A DNA stretch of 64,000 nucleotides, taken from Microbacterium sulfonylureivorans. GTDB lineage: Bacteria; Actinomycetota; Actinomycetes; Actinomycetales; Microbacteriaceae. Positions 1 to 64,000 of the stretch are shown piece after piece. Made by a program: the position numbers and the translations under genes. Location: contig NZ_RJAD01000003.1 of NCBI RefSeq assembly GCF_003999995.1, positions 430,361 through 494,360 of the forward strand, given 5' to 3'. Below the pieces are notes generated by a model, which saw only the letters and a list, made by a program, of their open reading frames with translations, was not told the DNA's origin and made no database searches. Position 1 is the first letter of the stretch. Each line of letters opens with the position of its first letter.

Positions 1-228
1 CTCGCACTCGTCGATCGCGACGCCCGCGACGGCCGCGACCTCGGCCGCTCGTTCGCAGGGTACGCCCGTCACGGCACCGGAGGCGGTATCGGCGGCCGCG
101 AGGGCTGCGGCATCCGCCGCCCCGGCGAGGCGCTGGCCGAAGACGGCCGCCGATCCCACCGCAGCGAGCGCGACGGTCAGGGCGGCGGCGCCTCCCACCA
201 TGCCGACCACGACGGCGGCTCCCGCCAT
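1..228 (-). CDS. Rv3654c-like TadE-associated small protein, C-terminus cut by window edge
   Basis: The visible 76 residues begin with a short hydrophobic segment (about residues 4-30) and continue into an Ala-rich stretch with AADAAALAAAD around residue 40. That is typical of the small actinobacterial proteins placed last in Tad/Flp pilus operons (Rv3654c type), whose role is unknown but presumed to be in pilus assembly or as a minor pilin. The ATG overlaps the stop codon of the preceding TadE-like gene (TGATG), so translation is coupled. The 3' end lies outside the window. The family assignment rests on position and composition; no catalytic residue is expected. Confidence 0.75.
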   Translation of the reverse strand, partial: MAGAAVVVGMVGGAAALTVALAAVGSAAVFGQRLAGAADAAALAAADTASGAVTGVPCERAAEVAAVAGVAIDECE

Positions 229-560
229 CAGAGGCCGCCCGCCAGCGCGCAGCTGGTCGCGGTGAGCGTGATCGGCAGGCCCGCGCGGACGGACCCGGTG
301 ACGCACACGAGCTCGCCCTCGGTGTGCGTCGCGGCCGTCGCGCCGGGCCCGACGGCCGCGACGGCGGCGAGGACCCGCTCGGACGACTCGCCGCGAGCCG
401 CGAGCCGCGCGGCATCGGCGACGGCATCCTGCAGCCGCACGTGCCGGGCGCCGGCACCGAGCACTCCGAGGCCGAGCAGCAGCACCAGCACGATCGCGGG
501 GAACGCGACCGCGAACTCGGCGACGACGGATCCGTCGTCGCCGAGTCGGCGGCGGGTCAT
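228..560 (-). CDS. TadE-like pilus protein
   Basis: 110 residues. After a short basic N-terminus comes GSVVAEFAVAFPAIVLVLLL, the Glu-containing hydrophobic segment of TadE-type pseudopilins: a conserved Glu follows the processing region and a transmembrane helix covers about residues 17-38. The rest is a small extracytoplasmic domain with two Cys (residues 86 and 104) that could pair. The ATG overlaps the upstream DUF4244 stop codon (ATGA) and the stop overlaps the next start, so this gene sits tightly inside the Tad operon. It is probably a minor pilin of the Flp-type pilus. Confidence 0.82.
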   Translation of the reverse strand: MTRRRLGDDGSVVAEFAVAFPAIVLVLLLGLGVLGAGARHVRLQDAVADAARLAARGESSERVLAAVAAVGPGATAATHTEGELVCVTGSVRAGLPITLTATSCALAGGL

Positions 561-763
561 GCGACCGTGAGCGCGCGGCGGATCAGCTCGGTGAGGATGC
601 CGCGCACCTCGTCGCTGCGCATGATCACGACGAGAAGCCCCGCGAATGCGACGGCGGCCATCGTCGCAATCGCATACTCGGCGGTCGCCGCGCCGGTGTC
701 GTCTGCGTGCACGTCGGCGAAGAGCTTCGCGGCGCGGCGCGGGGAGAGAGGGGGAACTGTCAC
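557..763 (-). CDS. DUF4244 pilin-like protein (Flp subunit type)
   Basis: 68 residues. A charged N-terminus ends in the DDTGAATAEYAIATMAAVAF segment, which resembles the class IVb pilin pattern of a small residue, a conserved Glu-Tyr and a hydrophobic helix. It is the usual major-pilin candidate in actinobacterial Tad clusters. GTG start at 763, chosen because AGGAG lies 6 nt upstream. There are 52 bp between it and the upstream platform gene, while it overlaps tadE downstream. It would be inserted in the membrane and polymerised after prepilin peptidase cleavage; no such peptidase gene is in the window. Confidence 0.8.
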   Translation of the reverse strand: MTVPPLSPRRAAKLFADVHADDTGAATAEYAIATMAAVAFAGLLVVIMRSDEVRGILTELIRRALTVA

Positions 764-815
764 TTTCGACTCCTGTCATTCGGTGGGTGGGCACGGTCGG
801 TGGCATGGATGAGGC

Positions 816-1751
816 TCAGAAGGAGAGAGGCATCGTCGACATGACGCTCAGCATCATCGGTGCGACGCCGAGCAGGAGGAACGCCGGGAGCGTGCACACG
901 CCGAGCGGCAGCAGGAGCCGCGAGCTCAGACGCGCGGCACGCAGCCTGCCCTCGATGCGGGCGCGGTGACGGGAGAGCGCCGCAGAGGCGCGGAGGAGCT
1001 CGACCGCCGGAACACCCGCGGTGCGCGAGAGGGAGAGGACGAGGTCGGTCGAGGCATCCGCCGGCGCGCCCGCGGCGCTCACGATCGCCGTCGCGCGCTC
1101 GATGGACACCCCGCCGCTCAGTGCGATGGCCAGCAGCTCCGCCCCGATCCCGGGGACGCCTCCCTCGGCACGCGCCCGCCGCACGAGCGCCGCGTTCCAC
1201 CGCTGCGCGGCGAGGATGAGAGCTGCGCCGGCGACGAGACAGGCGATGCCGAACGGCTGTGCGAACAGCACGCCGAACGTGTCGAACCCGAGAGCGGCCC
1301 CCAGCCCGACGGCGACGAGCGGCAGCCAGCCCATGAGCCTGGCGGTTCCCGCGGGTTCGGCGAGGGCGACACGCACGTCGTCGGCCGCCTCCTGCGCGTC
1401 GCGGAGCGCGGAGGCCACCGCGCGCAGCGTCTCGGCGAGCGGAGCTCCGACGCCCGTGGCCACTCGCCACGCCGCCGCGACGTCGGCCCACACCCGCTCC
1501 GGCCCCTCTGCGGCGGCGCCCGATCTGCGGGCGGGACGGCCCGGTGCAGGACCCGCCGCGGCGATGGCATCGGGCAGCGGCATCCCGTCGTGTGAGGCCG
1601 CCGCGATGCGCGCGGCCGCGGGATCCCCCGTGTCGGAGAGGTGCCCCCACGCCGCCGCCGGTGCGACCCCCGCCTGCAGCAGCACCGCGAGCCGGAGGAC
1701 GGTCTCGGCCGCGGCCGCCCCGGCGTCGGCCGGGCTCGCCGCCGGCCTCAT
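816..1751 (-). CDS. Type II secretion F-domain protein (TadC/TadB-like pilus platform)
   Basis: 311 residues. Several hydrophobic helices are visible, around residues 150-200 and again at the C-terminus (LLLPLGVCTLPAFLLLGVAP). Between them lies the soluble four-helix domain typical of T2SSF proteins (GGVSIERA, TAGVPAVELLRA). It would form the inner-membrane platform on which the CpaF ATPase acts. The ATG overlaps the cpaF stop codon (ATGA). In most Tad systems two such genes, TadB and TadC, sit side by side. Only one is seen here, which is common in the actinobacterial short Tad loci. The strong GC bias produces long meaningless reading frames on the other strand. Confidence 0.85.
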   Translation of the reverse strand: MRPAASPADAGAAAAETVLRLAVLLQAGVAPAAAWGHLSDTGDPAAARIAAASHDGMPLPDAIAAAGPAPGRPARRSGAAAEGPERVWADVAAAWRVATGVGAPLAETLRAVASALRDAQEAADDVRVALAEPAGTARLMGWLPLVAVGLGAALGFDTFGVLFAQPFGIACLVAGAALILAAQRWNAALVRRARAEGGVPGIGAELLAIALSGGVSIERATAIVSAAGAPADASTDLVLSLSRTAGVPAVELLRASAALSRHRARIEGRLRAARLSSRLLLPLGVCTLPAFLLLGVAPMMLSVMSTMPLSF

Positions 1752-2821
1752 GCCGAGTCCTCGATCGCGAGGCGGCCGGACGAGTCGACGACCGGACGCC
1801 CGAAGCCGGAGATGCGACGCGCGCCGTCGGCACGGCGCTCGACGTGCACGACGCATCCGATCGCGCTGGCCACCTGGCGCGCGACGGCGTGGTCGTCGAG
1901 ACCGGCGAGCGCCCCCAGTGCCTCGAGCCGTGCGGGGACGTCTCGAAGGCCGTTCGCGTGGAGGGTCCCCGCGCCGCCGTCGTGCCCCGTGTTGAGGGCC
2001 GACAGGAGCTCGCGCACCTCTTCGCCGCGGCACTCCCCCACCACGAGCCTGTCGGGGCGCATGCGCAGCGCCTCGCGCACGAGCCTGGCCAGCCCGACGG
2101 CCCCGGCGCCTTCGAGGTTCGCCTGCCTCGCCTCGAGCCGGACATGGTGGGGGTGGTCGATCCGCAGCTCGGCCACGTCCTCGATCGTCACGATCCGCTC
2201 GTGCGCCGGAGCAGCGCTGAGCAGACTCGCGAGCAGCGTCGTCTTGCCGGCGCCGGCGGCCCCCGTGACCAGGATGTTCTCGCGCCGAGCGACGAGGTCG
2301 TCCAGACGCGCGCGCGTCGAGTCGTCGAACATGCCGGATGCCTCGAGATCGTCGAGGTCGGGCCGGTCCAGCCTCGGCACCCGGATCGAGACCGCGGTCC
2401 CGTCGGCCGACACCGGCGGGAGGACGGCGTGCACGCGGATGCCTCCCTCGAGGCGGACGTCGACGCATGGCGTCGCGTCGTCGATGTGGCGCCCGCCGAG
2501 CCCGATCAGGGCGACAGCGAGGTCGCGCACCTCCTCCTCGGTGCGCTGCCACCCGCCGGCGCGGACGGGTCCGTCGCCGCGGTCGACGAAGAGCCCCGCG
2601 GCGCCGTTGAGGAAGAGGTCGGTGACGCGCGAGTCGTCGAGATACTCCGCGAGCGAATCGATCGACGGATGCCTCGGCCGCGCCGGCCGCCGTCCGGGAG
2701 GCGGGACCGGCATCCATCCCGCCCGGTCCGGGTCGGGCCCGCTCGGGGCCGGCACGAGCGCGGAACGGATGTCTGCGGGCGGCGGCGAAGCCCGCGGGCG
2801 GACGACGAACGGATCGGGCAT
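1748..2821 (-). CDS. cpaF: Tad pilus assembly ATPase CpaF/TadA
   Basis: 357 residues, a complete secretion ATPase of the GspE/CpaF family that powers pilus assembly from the cytoplasmic face. Visible motifs: Walker [10 protein letters not shown] at residues 187-195, an Asp-box-like TIEDVAEL near 212, a Walker B region [14 protein letters not shown] near 255-268 and a His box [13 protein letters not shown] near 279-291. It is the first gene of the pilus operon and overlaps the platform gene. A TAGCGT -10 box ends 6 nt before the ATG, so the message is probably leaderless. The septum-site-like CpaE/Ssd gene often found upstream is absent here. Confidence 0.93.
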
Positions 2822-2827
2822 GCATCG

Positions 2828-2833
2828 ACGCTA
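2828..2833 (-). promoter_or_regulatory. -10 box of the Tad operon, leaderless
   Basis: TAGCGT on the minus strand, separated by 6 nt from the cpaF ATG. This spacing puts the transcription start at or next to the start codon. No Shine-Dalgarno sequence lies upstream. Confidence 0.5.
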
Positions 2834-3234
2834 AGGAGGCGCCCCGGCGTCGCACCGGCGGGCCGGCACCATCGGGGACCTGCGGCGTCGGGAGACGCCT
2901 GGGGAGGAGCCGTCGGAACCGACGATCGGCCGGGAAAGACAGGGGCGGCATCCCATGGGGGGAATGGGATGCCGCCACGCGCGACACACCACTTCGGGGG
3001 GTGATTTGGGTGCCGCAATGCCAGAATCGATGTTCGGCCGCTCGACAGCATATGCGAGGAAGGGGTCCTCGCAAAACAGTTCATGAGAGCCTTCTCACTC
3101 ATATATCGGTCGAGTCGAACAATTCCGCGCCACCCACTAACGGGGGTAGTGACCTCACAGGCCGCTCAGTACATTTCCTGACAGACTCGCCGGAGCCTCC
3201 GGCATCCCCTCCAGCCCGCAAAGGAGCGCGCTCA
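2834..3234. other. Divergent intergenic region between cpaF and acs
   Basis: About 400 bp without a convincing gene. It should hold the acs promoter and a long acs leader. A 7-bp hairpin GCGAGGA / TCCTCGC sits at 3054-3072 and is followed on the plus strand by AAAA rather than T residues, so it does not look like a terminator. TTCATG and TATATC at about 3079 and 3105 could be a weak -35/-10 pair. No riboswitch was recognised. Confidence 0.4.
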
Positions 3235-5198
<1,964 letters not shown>

Positions 5199-5199
<1 letters not shown>

Positions 5200-5873
5200 T
5201 GCGGGAGCGGCGGCGGGAACTCGCCCGGCGGGCCCTCGAGGGCTATCCGGACGGCCCCGCCGCCGCACTCGTCGCCCATACCGCCCTTGCAGGGCTGGAC
5301 GACATCGACGATCTCGCCGGCGCCGTCCTCGTCGAGGGGGTGAGCGACCGGATCGCGGTCGAGGCGGTCGCGCGCCGGCTGGGACGAGACCTCGCGCCCG
5401 ACGGGATCCGGGTCGTCCCGACGGGAGGTGCGCACGGGACGGCACGGATGCTGCGCGCCCTGGCCTCCCGTCACCCCGAGGCACGCCTGGCCGGGCTCTT
5501 CGACGTGGGAGAGTCCGAGGTCGTGCGGCGGGCGCTGTCCGGCCTCGGCCTGATCGGCGCGGCCTCGCCTCCCGCGGACGCGGGATTCTTCGCCTGTGTC
5601 GACGACCTCGAAGACGAGCTCCTCCGCGCGGCCGGACCCGACGCCGTCGAGCAGTGCCTCACCGAGCAGGGCGACCTGCCGTCGTTCCGCACGCTGCAGC
5701 AGCAGCCGGGGTGGCGGGGACGCGACATCCACGCCCAGCTGCGGCGCTGGCTGTCGAGCGGGGCGCGTCGAAAGCTGCGCTACGCCCGGATCCTCGTCGA
5801 CGCGACGGCGATCGAGCGGATGCCGCGCCCCCTCGTCGACGCGCTCGATCGCGCGCGACGCGATCAGGCGTAG
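5199..5873 (+). CDS. TOPRIM nucleotidyl transferase/hydrolase domain protein
   Basis: 224 residues from ATG 5199 (a GTG one codon earlier is also possible). The N-terminal half carries the OLD-type TOPRIM pattern: VLVEGVSDRIAVEA near residues 42-55 gives the conserved Glu, and LAGLFDVGE near 97-105 gives the acidic motif. The C-terminal half has the pattern of a widespread actinobacterial family (CVDDLEDELLRA, LQQQPGW, LRRWLSSGARRK, MPRPL). These proteins have the TOPRIM part of OLD nucleases without the ABC ATPase. The activity is unproven; metal-dependent phosphoryl transfer on nucleic acid is the family expectation. It is coupled to acs by overlap, with no known functional link. Confidence 0.85.
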
Positions 5874-6331
5874 GAGAAGACGACCTCGACCTCGACGGGG
5901 GCGTCGAGCGGCAGCACCGGCACGCCCACCGCGGACCGCGCGTGGCGGCCGTCCTCGCCGAAGATCTCGCCGAGCACCTCGCTCGCGCCGTTGATGACGC
6001 CCGGCTGGCCGGTGAACTCGGGCACGGATGCCACGAACCCGACGACCTTGACCACGCCCGTGAGCCGGTCGACACCGCCGACGGCGGCCGCGGCCGCAGC
6101 GACCGCGTTGAGGGCGCACTGGCGGGCGTAGGCGTTGGCGTCGGCGGCCGGGACCAGCCCGTGACCGTCGCCCACCTTGCCGGTGGCGAGCAGGGCGCCC
6201 GACACGATCGGCAGCTGACCCGCCGTGAACACGAGGTCGCCGTGCGCCTTTGCGGGCACATACGCCGCCACGGGCGGCACGACGTCGGGGAGGTCGATTC
6301 CGAGCTCGGCGAGCTTCTGGGAGATCGTCAT
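5864..6331 (-). CDS. RidA/YER057c/UK114 family protein
   Basis: 155 residues. RidA-type enzymes hydrolyse reactive enamine/imine intermediates from PLP enzymes; this longer form belongs to the LP-type subgroup found after DUF4177 genes in actinobacteria. Seen: the N-terminal LVFTAGQLPI strand, the central helices with NAYARQCALNAVAAA, and the C-terminal SAVGVPVLPLDAPVEVE core strand, where UK114 proteins keep an Arg that the LP group often lacks. ATG 6331 lies 4 nt after the DUF4177 stop codon, so the two form an operon. The last 10 nt overlap the convergent TOPRIM gene. Confidence 0.88.
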   Translation of the reverse strand: MTISQKLAELGIDLPDVVPPVAAYVPAKAHGDLVFTAGQLPIVSGALLATGKVGDGHGLVPAADANAYARQCALNAVAAAAAAVGGVDRLTGVVKVVGFVASVPEFTGQPGVINGASEVLGEIFGEDGRHARSAVGVPVLPLDAPVEVEVVFSYA

Positions 6332-6335
6332 GGGA

Positions 6336-6551
6336 TCAGCTCCCCTCGAACTGCTTGGCGGCCTCGGCCGCGGCATCCAGTCCCGCGTTGGCCTGGCCAC
6401 CGCCGCTCGGGCGCTTGAGGTAGGCCACCAGGCCGCCCTCGGGACCCGGCACGACCTGCACCAGTTCCCATCCCTGCTTGCCCCAGTTGTTGAGGATCGC
6501 AGCGGTGTTGTGGATCAGAAGGGGCGTGGTGAGATACTCCCACGTCGTCAT
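6336..6551 (-). CDS. DUF4177-like small protein
   Basis: 71 residues starting MTTWEYLTTPL, with WGKQGWELVQV in the middle, the aromatic-rich pattern of DUF4177 proteins. A Gly/Ala-rich tail follows. AAGGAG lies 5 nt before the ATG, a strong RBS. It is the first gene of a two-gene unit with the RidA-like gene. The function is unknown; the conserved pairing suggests a shared role. Confidence 0.8.
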   Translation of the reverse strand: MTTWEYLTTPLLIHNTAAILNNWGKQGWELVQVVPGPEGGLVAYLKRPSGGGQANAGLDAAAEAAKQFEGS

Positions 6552-6648
6552 CGCGGCTCCTTGAGTCGGCGAGCGGAATCGGCTGGTGAAGGCTGAGAAA
6601 CACCTTGGTGGGCGCACGTCCGTCAGGGAATCGCCCAGGTAGTTCCCT

Positions 6649-6654
6649 TACGAT
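6649..6654 (+). promoter_or_regulatory. -10 box of the penicillin-binding protein gene, leaderless
   Basis: TACGAT followed by 7 nt and the ATG at 6662. No Shine-Dalgarno sequence is present in the gap. This geometry decides the start codon over the in-frame codon at 6605. Confidence 0.55.
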
Positions 6655-6661
6655 CAACCCT

Positions 6662-9367
6662 ATGCCTGATACCAATCGAACGGCTAGGAGTGTGCTCGGT
6701 GGACTCACCGGCCTCGTCGGCCTCAGCGCAGTCGCGGGCGTGCTCATCGCCGCCACGGTGACGCCCGCCATCGCCCTGTCCGGTGCCGCGGCGAGCAGCG
6801 CGATCACGATGTTCGACAATCTGCCGAGCGTCCTCGAGATCGACAAGCTGATGCTGCCGACGACTCTCTGGGTGAAGAACTCCCCCACCGAAGAGGGCTA
6901 CGTCGAGATGACGCAGTTCTACGACCAGAACCGTTCGCCGGTCGAGTACAACGAAGTCGCGCCGGTGATGTACGACGCGATCCTCTCCAGCGAGGACCCG
7001 CGCTACTACCAGCACGGCGGGGTCGATCTCATCGGCACCACCCGCGCCGTCCTCTCGAACATCCGCGGCGGCGGCGAGACCCAGGGCGGATCGACGATCA
7101 GCCAGCAGTACGTCAAGAACATCCTCGTGCAGCGCTGCGAAGCACAGGCCGAGACCGAGGAGGCGAAGCTCGACTGCTGGACGCAGGCGACGACCGCCGT
7201 CGGCGACGAGGGCATCCAGCGCAAGCTCCAGGAGATGCGCTACGCGATCGCCCTCGAGCAGAAGTACGACAAGGAGGTCATCCTGCTCGGATACCTCAAC
7301 ATCGCGAACTTCGGCGGCACCACCTACGGCATCGATGCCGCCTCGAAGTACTACTTCGGCGTCGCCGCGAAGGACCTCACCCTCGGGCAGGCGGCGACGC
7401 TGGCCGGCATCGTGCAGAACCCGAACTCGTACCGCATCGACAAGACCACGGGGTCGATGACCGACAAGGACGGCAACACCTACAACAAGGCGCCCGACGG
7501 TCTGATCGACGACGTCGACCCGAAGACGATCGCGGCTCTCACGACCATGCTCGACAGCGGCGCGATCACGCAGGAGCAGTATCTCGCCGCCGCGGACGGC
7601 TACAGCGCCACGAAGGGCCGCCAGCTCTACGTGCTCAGCCGGCTCCTCGACGACGGGAAGATCACGCAGGAGCAGTACGACGCGGCGGTCATCGAGCCCA
7701 TCACCCCCAAGATCACCGAACCCAAGGTGGGCTGCGCGGCGGCGAAGGGCAAGGAGTACTTCTGCCAGTACGTGCGCTACGTCATCGAACGTGATCCTGC
7801 CTTCGGCGCCACTGACGAGGAGCGCCTCGCGAACCTCCGTCGCGGCGGCCTGAACGTCTACGTGACGCTCGACATGCGCCTGCAGAACGAGGCGCAGTCG
7901 ACGATGACCGAGATCGCGCCGACGTCGGTCGCCGGGGGCAAGTTCGGCGGCGCCGGCGTCAGCATCGAGGCGTCGACGGGACGCATCCTCGCGATGGTGC
8001 AGAACACGAAGTTCAGCGAGTCGATCACCGACGACAACAACTACACCCCGATCGTCTACGCCGGCGACCGCCGGTTCGGCGAGTCCACGGGCTTCAGCGC
8101 GGGCTCGACGTTCAAGCTCTTCACCCTCATCGACTGGCTCGAGAAGGGGCACTCGGTCAACGAGGTGGTCAACGGCCGCGACCGCGTCGTCAAGCAGTTC
8201 AAGGACACGTGTGTCGAAGGCGGCGTGTACTACAACGCGGACTGGTCGCCGCGGAACTTCAACCGGCAGAGCGGCTACACGGGCACGCCCATGCAGTTCA
8301 CGCGGCAGTCGCTCAACACCGGATTCGTCGGCATGGCCGCCGAGCTCGACCTGTGCGACATCGGCAAGGCCGCCAAGAAGATGGGCGTGACCCTCGGCAC
8401 CGGCGAGGACATCGTGATGACCGGTGCGAACCAGGTCATCGGCTCCGACGCCGTGTCTCCGCTCGCGATGGCCGGCGCGTATGCGACGGTCGCGAACAAC
8501 GGGATCTACTGCCAGCCGCAGGCGATCGACCGCGTCACCGACTCGGACGGCAACGAGCTCCCCAAGCCCGAGCGCACCTGCTCGCAGGCCATCGACCCGA
8601 AGGTCGCCGCGACCGCGGCGTACGCGCTCGCAGGCGTGATGAACGGCGGCACCGGAGCACAGGGCAACCCGTACGACGGCACGCCGCTCATCGGCAAGAC
8701 GGGCACGCACCAGGAGACGCAGACCTGGCTCATCGAGTCGAGCACGCGCGTCGCCACGGCGGCATGGTTCGGCAACGCCGACGGCGCGATCGAAATGGCC
8801 AAGACCTGGCACAACGGGCGCGCGCTCAATCAGCTGCGCTACATCCTCGCTCAGGACGTCCAGCGACTCGCGAACCAGCTGTACCCCGGCGCCCAGTTCC
8901 CCGGACCCGACAGCAACCTCTCGCGCCAGGTCTTCACCGAGCTGCCCGACGTCCGAGGCAAGTCCATGGAGGAGGCCAAGCGCACCCTGCAGGACGCCGG
9001 CTTCGAGGTGACCGAGGGAACGGCGGTCGACTCCGACATGGAGCAGGGCCTGGTCGCCGCGCAGAGTCCGGAGCCCGGGAGGGTCGCGGGCGGCACGCCG
9101 GTCACGATCAGCCCCAGCAACGGGCAGGGACTCACGGTGCCGGACGTGTCCGGCATGGGTCTCGACCGCGCGATCTCCGAGCTCCGACAGGCCGGATTCG
9201 GCAACGTCCAGCCCGGTAACTGCAAGCAGAGGGACGACGCCGACCGGCAGGGCACCGCGGGCAGCACCGATCCCAAGGCGGGCACGGTCACCAACCGCAA
9301 CTCGGCGATCAGCGTCAACTACGTCAGCAGGGACTGCGGGGGCGGCAACGGCGGCGGCAACGACTAG
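6662..9367 (+). CDS. Bifunctional class A penicillin-binding protein with two PASTA domains
   Basis: 901 residues. It polymerises lipid II glycan (GT51) and cross-links peptidoglycan outside the membrane. Order: one N-terminal membrane helix (about 12-45), glycosyltransferase with SSEDPRYYQHGG (catalytic Glu111) and GGSTISQQ (143-149), a penicillin-binding transpeptidase with STFK (nucleophile Ser482, Lys485), an SLN motif and KTG at 679-681, then two PASTA domains from about 760 to 895 and a Gly/Asn-rich tail. It resembles PonA-type enzymes of actinobacteria; the PASTA repeats suggest sensing of peptidoglycan fragments. The downstream phosphoesterase start overlaps its stop (TAGTG). Confidence 0.95.
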   Translation: MPDTNRTARSVLGGLTGLVGLSAVAGVLIAATVTPAIALSGAAASSAITMFDNLPSVLEIDKLMLPTTLWVKNSPTEEGYVEMTQFYDQNRSPVEYNEVAPVMYDAILSSEDPRYYQHGGVDLIGTTRAVLSNIRGGGETQGGSTISQQYVKNILVQRCEAQAETEEAKLDCWTQATTAVGDEGIQRKLQEMRYAIALEQKYDKEVILLGYLNIANFGGTTYGIDAASKYYFGVAAKDLTLGQAATLAGIVQNPNSYRIDKTTGSMTDKDGNTYNKAPDGLIDDVDPKTIAALTTMLDSGAITQEQYLAAADGYSATKGRQLYVLSRLLDDGKITQEQYDAAVIEPITPKITEPKVGCAAAKGKEYFCQYVRYVIERDPAFGATDEERLANLRRGGLNVYVTLDMRLQNEAQSTMTEIAPTSVAGGKFGGAGVSIEASTGRILAMVQNTKFSESITDDNNYTPIVYAGDRRFGESTGFSAGSTFKLFTLIDWLEKGHSVNEVVNGRDRVVKQFKDTCVEGGVYYNADWSPRNFNRQSGYTGTPMQFTRQSLNTGFVGMAAELDLCDIGKAAKKMGVTLGTGEDIVMTGANQVIGSDAVSPLAMAGAYATVANNGIYCQPQAIDRVTDSDGNELPKPERTCSQAIDPKVAATAAYALAGVMNGGTGAQGNPYDGTPLIGKTGTHQETQTWLIESSTRVATAAWFGNADGAIEMAKTWHNGRALNQLRYILAQDVQRLANQLYPGAQFPGPDSNLSRQVFTELPDVRGKSMEEAKRTLQDAGFEVTEGTAVDSDMEQGLVAAQSPEPGRVAGGTPVTISPSNGQGLTVPDVSGMGLDRAISELRQAGFGNVQPGNCKQRDDADRQGTAGSTDPKAGTVTNRNSAISVNYVSRDCGGGNGGGND

Positions 9368-10302
9368 TGCCTCCCAGCACTTCGCGCACCGCCCTCACCA
9401 CGCTCGGCGTGGTGGGGGCGGTCGGCGTGGCGGCGGCCGTGTGGGGCATCGGCGTCGAGCGGTACCTCTTCACGGTCCGCCGGCATGAGCTCGCGATCCT
9501 GCCGGCCGGGTCTGCTCCGCTCCGCGTGCTGCACCTTTCCGACGCGCACATGGCACCGTGGCAGCACCGCAAGCAGCAGTGGATCGCCCGGCTCGCCGAG
9601 CTCGAGCCCGACCTCGTCGTGAACACCGGCGACAACCTGGGACACGCCGAGGGGCTTCGCGGCCTGCGCGCGGCGCTCGACCCGCTGCGAGGCATCCCCG
9701 GCGTCTTCGTCCACGGCTCCAACGATCACGCGGCGCCCTCGCCGCGCAATCCGTTCAAGTACTTGGTGGGGCCTTCGAAGGCGAGCGAGGAGCCGAGCTG
9801 GGAGCCCCTCGACACGCAAGCCCTCGACTCCTACCTCACGGACGAGCTCGGGTGGCTGGATCTGAACAACGCCGTGGGGTCGCTCGATGCCGCGGGCATG
9901 CGCATCGACGCCTTCGGCGTGAGTGACGCCCACCGCGGCTGGGACCGGCTGGACGCCCTCCCCGACCTGCTCGAGGAGCTTCGCGGAGACGTGGCTCCCG
10001 CCCTGACGATCGGCGTCACGCACGCCCCCTACCGACGCGTGCTGGACGCCTTCACCGACGACGGCGCGGATGCGATCTTCGCCGGCCACACGCACGGCGG
10101 TCAGGTGCGCGTTCCCGGGTTCGGCGCCCTCGTCGCCAACTGCGACATCCCGCTGCGCCAGGCCCGCGGGCTGAGCGAGTGGAGCCACGGACGCACCGTC
10201 CCGCTCAACGTGAGCGCCGGCCTCGGTCATTCGATCTACGCGCCCGTTCGCTTCGCGTGCCGGCCCGAGGCATCCCTGCTCACGCTCACCGCGGCGGGCT
10301 GA
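9367..10302 (+). CDS. Membrane-anchored metallophosphoesterase
   Basis: 311 residues. An N-terminal hydrophobic helix (about 10-25) is followed by a calcineurin-like phosphoesterase fold: LHLSDAHM, NTGDN, GSNDH and AGHTHGGQVR supply the metal-binding Asp, Asn and His residues. GTG start overlapping the PBP stop codon, so the two are co-translated. This pairing (ponA followed by a phosphoesterase) is common in actinobacteria. The substrate is unknown; lipid- or cell-wall-linked phosphates are plausible given the context and the membrane anchor. Confidence 0.9.
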   Translation: MPPSTSRTALTTLGVVGAVGVAAAVWGIGVERYLFTVRRHELAILPAGSAPLRVLHLSDAHMAPWQHRKQQWIARLAELEPDLVVNTGDNLGHAEGLRGLRAALDPLRGIPGVFVHGSNDHAAPSPRNPFKYLVGPSKASEEPSWEPLDTQALDSYLTDELGWLDLNNAVGSLDAAGMRIDAFGVSDAHRGWDRLDALPDLLEELRGDVAPALTIGVTHAPYRRVLDAFTDDGADAIFAGHTHGGQVRVPGFGALVANCDIPLRQARGLSEWSHGRTVPLNVSAGLGHSIYAPVRFACRPEASLLTLTAAG

Positions 10303-10467
10303 GTCCGCACCGTCTCGCCGAGGCCCGACGGCCCAGGTGGGCAGCGCTGCGCGGCTCCTCCACAGGCGTGCCCTCTCGGGCGCTGATCGACAGAGTCTCC
10401 GGGCTGCCCCCGGGACTCGTGGCGCGCGGGCGATGCTCGTGGTCGTCTCGAGACGATCGGAGTCCTC

Positions 10468-12438
10468 ATGCCGCACGGCGCCCGAACCTGCTTCCCCCGC
10501 ATCCGCCTCGCCGTCCTGGCGCTCGTCGCCGCGCTGCTCGCGGCATCCGTGCTCGTTCCGGTGTCCGGCGCCCACGCCGCCGCACGCGGGTCCGGCTTCG
10601 GCGCGTGGGCGCCGGTGTCGCCGTACGGCTGGCACGGCTCGATGCTCGTCGACGGCGTCCACACCTACTGCATCCTGCCGGGTGCAGCCGCGCCGACCGG
10701 CGCCACGACGGACCACGGCATCCGCTCCTCGGTGCTCGGGCTCAGTCCCCGACAGCTGGCGGGCATCAACCTCCTGGTGACGAAGTACGGGCAGACGAGC
10801 GACCCGGTGCAGGCGGCAGGAGTCGCCTGGGCGGTGAAGGCGATCGCCGACTGGGATGCCGCACTCCACCACTACGGATACCGGGGATCGTCGCTCGCCG
10901 GCGCGGTCAACTGGACGTTCTCCGCACTTGCGCCCGAGCACAACATCGCCGTTCAGAAGCGGGCCGTGGCCTACTACGACGAGGCGAGGCGAGCCGGCGC
11001 GACCACCGCCGGCGGAGAGTTGATCTTCACGACCGACGCCGAGGATCATCGCGCGGGAACCGTCGAGCTCCGCACGAAGAGCGCACAGGCGACCGGATCG
11101 ATCACACTCGCGGGCGCCGTGTTCGTCCGGTCGGGGACGGCCACGCTCACGAGAGCCGTGCCGGGGGTCGCCTACGACATCCGCACGACCGCCGCGCCGG
11201 GGCGGCCGCACACCGTGAGAGGAACCGGCCGCTTCTCCACCGGTATGGCGGCCGCCGTGCGCCATTTCACGACGCCCGGAGGGCAAGACACCGCCGGGCC
11301 CGGCGGTGAGCACTCCTTCGCCGCGAAGGGAGCGGATGCCGCACCGCGGGCGGCGGGGTTCGTTCCGGCGATCACGACCCAGGCAGGGGCGGCGTACTCG
11401 CCCGGCGGCGTGTTCGTCGACGACGTCACGTTCCGCGTCGACTCCGGCGAGTGGCCACGCGACGGCAAGGGCCGGTACCTCCCGCTGGTCGCCTCGGCGA
11501 CCGTCTACCGCACCGACGACGAACCGGCGCCGTCTCGGAAGATCCCGACCGACGCCGTCCCCGTGGGCGAGCTCTCACTCGTCACCGACCGATCCGTCGG
11601 TCCGGAGGCCGCCTACCGGGTGTCCTCCGACTGGGAGATGGATGAGCCCGGCTTCTACAGCGCCGTATGGACGATCCGGGCCGACGCACAGCCCGACCCA
11701 GGGGCGCTGCGGCTCCCCCGCCGCTACCTGTGGTCCGAGCATTTCGGGGTCGCGAACCAGGTCACGATGGTGCCTTCGGTCTCGTCCCGCGCGCAGCGCA
11801 GAGCAGATGCCGGTGAGACCGTGAGCGACACGATCATGATCGAGGGCCCGGTCCCCGCGCGCGGCCTCGACATCTCCTCGTCGCTGTACCGCGCCGTCGA
11901 CGGGATCCCGGCGGCAGACGTCTGCGTCGCGGAGAACCTCGTATGGGAAGCGCCCGCGCAGCGCGTCACGAAGCGCGGCGAGGTCACCGTCGCATCGCCG
12001 CCCGTCACCGAACCGGGCACGTACTACTGGCAGGAGCGCGCTGCCGACGTCGGCGGTGCCGTGGTCCATCTCGGGGTCTGCGGGGTGGAGCAGGAGACGT
12101 CCCGGGTCGTGAGCGCCCCCGCACCGGTCCCGAGCCCGACGCCCACGCCCGCTCCCACATCGACGCCCGCGACGACGACCCCGCCGACGCCCGCCTCCAC
12201 CCCCACGCCCACGCCCACGCCCGCGTCGACGCCTGCGGCCGCTGTCCCCCGCCGCTCGACACCGCCGACGCCACCCACGGAGGACGCTCCGACTCCGCAG
12301 GGACTTGCGCGGACCGGAGCGCCCGCCGACGGAACGCGGGCGGTCGCAGGCGTCGGGATCGTCGTCCTCACCGTCGGCGCGACCCTCTTCTCGTGCCGAC
12401 GCAGACGACGGTTCGAAGCACCCTCCGCAATCGGTTAG
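10468..12438 (+). CDS. LAxTG-anchored surface protein with proline/threonine-rich stalk
   Basis: 656 residues. Signal peptide (about 1-38, ending AHA), an N-terminal domain with TYCILPG (Cys68) and DPVQAAGVAW (Gln115-Trp121), middle repeats, a domain with GTYYWQE near residue 520, a Pro/Thr/Ser stalk of about 50 residues, then LARTG at 613-617, a hydrophobic helix and an Arg-rich tail. LAxTG is the sortase E signal of high-GC actinobacteria, so the protein is probably linked to peptidoglycan. The N-terminal domain resembles VaFE-type actinobacterial surface proteins; a Cys-Gln thioester is possible but the Gln-to-Trp spacing is longer than in known thioester domains. GGAG sits 5 nt before the ATG. 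No sortase gene is in the window. Confidence 0.85.
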   Translation: MPHGARTCFPRIRLAVLALVAALLAASVLVPVSGAHAAARGSGFGAWAPVSPYGWHGSMLVDGVHTYCILPGAAAPTGATTDHGIRSSVLGLSPRQLAGINLLVTKYGQTSDPVQAAGVAWAVKAIADWDAALHHYGYRGSSLAGAVNWTFSALAPEHNIAVQKRAVAYYDEARRAGATTAGGELIFTTDAEDHRAGTVELRTKSAQATGSITLAGAVFVRSGTATLTRAVPGVAYDIRTTAAPGRPHTVRGTGRFSTGMAAAVRHFTTPGGQDTAGPGGEHSFAAKGADAAPRAAGFVPAITTQAGAAYSPGGVFVDDVTFRVDSGEWPRDGKGRYLPLVASATVYRTDDEPAPSRKIPTDAVPVGELSLVTDRSVGPEAAYRVSSDWEMDEPGFYSAVWTIRADAQPDPGALRLPRRYLWSEHFGVANQVTMVPSVSSRAQRRADAGETVSDTIMIEGPVPARGLDISSSLYRAVDGIPAADVCVAENLVWEAPAQRVTKRGEVTVASPPVTEPGTYYWQERAADVGGAVVHLGVCGVEQETSRVVSAPAPVPSPTPTPAPTSTPATTTPPTPASTPTPTPTPASTPAAAVPRRSTPPTPPTEDAPTPQGLARTGAPADGTRAVAGVGIVVLTVGATLFSCRRRRRFEAPSAIG

Positions 12439-12441
12439 ACT
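12412..12441 (+). promoter_or_regulatory. tRNA-Pro promoter
   Basis: TTCGAA at 12412-12417, an 18-nt spacer and TAGACT at 12436-12441. The -10 box includes the TAG stop codon of the upstream surface-protein gene. Transcription would start about 8 nt before the mature tRNA. Confidence 0.5.
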
Positions 12442-12456
12442 CGGAGGGTTGCAAAA

Positions 12457-12533
12457 CGGGGTGTGGCGCAGCTTGGTAGCGCGCGTCGTTCGGGACGACG
12501 AGGCCGCAGGTTCAAATCCTGTCACCCCGACCA
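12457..12533 (+). tRNA. tRNA-Pro (anticodon CGG)
   Basis: 77 nt including encoded CCA. The acceptor stem CGGGGTG pairs with CACCCCG, the anticodon loop is TTCGGGA (CGG at the expected place, with G37 as in proline tRNAs), and the T arm has GGTTCAAATCC. It reads CCG codons, which are abundant here. Confidence 0.97.
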
Positions 12534-12535
12534 TG

Positions 12536-12565
12536 AAGAGGCTCCGCCGCAAGGCGGGGCCTCTT
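12536..12565 (+). terminator. Hairpin after tRNA-Pro
   Basis: AAGAGGC-TCCGCC, loop GCAA, then GGCGGG-GCCTCTT: a 13-bp stem with one mismatch beginning 3 nt after the tRNA CCA end. No long T run follows, as is usual in high-GC actinobacteria. Confidence 0.7.
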
Positions 12566-12593
12566 CCGTTAGACCAGCAAGGAGCTTCCGACC

Positions 12594-13370
12594 GTGACTG
12601 CCGGCATCCCGCCCCGCCTCGTCGCCTTCGATCTCGACGACACCCTCGCGCCGTCCAAGAGCGCGATCGACCCTCGCATCGGAGACCTGCTCGTCGCCCT
12701 CGCCGATCGGGTCGAGGTCGCGATCATCTCCGGCGGCCAGCTCGCGCAGTTCACGATGCAGGTCGTCGACAGGCTCCCGGCCGCCTCCCCCGAGGCGCTC
12801 TCGCGACTCCACCTCCTCCCGACGTGCGGCACCCAGTACTACCGGATCACCCCTGCAGGCGTCTCGACCGTCTACGCCCACGCGCTGACCGACGACCAGA
12901 AGTCGCGCGCCCTCGACGCGGTCGAGGGAGAGGCCCGGCGCCTCGGCCTGTGGGAGGCCGAGACCTGGGGCGACATCCTCGAAGACCGCGGCTCGCAGAT
13001 CACCTTCTCCGCACTCGGCCAGCTCGCGCCGCTCGACGCCAAGACCGCGTGGGACCCCACCGGCGAGAAGAAGAACTCGCTCCGCGCCGCGGTGGCGGAG
13101 CGCATCCCCGACCTCGAGGTCCGCTCCGGCGGCTCGACCTCGGTCGACATCACGCGCCGCGGCATCGACAAGGCGTACGGCATGCGTCAGCTCTCGGAGC
13201 AGACCGGCATCCCCCTCGACGACATGCTCTTCATCGGCGACCGCCTCGACCCCGACGGCAACGACTACCCCGTCCTGGCGATGGGCGTCGACTGCCAGGC
13301 CGTCGACGGCTGGGAGGACACCGCCGCGTTCCTCGAGCAGCTCATCCCGACGCTGCCCGGGCGCGACTGA
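12594..13370 (+). CDS. HAD-IIB family hydrolase (phosphomannomutase-like)
   Basis: 258 residues. HAD motifs: AFDLDDTLAPS near residue 11 (catalytic Asp pair), ISGG near 47 and GDRLDPDGNDY near 215 (motif IV acidic residues). The cap arrangement with CGTQYYRI and a TSVDITRRGIDK segment matches Cof/PMM-type HAD-IIB proteins, close to the eukaryotic-type phosphomannomutase group. It probably acts on a sugar phosphate in the cytoplasm. GTG start at 12594 with GGAG 9 nt upstream. It is monocistronic between tRNA-Pro and the convergent lldD gene. Confidence 0.88.
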   Translation: MTAGIPPRLVAFDLDDTLAPSKSAIDPRIGDLLVALADRVEVAIISGGQLAQFTMQVVDRLPAASPEALSRLHLLPTCGTQYYRITPAGVSTVYAHALTDDQKSRALDAVEGEARRLGLWEAETWGDILEDRGSQITFSALGQLAPLDAKTAWDPTGEKKNSLRAAVAERIPDLEVRSGGSTSVDITRRGIDKAYGMRQLSEQTGIPLDDMLFIGDRLDPDGNDYPVLAMGVDCQAVDGWEDTAAFLEQLIPTLPGRD

Positions 13371-13433
13371 GCGGCGTCGATCCGACGGATCGCAGCCGCC
13401 GGAACCCGAGTCCCGACGACCGCCGGCACCCGG

Positions 13434-14714
13434 CTAGCTCTTCGTCGACGCACGGGCGCGCGGAGCCCGCGCCGGAGCGGCCGTCGCCACCGGCACCAGC
13501 CGCTGCAGCTGCGTGACGTGCGTGGGCTCGAGCTCGGCCAGGGTCGAGACTCCGAGGAGCTGCATCGTGCGCTCGATCTCGCTGCGGAGGATCGCGATCG
13601 TACGGTCGACCCCCTGGCGGCCGCCGGCCATGAGGCCGTACAGGTAGGCACGCCCGATGAGGGTGAACTTGGCCCCGAGCGCGATCGAGGCGACGATGTC
13701 GGCGCCGTTCATGATGCCGGTGTCGACCATGACGGTCGCATCCTTGCCGACCTCCTGGACGACCTTCGGCAGGAGATGGAACGGGATGGGCGCGCGGTCG
13801 AGCTGGCGGCCGCCGTGGTTCGACAGGATGATGCCGTCGACCCCGGCATCGACCAGGCGCACCGAGTCCTCGACGTTCTGCACGCCCTTGACGACGATCT
13901 TGCCGGGCCAGAGGTCGCGGATGACGGCGAGGTCGTCGTAGCTGATCGTCGGATCCATCGCAGAGTTGAGCAGCTCGCCGACGGTTCCGCCGGTCGTCGA
14001 AAGCGACGCGAACTCGAGCTTCGGAGTGGTCAGGAAGTCGTACCACCACCACGGGCGCGGGATCGCGTTGATGATCGTGCCCACCGTCAGCTGCGGTGGG
14101 ATCGAGAACCCGTTGCGCTTGTCTCGCAGGCGCGCTCCCGCGACCGGCGTGTCGACGGTGAACTGCAGGGTGTCGAACCCCGCCTCCGCAGCGCGACGGA
14201 CGAGGCCGTACGAGATCTCGCGATCGCGCATCACGTACAGCTGGAACCAGTTGCGGCCGTGGGGGTTCGCGGCCTTGACGCCCTCGATCGAGGTTGTCCC
14301 GAGCGTGGACAGGGTGAACGGGATGCCGGCGGCACCGGCCGCGGAGGCCCCGGCGACCTCGCCCTCGGTCTGCATCAGGCGAGTGAAGCCGGTGGGTGCG
14401 ATGCCGAAGGGCAGGGCGCTCGGTCCGCCGAGGATCTCGACCGACGTGTCGACGTCGGGGGCGGGTCGCAGGATGCCGGGGTGGAACTCGATGTCCTCGA
14501 AGGCCTGACGTGCTCGCGACAGCGACAGCTCGCCCTCGGCCGCGCCGTCGGTGTAGTCGAACGCCGCCTTGGGCGTGCGGCGCTTGGCGATCGTTCGCAG
14601 GTCGGCGATCGTGAGCGCCGAGTCGAGGCGGCGCTTGCGCCCGTCGAGCTCCGGGTTCTTGAACTTCATCAGCTCGAGGAGTTCGGCCGGGTTGGGAAGC
14701 TGTCGCTGGACCAT
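13434..14714 (-). CDS. lldD: FMN-dependent alpha-hydroxy acid dehydrogenase (L-lactate dehydrogenase LldD-like)
   Basis: 426 residues. It oxidises L-lactate (or a related 2-hydroxy acid) to pyruvate, passing electrons to the respiratory chain. Seen: an N-terminal [13 protein letters not shown] segment, an FMN-binding barrel with [18 protein letters not shown], the WFQLYV strand, the substrate-binding SNHGGRQLD near residue 310, and a C-terminal phosphate loop ([14 protein letters not shown]). The C-terminal tail is Ala/Arg-rich. ATG 14714 is 16 nt after the stop of the FadR-type regulator, so regulator and enzyme form an operon, which supports lactate as the natural inducer. Confidence 0.92.
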
Positions 14715-14730
14715 CGTCGTGTGTTCTCCG

Positions 14731-15438
14731 TCAGTCGTTCGCGCGGGCGAGGCCCGCTTCGGCGTAGTAGCCGGTGATGTGGTCGTGGATGAGGGTGCGT
14801 GCGCGGCCGGCGTCGCCCGCGTCGACGGCGTCGAGGATGGTGCGGTGCTCGGCACGCAGGCGGGAGGCCGCGGCATCCCAGTCGGCGATGCCCTCCGCAC
14901 CGGCCTGCACGTACGACTCGATCGCCGTGCGCAGGCCGGCCATCATCGCCGCGATGACGAGATTGCCGGATGCCTCGGCCAGCGCCAGGTGGAGCCGCGC
15001 GTCGAGGGCGAGGAACTCGGCCGGGGTGAGGTCCGCGGCGTCCATCGCGTCGACGATGGCGCGGGCGTCGCCCGTGTCGCGCGCCGGATCTGCAGCGAGG
15101 GCGTCGACCACGGCGGACTCCAGCACGAGACGCGTGCGGACGACATCGTCGAGCGGGAACCCCTGAGCCGCCACCTGCAGCCGCAGGAGGGCCGACATGC
15201 CCCCCTGCGGCGTGGCGATGATGATCGCGCCCGACGACGGCCCCGAACCCGTGCCGGTGCGGATGAGCCCCATGACTTCGAGCACGCGGAGCGCCTCACG
15301 GACGCTCGACCGGCCGACGCCGAGCGTCGACGCGAGCTCGCGTTCCGGGGGCAGGCGGTCGCCGGGGCGCAGACTTCCCTCGAGCAGGTCGGATTCGATG
15401 CGCTCGAGGACCACCTGCCACGCGCGGGTCTCGGACAC
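14731..15438 (-). CDS. FadR-subfamily GntR regulator (LldR-like)
   Basis: 235 residues. An N-terminal winged helix ([20 protein letters not shown], then [12 protein letters not shown]) is followed by an all-helical FCD ligand domain with Asp and His residues for metal and ligand binding ([14 protein letters not shown] near 140). Start chosen at GTG 15438 because AGGAGG ends 5 nt upstream; the in-frame GTG at 15444 abuts that sequence. It sits directly before lldD and divergently from the DUF1295 gene, with two TGGTCNGACCA palindromes in between. It is probably a lactate-responsive repressor that also controls itself. Confidence 0.9.
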
Positions 15439-15450
15439 GGCCACCTCCTA

Positions 15451-15482
15451 TGGTCAGACCACAGTAGCGTGTGGTCGGACCA
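15451..15482. promoter_or_regulatory. Double operator for the FadR-type regulator
   Basis: Two near-identical palindromes, TGGTCAGACCA at 15451-15461 and TGGTCGGACCA at 15472-15482, with centres 21 bp apart (two helical turns). The TGGT-N3-ACCA pattern is the known consensus of the FadR/LldR/PdhR group. The first covers the start of the regulator transcript, the second lies between its -35 and -10 boxes and at the -35 position of the divergent gene. Confidence 0.85.
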
Positions 15483-15489
15483 CATGCAA
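15461..15489 (-). promoter_or_regulatory. Promoter of the regulator-lldD operon
   Basis: On the minus strand, TTGCAT (15489-15484), a 17-nt spacer and TACTGT (15466-15461). Transcription would start near 15454 inside operator 1, giving a short leader that contains the AGGAGG ribosome site. Confidence 0.7.
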
Positions 15490-15493
15490 CCAC

Positions 15494-15499
15494 TACTGT
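15494..15499 (+). promoter_or_regulatory. -10 box of the DUF1295 gene, leaderless
   Basis: TACTGT followed by 6 nt and the ATG at 15506. Operator 2 occupies the matching -35 position, so the same regulator may repress this gene. Confidence 0.6.
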
Positions 15500-15505
15500 G
15501 AGGCC

Positions 15506-16351
15506 ATGGATCCCCTCCTTCTCGTGCTCATCGTCTTCGGAGTGACCTGCGCATTCTGCTGGATCGCATCGCTCATCACGAAGGACACGTCCTGGGTCGA
15601 CCGGATCTGGTCGGTGGTCCCGGTCGTCTACGTCTGGATCTTCGCGATCGCGGGCATCGCCGCGGGCGACGACGCGGTGCGGCTGGTCGTCATGGCGGTC
15701 CTCGTCACCGCGTGGGGTGCACGGCTCACCTTCAACTTCGCCCGCAAGGGCGGCTATACCGGCATGGAGGACTACCGCTGGGCGATCCTGCGCGGGCGGA
15801 TGAAGCCGTGGCAGTTCCAGCTGTTCAACATCTTCTTCATCGTGCTGTACCAGAACGCGCTGCTCGTGCTCATCACGCTCCCCGCCTACATCGCGTGGCA
15901 GCATCCGCTCCCCTTCGGCGGATGGGATGCCGCGTTCGCCGCGCTCTTCGCCGCCTTCCTGGTCGGTGAGTTCATCGCCGACCAGCAGCAGTGGGAGTTC
16001 CACAAGGCCAAGCGGGCTGCGGGCGGGACGCTCGAGCCCGGATTCGCCACGACGGGGCTCTTCGCCCACAGCCGTCACCCGAACTTCTTCTTCGAGCAGG
16101 CGCAGTGGTGGGCGTTCTACGCGCTCGGCGCGACGGCCGCAGTGTCGGCCGGGCTGGGCGTATGGGGCGGCGCGCTCAACTGGACGATCCTCGGCGCAGC
16201 GCTGCTGACGATCCTGTTCATCGGATCGACGATCTTCACGGAGTCGATCACCGCCTCCAAGTACCCGGCCTACGCCGAGTACCAGCGCACGACATCGATG
16301 CTCGTGCCCCTCCCCCGGCGACGCTCCGGGCGTGCGCCCGAAGCCGCCTGA
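15506..16351 (+). CDS. DUF1295 / steroid 5-alpha reductase family membrane protein
   Basis: 281 residues with about six or seven hydrophobic helices. The C-terminal half has the family pattern HSRHPNFFFEQAQWWAFY (about residues 190-207), followed by a final YAEYQRTTS motif. Members are integral membrane enzymes or putative enzymes related to isoprenylcysteine methyltransferase and steroid reductase folds; no substrate is known for this group. It shares a divergent operator region with the lactate regulator and ends exactly where galE ends on the other strand (TGATCA). Start supported by a leaderless promoter. Confidence 0.88.
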   Translation: MDPLLLVLIVFGVTCAFCWIASLITKDTSWVDRIWSVVPVVYVWIFAIAGIAAGDDAVRLVVMAVLVTAWGARLTFNFARKGGYTGMEDYRWAILRGRMKPWQFQLFNIFFIVLYQNALLVLITLPAYIAWQHPLPFGGWDAAFAALFAAFLVGEFIADQQQWEFHKAKRAAGGTLEPGFATTGLFAHSRHPNFFFEQAQWWAFYALGATAAVSAGLGVWGGALNWTILGAALLTILFIGSTIFTESITASKYPAYAEYQRTTSMLVPLPRRRSGRAPEAA

Positions 16352-17371
16352 TCAGGCGCCCGCGAACCCGTCGGGATTCTGGGACTGCCAGTTCCACGCG
16401 TCGCGGGAGGCGTCGTCGATCGTGAGCTTCGCCGTCCACTCGAGCTCGCGCGCGGCCTTCGCCGGGTCGCAGTAGGTCGCAGCGACGTCTCCTTCTCGAC
16501 GCGGCAGAATCTCCGTCGGCAGTGCCCGGCCGGCTGCGCGCTCGAACGAGGCGATCAGCTCACGCACGCTCACGGGCTTGCCCGTGCCGAGGTTGTAGAC
16601 CGCGAAGCCCGGCTCGCCCTTCTCCAGCGCCGCGACGTGCCCGGCCGCGAGGTCGACCACGTGGATGTAGTCGCGGAGGCCCGTGCCGTCCGGGGTGTCG
16701 TAGTCGTCGCCGAAGATGCCGACCCGCTCGAGCGCGCCGATCGCGACCCGCTGCACGTAGGGCATGAGGTTGTTCGGGATGCCCGTCGGGTCTTCGCCGA
16801 TGAGGCCGCTCGGGTGTGCACCGACGGGATTGAAGTAGCGCAGGACCGTCACGTCGAGGTCGGGGTTGACGCGCGCGACGTCGGCGAGGACCACCTCGTT
16901 CATGCGCTTGGACTTGCTGTACGCGTTGGAGAGGTCGATGCTCGTCTTCGAGTCCTCGGTGAAGGGCAGGTCGGCGGGGTCGGAGTAGACCGTGCCGGTG
17001 CTCGAGAAGAGGAACGAGCGGATGCCGCGCGCAATGCCCACCCGGAGCAGTGCGTACGTCGTGTCGAGGTTGTTCGAGTAGTACTCGAGCGGCTTCTGCG
17101 TCGACTCGCCGACGGCCTTGAAGGCCGCGAGGTGCACGATCGCGTCGAACGGCCCATGCTCGTCGAACGCCGCAGCGACGACCGCATCGTCGGCGGCATC
17201 GCCCACGACCAGGGGCACCGCCTTGCCGGTGATCTGCGCGACCCGCTGCGCCGCGACGGCGGACGTGTTCGAGAGATCGTCGAGGAGCACGGCCTCGTGT
17301 CCGGCCTCGAGGAGGGCGACGGCCGTGTGGGCTCCGATGTAACCGGCGCCGCCGGCAAGCAGGACTCGCAT
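16352..17371 (-). CDS. galE: UDP-glucose 4-epimerase
   Basis: 339 residues, a typical length. It interconverts UDP-glucose and UDP-galactose using bound NAD. Rossmann motif GGAGYIG near residues 7-13, catalytic Ser124/Thr125 region SSTGTVY, Tyr151 and Lys155 in YSKSK, and the substrate loop YFNPVGAHPSGLIGEDP. The C-terminal LRDYIHVVDLA segment is also typical of GalE. A TAGGCT -10 box ends 7 nt before the ATG, so the message is probably leaderless. No other Leloir genes are adjacent; the role is likely supply of galactosyl units for cell-surface glycans. Confidence 0.96.
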   Translation of the reverse strand: MRVLLAGGAGYIGAHTAVALLEAGHEAVLLDDLSNTSAVAAQRVAQITGKAVPLVVGDAADDAVVAAAFDEHGPFDAIVHLAAFKAVGESTQKPLEYYSNNLDTTYALLRVGIARGIRSFLFSSTGTVYSDPADLPFTEDSKTSIDLSNAYSKSKRMNEVVLADVARVNPDLDVTVLRYFNPVGAHPSGLIGEDPTGIPNNLMPYVQRVAIGALERVGIFGDDYDTPDGTGLRDYIHVVDLAAGHVAALEKGEPGFAVYNLGTGKPVSVRELIASFERAAGRALPTEILPRREGDVAATYCDPAKAARELEWTAKLTIDDASRDAWNWQSQNPDGFAGA

Positions 17372-17378
17372 GCCATCC

Positions 17379-17384
17379 AGCCTA
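17379..17384 (-). promoter_or_regulatory. -10 box of galE, leaderless
   Basis: TAGGCT on the minus strand, 7 nt before the galE ATG. There is no Shine-Dalgarno sequence. Confidence 0.5.
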
Positions 17385-17415
17385 GAGCGACGCGCGCCCG
17401 GCCCGAGACGGCGGG

Positions 17416-18069
17416 TCAGCCGACCCGACCCCCGGACTCGCGCAGATAGCACTCCGCGCACATCGACTCGTAGGTGACGCGCTCGGTCGACATCTCGTCG
17501 ATCGCCACCTGGTCCCCGTCGAACACGAATCGGCCGCCCACGAGACGCGCGTTGAACAGCGCCTTGCGCCCGCAGCGGCAGATCGTCTTCAGCTCCTCGA
17601 GGGAGTGGGCGAGCTCGAGCAGGCGCCGCGAGCCCGGGAACGCCTGGGTCTGGAAGTCCGTGCGGATGCCGTATGCCAGCACGGGAATGCGATCCAGCAC
17701 GACGATGCGCAGCAGGTCGTCCACCTGGGCCCGCGTGAGGAACTGGGCCTCGTCGATCATGAGGCACGCCACATCGGGCGCGGCGCCCGTGGCGGCGGAC
17801 TCCGGGATGATGGCGTCCTCGGCCCGCGACCGCACCGCGGCCCGGTGCTCGGCGAACAAGGCCCGCAGGTCCGCGTCGGGCGCGATGAGGAAGTCGACCG
17901 TGCGCCGGACTCCGAGCCGGCTGTCGATCTGATCGGCGCCCTTGGTGTCGATCTCGGGCTTGGCCAGCAGCACGTGCTGGCCGCGCTCCTCGTAGTTGTA
18001 CGCGGCCTGCAGCAGCGATGTCGACTTTCCGGAGTTCATCGCCCCGTAGCGGAAGTACAGTTTTGCCAC
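17416..18069 (-). CDS. tdk: Thymidine kinase
   Basis: 217 residues. It phosphorylates thymidine with ATP in nucleoside salvage. P-loop GAMNSGKST at residues 9-17, the MIDEAQFL acidic motif, and two Cys pairs (CRCGRKA and CAECYL) that build the structural zinc site of type II thymidine kinases. GTG start at 18069: a TACGCT -10 box ends 6 nt before it, and MAKLYFRYG fits the family N-terminus. The gene stands alone between galE and the DUF2207 gene. Confidence 0.95.
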   Translation of the reverse strand: MAKLYFRYGAMNSGKSTSLLQAAYNYEERGQHVLLAKPEIDTKGADQIDSRLGVRRTVDFLIAPDADLRALFAEHRAAVRSRAEDAIIPESAATGAAPDVACLMIDEAQFLTRAQVDDLLRIVVLDRIPVLAYGIRTDFQTQAFPGSRRLLELAHSLEELKTICRCGRKALFNARLVGGRFVFDGDQVAIDEMSTERVTYESMCAECYLRESGGRVG

Positions 18070-18075
18070 CTGCCG

Positions 18076-18081
18076 AGCGTA
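18076..18081 (-). promoter_or_regulatory. -10 box of tdk, leaderless
   Basis: TACGCT on the minus strand, 6 nt before the GTG start of tdk. It is the main evidence for that start codon. Confidence 0.5.
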
Positions 18082-18110
18082 GCCCGTCGCGAGCACCCTC
18101 CCGCCCGCTC

Positions 18111-20165
18111 TCACCGCCCGCCGAACCCGCCGCCGCCTCCCCCGCCGCCCGAGAAGCCTCCGCCCGACGATCCGCCCGACGACGACCACCCCGAGCTCGA
18201 CGACGATCCGCTCGAGCTCGAGCGCCCGCTCGAGACGGGCGTTGCGGCGAGTCGACCGATCGAGCGCGAGGCATCCGAGATCGAGTCCGACGTCACCGCG
18301 TCGAACAGTGACAGACGGGCGGTGGATGCCGCGACCGGCGTCGCCGCGCGGATGACGTCGACCCACTCGCGCTCCATGCCGAAGAGCACCGCGTAAGGGA
18401 GCAGCCGCTCGTAGACGTTGACGACCTCGGCGTCCGGAGTGTTCGGCTCGTCGCCGTAGGGCCGCGTCCCGGCGGAGACCAGGTCGGCCGTGCGTGGCGA
18501 TTGCGCTGCCCGCAGTCGGTCGGCCTCAGCGAGCCGCAGGTACTCGCGAATCCCGTCGAGGTACGTGCGGTGCGCTCCGCCGGCCCGCGTGAGGGTGGAC
18601 GCGGGCAGGCTGATGAAGGGCAGGAAGAAGCCCGCGAAGAATCCGCTGAAGATCGCGGCGATGTAGATCAGTCCGCCGAGGGCTCCGGCGTCCGGCATCA
18701 CGGCGAAGAACCCGTCCCCGAAGAAGATCAGGGCGAAGGCGAGCGCGATGCCGCCGAGCTGGAACAGGCCCCGCGTCGCGCCGATCCACGACGGCAGGGC
18801 GCTGCGATAGCCGCGCTGCTTCGTGAACTCGTCGATGCGGCGCACATAGGTGACGGCGCGGCTCGGGGGCTTGCGCGCGAACGCGCCGAGATCGATGTCG
18901 GCGCCGGGTCCGGCTTCCTTCCCGAAGAGCGTGTCGATCACGCGCTTGTCGTCATGCCCGAGTCCCGCGCGGTCGCGCAGCACGACCTCGAAGTCGTCGG
19001 GCTCGTCGCGGTCGCCGGTCGCGCGGATCTCGACCTTGTCGCGCACGGCGAGGTCGACCACGTGCGCGGCGAGGGCGCGACCCGGCACGTCGAGCACGCC
19101 CGCCGACAGCGTGATGGACTCGTCCGCCGGCGGGGTGTACTGGACGATCACGGGGTCGTCGTCGGGATTGCGTCGCGCGACGACCCTGACGCTCAGGAGG
19201 AAGAGCAGTCCGCCCGCACCCGACAGGAGCGCGAGGCCCGGCAGGATCCAGAGCCACCAGGGATACGGGGGCGGAGGCGGTGGGGTCTGCGCGGCGAACG
19301 TCCCCGGCGTGAAGCCGAGGGCGACGGTGATGTTCTCGTCGGGGCCGAGCGCCGTCTCGGCCGCCGTGAACGACACGCCGCTCGCCGTGGCCTCCGGATC
19401 GAGACCGGCGGTCGCGCCCACCGTCCACCCCCACGCCGTCACGGCGGCGGGCCACGGTCCGTCCTGCCGCGGACCGTCGAGGGCGCACCGCTCCGTCGAA
19501 CCTGCGCCGCCGACATAGCAGAACGCGCGACCGTCGAGCAGCCCGGCGGCAGCGTCCTCGGCCACATGGATGCGTGCCGTGACGGCGTCGAAGGGCTGAG
19601 CGTGATCGGTGCCCACGGTGTCCCAGAAGAACTCGTCGGCGTCGGTGTCCTCGTAGCGCAGCACGACGTCGTGCATCGCGTAGGTGATCACGTAGGTCTG
19701 CGCGCCACGGACGTAGGAGTCGTCGCCCGTCAAGACGTAGAGCCACTCGCCGTCGGTCTCGGTCCACCACGGGATCGGCGCGTCATCTGCGCCGGTGACG
19801 GAGCGCACGGACGTTCCGAGGCCGATCCCGCTTTCGACGAGTGGAAGGGCGCGCACCATGCCCTTGTTCTGGTCGAATTCCGGGAAGCGCGCGACGATCG
19901 TCTCGGTGGTGAGCAGATTGCTGGTGCCGCCGACCCCGCGCACCAGCCAGTAGTCGGCCTCGAACGAGTCGAAGGAGAAGTCGTCGACGTCGGCCGCCAG
20001 CTGGGCTGCCGCACGACCCGCATCGGAGCCGCGCACAGCGAACGACGGCGGGGCGCCCGCACCGGCGCGCAGCACGGCGACGACGACGGCGGCCGCGGCG
20101 AGGACCAGCACGAGCATTGCCGCGAGCACCCATGTGCGCCGCGTCGAGCTCCCCCAGACCCGCAT
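18111..20165 (-). CDS. DUF2207 family membrane protein with Ser/Gly-rich tail
   Basis: 684 residues. One N-terminal membrane helix (about 12-32), a large extracytoplasmic domain with the DUF2207 pattern ([14 protein letters not shown], then [16 protein letters not shown]), a second helix after [10 protein letters not shown] near residue 355, a cytoplasmic region, two further helices ([35 protein letters not shown]), and a low-complexity end of Ser then Gly repeats (about 635-684). This topology is standard for DUF2207/YciQ-like proteins of unknown function. ATG 20165 has a TAAGGT -10 box 7 nt upstream (leaderless). Confidence 0.88.
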
Positions 20166-20172
20166 GACCCCC

Positions 20173-20178
20173 ACCTTA
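20173..20178 (-). promoter_or_regulatory. -10 box of the DUF2207 gene, leaderless
   Basis: TAAGGT on the minus strand, 7 nt before the ATG at 20165. Confidence 0.45.
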
Positions 20179-20191
20179 GGGGGCGCCGGCG

Positions 20192-21715
20192 TCACGCCGT
20201 GAGAGCGAGTGTCTCCGCCGTCTCGGTGAGCGTCTCGTCGGCGACCGCGGGGCGATCGTTCAGTGTCTCGCCGTAGCTCGGGATGAGTTCGCGCAGGCGG
20301 GGCTCCCACCCGTCGATCTGCCCGGGGAAGCAGGTCTTCATGAGCCCGAGCATGATCGAGACCGCGGTCGATGCGCCGGGCGATGCGCCGAGCAGGCCGG
20401 CGATGGAGCCGTCGGCGCCGGTGACCACCTCGGTGCCGAACTGCAGCACGCCGCCCTTGTCGGGGTCCTTCTTCATGACCTGCGCGCGCTGGCCGGCCTG
20501 GATGAGCTCCCAGTCCTCGTCCTTCGCGGTGGGCATGAACGTGCGCAGGCTGTCGACCTTCTTGGCGTGGTTCTTCAGCAGCTCTCCGACGAGGTAGGTG
20601 ATGAGCGAGGGGTTGTCCCACGCGACCTTGAGCATCGGGCCGATATTGCCGGGGCGGACCTGTCCGACGATGTCGAACAGCGAGCCGGTCTTCAGGAACT
20701 TGGGGCTGAACGTGGCGAAGGGGCCGAAGAGGAGGGAGGCCTCGCCGTCGACGACGCGCGTGTCGAGGTGCGGGACCGACATCGGCGGGGCTCCGACGGA
20801 TGCCTGCGAGTACACCTTGGCCTTGTGCTGGGCAACGACGGCGGGATTGGTCGTCTTGAGGAACTGGCCGCCGATCGGGAAGACGCCGTAACCCGAGATC
20901 TCGGGGATGCCCGAGCGCTGCAAGAGCTTGAGCGCCCAGCCGCCGGCGCCGACGAACACGAACTTGGCACGGATCTCGCCCGGGGTGCGGCCGATCGACC
21001 GGCGGTACTTCACACGCCATGAACCGTCGTCGAGGCGCTTCAGGCGACGCACCTCGGTGTTGGTGCGCACATCGGCGCCGTTCTCGGCGAGGTGCGCGAA
21101 CAGCTGTCGCGTGAGCGCGCCGAAGTCGACGTCGGTCCCGGCCGGCACGCGCGTGGCGGCGAACGGCTCGCCCTTGCGGCGCTTCTGCATGAGCAGCGGC
21201 GCCCACGTGTTGATGACGCGGGAGTCCTCGCTGTACTCGATGCCTGCGAACAGCGGCTCCTGCTTCAGCGACTCGTAGCGCTTCTTGAGGTACGCGACAT
21301 CCTTCTCACCCTGCACGAAGGTCATGTGCGGCGCGGAGTTGATGAACGTGGACGGGGCATCCAGCACACCCTCGTCGACGAGCGTGGACCAGAACTGACG
21401 GCTCTGCTGGAACTGCTCGTTGATCGAGATCGCCTTCGCCGGGTCGACGGACCCGTCCTTGCCCTCGGGCATGTAGTTGAGCTCGCAGAGCGCGGCGTGC
21501 CCCGTCCCGGCGTTGTTCCACGCGTTCGAGCTCTCGAGCGCCACGTCGTGGAGCCGCTCGAAGACCGCGATCTTCCAGGTCGGCTGCAGCTCCTGCAGCA
21601 GCGTCCCGAGCGTCGCGCTCATGATCCCGCCGCCGATGAGCAGGACGTCGACCGTGCCCGCGGGCAGATCGCTGTCGTCGGGATGGGGCAGGGCGTCGTC
21701 GGGCGTTTCGGTCAC
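20192..21715 (-). CDS. mqo: Malate:quinone oxidoreductase
   Basis: 507 residues. A peripheral membrane FAD enzyme that oxidises malate to oxaloacetate and reduces quinone, replacing or supporting malate dehydrogenase in the TCA cycle. Seen: the FAD-binding [14 protein letters not shown] near residues 24-37, [20 protein letters not shown] near 62-81, and the C-terminal [17 protein letters not shown] start; a TAGAAT box ends 6 nt before it and there is no RBS, so the message is leaderless. It is flanked upstream by the asd terminator hairpin. Confidence 0.97.
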
Positions 21716-21721
21716 CCGACA

Positions 21722-21727
21722 ATTCTA
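21722..21727 (-). promoter_or_regulatory. -10 box of mqo, leaderless
   Basis: TAGAAT on the minus strand with 6 nt to the GTG start codon of mqo. Confidence 0.6.
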
Positions 21728-21741
21728 GGCGCGCGCGAAAG

Positions 21742-21759
21742 CGCCACCGACCGGTGGCG
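21742..21759 (-). terminator. Hairpin after asd
   Basis: CGCCACC / GGTGGCG, 7-bp stem with a 4-nt loop, followed on the minus strand by CTTTCG. It lies 60 nt after the asd stop codon and just before the mqo promoter. Confidence 0.6.
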
Positions 21760-21818
21760 TCCTCCACGCACGAAAGACCTGCGGTTCTTGACGGTTCCGC
21801 AAGCGCCGGATACCGCGC

Positions 21819-22982
<1,164 letters not shown>

Positions 22983-23029
22983 TTACCGTCCGTGGACCGC
23001 CGGACAGCGCAGGATTCGCGCCAGAACTG

Positions 23030-23548
23030 CTAGCGGCCGGTGCCGGCGTGGATCACGGCGTCGTCGTCGCCGTCCAGCCCGTAGGCGGTGTGCACGACTC
23101 GTGCGGCTTCGGCGAGGTCGTCGCCGCGCACCACGACGGAGATGCGGATCTCGGACGTTGAGATCATCTCGATGTTGACGCCCGAGACGCTCAGCGCCTC
23201 GAACAGGGTCGCGGAGACGCCCGAGTGCGTCCGCATGCCGGCGCCGACGACCGACAGCTTGCCGATCTGGTCGTCGTGGACGAGGCTTTCGAAGCCGATC
23301 TCGGCCTGGTCGCCCGCGAGGGCCCGGAGCGCGGTCGCGGCGTCGGTCTTCGGGAGGGTGAACGAGATGTCGGTGCGGCCCGTGGTCGCCGCCGACACGT
23401 TCTGGACGATCATGTCGACGTTGGCGCCGGACTTGGCGACCACCTTGAAGATCTCGGCGGCCTTGCCCGGCACGTCGGGAACGCCGGTGACCGTGACCTT
23501 GGCCTGGCTGAGGTCGGTCGCGACTCCCGCGACGATCGGCTCTTCCAT
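23030..23548 (-). CDS. lysC: Aspartokinase beta subunit from an internal start in lysC
   Basis: 172 residues, in the same frame as lysC, starting [10 protein letters not shown]. The sequence AAAGGGAGA lies 5 nt before this ATG, a good ribosome site inside the coding region. It covers both ACT domains. Alpha/beta production from one gene is known for aspartokinases of corynebacteria and bacilli; here it is inferred from the internal RBS and the matching length. Confidence 0.55.
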
Positions 23549-24316
23549 GTCTTCTCCCTTTTCGCCGTCGGGGAGCGTCATCCCCGGGCCGAGCACGTAG
23601 GTCCCGACGCCCGAGCTGAACGTCGAGCGCGAGTGGATGAGCACCCCGTGACGACGGGCGTACTCGACGGCGCGGATGTACAGCACCTTGGCGCCGTTCG
23701 CGGCCAGTTCGAGCATCTCCTCGGACGACACCGTGCTCAGCTTGCGCGCCTTCGGCACCACGCGGGGGTCGGCGGTGAAGATGCCGTCCACGTCGCTGTA
23801 GATCTCGCACACGTCGGCTTCGAGGGCCGCCGCCAGCGCGACGGCCGTCGTGTCGGATCCGCCGCGGCCGAGCGTCGTGATGTCGCGGGTGTCGCGGTTG
23901 AAGCCCTGGAAGCCCGCGACGATGACGATCGCGCCCTCGTCGAGCGCTTCGCGCAGGCGGATCGGCGTGACGTCGACGATGCGGGCGGCGCCGTGCGTGG
24001 CATCCGTGATCATGCCCGCCTGGCTGCCGGTGAAGGACCGCGCCTCGAAGCCCATCGAGTGGATCGCCATGGCGAGGAGCGCCATCGAGATGCGCTCGCC
24101 GCTCGAGAGCAGCATGTCGAGCTCGCGCGGCGCGGGGATCGGCGCGACCTGCGCGGCGAGGTCGAGGAGCTCGTCGGTGGTGTCGCCCATGGCGCTCACC
24201 GCGACGACGACGTCGTGCCCCGCGCGGCGCGCGTCGACGATGCGCTTCGCGACCCGCTTGATGCTCACCGCGTCTGCGACGGATGATCCGCCGTACTTCT
24301 GGACGATCAGCGCCAC
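23030..24316 (-). CDS. lysC: Aspartokinase (alpha subunit)
   Basis: 428 residues. It phosphorylates aspartate, the committed step of the aspartate family. Kinase domain with VQKYGGSSV at the N-terminus, [30 protein letters not shown] and the [13 protein letters not shown] segment, then two ACT domains from about residue 265 that bind feedback inhibitors (lysine and threonine in relatives). GTG start at 24316 with GGGAG 7 nt upstream. An in-frame ATG at 23548 with its own RBS should give the beta subunit. A TAAGAT promoter box lies about 75 nt upstream. Confidence 0.96.
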
Positions 24317-24391
24317 GTTCGAACTCCCGGAAATGCCGCCGCGCGGCACTCATGTGTCACCGGCGCGATCGGATGCCGCGCCCGAGGATCC

Positions 24392-24397
24392 ATCTTA
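24392..24397 (-). promoter_or_regulatory. -10 box of lysC
   Basis: TAAGAT on the minus strand, leading to a leader of roughly 65-70 nt. The leader contains a GCCGCGCGGC hairpin near 24340 but no recognisable riboswitch. Confidence 0.35.
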
Positions 24398-24449
24398 CGG
24401 ACGCCCTCATGCTGTGCTGGCCATGTGTCGGCGCGCACGCGGAGCGTCG

Positions 24450-25382
24450 TCAGCCGGGGGCGATGGGCGGCAGATCGCCCGCCGCCGGACGCACGCGGAT
24501 CGTTCCCCCGGTGGCGGCGAGCCAGCATCCGAGGATCACGAGCGGGAAGCCGACGAGCAGGCCCAGCGTGATCTCCTCGCCGAGGATGATCGTGCCGAGG
24601 ACGATGGCGACGACCGGATTCACGTAGGTGAACAGCGGCGCGCGGACCGGCCCGACGCGCGCGATCAGCGCGAAGAACACGATGAACGCCAGGGCCGTGC
24701 ACAGCACCGCGAGCGCGACGAGGGCGACGGTGCTCTGCATCGTGGGCACCTCGTGCTGGGTGAGGAGCGCGATCGGCAGGTAGAACAGCCCGACCGCGAG
24801 AAGGGCGATCGTGATGGTGCCGAGCGACGGGACATCCTGGAGCTTGCGGGCGACGATGAACGGTGCGATCGCGTAGCAGAGCGCCACGAGCAGCACCTCG
24901 CCGATGGCGATGAGCCCACCGCCGCCCTCGACGGCGAGCCCGGGGCCCATGACCACGATCGCGACGCCGATGAAGCCCACGAACAGGCCGATCGCGCGGG
25001 ACGGGCGCAGCACCGACCGGTCGCCGCCGCCGAGCGCGATGACCGCCGCGAACAGGGGCACCGTCGCGACGAGGAGCCCGGTCAGCCCCGACGGCAGCGT
25101 CTGCTCGGCGTGCCCGAGGAGCAGGAAGGGCCCGGCCATCTCGATCGCGCCGAACGCGAGCACCCAGCCGACCTTCGCGAACGCGGGGCGCAGCGCCTTC
25201 TGCCGCAGCGCGAAGGGCAGCAGGAGCAGCGCGCCGAGAAGGGTGCGCCCTGCCACCACCGACGCCGGAGAGTACGAGTCGACGGCCTGCTTGATGAACA
25301 GATACGGGATGCCCCACAGCAGCGCCATCGCGCCGAACAGGATCCAGGCGCGCGTGTCGAAGCGCGGGACGAGGGCGTTCAT
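24450..25382 (-). CDS. EamA-family transporter (DMT superfamily)
   Basis: 310 residues with ten hydrophobic helices arranged as two EamA repeats (about 10-140 and 150-285). The signature ALLWGIPYLFIKQAV opens repeat 1 and YVNPVVAIVLGTIILGEE closes repeat 2. Such proteins export metabolites or amino acids; the substrate cannot be read from the sequence. ATG 25382 is preferred because GGGG lies 6 nt upstream; the in-frame TTG at 25403 is less likely. It lies between recR and lysC; export of aspartate-family amino acids would fit but is only a guess. Confidence 0.9.
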   Translation of the reverse strand: MNALVPRFDTRAWILFGAMALLWGIPYLFIKQAVDSYSPASVVAGRTLLGALLLLPFALRQKALRPAFAKVGWVLAFGAIEMAGPFLLLGHAEQTLPSGLTGLLVATVPLFAAVIALGGGDRSVLRPSRAIGLFVGFIGVAIVVMGPGLAVEGGGGLIAIGEVLLVALCYAIAPFIVARKLQDVPSLGTITIALLAVGLFYLPIALLTQHEVPTMQSTVALVALAVLCTALAFIVFFALIARVGPVRAPLFTYVNPVVAIVLGTIILGEEITLGLLVGFPLVILGCWLAATGGTIRVRPAAGDLPPIAPG

Positions 25383-25460
25383 GTCATTCCCCACATGGGA
25401 CAAGGCTGGAGGGCGAGGCGCGCCGGCACGATGCGCACGACCGCCAATCTAGGGCGGACG

Positions 25461-26054
25461 TCAGACAGAGCGGCGACCCTCGAACGCGCGGCCGAGAGTC
25501 ACCTCGTCGGCGTACTCGAGGTCGCCGCCGACAGGGAGGCCCGACGCCAGTCGTGTCACGGAGATCTCGAGCGTGTGCAGAAGACGGCTCAGATACGTCG
25601 CCGTAGCCTCGCCCTCGAGGTTGGGGTTCGTCGCCAGGATGACCTCCTGCACCGTGCCGTCGGCGAGGCGCTGCATGAGCTGCGTGATCCGGAGGTCGTC
25701 GGGTCCGATGCCCGCGATGGGACTGATCGCGCCGCCGAGCACGTGGTAGAGCCCGCGGAACTCGCGCGTGCGCTCGATGGCCGCGACATCCTTGGCGTCT
25801 TCGACCACGCAGATGAGCGATGCGTTGCGGCGCGGGTCGCGGCAGATCGAGCAGCGGTCCTGCTCGGTGACGTTGCCGCAGACCTCGCAGAAGCGCACCT
25901 TGTCGCGCACCTCGGCGAGCAGTGTCGCGAGGTGGGAGACATCGAAGTTCGGGGTCTGCAGGATGTGGAACGCGATGCGCTGCGCCGACTTCGGGCCGAT
26001 GCCGGGCAGCCGGCCGAACTCGTCGATCAGGTCTTGGACGATGCCGTCGTACAT
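25461..26054 (-). CDS. recR: Recombination mediator RecR
   Basis: 197 residues, full length. RecR with RecO loads RecA onto gapped DNA. Helix-hairpin-helix at the N-terminus ([14 protein letters not shown]), a four-Cys zinc finger (Cys56, 59, 68, 71), then a TOPRIM domain ([13 protein letters not shown], later [10 protein letters not shown]) and the C-terminal [18 protein letters not shown] motif. ATG 26054 is 3 nt after the dnaX stop codon, the classic dnaX-recR operon. Confidence 0.97.
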
Positions 26055-26057
26055 GGC

Positions 26058-28217
26058 CTAGTTGAACCTCGTCGGCGGCTCGTACGGCTCTTCGCGCACG
26101 AACGTCGCGCCCAGCATCTGCCGCACGACGGCCTCGCCGTAGCGCTGGACCCCGCCGTTGCGCATGGTGGTCACGGGCGGAAGGGGCGGCGCGACCACCG
26201 GCGGCACCGGGCGGTCGACCGCGGCATCCGGCTGGTCGGCCGCGGCGGCGTCTTCGTCGTCGGGCTCGATCGACGGTTCGACGTCGGCGGCGCGAAGCAC
26301 ATCGCCCTCGCGCACGGGTGCGAGCGTCGCGATGCGTGCCCGCGCGGCGTCTTCAGGCTCGTCGTCGACAGCGAACTGGCCGGCGGTCGACAGCGCGGCC
26401 GGGCCGGGGTCGGGGGGCGGCGCATCGGCGTCGGTCGGGATCGGCGCGACAGCCCACTCGGTGACCGGTGCGGCCGAGGACGGCGCGGCGGCGCGGGCCG
26501 GGGCCGATCCGCCGCCGATGGCGCGCGCGGGCGCGGGAGGAGCCGCCGGCGCGGTGGCCGACGCGGGACCGCCGGTGCCGTCGCCGTCGAACTTGGCGAG
26601 GTACTTCACGCGGATGCCGAGCACCGCCAGGATCGCCTGGCGCAGGTCTTCGCTGGGCCCGCCGCCGGCGGCACGCTGCTTGAACTTCGCGACGTCGGCC
26701 TGGCTCGCGAACGACAGCGTCAGGACGTCGTCGTCGAGGCCGGCCACCTCGGCGTTGGACGCGAGGAGCCAGGAGGTTCGACTGATGTCTTCGAGGCGGC
26801 CGAGCACTTCCGCCCACGCGTCGCGCATGCGTGCGAGCGTGACGGGGCCGGCCGGGACGGGAGGCGCGGCCGGTGTCGCCGCGGCGGGTTCGGCCGCCGG
26901 CTCGGCAGCCGTGGCCGGAGCCGACGGTGCGGAAGGAGCCACAGACGCGGAAGGAGCAGCGGCTGCGGCAGGCGCGGAGGGTGCGGCAGAGACCGTCTCC
27001 GTGCCGCGCGTCGACGTCTCGACCGTGCGCGTCGGCGCCTCGGCCGCTCGCGCAGCGGGGGCGGCCGCGGCGACAGCCGGGGGCACTGAGGCGGGCGCTG
27101 CGGGGGCAGAGGCATCCGCTCCCCTGGCGAGCACCCGGGCGACCATGAGCTCGAGCTGGAGGCGGGGCGAGGTGGCGCCGGTCATGTCGTCGAGCGTGGC
27201 GATCACCAGGTCGGCGGTGCGCGAGAGGCGCACGGTGCCGAAGGAGTCGGCCTGGCCCTTCATGCGCACGAGATCTTCGGCCGAGACACCGCGGAGCACG
27301 GCTGCGGCGCCCTGGCCCGTCGCGGCGACCACGATGAGGTCGCGCAGGCGCTCGAGCAGATCGTCGACGAACCGACGAGGATCCTGGCCGGTCTGGACCA
27401 CCCGGTCGACCGCAGCGAAGGCGCCCTGGGCGTCGCCGGCGGCGAAGGCGTCGACGACCTCGTCGAGCAGCTCGGCGTGGGTGTAGCCGAGGAGCGACAC
27501 CGCGCGCTCGTAGCGGACCCCGCCCTCTTCGGACCCGGCGATCAGCTGGTCGAGGAGGGAGAGCGTGTCTCGCGGCGAACCGCCACCGGCGCGGACGACG
27601 AGCGGCAGCACGCCCGCCTCGACCTCGACGCCCTCCTGGGTGCAGAGCTCTTCGACGTACGAGAGCATGGCGCCCGGCGGGACGAGCCGGAACGGGTAGT
27701 GGTGCGTGCGCGAGCGGATGGTGCCGATGACCTTCTCGGGCTCGGTCGTCGCGAAGATGAACTTGACGTGGTCGGGCGGCTCCTCGACGAGCTTCAGCAG
27801 CGCGTTGAAGCCCTGCGGCGTCACCATGTGCGCCTCGTCGAGGATGAAGATCTTGAAGCGGTCGCGCGCCGGCGCGAAGACGGCGCGCTCGCGCAGATCT
27901 CGGGCGTCGTCGACGCCGTTGTGCGAGGCGGCGTCGATCTCGACGACATCGAGGGATCCGCCCCCGCCGCGCCCGAGCTCGACGCAGCTGTCGCACTTCC
28001 CGCACGGGGTGTCGGTCGGCCCCTCGGCGCAGTTGAGGCAGCGAGCGAGGATGCGCGCCGACGTCGTCTTGCCGCAGCCGCGCGGGCCCGAGAAGAGGTA
28101 CGCGTGCCCGACGCGATCGCTCCGCAGCGCCGTCATGAGCGGCTCGGTGACCTGAGCCTGCCCGATCATCTCGCCGAACGACTCGGGTCGGTAGCGGCGA
28201 TAGAGGGCTGTGGTCAC
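26058..28217 (-). CDS. dnaX: DNA polymerase III subunits gamma and tau
   Basis: 719 residues. Clamp-loader ATPase of the replisome. AAA+ core with Walker A GPRGCGKTT at 44-52, zinc-binding Cys near 63, 72, 75 and 78, FILDEAHMVT and the SRTHHYPFRL sensor region; then a long Ala/Pro-rich linker (about 370-460) and tau-like C-terminal domains. GTG 28217 is selected because a TAGGCT box ends 6 nt before it (leaderless); a GTG two codons earlier is the alternative. No obvious slippery A-run for gamma frameshifting was seen, so a single product is likely. Confidence 0.95.
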   Translation of the reverse strand: MTTALYRRYRPESFGEMIGQAQVTEPLMTALRSDRVGHAYLFSGPRGCGKTTSARILARCLNCAEGPTDTPCGKCDSCVELGRGGGGSLDVVEIDAASHNGVDDARDLRERAVFAPARDRFKIFILDEAHMVTPQGFNALLKLVEEPPDHVKFIFATTEPEKVIGTIRSRTHHYPFRLVPPGAMLSYVEELCTQEGVEVEAGVLPLVVRAGGGSPRDTLSLLDQLIAGSEEGGVRYERAVSLLGYTHAELLDEVVDAFAAGDAQGAFAAVDRVVQTGQDPRRFVDDLLERLRDLIVVAATGQGAAAVLRGVSAEDLVRMKGQADSFGTVRLSRTADLVIATLDDMTGATSPRLQLELMVARVLARGADASAPAAPASVPPAVAAAAPAARAAEAPTRTVETSTRGTETVSAAPSAPAAAAAPSASVAPSAPSAPATAAEPAAEPAAATPAAPPVPAGPVTLARMRDAWAEVLGRLEDISRTSWLLASNAEVAGLDDDVLTLSFASQADVAKFKQRAAGGGPSEDLRQAILAVLGIRVKYLAKFDGDGTGGPASATAPAAPPAPARAIGGGSAPARAAAPSSAAPVTEWAVAPIPTDADAPPPDPGPAALSTAGQFAVDDEPEDAARARIATLAPVREGDVLRAADVEPSIEPDDEDAAAADQPDAAVDRPVPPVVAPPLPPVTTMRNGGVQRYGEAVVRQMLGATFVREEPYEPPTRFN

Positions 28218-28223
28218 CCCCAC

Positions 28224-28229
28224 AGCCTA
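28224..28229 (-). promoter_or_regulatory. -10 box of dnaX, leaderless
   Basis: TAGGCT on the minus strand, 6 nt before GTG 28217. It decides between the two candidate GTG starts. Confidence 0.5.
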
Positions 28230-28260
28230 CGACGTGCGTGTGACATCGGCTGGGCCCGGA

Positions 28261-30777
28261 TCACGCGTCCGCGCCGTGCTCGACGTCCGCCGCCCCGACG
28301 ATGATCGGGATCGACGAGGTCACCGTCGGCACGGAGGCCGAGAGGTACGAGCCGTCCTCGCGCCGCACGTCGGTGAGCTGGCCGAGCGTCGGCCGGCCCG
28401 GGATGACATGGCCCTGCCCGTCGAGCGGCACCGAGACCGTCTCCCCCGCGCCGACGACGTAGCCCATGCCGCGCACGCTGAAGCCGACCGGATCGCCGTC
28501 CGATGCCGCGACCGTCAGCTCGTCGCGCGTGATCGTGATCTGCAGCCGCGTGCCGTGCCAGTGGAGCACGAACGAGAGCTCGGGCCAGTCCGCGGGCAGG
28601 CGCGGGTCGAACGACAGCTCGCCGAAATGGTCGCGCATGCCGCCGAAGCCCGCCACGAGCGCCGTCCAGACCCCGCCCGCGGAGGCGACGTGGACGCCGT
28701 CGGAGGCGTTGTGGTGGAGGTCGGCGAGGTCGACGAAGATCGACTGCCGGAAGTACTCCAGCGCGAGGTCCTGGTAGCCGACCTCGGCGGCCAGGATCGC
28801 CTGCACCACCGCCGACAGCGTCGAGTCGCCGGTGGTCAGCGGGTCGTAGTACTCGAAGTCGGCGAGCTTGTCCTCGTCGGAGAAGTGGTTGCCCTGCAGG
28901 AACAGCGCGAGCACGACATCCGCCTGCTTGAGCACCTGGTAGCGGTAGATCACCAGCGGGTGGAAGTGCAGCAGCAGCGGCCGCTTGTCGGGCGGCGTGT
29001 TCTCGAGGTCCCAGATCTCCCGCTCGAGGAACACATGATCCTGCGGGTGGATGCCGAGCGCCGGGCTGAACGGGATGTGCATCGCCTCGGCGGCCTTCTC
29101 CCACCCCTCGGGCTCGGCCGGGTCGAGACCGAGGCGGTCGACCATCTTGCGATAGACCTCGCCGTCGACCTCGGCCATCTCGCGCACCGTGCGGGCGGCG
29201 AAGCGGAGGTTGAAGCGCGCCATGACGTTCGTGAACAGGTTGTCGTTGACGACGGTCGTGTACTCGTCGGGGCCCGTGACGCCGTGGATGTGGAAGCTCT
29301 CCTCCCCCGCGCCGTCGACGGTGCGCCAGAAGCCGAGCGTGGCCCACAGGCGTGCGGTCTCGACGGCGATGTCGACGCCCTCGCGGTAGAGGAACTCGCT
29401 GTCGCCCGTCGCCCGGATGTACTTCGCGAGCGCGAAGCTGACGTCGGCGTTGATGTGGTACTGCGCGGTTCCGGCCGCGTAGTAGGCGGATGCCTCTTCC
29501 CCGTTGATCGTCCGCCAGGGGAAGAGCGCGCCGTGCTCGTTGAGCTGGAACGCGCGCTTGCGGGCGGCGGGAAGCATCAGGTACCGCATGCGCAGGGCAT
29601 TGCGGGCCCAGAGCGGCGTCGTGTACGCCAGGAACGGCAGGACGTAGATCTCGGTGTCCCAGAAGTAGTGGCCGCTGTAGCCCGAGCCGGTCATGCCCTT
29701 GGCGGGAACGCCCTGTCCGTCGGCGCGGGCGGACGCCTGCGCGAGCTGGAAGAGGCACCACCGCGTCGCCTGCTGCAGGTCGTCGTGTCCGCCGATCCGC
29801 ACGTCCGAGCGTTCCCAGAAGCCGTCGAGCCAGGCGCGCTGCTCCACGTGCACCGCCTCGACGCCGACCGTCATGGCCCGGTCCAGGGTGCGCCGGCAGC
29901 GGTCGACGAGCTCTCGCGCCGGCACGCCGCGCGACGTGTGGTAGCTGACGAGCTTCGTCACCCGCACCGGCACACCGGCCTTCGCCTGCACGCGGAACAC
30001 GTTCTTGGCGATGTCGGGCTCGATGAGCGTGCGCGCGGTGTACGGGTTCTCGGTCTCGACGAGGTGGTCGGCGACGACGGCGATCGTCATGCCGGAATCG
30101 GTCACCCGGTACGACAGAGCAGAGCGCAGCCGGTCCTGCCAGTACTCCTGCGGCTGCAGCACGCGCTCCTGGATGCGGTCGGCCTTGCGCGGGTCGAACC
30201 CGGCCCGCTTCGGAGCGGTCGGCGTGCCGCCGTAGACGTCCTCGCCGTCCTGGCGGTTGAGGATCTGGCAGCTCACCGTGACGGGGGCGTCGGCATTCAG
30301 CACGGTGACGTCCACCGTCATGACGGAGAGGTGCTTCTCCTCGAACGACACCATCCGCTCGTACTCGATCCGCACGTCCTTGCCCGACGGCGTGGTCCAC
30401 AGCACGTGCCGGCGCAGCACACCGTCGCGCATGTCGAGAACGCGCTCGTACTCGCGCACATCGGCGACGTCGAGCGACAGCGGCTCGTCGTCGACGTACA
30501 CGCGCATGACCTTGGCGTCGGGCGCGTTGATGATCGTCTGGCCGACTTCGGCGAACCCGTACGCCTGCTCCGCGTGGCGGATCGGGAACGTCTCGTGGAA
30601 CCCGTTGATGAACGTGCCGTGCTCGTGCGCGTGCCGCCCTTCGGGGTGGTTCCCGCGCATGCCGAGGTAGCCGTTGCCGACGGCGAACAGGGTCTCGGTC
30701 ACCCCGGTGTCGTCGAGATCGAACTCCGTCTCGACGAGCCGCCAGGGATCGACGGGGAACCGGTCGCGATCGATCAT
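28261..30777 (-). CDS. GH65 family disaccharide phosphorylase
   Basis: 838 residues. Layout: N-terminal beta-sandwich (LFAVGNGYLGMRG near 31-42), alpha/alpha barrel from about 330 (KGMTGSGYSGHYFWDTEIY at 360-378, catalytic Glu505 in GVTGPDEY), and a C-terminal beta domain. These enzymes split maltose, trehalose, kojibiose or similar by inorganic phosphate, giving beta-glucose 1-phosphate; which disaccharide cannot be told by eye. The ATG overlaps the stop of the beta-phosphoglucomutase gene (ATGA), which handles exactly that product. The gene ends 43 bp before the dnaX start codon. Confidence 0.93.
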   Translation of the reverse strand: MIDRDRFPVDPWRLVETEFDLDDTGVTETLFAVGNGYLGMRGNHPEGRHAHEHGTFINGFHETFPIRHAEQAYGFAEVGQTIINAPDAKVMRVYVDDEPLSLDVADVREYERVLDMRDGVLRRHVLWTTPSGKDVRIEYERMVSFEEKHLSVMTVDVTVLNADAPVTVSCQILNRQDGEDVYGGTPTAPKRAGFDPRKADRIQERVLQPQEYWQDRLRSALSYRVTDSGMTIAVVADHLVETENPYTARTLIEPDIAKNVFRVQAKAGVPVRVTKLVSYHTSRGVPARELVDRCRRTLDRAMTVGVEAVHVEQRAWLDGFWERSDVRIGGHDDLQQATRWCLFQLAQASARADGQGVPAKGMTGSGYSGHYFWDTEIYVLPFLAYTTPLWARNALRMRYLMLPAARKRAFQLNEHGALFPWRTINGEEASAYYAAGTAQYHINADVSFALAKYIRATGDSEFLYREGVDIAVETARLWATLGFWRTVDGAGEESFHIHGVTGPDEYTTVVNDNLFTNVMARFNLRFAARTVREMAEVDGEVYRKMVDRLGLDPAEPEGWEKAAEAMHIPFSPALGIHPQDHVFLEREIWDLENTPPDKRPLLLHFHPLVIYRYQVLKQADVVLALFLQGNHFSDEDKLADFEYYDPLTTGDSTLSAVVQAILAAEVGYQDLALEYFRQSIFVDLADLHHNASDGVHVASAGGVWTALVAGFGGMRDHFGELSFDPRLPADWPELSFVLHWHGTRLQITITRDELTVAASDGDPVGFSVRGMGYVVGAGETVSVPLDGQGHVIPGRPTLGQLTDVRREDGSYLSASVPTVTSSIPIIVGAADVEHGADA

Positions 30778-31565
30778 GCGGTGCTCTCCTCGGTGCTGGT
30801 CGGTGATCCGGGGACGGAGGGGCCCGATGCCGCGCCGACTGCGGGCACGAGCTCGGCGAGGTCTTCGACGACGACGTGCGCGCCGGCATCGCGCAGCGCC
30901 TGGGCACCGGCGCCGCGGTCGACTCCGACGACGAGGCCGAAGCCCCCGGACGCGGCGGAGCGGACCCCGCTCAGCGCGTCCTCGACGGCGGCGCTGCGCG
31001 CGGGATCGACCCCGATCATCCGCGCGGCCTCGACGAACACGTCGGGCGCGGGCTTGGAGGCGAGGTGGTCGCGCTCGGCGATGACGCCGTCCATGACGAC
31101 GCGGAACCGATCGCGGATGCCCGCCACGGCGAGGACCTCCTCGGCGTTCTTCGAGCTCGACACGACGGCCACCTCGGTCCCCGCTGCGGCGAGCGCGTCG
31201 AGCAGGGCGAGCGAACCGGGGTACGGGGCGATGCCCTCGTCGCGGAGCACCTTCTCGAACACGACGTTCTTGCGGTTGCCGATGCCGCACACGGTGTCGG
31301 CGGTCACCGGATCGGACGGGTCGCCCCACGGCACCTCGACGTCGCGCGAGCGCAGCAGGCCGGCGACGCCGTCGTAGCGCTTCTTGCCGTCGAGGTGGTC
31401 GAAGTAGTCCCGCTCCGTATAGGGCGGTGCGATGCCCCACGAGGCGAAGAGCTCCTCGAACATCGTCTGCCAGGCGTGCATGTGCACTTCGGCGGTGGGA
31501 GTGAGGACGCCGTCCAGATCGAACAGGACGGCGTCGTAGGCGGTCAGATCGGGCAGGGCGTCCAT
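30774..31565 (-). CDS. Beta-phosphoglucomutase-like HAD hydrolase
   Basis: 263 residues. Converts beta-glucose 1-phosphate to glucose 6-phosphate if it acts as the context implies. HAD motifs: LFDLDGVLTPT with Asp16/Asp18, VVSSSKN, KPAPDVFVEAA (motif III Lys) and VEDALSGVRSA (motif IV). The long cap (about 25-130) with a DGKKRYDG segment is typical of trehalose/kojibiose phosphorylase partners. ATG 31565 has GGAGG 5 nt upstream. It is 29 bp after ackA and overlaps the GH65 gene, making a two-enzyme phosphorolytic module. Confidence 0.9.
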   Translation of the reverse strand: MDALPDLTAYDAVLFDLDGVLTPTAEVHMHAWQTMFEELFASWGIAPPYTERDYFDHLDGKKRYDGVAGLLRSRDVEVPWGDPSDPVTADTVCGIGNRKNVVFEKVLRDEGIAPYPGSLALLDALAAAGTEVAVVSSSKNAEEVLAVAGIRDRFRVVMDGVIAERDHLASKPAPDVFVEAARMIGVDPARSAAVEDALSGVRSAASGGFGLVVGVDRGAGAQALRDAGAHVVVEDLAELVPAVGAASGPSVPGSPTSTEESTA

Positions 31566-31594
31566 GGGCACCTCCAAAGGGTAGCGACGGCAGG

Positions 31595-32827
31595 TTACGA
31601 GCGCGCGACGCTCAGGGTCTGGCGGGCGATCTCGAGCTCCTCGTCGGTCGGGACGACGAGGACCGTGACGGCCGAGGCATCCGTCGAGATGATCCGGATG
31701 CCGCGGCCCGGCGCGAGATTGCGCTCGTGATCGATCTCCACCCCGGCGAAGCCGAGGGTCTCCAGCGCCGCGGAGCGCACCAGCGGAGCGTTCTCGCCGA
31801 CGCCGGCGGTGAACGAGATCACGTCGGCGCCGCCGAGTTGCGCGAGGTACGCACCGGCGTAGGCGCGCAGGCGGTGGACGTAGACCTCGTAGGCGAGGAG
31901 GGCCTGCTCGTCGCCGTCCGCGATGGCCGAGCGGATGTCGCGGAGGTCCGAGGATCCCGCGAGCCCGAGCATCCCGCTCCGCTTGTTGAGGAGATCGTCG
32001 AGGTCGTCGATCGACATGCCCTCGCGGCGCGCGAGATGGAACAGGACGGCCGGGTCGAGGTCGCCCGAGCGCGTGCCCATCACGAGCCCCTCGAGCGGGG
32101 TGAACCCCATCGACGTCTCGACCGACCGGCCGCCGTCGATCGCGGTCGCGGACGCGCCGTTGCCGAGGTGGAAGACGATCTGCCTCAGATCTTCGAGCGG
32201 GCGCCCGAGGAACGCGGCCGCCGCCTCGCTGACGAACTTGTGCGAGGTGCCGTGGAACCCGTACCGGCGGATGCGGTGGGATGCCGCGATCCCCGCGTCG
32301 ATCGCGTAGGTGTACACGTGCGGAGCGAGGGTCTGATGGAACGCCGTGTCGAACACCGCGACGTGCGGCACGTCGGGGAACGCCTTCTTCGCCGCGACGA
32401 TGCCGGCGAGGTTCGCGGGATTGTGGAGCGGCGCGAGGACGGAGAGCTCGTCGATGTTGATCTCGACGAGGGGCGTGATCAGGGTCGGCTCGAAGAACCG
32501 GGCGCCGCCGTGCACGACGCGGTGCCCGACGGCCACGGGAGGCCGGTCGGCGAGGGCGGGGCCGTCGGAGGCGAACGCGTCGAGCATGACCTGGAACCCG
32601 GCCGTGTGGTCGAGGATCGGCAGCTCGCGCGTGTGAGTGGCGTTCAGCATGGTCGGCGCCGGGCCGTCCGACGGCGGCGCGACCACGGTGTGCGTCGCGC
32701 GGCCCATCGGCTCGCCGATGCGCTCGACCAGCCCCGAGGCGAGGGTGGACTCGCCCTCCATGTCGATCAGCTGATACTTGAACGACGACGAGCCGGAGTT
32801 GACGACCAGGACGAGCGACACCGTCAT
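31595..32827 (-). CDS. ackA: Acetate kinase
   Basis: 410 residues. Interconverts acetyl phosphate + ADP and acetate + ATP. Seen: VLVVNSGSSSFKYQL at the N-terminus (Asn and Ser of the phosphate site), GHRVVHGG (substrate Arg/His), FDTAFHQTL, FHGTSHKFV, HLGNGASA and the GVGENAPLVR motif near the C-terminus. The ATG overlaps the pta stop codon (ATGA), so pta and ackA are coupled. Confidence 0.97.
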   Translation of the reverse strand: MTVSLVLVVNSGSSSFKYQLIDMEGESTLASGLVERIGEPMGRATHTVVAPPSDGPAPTMLNATHTRELPILDHTAGFQVMLDAFASDGPALADRPPVAVGHRVVHGGARFFEPTLITPLVEINIDELSVLAPLHNPANLAGIVAAKKAFPDVPHVAVFDTAFHQTLAPHVYTYAIDAGIAASHRIRRYGFHGTSHKFVSEAAAAFLGRPLEDLRQIVFHLGNGASATAIDGGRSVETSMGFTPLEGLVMGTRSGDLDPAVLFHLARREGMSIDDLDDLLNKRSGMLGLAGSSDLRDIRSAIADGDEQALLAYEVYVHRLRAYAGAYLAQLGGADVISFTAGVGENAPLVRSAALETLGFAGVEIDHERNLAPGRGIRIISTDASAVTVLVVPTDEELEIARQTLSVARS

Positions 32828-34959
32828 TCTCCCTGCGCCTGGATCGCCGTGATCGCGATCGTGTTCACAATGTCGTCCACCAGCGCGCCGCGCGAGAGGT
32901 CGTTGATCGGCTTGTTGAGGCCCTGCAGCACGGGTCCGATCGCCACGGCGCCGGCCGACCGCTGGACGGCCTTGTAGGTGTTGTTGCCCGTGTTGAGGTC
33001 GGGGAACACGAACACCGTCGCGCGACCCGCCACCTCGGAACCCGGCATCTTCGCCGCGGCGACCGCGGCGTCGGCGGCGGCGTCGTACTGGATCGGGCCC
33101 TCCACCAGGAGCTCGGGCGCCCGCTCGCGCACGAGGGCCGTGGCATCCCTGACCTTCTCCACCTCGGCGCCCGAGCCCGACTCCCCGGTCGAGTACGACA
33201 GCATCGCGACGCGCGGGTCGATCCCGAACTGCGCGGCGGTGGCCGCCGAGGAGATCGCGATGTCGGCGAGCTGCTCGGACGTCGGATCCGGGATCACAGC
33301 GCAGTCGCCGTAGACGAGCACACGATCGGCGAGCGCCATGAGGAAGACGCTCGACACGACCGAGACCCCCGGCTTCGTCTTGATGATCTCGAACGCCGGC
33401 CGGATCGTGTGCGCCGTCGTGTGCGCGGCGCCCGAGACCATGCCGTCGGCGAGACCCAGGTGCACCATCATCGTGCCGAAGTACGAGACATCCGTCACGG
33501 TGTCGGCGGCCTGCGACAGCGTGACGCCCTTGTGCGCGCGCAGCCGGGCGTACTCCTCGGCGAACTTGTGGACGTGCACCGCGTCGAGGGGCGACAGCAC
33601 CTCGGCGCCCTGGATGTCGATGCCGAGCTCGATCGCCCGGGCGCGCACCTCGAAGGGCTCACCGAGGATCGTCAGGTCGGCGATGCCGCGCTTGAGCACC
33701 GTCGCTGCGGCTCGCAGCACGCGGTCGTCATCGCCCTCCGGCAGAACGATCCGCTTGCGCTGCGCGCGGGCGCGCTCGATCAGCTGGAACTCGAACATGA
33801 GCGGCGTCACCACGGTCGCGCGCGCGACGCCGAACGCCGCGAGCAGCTCGTCGGTGTCGACGCTCTGCTCGAAGATCGCGAGCGCCGTGTCGTAGCGGCG
33901 CTGCGAGTCGGCCGCGAGCCGGCCGCGCGTGCCCATGATGCGCGCGGCGGTCTCGTACGTGCCGAGGTCGGTCGTGATGATCGGGACGTTGGAGCCGAGT
34001 CCGTCGAGGAGGCGCGTGATCGGCTCGGGCAGCTCGAAGCCGCCGTTGAGGACGATGCCCGAGATCGACGGGAACGTGCCCGACGCGTTCGCGAGCAGCG
34101 TCGCGAGCAGCACCTCGGAGCGGTCGGCGGGGATGACGACGACCGCGCCCTCGAGCAGGCGCGGCAGCACGTTGACCATCGACATGCCTGCGACGACGAC
34201 CCCCAGCGCCTCCCGGGTGAGCCGGTCCGGGTCGCCCGAGAGCAGCTCGCCCCCGACCGAGCGCATGATCCCGCGCATCGACGGGGCGACGAGGAAGCGG
34301 TCCTCGGGGATCGCCCACACCGGCACATCGGCCTTCTCGGGCGGGACGGACGCCTGGACCGAGCGGCGGATCGCGGCGATCGTCTCGTCGGCATCGGCCG
34401 GTTCGGCGCGGTTCGCGACGACGGCGAAGAGCTCGGCCCGGCCGTGGGCGAGCTCCGTGAGCGCGAGGTCGGCGATCTGCCCCATCTCGGCGGACGTGCG
34501 CGGGAGCGACGAGCCCAGCTGCTCGGGCTGCGTCTGGCTCTGGGCCGAGCGACCGCCCAGCACGAGGAGCACCGGGGCGCCGAGGTTCGCGGCGATCCGG
34601 GCGTTGTACGCGAGCTCGGCGGGGCTGCCGACGTCGGTGTAGTCGCTCCCGAGGATCACGACGGCGTCGCACTGCGCCTCGACGGCCTTGTAGCGCTCGA
34701 CGATCACGGCGAGCGCGGCATCCGGATCGTGGCGCACGTCGTCGTAGGTGACGCCGATGCACTCGTCGTACGGCAGGTCGACGCCGTCGTGGTCGAGCAG
34801 CATCTCGAGCACGTAGTCGGGCTCGACGGTGGAGCGCGCGATCGCGCGGAACACGCCCACGCGGGGAGTGGCGTGGCTCAGTGCATCGAGCACACCGAGC
34901 GCGACCGTGGACTTCCCCGAGTGGCCTTCCGCCGACGTGATGAAGATGCTGTGCGCCAC
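32824..34959 (-). CDS. pta: Phosphate acetyltransferase
   Basis: 711 residues, the long form. Transfers acetyl between CoA and phosphate. N-terminal P-loop-like domain (ITSAEGHSGKST near 8-19) and DRTGG-type region, then the catalytic PTA domain from about 380 (KRIVLPEGDDDRVLRAA, GMVSGAAHTTAHTIRPA, YSTGESGSG, NTGNNTYKAVQR). GTG start with a TAGGCT box 6 nt upstream, leaderless. First gene of a probable pta-ackA-pgm-GH65 transcription unit. Confidence 0.97.
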   Translation of the reverse strand: MAHSIFITSAEGHSGKSTVALGVLDALSHATPRVGVFRAIARSTVEPDYVLEMLLDHDGVDLPYDECIGVTYDDVRHDPDAALAVIVERYKAVEAQCDAVVILGSDYTDVGSPAELAYNARIAANLGAPVLLVLGGRSAQSQTQPEQLGSSLPRTSAEMGQIADLALTELAHGRAELFAVVANRAEPADADETIAAIRRSVQASVPPEKADVPVWAIPEDRFLVAPSMRGIMRSVGGELLSGDPDRLTREALGVVVAGMSMVNVLPRLLEGAVVVIPADRSEVLLATLLANASGTFPSISGIVLNGGFELPEPITRLLDGLGSNVPIITTDLGTYETAARIMGTRGRLAADSQRRYDTALAIFEQSVDTDELLAAFGVARATVVTPLMFEFQLIERARAQRKRIVLPEGDDDRVLRAAATVLKRGIADLTILGEPFEVRARAIELGIDIQGAEVLSPLDAVHVHKFAEEYARLRAHKGVTLSQAADTVTDVSYFGTMMVHLGLADGMVSGAAHTTAHTIRPAFEIIKTKPGVSVVSSVFLMALADRVLVYGDCAVIPDPTSEQLADIAISSAATAAQFGIDPRVAMLSYSTGESGSGAEVEKVRDATALVRERAPELLVEGPIQYDAAADAAVAAAKMPGSEVAGRATVFVFPDLNTGNNTYKAVQRSAGAVAIGPVLQGLNKPINDLSRGALVDDIVNTIAITAIQAQGE

Positions 34960-34965
34960 GCGTCC

Positions 34966-34971
34966 AGCCTA
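34966..34971 (-). promoter_or_regulatory. -10 box of pta, leaderless
   Basis: TAGGCT on the minus strand, 6 nt before the GTG start of pta. The divergent nudK gene uses the same box. Confidence 0.5.
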
Positions 34972-35037
34972 TGGGCGGCAGGATGCCCCGGCCAGGCGAC
35001 GGCCGTTCGCACAGCAAGCCCATAGCGGCGGCCGGGC

Positions 35038-35043
35038 TAGGCT
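35038..35043 (+). promoter_or_regulatory. -10 box of nudK, leaderless
   Basis: TAGGCT followed by 7 nt and the ATG at 35051. Confidence 0.5.
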
Positions 35044-35050
35044 CACCCGC

Positions 35051-35749
35051 ATGAGCGCCCCTCGCCCCGGCATCGACGTGCCAGATCACCGCGGCCGCAC
35101 GGGACTGGATCAGGAGGGGCGCGCGCTCGACCGCAACCCCGACGTGAGGGTGACGGATGTGGAGCTCCTCGCTGCGGGATGGCATGTGCTGCGACGCACG
35201 ACGCTGGAGTACCGCGCCCCCTCGGGCGAGTGGGAGACGCAGCAGCGCGAGACCTACGACCGCGGCAACGGCGCCACGGTCCTGCTGTACGACCCGGCAC
35301 GGCGCACGGTGCTGCTCACGCGGCAGTTCCGCTACCCCGTCTACGTCAACGGGCATCCCGACGGGATGCTGGTCGAGACCGCCGCCGGCCTGCTCGACGA
35401 GGACGACGCGGCCACGGCCATCCGGCGCGAGGCCGCCGAGGAGACCGGTGTCGAGATCGGCGAGCTCGAGCACGTCTGGGACGTGTTCATGAGCCCCGGG
35501 TCCGTGACCGAGCGCATCCACTTCTTCGCCGCGCCGTACGACGGCTCGACCCGCTCCGGCGAGAGCGGCGGACTCGCCGAGGAGGGCGAGCACATCGAGC
35601 TGCTCGAGCCCGACATCGAGGAGGCGCTCGGGATGATCCGCGACGGGCGCATCCAGGACGCCAAGACGATCATGCTGCTGCAGTGGGCGGTCCTGGACGG
35701 CCCCTTCGCGCACCGACGCGCGGATCGGGCATTCCGCCCGGAAGTTTAA
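35051..35749 (+). CDS. nudK: NudK-like Nudix hydrolase (GDP-mannose / ADP-sugar pyrophosphatase)
   Basis: 232 residues. Nudix box around residues 112-134 (REAAEETGV at the core, with AAGLLDEDD before it) followed by FMSPGSVTERIHFF and IELLEPDIEEALGMI, a pattern very close to enterobacterial NudK/YffH. That family cleaves GDP-mannose and related nucleotide sugars to a sugar phosphate and NMP. The usual Gly of the Nudix box is Ala112, as in NudK. Start set by the leaderless promoter. Divergent from pta; the SRP RNA gene points at its 3' end. Confidence 0.9.
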   Translation: MSAPRPGIDVPDHRGRTGLDQEGRALDRNPDVRVTDVELLAAGWHVLRRTTLEYRAPSGEWETQQRETYDRGNGATVLLYDPARRTVLLTRQFRYPVYVNGHPDGMLVETAAGLLDEDDAATAIRREAAEETGVEIGELEHVWDVFMSPGSVTERIHFFAAPYDGSTRSGESGGLAEEGEHIELLEPDIEEALGMIRDGRIQDAKTIMLLQWAVLDGPFAHRRADRAFRPEV

Positions 35750-35751
35750 GA

Positions 35752-35835
35752 CTCTCCGCGAACCCGGCAGAGCCTGGTTACCCTTGCTACGTTTCCGTCC
35801 TGGGGGAATTGGCCTGGATGCCGCCTCGCGGAGAG
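35752..35835 (-). ncRNA. ffs: Signal recognition particle RNA (small bacterial type)
   Basis: 84 nt on the minus strand, one long hairpin: CTCTCCGCGA pairs with TCGCGGAGAG, then GGCGGCA with TGCCGG. The apical core reads CCCAGGAC-GGAAAC-GTAGCAAGGG, matching the SRP Ffh-binding domain (AGG on one side, AGCA on the other, closed by a GGAAAC loop). It should bind Ffh to target membrane proteins. The ends are set by the stem; a few more nucleotides may be transcribed. Transcription runs toward the 3' end of nudK. Confidence 0.85.
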
Positions 35836-35843
35836 CTGACACC

Positions 35844-35849
35844 AGTCTA
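35844..35849 (-). promoter_or_regulatory. -10 box of ffs
   Basis: TAGACT on the minus strand, 8 nt before the first paired base of the SRP RNA. The tRNA-Pro promoter has the same hexamer. Confidence 0.5.
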
Positions 35850-35923
35850 ACCCGGTCGTGAGCGGTCGCCGACAGCGATGACCATGCAGTGATCTCCCAG
35901 GCCCGCGGCGGCCCGTCCGTTGT

Positions 35924-35929
35924 TACGAT
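35924..35929 (+). promoter_or_regulatory. -10 box upstream of the MoxR operon
   Basis: TACGAT with 6 nt to a GTG at 35936. That GTG opens a short reading frame, not the moxR frame, so the first codon of the transcript belongs to a leader peptide. Confidence 0.5.
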
Positions 35930-35935
35930 CAACGG

Positions 35936-36000
35936 GTGGGCGGGCGATGTGGCCCGCTTGACCGGCTCACCCGCCCGAACGGGCGGCCAGGGAGGGCGCG

Positions 36001-36004
<4 letters not shown>
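35936..36004 (+). CDS. Leaderless 22-codon upstream ORF coupled to the MoxR gene
   Basis: GTG start exactly 6 nt after a TACGAT box, 22 codons, stop TGA sharing bases with the MoxR ATG (ATGA at 36001-36004). The peptide begins MGGRCGPLDRL and is Arg/Gly/Pro-rich with a single Cys. It would be translated first and deliver ribosomes to the MoxR start, which also has its own GGGAGG. Whether it regulates or is only a coupling device is open. Evidence is positional only. Confidence 0.45.
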
Positions 36005-37005
<1,001 letters not shown>

Positions 37006-37039
37006 CGGCCGGCATGACCGGCGAGTGACGGAGATCCTG

Positions 37040-38287
37040 ATGAGACGCCTGTGGCCCCTGACCGTTCGCGGCACGGGCGCGCTCATCCTCGCGATCGCGT
37101 GCTTCGTGGTGGCGAACGAGTTCGGCATCGCGGAGCTGATGTACTTCGGAATCCTGCTGCTCGCGGTGATCGGGGCGAGCATCGCCTCGCTCTATCTGAC
37201 CCGTCGCTCCGACGTCGTGACCCGCTCGTTGGCGCCCGACGTCGTGACCGTCGGCCGCGACTCGACCGTGACCGTCCGGGTCGGCGTCCGCACGGCGGTC
37301 CCGACGCCTCCGGGCACCTGGCACGACACGCTCCCCAAGGGGCTTCGCGGCAAGGCGGACGGCGTCTTCCCGGCGCTCGGCTCGGGTCTCCGCGGCGGTG
37401 AGCGGGTCGTCGATCTGTCCTACTCGCTCACGGGCGCCCGGCGCGGCATCCACTCGATCGGCCCTTTGTCGGTGCGTTCGACCGACCCGTTCGGGCTCGC
37501 GCGGCGGCGGACGCTCTTCGGCGAGCGCACGCCCGTCACCGTCGCACCCGCCCTCGTCGACCTGCCCCCGCTCACCGACTTCGCGGGCGAGACCGGCGGC
37601 ACGCTCCACACCACCACGAATCAGCTCGGCCAGGGCGCCGACAATCTCGTCGCGCGCCCGTACGCGCCGGGCGACTCGATGCGCCGCATCCACTGGCGCG
37701 CGACCGCCCATCGCGACGAGCTGATGGTGCGTCAGGAGGAGCAGGAGTCCACCCCCGAGGCGAGCGTGGTGCTCGACCGCGGCGTGCTGCGTTGGGCGAC
37801 GGAGGCGATGCAGGCGCCGGGGACCGACCCGGGCTTCGAGGCGGCGGTGTCGGCCTGCGTGTCCGCTGTCGCCCGGCTCGTCCACGACGGCTACGCGGTC
37901 GAGGTCCTCGACTCCGACGGCACCCTGCTCGCCGAGCGCATCGACGGCGGAGACATGGCCGAGGTCGAAGGGATGCTCACCCACTTCGCCACGCTCACGG
38001 CACGGCGCGACGAAAGTCTCGCCCGGCTCACGCGACTGTTCGCGGGCGTCATGACCGGCCCGGTCATCGTCATCGTGGGGCGCTTCGACCCGTCCGATGC
38101 CGATGCGATCGCTCCGGTCGCTCATCACAGCACCCTGCCGATGCTGTTCTCCGTGTCTCCGATCGGAGACGCGCTCGATCGCGCCGCAGACCACGGCTGG
38201 CGGGTCGGCGCGATCGATCCGGACGGCGACCTGGCCGCGGCGTGGGGCAACGCCGTCGGGCGGGGGGTGAGCCATGTCGGCGCCTGA
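37040..38287 (+). CDS. DUF58 domain membrane protein
   Basis: 415 residues. Two N-terminal membrane helices (about 8-48), a beta-rich extracytoplasmic part, then the DUF58 motif RPYAPGDSMRRIHWRATAHR near 213-232 in a cytoplasmic von Willebrand-like domain. It works with the MoxR ATPase upstream. ATG 37040 is chosen since GGAG lies 6 nt upstream; a GTG five codons earlier is possible. It overlaps the next gene by 14 bp. Confidence 0.9.
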   Translation: MRRLWPLTVRGTGALILAIACFVVANEFGIAELMYFGILLLAVIGASIASLYLTRRSDVVTRSLAPDVVTVGRDSTVTVRVGVRTAVPTPPGTWHDTLPKGLRGKADGVFPALGSGLRGGERVVDLSYSLTGARRGIHSIGPLSVRSTDPFGLARRRTLFGERTPVTVAPALVDLPPLTDFAGETGGTLHTTTNQLGQGADNLVARPYAPGDSMRRIHWRATAHRDELMVRQEEQESTPEASVVLDRGVLRWATEAMQAPGTDPGFEAAVSACVSAVARLVHDGYAVEVLDSDGTLLAERIDGGDMAEVEGMLTHFATLTARRDESLARLTRLFAGVMTGPVIVIVGRFDPSDADAIAPVAHHSTLPMLFSVSPIGDALDRAADHGWRVGAIDPDGDLAAAWGNAVGRGVSHVGA

Positions 38288-40550
38288 CGCACTGGATCCG
38301 CGCACCGGTCGTCGCGGCGGCGAACGGGTGCTGACGCTCGCGCTCCTGGCGGCCCTCATCGCTGCGCTCCTGCCGGTGCTGCGGGTCGTCAAGCCCGGCG
38401 GGTGGCTCCTGGGCTCCGTCGTGATCGCCGCACTCGTGCTCGCCGCGGGCTACGGGGCGCGGCGCTTCCGCCTGCCGGCGGTCGCGGTGAGCCTCATCGA
38501 AGCCGGCGTGTGGGTGGCCGTGATGACCGGCGTCTTCCTGCGCGACACCGCGCTCCTGTGGGTGGTGCCGACGCCGGAGACGATCCGGGCGGTGCCCGAG
38601 CTCATCGACGACGCGATGAGCGAGATCATCCTCGGCGCCGCACCGCTCGACGACGGTCCCGCCCTCGCCTTCCTCATCGTCGGCGCCATGGGGCTGCTCG
38701 CGATCATCGTCGATCACGTCGTGCTGACCGCACGGATGCCTCTCCTCGCGTCGATCGGCATCGTCACGGTGTCCCTCATCCCGGCGATCGCGGTTCCCCG
38801 CCAGGTCGACGTCATGGCGTTCGTCTTCCTCGCCGTCGCGATCCTCTTCCTCATCCGCGCGGAGACGCGGTCGCGCGAGCGCCCGCTGGAGCGGGCATCC
38901 GAGCGCACCGCCGGCGTCCCCGCCACCGCGGTCGGCATCGGCGCGATCGCCGTCGTCGTCGCCGTCGTGGCCACCCCCCTCCTCCCTCAGCCCGGCGTGC
39001 GCGCCGGCGCCGGCCTGGGGCCGGGCCCGGGCATCGATGCGACCCTCCAGCTCGGCGACGACCTGCGTCGTCCGGAGGAGGTCGAGGTGCTGCGGGTGCG
39101 CACCGACGCGCCGGCGCCGCCCTACCTCCGGGCCACGACGCTGTCGCGATTCGAAGGCGGCGTGTGGGAGCCCGACCGCGTGCGCACCGTGCCCCTCGAC
39201 AGCGAGTTCGGCCTCGGCGCCGTGAGCGTGACCGACGACGTGCGGGTGTCGGAGTACACGACCGATGTGGAGGTCGTGAACCTCGCATCGCTGTGGCTGC
39301 CGATCTCCTACCCGGCGGTCGAGGTCACGGGGCTCGACGGGCGGTGGGGCGCGGTGCCCTACAACCGGACGGTGATCTCTCAGTCGGGCACGACACAGGG
39401 CCAGACCTACACGGTGGTCTCGCATCAGCCGCGTCCGACGCTCGAGCAGATCCGCGCCGACACCGCGGGCGGTCCTCAGCTGCGCGACGAGACGACGTCG
39501 GTGCCTCCGGGGACTCCGGACATCATCGGCCAGCTCGCCGCGGAGGTGACCGCAGACGCCACCAACGACTACGACCGGCTGATCGCGATGCAGAAGTGGT
39601 TCCGCGGCGGCGCATTCCGCTACTCGCTCGACGCACCGGTGGAGGACGGATTCGACGGCAGCGGCGCCGAGGCCGTCGCGGAGTTCCTCGATCGGCGGGA
39701 GGGCTACTGCATCCACTTCGCGTCCGCCTTCGCACTGATGGCGCGCACGCTCCACATGCCCTCGCGGATCGTCGTGGGGTACCTTCCCGGCGTCGCCACG
39801 ACCGACGTGTTCGAGGAGCAGACCGTGTACTCCGTGTCGAGTTCGCTCCTGCACGCATGGCCCGAGGTCTATTTCGAAGAGGTCGGGTGGATCCCGTTCG
39901 AACCGACAGCCGGGCTGGGGGTGCCGACGCAGTTCTCGCCCGCGTCCGCGTTGCCCGGCGACCCCGACGATCCGAACTCGGCGACACCCGGTGCCACGCC
40001 GACACCCTCGGCGAGCACCGAGGCCGGCCCCAACGGACCGATCGATCCGCGCGACGAGGCACTGCCCGGCACGCCGCTCGGCGGGGTGAACCCGCTCCCC
40101 ACGCTCGGGGTCGTGCTGCTCATCCTGCTTCTGCTCGCCCTGCCCTTCCTCGTACGAGAGCTTCGTCGCCGCCAGCTCACGGTCGCCGCGCGCGGAGGCG
40201 ATGCGGCGTCGGCGTGGACGATCGTGCAGGATGCCGCGATCGACGTCGGCATCGCGGTACCGGCCAGTGAGAGCCCGCGTGCATTCGCCCAGCGCCTGAT
40301 CGCCGAGCACGGCGTCTCGCCCGACGCCATGCACACCCTCGCGACCGCGATCGAACGGGCGTCGTATGCTCCGTCCGGCGGCCGCGACTATTGGATGGGC
40401 GACGCGGCACTGGATGCCGCCACCCAGGTGCGCGCCGAGCTCCTCTCCACCGCGCCCGCCGCCCGGCGCATCCTGGCCGTGATCGCCCCCCGGTCACTCA
40501 TCGTCCGCCCGGGAAGCGTGTACGCAGGAGGCGCTCCCGCGACCAGGTAG
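38274..40550 (+). CDS. TgpA-like transglutaminase-domain membrane protein (DUF3488)
   Basis: 758 residues. About six N-terminal membrane helices (20-245), an extracytoplasmic transglutaminase-like domain with Cys479 in REGYCIHFA, His527 in LLHAWPEVYF and an acidic residue in WIPFEPT near 543, a Pro/Thr/Asp linker, a further membrane helix near 625-645 and a C-terminal cytoplasmic DUF4129-like segment. It completes the MoxR-DUF58-TgpA operon, proposed to act on the cell envelope. Substrate unknown. Confidence 0.92.
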   Translation: MSAPDALDPRTGRRGGERVLTLALLAALIAALLPVLRVVKPGGWLLGSVVIAALVLAAGYGARRFRLPAVAVSLIEAGVWVAVMTGVFLRDTALLWVVPTPETIRAVPELIDDAMSEIILGAAPLDDGPALAFLIVGAMGLLAIIVDHVVLTARMPLLASIGIVTVSLIPAIAVPRQVDVMAFVFLAVAILFLIRAETRSRERPLERASERTAGVPATAVGIGAIAVVVAVVATPLLPQPGVRAGAGLGPGPGIDATLQLGDDLRRPEEVEVLRVRTDAPAPPYLRATTLSRFEGGVWEPDRVRTVPLDSEFGLGAVSVTDDVRVSEYTTDVEVVNLASLWLPISYPAVEVTGLDGRWGAVPYNRTVISQSGTTQGQTYTVVSHQPRPTLEQIRADTAGGPQLRDETTSVPPGTPDIIGQLAAEVTADATNDYDRLIAMQKWFRGGAFRYSLDAPVEDGFDGSGAEAVAEFLDRREGYCIHFASAFALMARTLHMPSRIVVGYLPGVATTDVFEEQTVYSVSSSLLHAWPEVYFEEVGWIPFEPTAGLGVPTQFSPASALPGDPDDPNSATPGATPTPSASTEAGPNGPIDPRDEALPGTPLGGVNPLPTLGVVLLILLLLALPFLVRELRRRQLTVAARGGDAASAWTIVQDAAIDVGIAVPASESPRAFAQRLIAEHGVSPDAMHTLATAIERASYAPSGGRDYWMGDAALDAATQVRAELLSTAPAARRILAVIAPRSLIVRPGSVYAGGAPATR

Positions 40551-40553
40551 GAT
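40548..40553 (+). promoter_or_regulatory. -10 box of tRNA-Ser
   Basis: TAGGAT, whose first three bases are the stop codon of the TgpA-like gene. Transcription would begin about 16 nt before the tRNA. No clear -35 box was found. Confidence 0.35.
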
Positions 40554-40576
40554 GGTCTGCGGCCCTCCGGGGCCAC

Positions 40577-40661
40577 GGAGGATTCGCCTAGTGGCCTATG
40601 GCGCACGCTTGGAAAGCGTGTTGAGTGAAAGCTCTCAGGGGTTCGAATCCCCTATCCTCCG
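40577..40661 (+). tRNA. tRNA-Ser (anticodon GGA)
   Basis: 85 nt to the discriminator base. GGAGGAT pairs with ATCCTCC, the anticodon loop is TTGGAAA, the long variable arm typical of serine tRNAs is present, and the T arm reads GGGGTTCGAATCCCC. CCA is not encoded (GCCG follows). The integrase gene downstream points to this tRNA as an integration site. Confidence 0.96.
40640..40661 (+). other. Putative attachment site in the tRNA-Ser 3' end
   Basis: The T arm and acceptor 3' strand of tRNA-Ser are the usual crossover site of tyrosine integrases. The integrase gene lies 400 bp away and the tRNA remains intact, as expected when the element restores the 3' end. No second copy of this segment was seen by eye in the following 23 kb, so the distal att site is either diverged, lost or outside the window. 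Confidence 0.4.
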
Positions 40662-41059
40662 CCGCTCCGATCCCAGTGTTTTCAAGGGGTTTTTCGTCTG
40701 TCCAGGTCGCGTGACACACCTACTGGCACAGTTAACGCCGATTTCGGCCCCTCCAGAGGCCTGATTTTCCGCGGTTCGCGAATCGTGTGGAACTGGCCTG
40801 TTGCGACATGGCTGGCTCATGACACGACTGGAGCTAGCGGTTTTCGGACACGACTCTGAGTCGAAATCGAGCACGCCGACGCGCGCTGGCTCTTTCTCCG
40901 CGGCGAGAGGATAGCGATCGAGCAGCGCTGCGTCCCGGGCTTTCGACGGCATATCCTCGGCGCTTCGCGACTCCGGTATTCCACGGTCCCGGGACTTCGC
41001 CCCGCCCGATCGCTGATTGGCTGAGATCGGAGAAAGGACCCGTCTGAGGCTCTGCGGAC
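40662..41059. other. Intergenic region between tRNA-Ser and the integrase gene
   Basis: About 400 bp with no gene that I can support. It has a run of T/G near 40678-40696 (possible tRNA terminator region), and one copy of TCATGACAC at 40817-40825 that recurs as a tandem repeat upstream of the excisionase-like gene. It may hold integrase arm-binding sites. Confidence 0.4.
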
Positions 41060-42292
41060 CTAGGTCGTTGAGATCGCCTCGACTTGAACGGGGGCCAGCA
41101 GCTCCCCCACGAGGTCGGCGGCGCCGCGCTGTAGGGTGCGGACCGCATGCGAGTAGGTGTTGAGCGTGGTCTGGATGTCGGCGTGCCCGAGTCGCTCAGA
41201 GACGATCTTCGGATGCACACCGGCGCGCAGGAGCAGTGTCGCGTGCGTGTGCCGGAGCTCGTGGAGGTGGAGCCGGTCGAGATCGGGATGCGCGTCAGCC
41301 GCTGAGTTCACTCGCTCTCGCCATTGCCGCGAGAACTGGGTGGGGTTGTGCGGCCGACCGAACCTGTTGCAGAAGATCAGCTGCTCGCCGCGAGCGAGCT
41401 CGGGCGCGACAGCCCGCAGAAGATCCCGCTTCGTTCGCAGCGCGTGAGCCAGCCGCGCGTCGATGTCGACGTTGCGCACGCGACCGCTCTTGGTCTGACG
41501 GAAGTCGATGATCGGCTTCTTCCCCGCTTCCTTCACGTACGACATCGCTCGCGCGATCGTGATGACGTTGTTCTCGAGGTCGACGTCTTTCCATCGGACA
41601 CCGAGGATCTCACCGCGGCGCATCCCTGTGCCGAGCAGCGTCAGCCAGGCGAGCCAGAGGTAGTCGCCGGTGGACTGGGACCATTCCAGGAAGAGCCGAG
41701 CGTCCTCGGCCGACCAGGTCATCATCTCCGGCGGCGCCGCATCGATCTTCGTTGGCGGCGACGCACGCTTGGCCGGGTTCAGCCTGATGAGACCGTCTTC
41801 GAGCGCATGCTGCAGGATCTGAGACACCAGCACGTGGACGTGGCGGATGGTCGCAGGGCCCAGCGGTTCGCCGAAATGCCCGCGGTCCTTCCGTCCGTCA
41901 CGCTCGAGCTGCCGGTAGTAGCGGTTGAGCTGGTCTTTCGACACGTCGCACAATGGCGTGCGCCCGAGCGACGAATTCTCGACGTGGACGCGGTAGTGCT
42001 TGCGGTAGCCGGCGAGAGTTGTGGGACGCACCCGCAGCCCGTCGAAGTACTTCGCCGAATAGGCGTTCAGCGTCTCGCGAGTTTCCTCGACGTGAGCGCC
42101 TCGGCGGATGTCGACCTGAAGGTCGGCCAGCGCCTCTCGCGCCAGCCGCTCGGTTTCGAAACCACGGCGGAAGCGGCGCACCAATTCGCCGTCCGGACGG
42201 ACGACCCAGTAGGCGATGCGGTAACGGATCTCCCCCGAGGGCGTCGCGTACTGCGACAGCGTGCCTTCGTGATTCACCCGTCGAGCCATCAT
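41060..42292 (-). CDS. Tyrosine site-specific integrase
   Basis: 410 residues. N-terminal arm-binding region, a SAM-like core-binding domain (about 70-165) and the catalytic domain: Arg in GTGMRRGEIL, HELRHTHATLL (His-x-x-Arg), SERLGHADI and the nucleophile in LNTYSHAV. Typical of actinobacterial integrative elements inserting into tRNA genes. GAGGAG lies 5 nt before ATG 42292 (a second ATG follows at once). The stop of the upstream HTH gene overlaps this RBS, so the two form an operon. The gene reads toward tRNA-Ser. Confidence 0.93.
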   Translation of the reverse strand: MMARRVNHEGTLSQYATPSGEIRYRIAYWVVRPDGELVRRFRRGFETERLAREALADLQVDIRRGAHVEETRETLNAYSAKYFDGLRVRPTTLAGYRKHYRVHVENSSLGRTPLCDVSKDQLNRYYRQLERDGRKDRGHFGEPLGPATIRHVHVLVSQILQHALEDGLIRLNPAKRASPPTKIDAAPPEMMTWSAEDARLFLEWSQSTGDYLWLAWLTLLGTGMRRGEILGVRWKDVDLENNVITIARAMSYVKEAGKKPIIDFRQTKSGRVRNVDIDARLAHALRTKRDLLRAVAPELARGEQLIFCNRFGRPHNPTQFSRQWRERVNSAADAHPDLDRLHLHELRHTHATLLLRAGVHPKIVSERLGHADIQTTLNTYSHAVRTLQRGAADLVGELLAPVQVEAISTT

Positions 42293-42300
42293 GCTTCTCC

Positions 42301-42882
42301 TCAGCCGATCGACGGCCCTGTCGGCCCTGGTGCGCCGACGACCGGTCCGGTGGCATCAACCCTCGGCAACCTGATGCCTTCCGCCAGTCCGCCCACGCGC
42401 GCGCGATTCATGAGCCGTGTCGCGGTGCTCTGGCTCACGTGAAGATTGTCGGCGACAGTCTTCAAAGGCGGCATGCTCACCGCCGCCGCCAGGCGATAAA
42501 TGGTCGCCGCGTCGGCGATCATCTCGTCCGTCGTCCGCTCGGCTCGGTCGCGCATGCGCTTAAGGTACGCCGCGCCGGACTCGGAGTGGTCGGTATCGGT
42601 GGACACTGTGGAAACCATCAGGCCAGTCGCCTGCACTGCCCACTGAACCCGTACTTCGCGAAGTGTGAGGCTCGTCACTTCATCGCCTTCCGCCTTGCGT
42701 CCGACGCTGACGAGAGCCGCAGCGCTGCGCCCGAGCTGCCGATCGAATGTGATGTCCACGCGGATCGTGCCGGGAACATCGGGCTCCCCTTCGAGAATCG
42801 CCGTCCACGCTGCCGGGATTCGCACCCCGCTAGCCACCTCGACTCGGTTGTCGCTGACGTCGGCCACCGCAAGATCCACCAT
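42301..42882 (-). CDS. Hypothetical protein with C-terminal helix-turn-helix
   Basis: 193 residues. The N-terminal 100 residues are not recognised. Residues about 145-175 (PPLKTVADNLHVSQSTATRL) look like a helix-turn-helix, similar to regulators that accompany integrases. A Pro/Gly-rich tail follows. It is coupled to the integrase gene, so it may control excision or integrase expression. The divergent intergenic region carries a tandem repeat that could be its operator. ATG 42882 has GATACT 6 nt upstream, a possible leaderless start. Confidence 0.6.
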   Translation of the reverse strand: MVDLAVADVSDNRVEVASGVRIPAAWTAILEGEPDVPGTIRVDITFDRQLGRSAAALVSVGRKAEGDEVTSLTLREVRVQWAVQATGLMVSTVSTDTDHSESGAAYLKRMRDRAERTTDEMIADAATIYRLAAAVSMPPLKTVADNLHVSQSTATRLMNRARVGGLAEGIRLPRVDATGPVVGAPGPTGPSIG

Positions 42883-42923
42883 GAGGGCAGTATCTCAGGC
42901 CGCCAAACGATGGACAAGGCATG

Positions 42924-42945
42924 TCATGACACATTCATGACACAT
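42924..42945. repeat. Tandem 11-bp direct repeat upstream of the excisionase-like gene
   Basis: TCATGACACAT occurs twice in a row (42924-42934 and 42935-42945). The first copy is part of a perfect palindrome TGTCATGACA at 42922-42931. It lies between two divergent element genes; a 9-bp copy is also near tRNA-Ser at 40817. Probable binding site for the HTH or excisionase protein. Confidence 0.65.
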
Positions 42946-43012
42946 CTGGCTCACATCCGTGCTACGGTGTGGGCGCGTGCTGACATAGGTGGCTCAGAGA
43001 TTGGACAGGAAG

Positions 43013-43192
43013 ATGAACCGGTCAGATACATCCCTCGCACTCACATTCAAGGACGCTGCAACGCTTGTTGGAGTCGACTACCGCACGATCAAGGCCGGCG
43101 TCGACCGAGGGACCATCCCCAGCGTCCAGCTCGGCCCGCGGCGCATGATCCCCCGTGCGGCGTTGCTCCGGATCTTCGCTGTCGAAGCTTGA
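43013..43192 (+). CDS. Excisionase-like small DNA-binding protein
   Basis: 59 residues: LTFKDAATLVGVDYRTIK is a MerR/Xis-type helix-turn-helix, followed by a wing (GTIPSVQLGPRRMIPRAALL). This fits the excisionase family that directs integrases toward excision. It is divergent from the HTH-integrase operon and 18 bp before the replication-like gene. The start could also be the GTG at 42989; ATG 43013 has GGAC/AGGA just upstream. Confidence 0.7.
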   Translation: MNRSDTSLALTFKDAATLVGVDYRTIKAGVDRGTIPSVQLGPRRMIPRAALLRIFAVEA

Positions 43193-43210
43193 GTACGCAG
43201 CAACGGCATC

Positions 43211-43903
43211 ATGGTCGACGCCCGGCTCCCCTCCGAGTGGCTGGGGAGCATACGCATCGACAACCTGAGCGATCGAGCGTTTCGCGTCCTCGCAGGCGCG
43301 CTCATGTGGTGCAACGGTCAGGGAACCGACGGAATAGTTCCGCTCCGCTACACGAAGTACCTGCATCCCGACGGCGATGACACCGCCGCGTTCGAGGAGC
43401 TCGAGCACGCGGGACTTTGGCATCGGGATGATGAAGGCTTCACGCTTGTCGGCTGGTCCGACGGCCTGCGACAGTCCACCGCCGAAGAGGTGCAGCGCTA
43501 CCGTGAAGCCTCCCGACGTCGCCAGAAGGCCCACCGCGACCGCCGTCGTGGCATCGATGTCTCCGGGACAACCGCCATCCCTCGAGCATCGTCGGTGTCG
43601 CACGACGTTACGCATAACGCATCGGGTAGTGTCACGGCGGACGTAGGCTCAGGCTCCTTAAGATCTGCTGCCAACGGCAAGAGCGCCTACGTAAAGCGTG
43701 ACGTCACGCATAACGCCGACTCCCCTTTCTGCCGCAAGCATCCAGACGGTACCTCTGATCCCTGCGGCGCCTGCGCGCGAGCCAGAACCGCCCTCGCGGC
43801 TCGCCAGGCCACAATTCCGGGGCTGGGCTGGGACTGTTCAATCAACGGCCACAAGCTGGTCGTCGACGGGACCTGCGCCGTGTGCGCATCGCCCATCCGG
43901 TGA
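43211..43903 (+). CDS. Phage/element replication-type protein (putative)
   Basis: 230 residues. The first 105 residues (SIRIDNLSDRAFRVLAGALM, then HAGLWHRDDEGF and a basic QRYREASRRRQKAHRDRR helix) resemble the N-terminal winged-helix part of small replication or replisome-organiser proteins of actinobacterial phages and elements. The middle is low-complexity with two DVTHNA repeats, and the C-terminus has two Cys/His clusters (CRKHPDGTSDPCGAC and CAVC) that may bind zinc. The assignment is by pattern and by location after the excisionase-like gene. The internal 17-bp repeats could be an origin. Confidence 0.5.
   Translation: MVDARLPSEWLGSIRIDNLSDRAFRVLAGALMWCNGQGTDGIVPLRYTKYLHPDGDDTAAFEELEHAGLWHRDDEGFTLVGWSDGLRQSTAEEVQRYREASRRRQKAHRDRRRGIDVSGTTAIPRASSVSHDVTHNASGSVTADVGSGSLRSAANGKSAYVKRDVTHNADSPFCRKHPDGTSDPCGACARARTALAARQATIPGLGWDCSINGHKLVVDGTCAVCASPIR
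43604..43716 (+). repeat. Two 17-bp repeats inside the replication-like gene
   Basis: GACGTTACGCATAACGC at 43604-43620 and GACGTCACGCATAACGC at 43700-43716, one mismatch, 96 bp apart. The first has the inverted repeat CGTTA-CGCA-TAACG. They encode the DVTHNA motif twice, so protein or DNA selection could explain them. Confidence 0.6.
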
Positions 43904-43930
43904 GGCTTGATGCGTTTCGACCGGTCGGCC

Positions 43931-43954
43931 TCGCTAGCAGAGAAGTGCTAGCGA
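43931..43954 (+). terminator. Hairpin after the replication-like gene
   Basis: TCGCTAGCA, loop GAGAAG, TGCTAGCGA: a perfect 9-bp stem 28 bp after the stop codon. No T run. It may mark the end of the element's plus-strand operon. Confidence 0.6.
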
Positions 43955-44043
43955 CAAGGCGTTGGGCACGAGAGTGCGCCTTCGAGGGTCCTATTACGGG
44001 CAGGCGGGCGCGCACCGGCGCGCGATCGGCCCAAGTGACTGAG

Positions 44044-44583
44044 TCACCCGTTCCAGCGTGGATCGCTTCCGTCCAACACCGAGGGCCATGCCGACAGATC
44101 GGTACCAGATACCCAGGCCTCTTCGGTGTCTGATGGCATGTTGTCAGCGAAATGCTTCGTGGAGACCTCGTCGCGAAGCCACCCATCGACGGCGCTGGTT
44201 AGGAAAAGAGCGGCGCGGCCAATGGTTGCTAGATCTCCCGTGGCGATTGCTCGGCTCATCACGATCGTTAGGAATTGCGCGACGGCGATGTCCTGTTTTC
44301 CGAGGTAGGCGGTGAAGGTGTTGAGCGCGCCCGAAAAGTCTGCCGAGGCCGTCCGAGCTCCGGCGAGGTCGCCCGTCCCGGCCGTCCGCTGCAGTTCCGT
44401 GAGATGCTCGACGAGCCGCGCACCCTCCGCCCGCAGGTGAGATCTTTCACTTGCACGCCTTTCGCGGCTAGCTAGGTACAGCGCGATTCCGGAACTGACC
44501 AGGATCGCGGCCACTGGGATCAGGACTGAGCTCACCCAATCGATTCCGGACTCGACAGTGACGCTTATCTGATCCGCTTCCAC
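44044..44583 (-). CDS. Single-pass membrane protein, unknown
   Basis: 179 residues. After an N-terminal segment a membrane helix (about 20-40, SSVLIPVAAILVSSGIALYL) is followed by a charged helical domain with RRASERSHLRAEGARLVEHL, probably a coiled coil in the cytoplasm. The C-terminal part is helical and acidic. No family was recognised. Start at GTG 44583, because a TAGAGT box ends 7 nt before it. It resembles in layout the small membrane protein at 50135, without clear sequence identity. Confidence 0.55.
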   Translation of the reverse strand: MEADQISVTVESGIDWVSSVLIPVAAILVSSGIALYLASRERRASERSHLRAEGARLVEHLTELQRTAGTGDLAGARTASADFSGALNTFTAYLGKQDIAVAQFLTIVMSRAIATGDLATIGRAALFLTSAVDGWLRDEVSTKHFADNMPSDTEEAWVSGTDLSAWPSVLDGSDPRWNG

Positions 44584-44590
44584 ACTTGGC

Positions 44591-44596
44591 ACTCTA
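44591..44596 (-). promoter_or_regulatory. -10 box, leaderless
   Basis: TAGAGT on the minus strand, 7 nt before GTG 44583. An in-frame GTG overlapping the box itself cannot be the start of this transcript. Confidence 0.4.
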
Positions 44597-44758
44597 CGTC
44601 CTCACTAACGCTCAAGTCCTCGTGAGCTGGACCTGTCGGCGGCGCTACGGCACGCAACGAGTCCATGAGCGGGCCGACAGCGCCCGGTCGATCGAGGTGG
44701 CGCTGCTCGTCTGATGGTGTGGGTAGCCGTAGTCTTCGTTCGGAAGAATGGGGGCCGG

Positions 44759-45694
44759 ATGCGCCGGTTGGACGCGTTGCGCAATTGGCGTGAGCGGTGG
44801 AAACAGCCGGAGGCCCGGGCGGCTGCTCGACAGATAGCCACCGAGCTTCTAGTGGGCCGCCTGCGGACGGTCTCGCCTTTCGGCCGTGTGGAAGGTCGCG
44901 TGGATCTCCGGGGCCTGCAGGTGGACCTGTTGACTGCCACGCACGATCCGATGCTAGAGCGGGTCACCGCGCGCGAAGGTGAATGGTCTGCTCTCGACCT
45001 CACCGGTGCGGGCCTGTCCGGGATGAGCTGGTTCAACCTTCAGGTCGCGGATTGCGTGCTCGACGACGCACAGCTGGACGACCTCCGCTGCTGGGCCGTC
45101 GAGGTGTCGGATTGTTCCGCACATCGTGCGTCGCTGCGGTCGGCACAGATCGGCAGTACGGTCGGCGGGCATACGCGATCGCGATGGCAGCGCATCGAGA
45201 TGTCGGGCGCCGATGTCCGCCGCCTGGTGGGCGACGTCGAGCTGATAGACGTCGACCTGAGCCGCGCGAAGTTCAGCGCCACCGACCTCGGCCGGTCCGA
45301 TCTCATCCGGGTGCGCTTCGCCGGGCGCGTCGACAACCTCACCATCGGTGCGCGCCGCGTCGAGGAGGGGGCTGGTTCCTGGGCACTCAGTGATGTCGAT
45401 TTCTCAGGCGCTGACCCTATCGGCCTGCAACTGCTGGGCGTTGACTACGGAACACCCGCCGTGGATGTTCGCCTTCCAGATGATGACCGGCACTGGATCA
45501 TCCGCGACTGGCGGGAATTCCTCACTCGCGTGGCATCCAACGCGCCCGGCGACCTTCAACGAGATGCTGAGATTTGGGTGGACTTCGCACGGGGATGCCT
45601 TGGACTGCGGCAACGATGGGGCTTCACGACTGTCGCCGACGCCACCGCGTACGCCGGAGAGCCGTTCGCGGAATACCTCGCTTCCTGCCGATAG
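44759..45694 (+). CDS. Pentapeptide-repeat-like protein
   Basis: 311 residues. A basic N-terminus with RNWRERWKQPEARAAARQIA, then repeated A(D/N)LxX-like units from about 75 to 210 (ALDLTGAGLSGMSWFN, LDDAQLDDL, VDLSRAKFSATDLGRSDLI). Such repeats fold into a right-handed quadrilateral beta-helix. The role is unknown; some family members mimic DNA, others are scaffold or effector proteins. A short C-terminal domain follows. ATG 44759 has GGGGG upstream; an in-frame ATG at 44714 is an alternative. Confidence 0.65.
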   Translation: MRRLDALRNWRERWKQPEARAAARQIATELLVGRLRTVSPFGRVEGRVDLRGLQVDLLTATHDPMLERVTAREGEWSALDLTGAGLSGMSWFNLQVADCVLDDAQLDDLRCWAVEVSDCSAHRASLRSAQIGSTVGGHTRSRWQRIEMSGADVRRLVGDVELIDVDLSRAKFSATDLGRSDLIRVRFAGRVDNLTIGARRVEEGAGSWALSDVDFSGADPIGLQLLGVDYGTPAVDVRLPDDDRHWIIRDWREFLTRVASNAPGDLQRDAEIWVDFARGCLGLRQRWGFTTVADATAYAGEPFAEYLASCR

Positions 45695-45772
45695 AAGCGA
45701 ACCCTCGCCCGCCAATGCGGTTCGCCACCGCACGAGTGCGGGTCCCGCTGGGCGCCCTGACACTGCCGTCCA

Positions 45773-45778
45773 TATGCT
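45773..45778 (+). promoter_or_regulatory. -10 box of the GNAT gene, leaderless
   Basis: TATGCT followed by 6 nt and the ATG at 45785. Confidence 0.45.
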
Positions 45779-45784
45779 CTCCAT

Positions 45785-46348
45785 ATGGTTTCGCTTGTGC
45801 TGCCCGATCACTCACGCTGGCCGTCATGGATCGACGCGATCGATGAGTTCGACGGGGCGGTTCTCCACGGCTTCTCAACGTTCGGGTTCGATCCCCTCCA
45901 CTTACGCCTGCCCGATGTCTTTGATCGATGGCTGAACCGAGAGATCCGGCAGCGCACCGAAGGCCAAGACGGATTCGTGCCGGCGACAGTGTGGTGGATC
46001 GTGGACGACGCGGCGCCCTCTCACGTCCTCGGATCAATCCACCTTCGCCATGAGTTGAACGATGTCCTGCTCGCCGACGGGGGCCACGTCGGATACGGAA
46101 TTCGACCCTCCGCGCGCGGTCGCGGCGTCGCGACGGCGGCGCTCGAGCTATGCCTCGATCATGCACAGCAACAGGGCATCGCCAACGCCCTCCTTGTCTG
46201 CGAGACCGATAACCCGGCATCCCGGCGAACAATCTTGAAGGCGGGCGGGGTTCTGGAGAACACGTCCGGCACCTTCGAGCGGTACTGGGTCGCACTCAAC
46301 GGGCCCCGCAACCCTTCGTCCGAACCAGGCGAGAGATCGAGCGAGTAA
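45785..46348 (+). CDS. GNAT-family acetyltransferase
   Basis: 187 residues. Acetyl-CoA binding pattern HVGYGIRPSARGRGVATAAL near residues 99-118, followed by ALLVCETDNPASRRTILKAGG, the standard end of the GNAT fold with the Asn and aromatic positions. The substrate cannot be inferred; relatives acetylate amino groups of small molecules or proteins. Monocistronic with a leaderless promoter. The neighbouring gene on the minus strand converges with it. Confidence 0.88.
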   Translation: MVSLVLPDHSRWPSWIDAIDEFDGAVLHGFSTFGFDPLHLRLPDVFDRWLNREIRQRTEGQDGFVPATVWWIVDDAAPSHVLGSIHLRHELNDVLLADGGHVGYGIRPSARGRGVATAALELCLDHAQQQGIANALLVCETDNPASRRTILKAGGVLENTSGTFERYWVALNGPRNPSSEPGERSSE

Positions 46349-46419
46349 CAGCCGAGCGCTAGTTGCTCCAAAGTCGGTCGATCACGCGCGCCAACCAAAA
46401 ACCACCGTGTCGGGAGAAC

Positions 46420-47073
46420 TCAGACTGGTCGAACCCATCTGAGCGGCCAGACGAAGTGGGCTATCGAGAACGCGAACAGTAACCAGGCGCCAAGCTGCGC
46501 CCACCAGTTGATGTCCCTCGCCTCGTATAAGCCGATCTCGTCGACCACCGGGATCACGGGGGCGGCAGCGATGACGCCAATGCTTGCTATCAGGCCGATC
46601 ACCACCCCGGCGACCGTAATCTCCCCGTTTCTCAGCCAGCGTGCTCTGAGGGCGGGAACTAGCCGAAGCGGAAGCCCGACCAGTAGAACGATCAGCATCG
46701 ACGGGACCGCCACGACCAGTGCGGCAATCGGCCAACCGACCATCGACAAGGCGGTGTCGTAATCCGTGGTGGAGCCCACCACGAGAGCGAGCGCGGTGGC
46801 GAAGAGAACGAAGCCACCGAGGAAGAACTGGATCACCGTGAGGATGACGAGCGCGTCTCCCCTCGGCGGCAAACGGGTTGCCTTGTTCAGAAGAACTGCG
46901 CGGGCCTCACCGAGCCGCAATACGCACGTTTGGTAGGCCGCACCATCAGACCTTGTGGTCAGCACTTCGCTAGTCCGCTCACGGGCGGTGGCGTACGCCA
47001 CCTCGACCCGACCGGTAGTCAGCAGTCGCTGGCTCGTCAGACCGAGCATCGATCGCGCGGTGTTCTCGTCCAC
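46420..47073 (-). CDS. Four-helix membrane protein, unknown
   Basis: 217 residues from GTG 47073. Four hydrophobic helices: LVILTVIQFFLGGFVLFATA, then a second around VGWPIAALVVAVPSMLIVLL, a third ITVAGVVIGLIASIGVIAAA, and a last WAQLGAWLLFAFSIAHFVW. The N-terminal 70 residues are soluble (LLTTGRVEVAYATARERTSE). No family recognised. The start is uncertain: the frame is open further upstream and overlaps the start of the divergent gene at 47241; ATG 47052 is another choice. Confidence 0.55.
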   Translation of the reverse strand: MDENTARSMLGLTSQRLLTTGRVEVAYATARERTSEVLTTRSDGAAYQTCVLRLGEARAVLLNKATRLPPRGDALVILTVIQFFLGGFVLFATALALVVGSTTDYDTALSMVGWPIAALVVAVPSMLIVLLVGLPLRLVPALRARWLRNGEITVAGVVIGLIASIGVIAAAPVIPVVDEIGLYEARDINWWAQLGAWLLFAFSIAHFVWPLRWVRPV

Positions 47074-47240
47074 GTCGTGATCATATGAGCTTGTCGGCGT
47101 TTGCGTTTCGTCACTCAGCGCCTTGCCGGGCCCCTCTGTCGGCCCCTGACTCTTCTCATCTCCGTCGCCCGCGTCAGGGTCCGTTAGCGAGCTGTGGACA
47201 GCAGCCCGTCGTCGTTTCTTTGAGATGAAAGCATGGCTGC

Positions 47241-48254
47241 ATGCCACTGTTCCGTCGTCGCCCGCCTGCCGGCACCCTGCATCCCGTGTACGCATTTTGG
47301 GAATGGTGGCGACGCGAGGGTTACTCAGTCAGCCCACACACGGCATCTCCGATGCTCGACGAACTGAACCGGCGAGTCATGGCCATCAACGATGGACTCG
47401 CCTGGCACTTCAGTGCCGGCTCACAGTCCGAGCACCGGCTCACTGTGTCTGCTGGTGGTCAAGCAGAAATCCGCCCCCTAGCCGAGCGGTGGCTTCGGGC
47501 GGCACCCGCCGCCGATGGAACATGGGAATTCCGTGCAAGCCAGGAACCTCAACCAGATGCGCTCTCCAGCACTATCGAGATCGGCGACGAGCGCGTAAAT
47601 CTGTCAACGACCGGGTTCCGTGTGCGACCTCATCTCGACCGCATGCGTGTCGACGTCGGGGTCTATCACCCTCAGTTCGGTGACATACCCGAAGCCGCGA
47701 GGATGCAGATCTCATTTCTTCTGCTTGATTGGCTCCTTGGCGAGGACGACGTGGAACGGTGGTTGGGTGAAATCGAGGCACTCACGGTCGCACCGCCCAC
47801 ACCATCGGACGGCAGCGAACTCCTCGATGCGGTCGCGGCCCTGACGGAGCAAAGAGATCGGGATGAATGGGTGCTGGCGCACTGGCAGAATCCCGACGGG
47901 TATACCTCCCTCGCGAGCTTCCGCAGGGGGGTCCGCTGGATCGACTACCCCGTCTTCGATCAGCACCTGACGCTCACCAGTCACTTCACATCCGCCGACA
48001 ACGGCCTGCCCGCGGACGCTGAAGCACTCGATTCGCTACGCGAGTTGGAAGACGGGCTGGAGGATGTGCTTCACACGCGGGGAGTCCTGATCGCACATGA
48101 CACCACGCAGGGCCGCCGCGCGTTCCACGTTTACGTCGACGGCGAAGACCAGAACACGGCCGATGCCATCACTGCGTGGGCGGACAAGTCAAACGGGAAG
48201 GTTCACTCGGAACAGGACCCCGCATGGTCCGCCGTCCGGCCGTACACAGGCTGA
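47241..48254 (+). CDS. DUF695-domain protein
   Basis: 337 residues. The N-terminal 200 residues (PVYAFWEWW, DELNRRVMAINDGLAWHFS, LLLDWLLGEDDVERWLG) and the C-terminal DUF695 region (DEWVLAHWQNPDG near 208-220; RGVLIAHDTTQGRRAFHVY near 290-308) match large cytoplasmic proteins of unknown function. DUF695 proteins often sit in arrays of putative immunity genes. No catalytic residue is apparent. It is followed by a GC-rich hairpin at 48381. Confidence 0.75.
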   Translation: MPLFRRRPPAGTLHPVYAFWEWWRREGYSVSPHTASPMLDELNRRVMAINDGLAWHFSAGSQSEHRLTVSAGGQAEIRPLAERWLRAAPAADGTWEFRASQEPQPDALSSTIEIGDERVNLSTTGFRVRPHLDRMRVDVGVYHPQFGDIPEAARMQISFLLLDWLLGEDDVERWLGEIEALTVAPPTPSDGSELLDAVAALTEQRDRDEWVLAHWQNPDGYTSLASFRRGVRWIDYPVFDQHLTLTSHFTSADNGLPADAEALDSLRELEDGLEDVLHTRGVLIAHDTTQGRRAFHVYVDGEDQNTADAITAWADKSNGKVHSEQDPAWSAVRPYTG

Positions 48255-48380
48255 ACGGCAGCCGGTGGCTGAGCGTTCGCAGGCTCGGGGCCGTGGAGCG
48301 AAGGCGTCCGACAGCTCGGACACATACATCGGGAAGGACCTGCGGCTTGCCCCGGCCCTGAACACGGTGCGGAGCGTGGC

Positions 48381-48407
48381 GGCCGGGCGCCGCGGAGACG
48401 CCCGGCC
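48381..48407. terminator. Bidirectional hairpin between convergent genes
   Basis: GGCCGGGCG, 9-nt loop, CGCCCGGCC. It lies between the DUF695 gene and the VOC gene, which end on either side of it. Confidence 0.65.
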
Positions 48408-48415
48408 CGACAGTG

Positions 48416-48886
48416 TCACGAGTAGTCGTCGGCGCTCTGTACGTCGATGACCCAGGTGACGCCGAACGAGTCGGTGAGCATCCCGAAGCCGGCCGACCAG
48501 GCCGAGGCTGCGAGCGGTTCGAGCACGGTAGCGCCCACGGTGAGGGTGTTCCACAGCGCCGCGGCGTCGTCGAGCGTGGCACTGCTCAGGGCGAGGAAGT
48601 ACGGCTGGTCGGTGACGGTGAGCCCGTTCTCGCGGCGGGTTGCACCGTGCTGGGTGGCCGCCCTGTCGGTCTGCTGGGTCGGCACGTCGTAGGCCATGAT
48701 CCGCACGCCGTCACGCGTGGCGACCTGGCCCCAGACGACCTTGTCGGTGTCGGGCAGCCCGGCGGGCATCCCAAACTCGCCGTAGGTGCGGATGACCGGC
48801 TCCGCGCCGAGAACGGTGCCGTAGAAGGAGAGGGCGTCGCGGGCGTTGCCGTCGAAGTTGAGGTGGGGTGCGAGTGATCTGGTCAT
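48416..48886 (-). CDS. VOC superfamily protein (PhnB/3-demethylubiquinone methyltransferase-like)
   Basis: 156 residues. APHLNFDGNARDALSFYGTV at the start, ALSFYGTVLGAEPVI and a C-terminal MLTDSFGVTWVID are the hallmarks of PhnB-type glyoxalase-fold proteins. Metal-binding residues are not complete in this subgroup. The substrate is unknown. ATG 48886; the divergent WYL regulator starts 112 bp away and probably controls it. Confidence 0.85.
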   Translation of the reverse strand: MTRSLAPHLNFDGNARDALSFYGTVLGAEPVIRTYGEFGMPAGLPDTDKVVWGQVATRDGVRIMAYDVPTQQTDRAATQHGATRRENGLTVTDQPYFLALSSATLDDAAALWNTLTVGATVLEPLAASAWSAGFGMLTDSFGVTWVIDVQSADDYS

Positions 48887-48997
48887 GTTGAGCCACTTCC
48901 TGTTGTAGTGAGGCACCGGCGAGGCTTCCCGGTGCAGTGACGACACTGTCAGGAGAGGCGGTCAGTTTCTGTCCGGTTCTTCGAGCATGATGAAGAA

Positions 48998-49981
48998 GTG
49001 GCAACGTCATTTCGGATGCTCACCTTGCTGTCCCTCCTGCAGGCCCCGAGGGACTGGCCGGCGCGGCTGCTGGCTGAGCGGCTGAGCATCAGCGACCGCA
49101 CCGTGCGCCGTGACGTCGACCGGCTTCGCGAGCTCGGCTACCGCATCCGGGCCATAAAGGGTCCTGATGGCGGGTACCGCCTCGATGCCGGCTCCGAGCT
49201 GCCGCCACTCCTCTTCGACGACGATCAGGCCATCGTTCTCGCGGTCGCACTGCAGACAGTGGGGGTGGCGGGCACCGGGTTCGAGGAGCCGGCGTCGCGC
49301 GCTCTGGCGACCGTGCGGCAGGTGATGCCCGCCCGGCTGCGGCACCGCATCGATGCCCTCCGGGTCACCGCGGTCCCGGAATCACGTGGGACGAACGAGC
49401 AGTCGGTCGACACCGACGTGCTGGTCGCCATCGGGGCCGCCGCTCGCACGCGCGAAGTATTGCGTTTCGACTACGCCACCGATCGTCCTGGCGCTGATGG
49501 TCCGCTGCGGCCGCCGCGCCGGGTCGAGCCGCACAATCTCGTGACTCGTTCGGGTCGCTGGTACCTGGTGGCGTGGGATCTCGATCGGGAGGACTGGCGC
49601 ATCTACCGAGCCGACAGGATCACGCCGCGCACCCACACCGGTCCTCGCTTCGAGCCGCGCGACCTGCCCGGTGGAGATGTTCGCGCCTTCGTCGCGGGCC
49701 GGTTCAAGGGCTCGAACGGCGCGGACGTGTGGCCCTGCATCGGCGAGGTGATCCTCGACCTCTCCGCCCGGGACGTCTTCCCCTATGTCGATGATGGTGT
49801 GGTGGACGAGCTTCCGGATGGTAGATGCCGGGTGTTCCTCGGTGCGTGGTCCTGGGCTGGTCTGGCGGCGACGATCGGCCGATTCGATGCCGATGTGGAG
49901 GTGGTAGGCCCGCCGGAGCTCGCGGACGCCTTCACCGCGCTGGCGCGCCGCTTCGCCGAAGCCGGGGCTTCCATCGGCTGA
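48998..49981 (+). CDS. WYL-domain transcriptional regulator (YafY/DeoR type)
   Basis: 327 residues. N-terminal HTH_11 (RLLAERLSISDRTVRRDVDR near 23-42), then a WYL domain around residues 140-215 (REVLRFDYATDRPG, RRVEPHNLVTRSGRWYLVAW) and a C-terminal WCX-like domain. WYL proteins sense ligands, in several cases single-stranded DNA or small metabolites. Divergent from the VOC gene, a frequent pairing in actinobacteria. GTG start 48998. Confidence 0.9.
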   Translation: MATSFRMLTLLSLLQAPRDWPARLLAERLSISDRTVRRDVDRLRELGYRIRAIKGPDGGYRLDAGSELPPLLFDDDQAIVLAVALQTVGVAGTGFEEPASRALATVRQVMPARLRHRIDALRVTAVPESRGTNEQSVDTDVLVAIGAAARTREVLRFDYATDRPGADGPLRPPRRVEPHNLVTRSGRWYLVAWDLDREDWRIYRADRITPRTHTGPRFEPRDLPGGDVRAFVAGRFKGSNGADVWPCIGEVILDLSARDVFPYVDDGVVDELPDGRCRVFLGAWSWAGLAATIGRFDADVEVVGPPELADAFTALARRFAEAGASIG

Positions 49982-50134
49982 ACCCCAATAGGTAGCCGAT
50001 GGACCAGGGCGCAGAAAGACAACACGGGCAGGACGATACGAACGCGTATCGCTTCGACGTAATCGATCGAGAGTGGCAGGGCCATGCGTCGTTTCGCCGT
50101 CGGCCAGCGTGCGGGGCAAGCCCGCGGGCCGCCG

Positions 50135-50494
50135 CTAAGCAAGACCGAGCTCGCGCCGTGCCCTCTCCAGTGCGATCACGTATGCGTCCCGCTTCTCTCC
50201 ACCTTCGGGTCGCTCGCGACTGATGAGGTACCCCTCCTCCACGACCACGCCGTGTGTCTCGGCGTCGGAACGGCGCTTCAGCGCCGCGTCGAGCATCGCA
50301 TCGAACTGTCCCGCGCGACCCAGTGCCTCAACTGCAGCCAGGGTCGAGCCAACAGCGTCCCTAGTCCGCGCGTCCGCAGCCAAAGCTCGGTTCGACTTCC
50401 GGTAACTCAGCACCGCGACGATCAATGCGCCCACACCTGTCAGCGCACCCACAAGCGAGCCGATGCTCGAGATCCAGTCCGTTACCGATGGCAT
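50135..50494 (-). CDS. Small single-pass membrane protein, unknown
   Basis: 119 residues. One membrane helix (about 8-28, SIGSLVGALTGVGALIVAVL) then a charged helical domain with a DAALKRRSDAETHG segment. No family recognised. ATG 50494 is supported by a TAACGT box 6 nt upstream. Confidence 0.55.
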   Translation of the reverse strand: MPSVTDWISSIGSLVGALTGVGALIVAVLSYRKSNRALAADARTRDAVGSTLAAVEALGRAGQFDAMLDAALKRRSDAETHGVVVEEGYLISRERPEGGEKRDAYVIALERARRELGLA

Positions 50495-50853
50495 GGCGCA
50501 ACGTTATCCATCTACCCTTCCCGGATACGCCCTACTTGACGCAACCACTCCGTTCGCTTTCAGGTCGACCCGCCTACGACTGCTCCAGCGGAACCCATGG
50601 CGCAATCATCACTCCGCTGGGAGGCCGCGAAACCGTGGCCTTCGCTTCCACAGTGTCGTAACGCGCTCCGCCCGATTAGCCCGTGCGATGACATGCCCGC
50701 CGAGGCGCCCTAAGCGCGCGCGACACCCCCTGGAGCAAGGACGAACGACATCCAGACCAACTCCAGGAGCGAAAACAGCAATGCACGCAGGCACTCTTCA
50801 GTGAGGCGCGGGGATCCCTTGGCAACACTGGGATCGCGTGACAACCTGGTTAC
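50495..50853. other. Intergenic region
   Basis: About 360 bp. It contains the promoter of the minus-strand membrane protein at its left end. The short open frames in it have no recognisable product, RBS or leaderless promoter. I see no repeat or RNA gene. Confidence 0.4.
50501..50506 (-). promoter_or_regulatory. -10 box, leaderless
   Basis: TAACGT on the minus strand, 6 nt before ATG 50494. Confidence 0.4.
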
Positions 50854-51204
50854 ATGGCTCGCGGACGCCGTAGTGCCAAGCGCGAACTCGCTCAGACACG
50901 CGAGATCGAGGCGCTCGAGCGGGCGGAAGAAGCGCGGCTCGAAGCTGAATCGAAGGCAGCCTTCGAGCGTCGTCTCGCTCGCAAGTGGGTGTCCGAACGC
51001 GCAGCACTGGTTCGCCTGAGCACTCTGTCTAGAGATCTGGAGAAGCTCCATCGCGAGGAGTCCCGGATGCTCAGAGAGCGCGACGCTCTGGTGCAGATGC
51101 TCCGGCGCAGCGGACAGAGTTGGGCCGCGTTGAGCTCGCGCACGAAGTTGAGCCGGCAAGCGCTCATGAAGCGGATGGACGCGTCCAAGGTCACGCGCGA
51201 TTAG
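50854..51204 (+). CDS. Coiled-coil protein with C-terminal HTH-like segment, unknown
   Basis: 116 residues, very charged. Residues 10-80 are predicted by eye as a long helix (REIEALERAEEARLEAESKA). The end, SWAALSSRTKLSRQALMKRM, resembles a helix-turn-helix. No family recognised. The Lys/Arg content suggests nucleic-acid binding. The start ATG has no clear RBS. Confidence 0.5.
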   Translation: MARGRRSAKRELAQTREIEALERAEEARLEAESKAAFERRLARKWVSERAALVRLSTLSRDLEKLHREESRMLRERDALVQMLRRSGQSWAALSSRTKLSRQALMKRMDASKVTRD

Positions 51205-51321
51205 CGCACGTTCATCGGGCAGGTTATCGCGCGGGGTATTCGTGCACTCGGCCTCGCGCGCCTCGTCGGGTGTCGCGAGCGGAAGCGTTCGTGAAAGGCT
51301 TCCGGATTCCACTCGGGCTCC

Positions 51322-51576
51322 TCAGTCTGTGGCGGGAGCAACTGGGAAACGCCGCGTGAACAGGATGTCGAGCGCTGCCAGCAGCGGCTGATCGAGCACA
51401 CCGACAGCGGGCTCAAATGAGACGCCTCCGCTGTCGGCGACAGCCTTGATGCCAAACAGGTTGTACGCGGCGATGCGGCGATCGGTTTGCTCGGCCGCGC
51501 TGAGCGCATGCAGTTCGTGGACGGGAAGCAACGCTAGAAGCTTCTCCACCTCCGACTGATCCGTCCAGTCCGTCAT
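51322..51576 (-). CDS. Hypothetical protein
   Basis: 84 residues: MTDWTDQSEVEKLLALLPVH, then a conserved-looking AAYNLFGIKAVADSGG segment. GGGA lies 6 nt before the ATG. No family recognised. Codon use is ordinary for the region, so it is probably real. Confidence 0.45.
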   Translation of the reverse strand: MTDWTDQSEVEKLLALLPVHELHALSAAEQTDRRIAAYNLFGIKAVADSGGVSFEPAVGVLDQPLLAALDILFTRRFPVAPATD

Positions 51577-51729
51577 GGAACGTCCCTAGGTCCACTCAGT
51601 CATACGAGCAACCTACCCTCGGCGTCGCAATGAGGAATCGGCTTGTGACCCCGCCCGCCGGGGTCGGGATTCAACGGACCGCTGGAGTGTTGGTCACCCA
51701 CTGCCAACTGGCTCGGCCGATGATCCCCC

Positions 51730-51735
51730 TACGAT
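51730..51735 (+). promoter_or_regulatory. -10 box, leaderless
   Basis: TACGAT followed by 6 nt and ATG 51742. Confidence 0.45.
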
Positions 51736-51741
51736 GGCGAC

Positions 51742-52359
51742 ATGACGAGCAGTCGGAGCAGCGCAGCGAACTCAGAACTGAGCTCGCGAAGCCGAGTCTC
51801 GACGATTCTCACGATCGGCTTGCCGCTTGAAGTCGCAGCGATCTTCGCCGTTGCCTTGATCGCGCCGCCGGAATGGTCAGCATGGCGGATGTTCGGGCTG
51901 GTCACGGCAGCGTCGTGGCTCGCCTGGGCGATCTGGGGCTGGCCACGCGTGGACATCGACGACACGGCAATCACGGTGCGCAACGCGCTGATGACCTGGC
52001 GGGTCCCGTTGCACGAGATCTCCGACATCGAGAGCGGACGGAAGTTCACCCTCTCGCTAAGCGACGACAGTATCGTGACCGCCGCTGCCATCTCAGGCGA
52101 CGGCATCGCGGTCGAGGCGTGGCGCCGAACCGACGCTGCCACCCAAGGCGGCCACTTCGTGCGAAACGCCGATGACGCGCGGATCTCCACGGGCGCGCAG
52201 TCCGTTGCTTCGAGCTGGGCGAAGCAGCTTCGCGAACGAGTCCGGGATGCCCCCGACTCGGCACGTGGACCGATCATCCGGCGTGTCAACTGGGGCATCA
52301 TCGCCGCGACTGTCGCCGTAATCGTCCTCTTCGTGGCAGCGATCACCGTCTTCCCCTGA
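51742..52359 (+). CDS. PH-like domain membrane protein
   Basis: 205 residues. Two N-terminal helices (about 22-41 and 45-66), a bacterial PH-like strand region (WPRVDIDDTAITVRNALM near 66-83, WRVPLHEISDIES, SIVTAAAISGDGIAVEAWRR) and a C-terminal membrane helix (about 182-203). Similar proteins of actinobacteria are annotated as PH domain-containing; their function is not known. The leaderless promoter sets the start. Confidence 0.7.
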   Translation: MTSSRSSAANSELSSRSRVSTILTIGLPLEVAAIFAVALIAPPEWSAWRMFGLVTAASWLAWAIWGWPRVDIDDTAITVRNALMTWRVPLHEISDIESGRKFTLSLSDDSIVTAAAISGDGIAVEAWRRTDAATQGGHFVRNADDARISTGAQSVASSWAKQLRERVRDAPDSARGPIIRRVNWGIIAATVAVIVLFVAAITVFP

Positions 52360-52509
52360 TCTCGCTTCGCCACGAGCTGCCGAGCTGCCGAAGCTAGGCG
52401 GCCCGGTGTATCCCGAGACAAGTCACTCACGAGGTGCACGATCAGCGACCCGCTTCCGAGCGCCCGTTTTCTGACAGCCGTGAGGGTGGACTGAGGCGTC
52501 GCGCTGTCC

Positions 52510-52518
52510 TTATCCACA
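52510..52518 (+). promoter_or_regulatory. DnaA-box 9-mer
   Basis: TTATCCACA, the perfect DnaA box consensus, about 30 nt upstream of a TACTGT box at 52548 that precedes the lipoprotein gene. A second copy is at 55103. Confidence 0.4.
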
Positions 52519-52646
52519 GCTGTACGCCGCCCTCCGTGGCCGCGCAATACTGTGCGTCCATGGAGCGCCTCGTGCAGATCCGCCTGGCGACCATGCCACG
52601 GGCGACGAGGAGCCGGCGCCGGGCGCTACCGACAAAGGAGGAACCC

Positions 52647-53189
52647 TTGTCCTCGATGCGATCAATGGCGGTCGCTGCTTCAGTGGCGAGCGGCGTGGTC
52701 TTGCTGGCCGCGTGCGCTCCAAGCCCTGAGCTCGTTCTCGGCGCGGGGAACTCGGGCGGGAGCACCGCCCTCTGTCTCAGCGACTTCTCTCAGCCGATCA
52801 CGCACGGTGAACCGTTTCGGCTCAGTGAAGGAGCGCCGGACGTCACTCTCGTCCGTGCCGACCTGGTCAATGCTGACGGCGTACGCGTGATCGAACAGGC
52901 CGCGGCGCGGGCAGTACTCCTGCCGGATGGCACGCACCTGGGTGTCGGGTCGACCTTCGTCGCCGACGGCGACGAGGCGTGGGATGCCCGCGTCCCACTC
53001 AAGGGCACGGTCGTCCGAAATGACGGTGGCGAGACATGGTTCGTCGCGCTCGCTCTGGAACGCACCGGGGACGCTGCCGGAGGGTTTACTGCCGTCGAAC
53101 TCACTTATGAGGTGAACGGGCAACAGCGCGTCGTCCGCGGCACCGCGTCTCTGACCTTCCCCACCGCGGGCGGGAAGTGCGACGAATAG
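52647..53189 (+). CDS. Putative lipoprotein
   Basis: 180 residues. Signal peptide with lipobox VLLAAC (Cys at about residue 24), so it is likely anchored outside the membrane. The mature part is beta-rich (RADLVNADGVRVIEQAA, VVRNDGGETWFVALALER) and ends with Cys. No family recognised. TTG start: AAAGGAGG lies 5 nt upstream, which is better than the ATG 3 codons later. An in-frame ATG at 52560, 6 nt after a TACTGT box, would add a 29-residue basic extension and is a real alternative. Confidence 0.6.
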   Translation: MSSMRSMAVAASVASGVVLLAACAPSPELVLGAGNSGGSTALCLSDFSQPITHGEPFRLSEGAPDVTLVRADLVNADGVRVIEQAAARAVLLPDGTHLGVGSTFVADGDEAWDARVPLKGTVVRNDGGETWFVALALERTGDAAGGFTAVELTYEVNGQQRVVRGTASLTFPTAGGKCDE

Positions 53190-53300
53190 CCATCAGCGCC
53201 GAAGCTCGTTCAAACGGTCGTTCGAGGACCGGTCGACGGTCAGCCACGCGCGTTGTGGCTGCTTCGCCGGGACGGCCGCACTACACGCCACAATGAGCGC

Positions 53301-53708
53301 ATGGCTGAACTCCCGTCAACATCAGATTCACTCCTCGTCCGCCTCTCACCCACACACGACGAAGCGTGGGCGACATTGACTAGCGAGGTGGAAACCGAGA
53401 ACTCCGATGGCTTCCGCCCCTGGCTCGTATGCGTCGATGATCCAGATTGGTACGGCGTGAGCTGCGGTGCCCTTCGCGACGCGGTACCGCGCTCTGACGA
53501 TTCGCCAATGGTGATGTTCGCTGCGGACGAGATCACGTTGTCAGCGCCTGACCACCCCGCGCTCGTCATCGACCTAATGGAGCGTCGCGACCCCTTCCGA
53601 TGCGTGACGTCGGAACTGTGGGCTGTCGACAACAATCTCAACCTGGCCAACATGGACTGGGAGGAATTCGCTTCGGCAGCGGAGGACGGCATCTTTCGGG
53701 GCGTATAG
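53301..53708 (+). CDS. DUF6924-like protein
   Basis: 135 residues. TSDSLLVRLSPTHDEAWATL at the start and the closing FRCVTSELWAVDNNLNLANM, WEEFA segment match small cytoplasmic proteins grouped as DUF6924. No catalytic residues. Such proteins are common beside other orphan small genes in actinobacteria and may be immunity proteins, a guess from context. ATG 53301. Confidence 0.65.
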   Translation: MAELPSTSDSLLVRLSPTHDEAWATLTSEVETENSDGFRPWLVCVDDPDWYGVSCGALRDAVPRSDDSPMVMFAADEITLSAPDHPALVIDLMERRDPFRCVTSELWAVDNNLNLANMDWEEFASAAEDGIFRGV

Positions 53709-53767
53709 GCAGCAAGCTCGCGCGCCAGCGGACCGGCTTCCGAACGGTCGTAGATGGTTGAGTGCCC

Positions 53768-54241
53768 TCACTGCCAGTGAAGCTCACGCCTGATCTCTCC
53801 GAGGCGTTCTACCCACTCCGAGCTCGACCGAAAGTCGTCATCGAGCGCGAGGTAGATCCCCGACCGGGACGCCACCGCGAAGATAGAGCTCGCGATGTCA
53901 TCACTCAGAAGATCCTCATAGGAGAACGATCCCTCAAACCCGAACCATGCAACCTCGGCGCCACCACCGATTGCCGATTCCAACCACGCGGAGACGAGAC
54001 CAGTCAAGTCCGGCGGGAGTTCATTGAACCGCAGGTCGTACTCGCGGACCTCACCGATGGTGGAACCACTGTCGCCGGGCATCATCTCGTACTGTCGGAC
54101 GGTGTCGGGTCTCGGAGCCGGCGCTGCATCGACCGTGAGTTCAAGATCGGCCGGACCTCGACGCACGACGAATAGGGACAGCATCGCCTCCGTCCCCGGC
54201 CACATCAGTCCCGCACGCAGTCCATCCATCACCTGGCCCAC
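53768..54241 (-). CDS. Hypothetical protein
   Basis: 157 residues from GTG 54241 (ATG 54229 is also possible). Acidic, with YDLRFNELPPDLTGLVSAW and a central GAEVAWFGFEGSFSYEDLL. The general look, a small acidic cytoplasmic protein, is that of an immunity or SMI1-like protein, but no family match was made. Convergent with the DUF6924-like gene. Confidence 0.5.
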   Translation of the reverse strand: MGQVMDGLRAGLMWPGTEAMLSLFVVRRGPADLELTVDAAPAPRPDTVRQYEMMPGDSGSTIGEVREYDLRFNELPPDLTGLVSAWLESAIGGGAEVAWFGFEGSFSYEDLLSDDIASSIFAVASRSGIYLALDDDFRSSSEWVERLGEIRRELHWQ

Positions 54242-54338
54242 ACTGGCACGAAGAGACTCACCAGGGAAATGACTCGATCCCCCCGGCGGGGTGCCCGGAT
54301 CAGGACCGGTTGCGTGCGGCGAGGCCGGGCGCGTTCCC

Positions 54339-54344
54339 TAGTGT
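54339..54344 (+). promoter_or_regulatory. -10 box, leaderless
   Basis: TAGTGT followed by 6 nt and ATG 54351. Confidence 0.45.
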
Positions 54345-54350
54345 GGATCG

Positions 54351-54923
54351 ATGGGACTTCACAGCATCGGCGAGTTAATCGCCCAGCGCGTTGCTGAGTG
54401 TGGGCGACCGTTAGTTGTCGGGGTATCCGGCTACGGCGGCTCGGGAAAGAGCACTCTCGCCCGCGAACTCGTTGAGATCGTCCCTGAGAGTGTTCGGATG
54501 CGAGGAGATGACTTCCTTGACCCCGTGCGATCTCATCAGCGGTCGACTGACTGGGATGGCGTGGAACGAACTCGTCTCATGGACGAGGTCCTCCTCCCGT
54601 TTCGCGAGCGGTCCGCGAGCAACTTCCGCCGCTTCGACTGGGGCATCCGAGCCCTCGGCGAGCCCGAGCCTGTCCCACTCGGCGACGTCATGGTGGTCGA
54701 CCTCGTCGGTCTTTTTCATCCGGAGGCAATCGACTACCTCGACCTGACCATCTGGTGCGACGTCGACTTGGCCACAGCGCAAGCGCGAGGAATGAAACGC
54801 GACGCCGAGCTTGGGCGCGATCATTCGCGACTTTGGCGGGAGGTCTGGATCCCGAACGAGCGCGACTTCGAAGCGAACTTCGCTCCTCGAGAGCGGGCCG
54901 AGGTCCTGCACCCCACCTACTGA
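54351..54923 (+). CDS. Uridine kinase-like P-loop kinase
   Basis: 190 residues. P-loop GVSGYGGSGKST near residues 24-35, then MRGDDFLDP, FDWGIRALG and MVVDLVGLFHPEAIDYLDL, the pattern of small nucleoside/uridine kinase-like proteins found singly in actinobacteria. The lid includes RDHSRLWREVWIPNERDF. Substrate unknown. The leaderless promoter sets the start; a 7-bp hairpin follows the stop. Confidence 0.85.
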   Translation: MGLHSIGELIAQRVAECGRPLVVGVSGYGGSGKSTLARELVEIVPESVRMRGDDFLDPVRSHQRSTDWDGVERTRLMDEVLLPFRERSASNFRRFDWGIRALGEPEPVPLGDVMVVDLVGLFHPEAIDYLDLTIWCDVDLATAQARGMKRDAELGRDHSRLWREVWIPNERDFEANFAPRERAEVLHPTY

Positions 54924-54952
54924 GGCGCGAGTGAGGATCCGCGATTAGTAAT

Positions 54953-54973
54953 CGTTGGTACCGGAAACCAACG
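54953..54973 (+). terminator. Hairpin after the kinase gene
   Basis: CGTTGGT, 7-nt loop, ACCAACG, 30 bp after the stop codon. No T run. Confidence 0.45.
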
Positions 54974-55102
54974 CTCGGTGAGGGACCGGAGTCCGCGCCC
55001 TCGTCGACCGGCTAACTGACGCTGCCGTTGTTGGGTGCTGAGGTTTGCAAGGCGGCGCTCCAGCCGCCGATGGCCCCACCGGTCGGGTGATGGACGCGGC
55101 AG

Positions 55103-55111
55103 TTATCCACA
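55103..55111 (+). promoter_or_regulatory. DnaA-box 9-mer
   Basis: TTATCCACA, about 40 nt before an AATAAT box of the next gene. It is identical to the 9-mer at 52510. Confidence 0.4.
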
Positions 55112-55162
55112 GACCCTGCCGGGACGACTCCTGACATCTTGTGGCAGACCAATAATGTGCGG

Positions 55163-55510
55163 GTGCCATCCACGATCGAAGCCCCACTCGCGCCGACCGC
55201 GCCGGACCTCGTGCCGGATGTGTGGTCGACGCCAGATGGCCGCTCCTTTGAGGACATCCTCGAGATGGCACGGCGCGTGCTTCGGCGTAAGTACCCCCAA
55301 CGCATCACCCACAAGCAGGTCGTGAAAGTAGCGCAGCGCCTCATCGGCTACGGCTGGATATGCCGGTTCTTCACTCTTCAGGTCGAAGACTCCGCCACGA
55401 TGGTCAACGGCGAGTGCGCCGACGACTACGAACTGTCAATCGGGCTCGCCATCGTCAAGCATTTCGTCGATCGCTGGAACGGCTGCCCCGAAGAGGCCTG
55501 CCGCAACTAG
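55163..55510 (+). CDS. Hypothetical protein
   Basis: 115 residues. Contains FEDILEMARRVLRRKYPQRI, then THKQVVKVAQRLIGYGWICR and a C-terminal FVDRWNGCPEEACRN with two Cys. No family recognised. GTG 55163 is 6 nt after AATAAT, a possible leaderless start; GTG 55157 is the alternative. Confidence 0.45.
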   Translation: MPSTIEAPLAPTAPDLVPDVWSTPDGRSFEDILEMARRVLRRKYPQRITHKQVVKVAQRLIGYGWICRFFTLQVEDSATMVNGECADDYELSIGLAIVKHFVDRWNGCPEEACRN

Positions 55511-55598
55511 CACCGCGGCCTCGACGGAGACTCAAGCCCGCAAAGGGACCGGTGTTCGTGCATCACAGAATCGGAGAGAGCAAGGCCCGGTTGAGCCC

Positions 55599-55604
55599 TA
55601 GAGT
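55599..55604 (+). promoter_or_regulatory. -10 box, leaderless
   Basis: TAGAGT followed by 6 nt and GTG 55611. An in-frame GTG at 55605 directly touches the box and cannot be the start of this transcript. Confidence 0.45.
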
Positions 55605-55610
55605 GTGCGT

Positions 55611-56639
55611 GTGGTTGACGTCTTGGTCTACGCGCTTCGCGGCTCGGTGGTGAGGACTGTCACTTCGACCGCTCGAACCCGCACTGAAGAGTTCACGGTG
55701 ATCTATGAGGATCCTTCGTGGCCTGCGAGCACTCGAGAGCACGTCGATGGCGATGTCGTCGCGGAGGGGGCATTCGCCGGGTCTTCGGACGCGCCGATCA
55801 TGCTGTGGGACGGCGCGCTTCCGGAACAGGCTCAAGCTGACCCGCGGAGCTGGTTTGACGGGAACGTGTTTCGCGAAGAGCCTCCAGCGGAGGTGATCGA
55901 TGTCTCCGGTTTGCGACCGCTCGAGGACGACGAATTCTGGCCTGTGATCGACTCTCTCGGCGGTCGCATGTGGGACCGGACGATACAGATCGCAGTGTCC
56001 GTCCTTGCTCAACAGGATGAAGACTTCATTCTCCGGTGGGAAGAGACTGCGGCCCGAAAAGCGCTGGTGCTTGCGGATGCCTTCGAGAAGGCGGGGATCG
56101 CTGCTGCCCGCGAACTCCACAGCATCGGCGCTGTACTTGGAAAGGGAGAGGAAGCTTTCCTCAGGGTCTATGCCGACCCGAAGACATTCGATTGGGCCTG
56201 GGTCTCGGACAATTCCCCGCAGGTCATCTGGATCGGCTCTCACGCCCTCGAGCGACGGCTTGGACGGTCCGTTCGGATCGAATCGAGCATGTCACTGCGA
56301 CATCGGGACATCCTCGAACGACGCCGTCTCGAGGTGGCCGAATATCAGCGAGAGCACGGCATCGTCGAGCGGCCGCGCGACCCATCGCTCACGGCGGCCC
56401 GCGGCATCGTGGATGGTTCGAACGGTCTCCGCGAACGCCTCGTCCTCGTTCCGAGCAGCCTGTCGAAGGACCAAGAGGCTACAGCCGCGATGACTGCTGA
56501 CGGGAGCCGGTTGGTAGCCGGCCCCGAGTTCGCGAACCACCAAAGCATTGGACTGTGGGGCGGCGTCGCATTCAGCGTCAGGCGACGGACCGCTCTGCCA
56601 CTCGACGAGTACATCACCCGCTACGTTACAAGGCCCTGA
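55611..56639 (+). CDS. Hypothetical protein with DUF4240-like centre
   Basis: 342 residues. The central part (EDDEFWPVIDSLGGRM, then EDFILRWEETAARKALVLAD) weakly resembles DUF4240 proteins, which are small cytoplasmic proteins often near immunity genes. The N-terminal 90 residues and the C-terminal 130 are not recognised. The leaderless promoter sets the start at GTG 55611. Confidence 0.5.
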   Translation: MVDVLVYALRGSVVRTVTSTARTRTEEFTVIYEDPSWPASTREHVDGDVVAEGAFAGSSDAPIMLWDGALPEQAQADPRSWFDGNVFREEPPAEVIDVSGLRPLEDDEFWPVIDSLGGRMWDRTIQIAVSVLAQQDEDFILRWEETAARKALVLADAFEKAGIAAARELHSIGAVLGKGEEAFLRVYADPKTFDWAWVSDNSPQVIWIGSHALERRLGRSVRIESSMSLRHRDILERRRLEVAEYQREHGIVERPRDPSLTAARGIVDGSNGLRERLVLVPSSLSKDQEATAAMTADGSRLVAGPEFANHQSIGLWGGVAFSVRRRTALPLDEYITRYVTRP

Positions 56640-56740
56640 CCAACGGGCCGTGAATCTGCGCCAGTCGTAATGATCGCGCGATCATGGACCGGTCTAGGGG
56701 CCATCTACGAGGGGTGCTCGAACCGATGTCGACGCGCTGC

Positions 56741-56746
56741 TACGTT
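56741..56746 (+). promoter_or_regulatory. -10 box, leaderless
   Basis: TACGTT followed by 7 nt and ATG 56754. Confidence 0.45.
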
Positions 56747-56753
56747 CAGCGGA

Positions 56754-57242
56754 ATGACGATCGATACGTGCGCGAAGTGTGGTGCGCCGTTGGATGTACA
56801 CGACCGCCACATCCGCTTCACTCAGCCCGAGCCCGTCCTGCGAATCGCATCGACTGATTCACCAGATGTGTGGATGAGCGGTACGGACGCCAATGAGTCA
56901 GTGCTGATGCAGGTCCAGGGCGTCGGTGCGTTCGTTCGTGCGTTGCTCCCAGTCCAGCTCACCGGCGGCCACACGGTGACCTACGGAGTCTGGGTTGGAT
57001 TCGACCCCGCGAACCTGCAACACGTTCTCGAAGTGTGGTGGACCCCGGAGTATGCCGACCTGCAAATCGAGGGCATACTCGCGAACGTCGTCCAGCCATG
57101 GGGGCTCTACGGCACGCCAGTCTCACTCCGAGTACTTAGCGTCGACGAAACTCCCTACTGTGTTACCAGCCCGGACAGCAGGCTGGCCTCCGTCATCAGC
57201 GACCATTGGGACCACCGGCTGATCTTGGACGCCCTACCCTGA
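56754..57242 (+). CDS. DUF2199-like protein
   Basis: 162 residues. CAKCGAPLDVHDRHI at the start (a possible zinc pair), HTVTYGVWVGFDPANLQHVL in the centre and a Trp-rich WWTPEYADLQIEG are close to the DUF2199 pattern. Unknown cytoplasmic function. Start set by a leaderless promoter rather than the longer open frame. Confidence 0.65.
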   Translation: MTIDTCAKCGAPLDVHDRHIRFTQPEPVLRIASTDSPDVWMSGTDANESVLMQVQGVGAFVRALLPVQLTGGHTVTYGVWVGFDPANLQHVLEVWWTPEYADLQIEGILANVVQPWGLYGTPVSLRVLSVDETPYCVTSPDSRLASVISDHWDHRLILDALP

Positions 57243-57313
57243 TGGATCGCGCCCGGAGGGGGACCCCCGTCAGTGCGACTGCTAGGTGGTTCTGTTCGAA
57301 CTCGGTCGAAGCG

Positions 57314-57843
57314 TCATCGTCCGGCCACGGCGGGTGCAGTGAAGTCTTCGAGCTGCGCACGGAGCACGGCTCGAGCTCGGTGGTATCGGCTCCGAAGGGT
57401 GCCTTCCTTCATGTGCAGGATGCGGCTGGCGTCGACCAGCGAGAATCCTTCCCAGTGGATGAGCGTGATGATGTCGCGGTCGATTGAGGGGAGCGTGGCG
57501 AGGGCTTGGTGGAGTTCGTCGTATTCAGCGGGATCGGCGAATCCGGCGTCGGGGAGACCGAAAGGATGGCGCGGAGACGATCTGTGACGGCTCGTTGTCG
57601 TGTGGAGCGGCGGTGGTGGTGCATCAGCACGTTGCGGGCGACCCCGAACATCCATGGGCGGATTTCGTCATCTGCGGCGGGCAGCGACGCGGATCGCCGC
57701 CACAGCACCAGCAGTGTTTCGGCTAGGAGATCGGCAGCATCGGCCGTGGGTTCGACTCTCCGGGTGAAGTAGGCCAGGACGTCAGGAGAGTGTGCTTTGA
57801 CGGCCGCTTCGACACGGGCGGCGCGACGGTCATCGGGGCGCAT
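57314..57843 (-). pseudogene. ECF-like sigma factor A, frameshifted
   Basis: Region 2 (DVLAYFTRRVEPTADAADLL, then RPWMFGVARNVLMHHHRR) is in one frame from ATG 57843, and region 4 (LATLPSIDRDIITLIHWEG, MKEGTLRSRYHRARAV) is in another. The frames meet at a GGGG run (57551-57554 plus strand); one extra base there restores a single protein that aligns with sigma B. ATG 57843 overlaps the stop of the membrane-protein gene (TGATG). It is either inactive, expressed by slippage, or a sequence error. Confidence 0.8.
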
Positions 57844-58439
57844 CAGGGCGTCTCCGAGATGCACGTGAACCCTGTCGCGTCAACAGCTCGGCCGTCTGCG
57901 GTGACGTGCTCTCCAAACCACGCGATGCCAGGGAACGTCTCCTGGGCGAATGCTTGTAGCTCTGGAGTCAGCCCCTCAGCGACACGGCTCTCCCCGTCAC
58001 GGTCGCCGGACACCGCGAGGCCTTCGTCGTAGAGACGTTGCCCGAGTCCTGACCAGTCGCGCGCGGCGATCGCCGCGTCGAGGGTGGCGCGGTCGCCGGG
58101 TTGGGGGTTGCGTAGTTCGATCCATGCTCTGCAGGACTCCTCGTGGCCGGCCTCTGTCGTCCAGTTCACCGGGATGGGCTGCGTGTTGCGCACGTTCTCC
58201 AGGGGCATGCTCACGCCAGCCCAGTGGGAGATGGCGACGGTTGCCGTCCCGGCGCCCGCGGTCAGTGCGATCGCGCCACCAACGAGCACCGGGAGCACCC
58301 ACCGCGCGCGCGGAGCTCGTCCACGCCTAATACGCGAAGGCATCGTGGCATCCGCTAGTCGCAGGGCCTCTGCCATGGCCGGCGTCGGCAGAGTTTCCGT
58401 CATGGACTCGAGTGCGCAGTCGAGATCGATCCGGGTCAA
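57843..58439 (-). CDS. Single-pass membrane protein paired with sigma factor A
   Basis: 198 residues. Cytoplasmic N-terminus of about 48 residues, one membrane helix (about 48-70, VLPVLVGGAIALTAGAG), and an extracytoplasmic domain of about 125 residues with two Cys (one in EESCRAW, one four residues from the C-terminus region FTCISETP). TTG start with AGGAGG 5 nt upstream. It is co-translated with the sigma gene after it, so it is a candidate anti-sigma factor, though no anti-sigma motif was recognised. Confidence 0.65.
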   Translation of the reverse strand: MTRIDLDCALESMTETLPTPAMAEALRLADATMPSRIRRGRAPRARWVLPVLVGGAIALTAGAGTATVAISHWAGVSMPLENVRNTQPIPVNWTTEAGHEESCRAWIELRNPQPGDRATLDAAIAARDWSGLGQRLYDEGLAVSGDRDGESRVAEGLTPELQAFAQETFPGIAWFGEHVTADGRAVDATGFTCISETP

Positions 58440-58487
58440 TGCATCCTCCTCAGTGCTCGACTACTCATTCCCGCCTCGGCTCGAATC

Positions 58488-58500
58488 GTTGCACAGCAAC
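58488..58500. promoter_or_regulatory. Inverted repeat between the two divergent cassettes
   Basis: GTTGC-ACA-GCAAC, a perfect 13-bp palindrome, about 50 bp before the cassette A start. It could be an operator shared by both directions. Confidence 0.35.
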
Positions 58501-58637
58501 CGAAAGTGACCCCGCACCGCCGTGGTACCAAACGCCGTCCAGCAAGCCAGCAAAATATTCTGGTCGGTTCACTTGGACGTTTCGATATCGGCCGGACATG
58601 TGCGGGGTATGAGGGAAGGCACGAGAGGATCTCAGCT

Positions 58638-59282
58638 ATGAATGATCACGAACGCGGCGAGCACGACGGGTTGGACAGACTCATCAGTCAGTCCGCGCCG
58701 GTCAGGACGGTGATCACGACCGAGATCGAGGAGGAGTTCCTGCGGATTGCTCGCGCGACCGGACCGGCCCTTGGCACGCGGAAGATGCCGCGACGGTGGG
58801 CGCTGGCAGGGATCGGTGTCTCTGCGGCGGTCATCCTCGGCACGGTCGGCGCGGCGGCCGCCGTCACCTTCGACGATTGGGCGTGGTGGGCTCAGGAACC
58901 CGACGGGGTCTACCTGTTCACCTCACCCACCGGCGACACCTGCGAGATCCGCGTTGGACGGATTGAGTCTGACGATCCACAGATCGAGCGTGCGCTCCGT
59001 GACGCGCAGGGTCAGGACCAGGTCCTCGCCAAATCAGACATCGCCGCAGCGGTGGAAAGCGAACGACGGCTTCATGAGGACTTCTACAAGCAGCAGCGAG
59101 CCGACGGGATCGAACCCTACGTTCAACCCGACTCCGTCCTCTACGAGATCGCCATCAACCGAGTCGCACACGACTACGCGCTCGAGCGACTGACAGACAG
59201 CGGCATCGACCAGGCTGCGCTGCAAAAGGCCGGCTTCTCCGCGTCGAGCCAGATCAACTGCAGTACGGACGACAGTGAATAG
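58638..59282 (+). CDS. Single-pass membrane protein paired with sigma factor B
   Basis: 214 residues. Cytoplasmic N-terminus (about 50 residues, VITTEIEEEFLRIARATGPA), one membrane helix (about 53-76, ALAGIGVSAAVILGTVGAAA) and an extracytoplasmic domain of about 135 residues with two Cys (GDTCEIRVG and the near-terminal INCSTDD). Same layout as its divergent partner but little direct identity. GAGAGG lies upstream of the ATG. The stop codon lies inside the sigma B start region (8-bp overlap). Confidence 0.7.
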   Translation: MNDHERGEHDGLDRLISQSAPVRTVITTEIEEEFLRIARATGPALGTRKMPRRWALAGIGVSAAVILGTVGAAAAVTFDDWAWWAQEPDGVYLFTSPTGDTCEIRVGRIESDDPQIERALRDAQGQDQVLAKSDIAAAVESERRLHEDFYKQQRADGIEPYVQPDSVLYEIAINRVAHDYALERLTDSGIDQAALQKAGFSASSQINCSTDDSE

Positions 59283-59799
59283 CCGCGGTCAGCACGACGA
59301 GGCCGTCGTGCGCGCGATCGCTCAGTCCTCCGGGGATCTGCTCGCCTACTTCGAGTACCGCGTGAGCCGCGACGAGGCACCTGATCTCCTCGTGGAGACG
59401 ATGACGGCGGCGTGGCGGCATGCGAACAACCTGCCGGCCGCAGCCGAAGAGGCGCGCATGTGGCTGTTCGGTATCGCCCGAAACGTCCTCGCCAACGCCC
59501 AACGAAGCGGCCGACGGCGCGTGCGGCTGGCCAATCGGCTGCGCGACATGCTCGCGACCGGGACTACAGTCGGCCCTCCTGCCGACACCGGACTCGAGGT
59601 CCGCGACGCCGTCAACAGACTCGCCGACCATCACGCCGAAATCATCCGGCTCGTCCACTGGGACGGGTTCAGCCTGGTCGATGCGGCGAAACTGTGCGGC
59701 ATCCCCGAATCCACCGCGCGAAGTCGCTACCAAGCCGCGAAACGTCAGCTGCGGGAAGCCCTCAGCCCCCAGCTCGTCGAGCAACCCACGGCGTCATGA
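59275..59799 (+). CDS. ECF-like sigma factor B
   Basis: 174 residues. Region 2: DLLAYFEYRVSRDEAPDLL, MWLFGIARNVLANAQRSGRR. Region 4: LADHHAEIIRLVHWDGFSLV, CGIPESTARSRYQAAKRQL. This is the minimal sigma-70 family set without other domains, as in ECF factors. GTG start overlapping the membrane-protein stop. A 39-codon reading frame begins at its stop codon. No target promoter is obvious. Confidence 0.85.
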   Translation: MNSRGQHDEAVVRAIAQSSGDLLAYFEYRVSRDEAPDLLVETMTAAWRHANNLPAAAEEARMWLFGIARNVLANAQRSGRRRVRLANRLRDMLATGTTVGPPADTGLEVRDAVNRLADHHAEIIRLVHWDGFSLVDAAKLCGIPESTARSRYQAAKRQLREALSPQLVEQPTAS

Positions 59800-59915
59800 A
59801 CATCGCGAACGAACTGATTCGCCCTGAGGCGATTGTCCTTCCGGCAACAATCTCAGTGACAATTCCCCTCCCGCCGCGAGGCTGGGAAGAGCCACATCCA
59901 AACTCCGTCGCATAA
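59796..59915 (+). CDS. Small ORF coupled to sigma factor B
   Basis: 39 residues, ATG sharing bases with the sigma stop (ATGA). Sequence begins MNIANELIRPEAIVLPATIS and ends with EEPHPNSVA; it is Pro/Ile-rich with no Cys. No match was recognised. It may be a small regulatory peptide or a chance frame. Confidence 0.35.
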   Translation: MNIANELIRPEAIVLPATISVTIPLPPRGWEEPHPNSVA

Positions 59916-60040
59916 GCCGGTCCGCTATCGGGCGCCTAGACGATCCCTTGATGAGACGGCTCGATGAGTCCGTCCGCAGTGGCCGTCGATCGCCCGTTGG
60001 TAAATCTTGCCCGTCACCCCAAGCCGTCCTAGGACGTCGC

Positions 60041-60318
60041 CTACTCGACCGTCCAAGGCTCCAGTAATCCGGCCGGGTGGGAGTCCATCGCCATTATGGA
60101 AGCGATCTCCCGCAGTTCCGCTGCAACCGCCCGCGGGATCGGGCTTCCGCCTCCGCCAGTTCCTCCACGATCGTCTCGAGAGCAACGCCCAATTCGTTGG
60201 CTTCGAGGAGTTCTACTACGAACGTGACTGTGTCCGCTCGCAGCGACTGCGTGGTTGAGATCAGCACCGCTTCGATGCGATCGCGAAGCTCCTGGTAGCT
60301 AGCCGCCGAATAAGTCAT
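60041..60318 (-). pseudogene. MafI-like immunity protein, frameshifted
   Basis: From ATG 60318: SYQELRDRIEAVL, TVTFVVELLEANELGVALET, the MafI pattern of a charged helix and a conserved E(L/Y)GLALE-like motif. Near plus-strand 60139-60141 the frame is lost; with one extra base the protein continues AVAAELREIASIMAMDSH to a stop at 60041, 92 residues in total, the family's normal size. MafI proteins neutralise secreted Maf toxins; no toxin gene is visible. As written the product ends at 60094 with a foreign tail. Confidence 0.6.
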
Positions 60319-60473
60319 CGGAGGTTCCGCCCCTGGGACAGTTCGCACATCGCGGGAACCAAGGAGTAGCTCGGCGCGAACATCACCGACGCATAGTACC
60401 CCCGACCCAAGGGCCGCATGGGTCGCAGGCGACGCCCGGTCCTGGGTCCGCTATCGCGCATGGCGACGCCAAT

Positions 60474-60479
60474 TAGTCT
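60474..60479 (+). promoter_or_regulatory. -10 box, leaderless
   Basis: TAGTCT followed by 6 nt and GTG 60486. Confidence 0.5.
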
Positions 60480-60485
60480 GCTCAA

Positions 60486-61127
60486 GTGATGGTTACCCAA
60501 ACGCGTGAATCAAGTGCGGTCGCGGTCGCGTCGGGCCGCGTCGTGACGGGCCTCCTAGCATCCTTGATTGTTCTCTACGCTTACTCGCTTCGTGTCACCG
60601 CCGGAGACGGGAATCCATTCGACTACTTCGGCTACTTCACGAACCTGACCACACTGCTAGGGAGCGTGGTGCTCATAGCAACTGGCGCTCTCATGCTGTC
60701 CGGCCGGCAGGTGCCACGTTGGCTAACGACTGCCCGAGCGGTGGCGACCGCGTGCATCCTCGTCGTAGCAGTCATCTACAACGCCCTCGTCCCTGGCACC
60801 GGCAGCGCGCCCGCCTGGGTCAGCGCGTTCCTTCACGCCGTTTTCCCGATCATCGTGCTGCTTGACTGGATCTTGGTAGGAGATCGTCGGCCGCAACCCT
60901 GGCAGGCTCTCTGGTTGGTGCTGCCCTATCCGATCTGCTGGCTGTTCGTCGTCTTACTGCGGGGCGCCACCGACGGCTGGGTGCCTTACGGTTTCTTACT
61001 CCCCGAGCGCGGGACACTCTCACTCATCACACACATCACGGCGCTGCTGACATCGCTCCTGCTGGCAGGGGTACTCGTCTGGACGGTTAGTAGAAGTCGC
61101 GGGCTGCTGCTGAGATCTCTCGCCTGA
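60486..61127 (+). CDS. Pr6Pr-family membrane protein
   Basis: 213 residues with six hydrophobic helices. NPFDYFGYFTNLTTLLGSVV near 43-62 and the HAVFPIIVLLDWILVGDRR segment are hallmarks of Pr6Pr (FAR-17a/AIG1-like) proteins. Function unknown; eukaryotic AIG1 proteins hydrolyse fatty acid esters of hydroxy fatty acids, which may not apply here. GTG 60486 is set by the leaderless promoter; an ATG follows at once. Confidence 0.85.
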   Translation: MMVTQTRESSAVAVASGRVVTGLLASLIVLYAYSLRVTAGDGNPFDYFGYFTNLTTLLGSVVLIATGALMLSGRQVPRWLTTARAVATACILVVAVIYNALVPGTGSAPAWVSAFLHAVFPIIVLLDWILVGDRRPQPWQALWLVLPYPICWLFVVLLRGATDGWVPYGFLLPERGTLSLITHITALLTSLLLAGVLVWTVSRSRGLLLRSLA

Positions 61128-61170
61128 CTCAGCTCGACGAGGGATGGACTACGGGGCGTCTCGATGACCG

Positions 61171-61857
61171 TCAGGTAGATGGGCGCTGGACGAACTCGAG
61201 AGTGAGGTGCGGCAGGTGCTCGCGCGGAACGACCACAGTCAGGGTGCCACCGGTCGGCAGCTTCGCGCCGACCGCGTAAACAAACGGATCGGTGTCAATC
61301 TCCGCACCTGACAAGCACGCTCCGTCGATCAGGACCTGGACGCCGTGACGGACTACCCGCTCGGAGGTGAAGGCTGGCGAGTCCCAGTCGTGGACGCCGA
61401 GCCCGAGTTCGTCACGGAACTGGTTCATGAGGATGTGGTTGGCGTGGTGCACCAACCGCGCGTCGAGCGTGCTGCGCTCGGAATCCTGGCGCTGCCAGGT
61501 GGTCTGGACCGCTTCCATCAGCACGGGGTATCGCATGCGCTCGACATGCTCGATCAGCCAGGCCGGTCGTGGCCACGGCGGAATCTCCTCAATCGACCGA
61601 CGGGTGGTGTCATCGAGCTCCGCGAGGTTCACCGGATCAGACTTGTCGACGGGGTTGCGCCACAGCGTCGCAGAAATGCTCACGGACATCTCGTCGAGAC
61701 CACTCCCGTTCCCGGTCGTGGTCACGCTGAAATCGGGGAACTCTAAAGCGGCCTGAGGAGCGAACTCCATGACTGGGATTGGCATGGTCTTCACTAACTG
61801 CTCGCGCTCAAGACGTGGGTCGGGCGCATCCTCAGGGAGAACTCCGGTGAACTGCAT
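61171..61857 (-). CDS. Hypothetical protein
   Basis: 228 residues: MQFTGVLPEDAPDPRLEREQ, SVSISATLWRNPVDKSDPVN, HHANHILMNQFRDELGLGVH and a C-terminal beta-rich GTLTVVVPREHLPHLTLEFV. No family recognised, no membrane segment. GGCAGGA lies about 8 nt before the ATG. It converges with the Pr6Pr gene with a 43-bp gap. Confidence 0.55.
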   Translation of the reverse strand: MQFTGVLPEDAPDPRLEREQLVKTMPIPVMEFAPQAALEFPDFSVTTTGNGSGLDEMSVSISATLWRNPVDKSDPVNLAELDDTTRRSIEEIPPWPRPAWLIEHVERMRYPVLMEAVQTTWQRQDSERSTLDARLVHHANHILMNQFRDELGLGVHDWDSPAFTSERVVRHGVQVLIDGACLSGAEIDTDPFVYAVGAKLPTGGTLTVVVPREHLPHLTLEFVQRPST

Positions 61858-62064
61858 AACGCCATCCTGCCGAGGAGATGAACACTGCACCAGGTGGATG
61901 AACCGCACGCCTCACGCCGTTCGAAAGTCGGTCGGCCGACGGGCGGGCGCCCGGCAAAGGCGGTGCTCTTCCCAGCATCATGCGGTCGGAAGTGCCCCGC
62001 GAGGTGAGAGCGGTCAGGGAGTCGTGTGCGAGTAGTCCTGAGCGAGCGTGAGACGATGCAACGG

Positions 62065-62884
62065 ATGGACACCGCCACTCTCGACGAATTGCAAGTGCTC
62101 CGTGCGCGCGCGTATGGCCCCTCGGCCGACATCGACCAGGATCCCGACGGATTGCGAGGTTGCTCGAGCTGGAAGCTCGGATCAATGCGCGGCCATCGTC
62201 CAGCGGCGCGGAAGCCGCGCATGGCGATGGCAAGGCGCCAGAGCCTCGGGTTCCGAAACGATCACCCGAGCCGGCGCCGGTCATCGAGGCTCGTCAACCG
62301 CCAGCCGATTATCCGCAGGCCGAGCCTTCGACGAATGGAGCGGATGAGGGGCGGTTCTCCGGCTCAGGCGTGCTGACGCCATGGCTAAAAGTGGCTCTGG
62401 GTACTGACCGTTCTGGCAGCGGCAGCGCTGGCGGCGGCAGCGACGTTCGCCTTGACATGGATGGCGCCGGCATCGGTCTCTTCAGATGCCGTGCAGATCG
62501 CCACGCTCAATCCGGCCGCGACGGCCGAGGTTCCCAGCACCTGGTTCGGCGCGGGACCAAGCTCGGTCGTCTACGAGTTCTACGGCTTGACCCTCTTCGG
62601 AACCGCGACGGGATTCAGTGGCCCCGGCACCGACTGCTTCACCGTCGTCGCATCGGACCAGGTGCCCGACGAAGAGGACGACGATCCGAACAACTGGGAG
62701 CTCTCCGGACTCGTCGCCTGGGGTTGCCGGGTTGGCGACTTCCCGGCGACAATCGAGTTGCTTGTCGACAGCAGCGCACCGGAAGAAACTCAGCGCCCGC
62801 TATGCGAGAGGCAGCGCCCTCCAGTTCGTGTTCGACCGTGATCGAGTCGGGGTATTCCTCGACCAGGACAATGACAGTCAATGA
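62065..62884 (+). pseudogene. Conserved actinobacterial membrane protein, multiply frameshifted
   Basis: Pieces in different frames join into one plausible protein: MDTATLDELQVLRARAYGPS, then LLELEARINA and a Pro/Ala linker, then a membrane helix (VLTVLAAAALAAAATFALTW), an extracytoplasmic part (STWFGAGPSSVVYEFYGLTL, TDCFTVVASD, AWGCRVGDFPATIELLVDSS) and a final SARYARGSALQFVFDRDRVG. Frame changes fall near 62157 (one base missing), 62399-62401 (extra G in GGG) and 62778-62795 (extra A in AAA). Proteins of this layout are common in Microbacteriaceae; function unknown. Confidence 0.7.
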
Positions 62885-63126
62885 GCTCAGCAGTCGGCGG
62901 AGGACCGGGAGTAAACGGTGTCCTCGCTGAGGACCCTGCTGAGCGCGGAGCCCAGCTGGACTATCGGGGTTCCGGACGAATCTCCTTGGCAGCCCACGGG
63001 CAGGAACCGCAGATCTTTGTAATCAGCGTTGGAAGCGCGCTGGACGATTCATTGCACGGGTGAGATTCGCGTCGTTCGCTATGGGCGGTACTGTCAGACG
63101 CCCGGTTTGCAACGCGGCGCGATGGC

Positions 63127-63132
63127 TAGGGT
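63127..63132 (+). promoter_or_regulatory. -10 box before the lipoprotein gene
   Basis: TAGGGT about 42 nt before ATG 63175; a TTGCAA lies 14 nt upstream of it, closer than usual. A leadered promoter is possible. Confidence 0.3.
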
Positions 63133-63174
63133 TGGGATAGTTCAGACACCTGACCGGAAGCACCCAGATTCGAG

Positions 63175-63624
63175 ATGCAAATGCGCACTAACCGTTCCCT
63201 CATATACCGCGCATTGATGCTTGGTCTCGGTGCCGGGATCTTGATCAGTGCTACCGGATGCGCGCCGAGCACGCCAGCGGCGGAGACCGAAGCCAGCCCG
63301 AAACGAACAGCTCCCTCGGAGAGCACGAGTTCCCTCAGCGAGGAAGCGCGGGCAGATCTGGTCAGCGCGTGCGCCGGAAATGCGGAGATGGGGACGGTGA
63401 AGCTTGACGAGGCCAGCGCCGTCTTGGGTCAACGGTCGGCTGACCGACGCTGGGTTGTGGTGATCCCCGTCGAGTTCGAGGCCATGCGTCATGGCGAACA
63501 GCACTGCGTGATGTCTCTCGTCGACGGAGTGGTGAAGCGTGAATTCGTTGAATCGGGCGAATCGTGGCCTGAAGGCGAATATGAGACTTGGCTTCAGTCA
63601 AGCGTTCTGCCATTCGAGTCCTGA
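63175..63624 (+). CDS. Putative lipoprotein
   Basis: 149 residues. Signal peptide with lipobox ISATGC (Cys29), a Thr/Ser/Glu linker (about 30-55), then a small domain with two Cys (SACAGN, QHCVMSLVDG) and VVVIPVEFEA. No family recognised. ATG 63175; an ATG two codons later is also possible. Confidence 0.6.
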   Translation: MQMRTNRSLIYRALMLGLGAGILISATGCAPSTPAAETEASPKRTAPSESTSSLSEEARADLVSACAGNAEMGTVKLDEASAVLGQRSADRRWVVVIPVEFEAMRHGEQHCVMSLVDGVVKREFVESGESWPEGEYETWLQSSVLPFES

Positions 63625-63902
63625 GGCACCGCGAACCGTGGCCTTGCAGTCAACGCCGCGCATGGGCTAACGCCTAAACAACCGAGCTCGTGAGCGGGTC
63701 CTCCAGCGAGCGGCTAAGAGGCCCAGCTCGAGGTGCCCGTTCACGGATACGTCATCGGGCGCAGTTTCTGTCGCGAGTACCACGAGAGACGCTTGTCCGG
63801 ACTGAATCATGAAGCCACCATATGGGCGGCCGCTGGAGCGACGGTGTCCGCAGACCTCGACGCGCGTAGGCGGACCGGCGTGCGTGCGCCGGCGTGGCCG
63901 GT

Positions 63903-64000
63903 CTAGGAACGCCGGAGGGCGCGGATGAGCAGCCAGGTACCGACGGCGAGATTTGCGATGGAGACGACGAACAGTGCGTTTGCGGTCACAACCGGTGTGA
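63903..64000 (-). CDS. Partial membrane protein (C-terminus), cut by window edge
   Basis: The last 32 codons read ...VVTANALFVVSIANLAVGTW, then LLIRALRRS and TAG. This looks like a terminal membrane helix and a basic tail. The start is outside the window. Between 63625 and 63902 I see no gene. Confidence 0.45.
   Translation of the reverse strand, partial: TPVVTANALFVVSIANLAVGTWLLIRALRRS

Follow-up and report, generated by a model that had tools for sequence, protein, structure and literature searches.

At the loci of class I anti-sigma factors, the usual order is sigma gene first. The anti-sigma-first order is unusual, yet has precedents in the CnrY-CnrX-CnrH, NepR-EcfG, RsbW-SigB and SpoIIAB-SpoIIAC systems. 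CnrY, encoded by the first gene of cnrYXH, spans the membrane with a single helix, lacks a large outside domain, and relies on CnrX, a separate sensor in the periplasm. According to PMC7406223, CnrY is a class II anti-sigma, which contacts region 4 of the sigma factor through its first helix and region 2 through its last. The gene pair analyzed here, found in Microbacterium sulfonylureivorans and in many relatives, places the gene of a short membrane protein in front of that of an ECF sigma factor. Judged by title and start of abstract, none of the papers among the matches listed deals with this gene pair or with an operon of ECF and ffh genes, the subscription literature lying mostly outside the search.

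Organization of the two cassettes

The window, that is, the whole stretch of 64,000 nucleotides analyzed, contains two cassettes pointing away from each other. The open reading frames leave 198 bp between them (58440-58637), in agreement with the shared region of about 200 bp described in the first-pass annotation. The same annotation had assigned to each cassette a single-pass membrane protein gene followed by a translationally coupled sigma gene, and the two genes overlap in both. In the right cassette, which lies on the forward strand, the membrane gene (58638-59282, 214 aa, an open reading frame matching no Pfam or NCBIfam family, its product modelled with AlphaFold2) shares 8 nt with the sigma gene (59275-59799, 174 aa, GTG start). 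The right sigma matches the Pfam models of regions 2 and 4 above the cut-off and no other sigma region, and is an ECF sigma factor by this criterion. In the left cassette, on the reverse strand, the membrane gene (57843-58439, 198 aa) starts with a TTG codon placed after GAGGAGG, and encodes one transmembrane helix and two outside cysteines; its stop codon overlaps the likely ATG of the sigma gene, at 57843, in the sequence TGATG. The two sigma factors had been called paralogous in regions 2 and 4, and indeed both regions are matched by Pfam in both proteins, with 43% identity over residues 11-102 and 45% over residues 108-163.

The left sigma (57314-57864, reverse strand) had been taken for a single coding gene, an assignment which does not hold, since the frame of 57409-57864 encodes region 2 and that of 57314-57655 region 4, the change of frame falling within the interdomain linker. 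In all eight left-type relatives (see below) the sigma is a single open frame. Two special explanations of the split were considered and set aside, as inspection by eye revealed neither a convincing start signal, as looked for in a two-subunit sigma, nor a slippery site, as looked for in a programmed frameshift. A broken gene, or an error of sequencing or assembly, would be the simpler reading of the sequence.

Conservation of the gene pair

Searches of 98 genomes with each membrane protein left 14 true relatives of the right type and 8 of the left type, once L027 and L039 had been discarded as chance matches to a membrane helix. In all 22 relatives the next gene downstream of the membrane gene encodes a sigma. 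When the start codon closest to the membrane stop is used, the two genes overlap by 4 nt in 19 cases, by 1 nt in two, and do not overlap in one.

A profile of the right family found matches in 68 of 295 Microbacterium genomes (about 92 match rows). Eighty loci, each about 10 kb long unless cut short by the end of a contig, were fetched, leaving out the window's own locus, G023:C409 (the same as L018), the rows on G210, G319, G312, G118, G161 and G185, and the second rows of split genes; this set overlaps in part with the 22 relatives above. The sigma is directly downstream of the membrane gene, on the same strand, in 79 of the 80 loci, the spacing between profile matches ranging from an overlap of 51 nt to a distance of 24 nt. 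In the sole exception, L158, the sigma is lost and the membrane gene is interrupted. The 79 sigmas fall into 73 clusters at 90% identity and, as the relatives share common descent, do not represent 79 independent events.

The association was also found starting from the sigma alone, in a search of named genomes. The membrane gene, with open frames judged by eye, directly precedes the sigma in 20 of 23 loci from Cryobacterium, Microbacterium, Xylanimonas, Luteimicrobium, Demequina, Cellulomonas, Agromyces, Okibacterium, Glaciihabitans, Mycetocola and one Actinomycetota MAG. The three others are a contig edge (L055), an interrupted membrane gene (L051), and a truncated sigma next to which no membrane gene was found (L064). 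The pairing is not accidental, and goes far beyond chance. The first-pass annotation would have regarded it as accidental if the membrane protein were widespread without a sigma, which is not so in the 80 loci; the reversed gene order that it had noticed in the window is a conserved feature in all three sets.

The same cannot be said of the divergent layout. In none of the 80 Microbacterium loci did a search at E up to 0.01 reveal another intact cassette less than about 5 kb away, and, the left sigma being split, the view of the two cassettes as a functional twin unit is unsupported. The right cassette looks to be the only intact one in this genome, as far as the sequence tells. A weak match (E 6e-4) was observed in L172, downstream of another sigma.

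Features of the membrane protein

The right membrane protein has a cytoplasmic N-terminus of about 50 residues, with helices predicted at residues 10-18 and 28-41 (AlphaFold2, block means of about 80), a single transmembrane helix at about residues 55-75, modelled with low confidence, and a confidently modelled outside domain of about 130 residues, the strands of which carry Cys102 and Cys208. The architecture fits the earlier description (about 50 cytoplasmic residues, one helix, about 130 outside residues with two cysteines). In L171 the outside domain is gone, and a 63-residue N-terminus and the helix are retained next to an intact sigma.

Both outside cysteines are invariant in an alignment of 31 relatives. 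The conservation would suit a redox switch by which the cysteine pair controls the anti-sigma, but a structural disulphide of the exported domain would account for it just as well, and the HX3CX2C motif is absent from the cytoplasmic N-termini of both proteins of the window; a switch of this kind is regarded as highly improbable.

Neither membrane protein matches a family at the Pfam or NCBIfam cut-off, and no Pfam or NCBIfam model of class I or zinc anti-sigma factors is matched by them at E values up to 1, which bears out the earlier statement that they lack a recognized anti-sigma domain. Named homologues of the right protein are all called "hypothetical". When the right-family profile was compared with solved structures, the single match was a designed protein (E 0.23). 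Against the CU044_5270 family (NF038083, cut-off 100 bits), the right protein gave no match and the left one 7.2 bits.

The right family resembles CU044_5270-like proteins at the N-terminus. The profile of right-family N-termini aligns with that of CU044_5270-like N-termini with a hhalign score of 27.0, compared with 13.7 for the best of 60 column shuffles and 8.0 for the reversed profile. Right-family and left-family N-terminal profiles align with a score of 25.5, against no more than 9.8 in shuffles and 11.6 when reversed. Some sequences in the set of aligned N-termini are cut at doubtful start codons. Of 30 CU044_5270-like loci fetched, L209 was omitted because of internal stops; the sigma is directly upstream in all 29 loci examined, 28 of which score below the cut-off of the NF038083 family itself. 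Two families which differ in outside domain and in gene order thus have in common the N-terminus and the ECF neighbour, as would be expected if this segment binds the sigma. The literature searched contained no paper found under the CU044_5270 family name.

The lack of any match to an anti-sigma domain model would be accounted for if the membrane protein, instead of inhibiting the sigma, acted as a positive partner or as a tether which recruits or stabilizes it at the membrane, or if the membrane protein were a sensor working by way of some other protein. However, the protein has the architecture of known anti-sigmas such as CnrY, a short N-terminus of two helices followed by one transmembrane helix, and is encoded next to an ECF sigma that is probably autoregulated; the CU044_5270-like proteins, similar at the N-terminus, are likewise linked to ECF sigmas. 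A role of this other kind is considered unlikely, and the membrane protein is better seen as a putative anti-sigma. In the model, the right protein has the short cytoplasmic segment of two helices by which class II anti-sigma factors are recognized.

A complex was modelled for the right cassette only, membrane protein and sigma being chained by reading the DNA across the overlap. In this model, the alignment for which retained only three sigma rows, the 10-residue block means over the N-terminal helices are 50, 85, 75 and 73, compared with 56, 81, 79 and 84 for the membrane protein alone. Chaining thus brings the helices no gain in confidence, which takes away the support for docking that the chained model had seemed to give. 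The modelled right sigma takes a compact shape like that seen in class II complexes, which may be the AlphaFold default for ECF sigmas.

A conserved promoter-like site

The membrane gene is preceded by a site made up of two blocks, GGACG(T/A)(T/A)(T/A)CG-N7-CSGGACATGT. This site, 35 bases long, ends in most rows about 21-31 nt ahead of the start codon, and in the right cassette 30 nt ahead of it. According to PMC8103513, the boxes originally described for ECF promoters are AAC and CGT; the blocks found here are GGACG and CATGT or CACGT.

Forty-four upstream regions, including those of both window cassettes and some near copies, were scanned leaving out near-identical sequences in groups. In 38 of them, at most 1% of 300 dinucleotide shuffles were as good as the natural sequence; no significant match was obtained in the other six (L015, L031, L034, L038, L053 and L054). 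The proposed right promoter (58573-58607, forward strand; GGACGTTTCG-N7-CCGGACATGT) matches the pattern without mismatch, and none of 300 shuffles was as good in the leave-group-out scan. A second matrix was built from nine sites of genera other than Microbacterium; tests with it are not wholly independent, as these nine had been picked by means of the earlier matrix, the seed of which came mostly from Microbacterium. With the second matrix the right site is the best of the window on both strands (23.9, the next scoring 13.4). The left site (58459-58493, reverse strand; AACGATTCG ... CGGGAATGA) is a weak promoter-like sequence, for which none of 300 shuffles was as good with the family matrix, and which scores 2.0 with the other-genera matrix.

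When the other-genera matrix was run on both strands of the 80 loci of about 10 kb, the best site was found directly before the membrane gene in 74 (43 of 45 loci linked to ffh, discussed below, and 31 of 35 other loci), a better-scoring site residing elsewhere in six. The pattern was also searched in 25 genomes. At up to two mismatches it has 22 matches, 19 of which just before a cassette. At up to three mismatches, matches rise to 82, against 32 for the backward control; 24 of the 82 are at known cassettes, and some of the others recur between genomes in similar form. The recurring matches away from cassettes may be coding sequence or real targets.

Because of the conserved site in front of the membrane gene, the membrane gene-sigma operon is probably autoregulated. 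The distribution of pattern matches in these sequences supports in part a narrow regulon for this sigma.

Linkage to ffh

In 45 of the 80 loci the cassette is directly before ffh, the SRP GTPase gene, on the same strand. The distance between the sigma stop and the ffh start is 12-13 nt in 28 loci, 40-99 nt in 14, and 338 nt in L112; L100 and L113 were omitted from these counts, owing to an interrupted frame or to a start that could not be located. For L099 and the genome of the window, ffh was identified by the NCBIfam equivalog TIGR00959, and for the others by similarity to L099. In the sigma tree, where several rows carry a long-branch flag (most of all L166 and L164), ffh-linked rows form nearly one clade, with five label changes, of which the starred branches force at least one. 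One or few insertions, later inherited, would account for this arrangement.

In the genome of the window, ffh resides on another contig, and is directly preceded by a deletion remnant of a cassette, consisting of the promoter, the first codons of the membrane gene (reading LDDLLAR), and sigma region 4. The remnant promoter, which ends 300 nt ahead of ffh, scores 26.1, compared with 9.3 for the next site of the locus on the same strand. No cassette is detectable before ffh in 28 other genomes (G099 apart), 26 of which have no right-type cassette detected anywhere; among these 26, ffh is preceded in G013 by a strong site at a distance of 19 nt (score 21.8), and in G001 by a weak one at 97 nt (8.2). 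The promoter is absent at ffh in all 22 genomes (G050, G007 and 20 others) in which all detected cassettes are located elsewhere, the best score on the ffh strand being 8.4. This result rules out ffh as a general target of the family, and makes control of ffh lineage-specific at best. Cassettes without ffh have no common downstream gene that could be seen by eye in the locus listing.

A wider reading of the linkage would assign to the ECF sigma of a new, sensor-type family of anti-sigma factors, as its clearest predicted target besides its own operon, the ffh gene in a large Microbacterium lineage. Cassettes linked to ffh would form an SRP feedback loop on protein targeting, the sigma driving the membrane gene, itself and ffh, and the anti-sigma, being itself an inserted membrane protein, reporting insertion capacity; in the genome analyzed here, the right sigma would drive ffh in trans from the remnant promoter. 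The frequency and tightness of the linkage, and the strong promoter kept in the remnant, speak for such a circuit. Against it are the near single clade of the linked rows, which may reflect one inherited insertion, the missing promoter at ffh in the 22 genomes with cassettes elsewhere, and the pattern search in the window's own genome. At up to three mismatches this search gives three matches (right cassette, ffh remnant and one other) compared with two in the backward control, so that ffh does not stand out by the pattern alone. The circuit is held to be rather improbable. The ffh linkage offers a testable case of an ECF sigma that would act on protein targeting. It is plausible that ffh is a gene co-transcribed with the cassette in one lineage.

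Proposed function and comparison with known systems

The cassettes are likely self-activating ECF units, the membrane protein being a so far undescribed short anti-sigma and sensor made before its sigma. This view is based on features observed in the sequences, namely the gene order and its conservation, the gene overlap, the conserved promoter site, the membrane architecture, and the likeness of the N-terminus to that of an ECF-linked family. From these features we infer anti-sigma activity, translational coupling, sensing, release and transcription from the promoter, which may be arranged as follows. The N-terminus of the membrane protein would keep the sigma inactive at the membrane, and the outside domain, with its conserved cysteine pair, would sense an envelope signal. 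The sigma would be made from the second, overlapping gene, probably by translational coupling; since the inhibitor would be made first, little sigma would be made without it. Upon the signal, the anti-sigma would probably be proteolyzed or released, and the freed sigma would transcribe its own operon from the site just upstream.

The proposal would give a regulator to a large set of actinobacterial ECF sigmas the named neighbours of which are called "hypothetical", and a precise promoter on which these sigmas may be tested. It would also provide a naturally reversed, overlapping design in which the inhibitor comes first.

Among known systems, class I anti-sigma factors (RseA, RskA, RsiW and RslA) are likewise inhibitors encoded with ECF sigmas, and the best Foldseek match of the right sigma is M. 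tuberculosis SigL (6dv9). Yet the N-termini of the window proteins match no class I model and have no HX3CX2C motif. NepR is soluble, is controlled by PhyR, and lacks an outside sensor domain, unlike the proteins of the window. CU044_5270 proteins (NF038083 and looser relatives) feature the same N-terminal layout (helix, Pro, helix, basic stretch, membrane helix) and are linked to ECF sigmas, but have a longer outside domain and the opposite gene order, with the sigma first. The CnrY-CnrH pair of Cupriavidus metallidurans, no sequence match of which to the window proteins appeared, combines, as does the right cassette, a short cytoplasmic segment of two helices with an ECF partner. By analogy, the cassette would work as an anti-sigma/ECF unit of the CnrY or RsiW type.

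Cassettes and a remnant at ffh

In a large Microbacterium lineage the SRP GTPase gene ffh lies immediately 3' of the cassette, on the same strand, in 45 of 80 loci (L099-L178), 28 of the 45 featuring a cassette-ffh gap of 12-13 nt. The genome of the window carries, immediately 5' of ffh, the deletion remnant of a third cassette (locus L251, contig C2, 217691-219577), in which sigma region 4 is joined directly to the promoter and initial codons of the membrane gene. A strong cassette promoter resides 19 nt 5' of ffh in G013 (locus L248), a genome in which no right-type cassette was detected, and is perhaps another deletion scar. Membrane genes are shortened or interrupted in 5/80 cassettes (L139, L158, L165, L170 and L171), a result which suggests decay.

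Outside cassettes, matches to the promoter pattern with up to three mismatches recur in similar forms across genomes (G012, G155, G156, G186 and G238, among others), and may be either further targets or coding sequence. The left cassette (57314-58439, minus strand) is adjoined by a plus-strand gene (56670-57242), the product of which matches DUF2199 above the cut-off (E 3.4e-8).

CU044_5270-like proteins

Membrane proteins of the CU044_5270-like family (NF038083 and looser relatives) have an N-terminus similar to that of the right membrane protein. At each of the 29 loci inspected (from L208-L237), their gene is preceded by one for an ECF sigma; the window's genome has a CU044_5270-like locus on contig C1 (L229, 1391594-1392403). 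The N-terminal segment of these proteins may represent a widespread uncharacterised anti-sigma segment.
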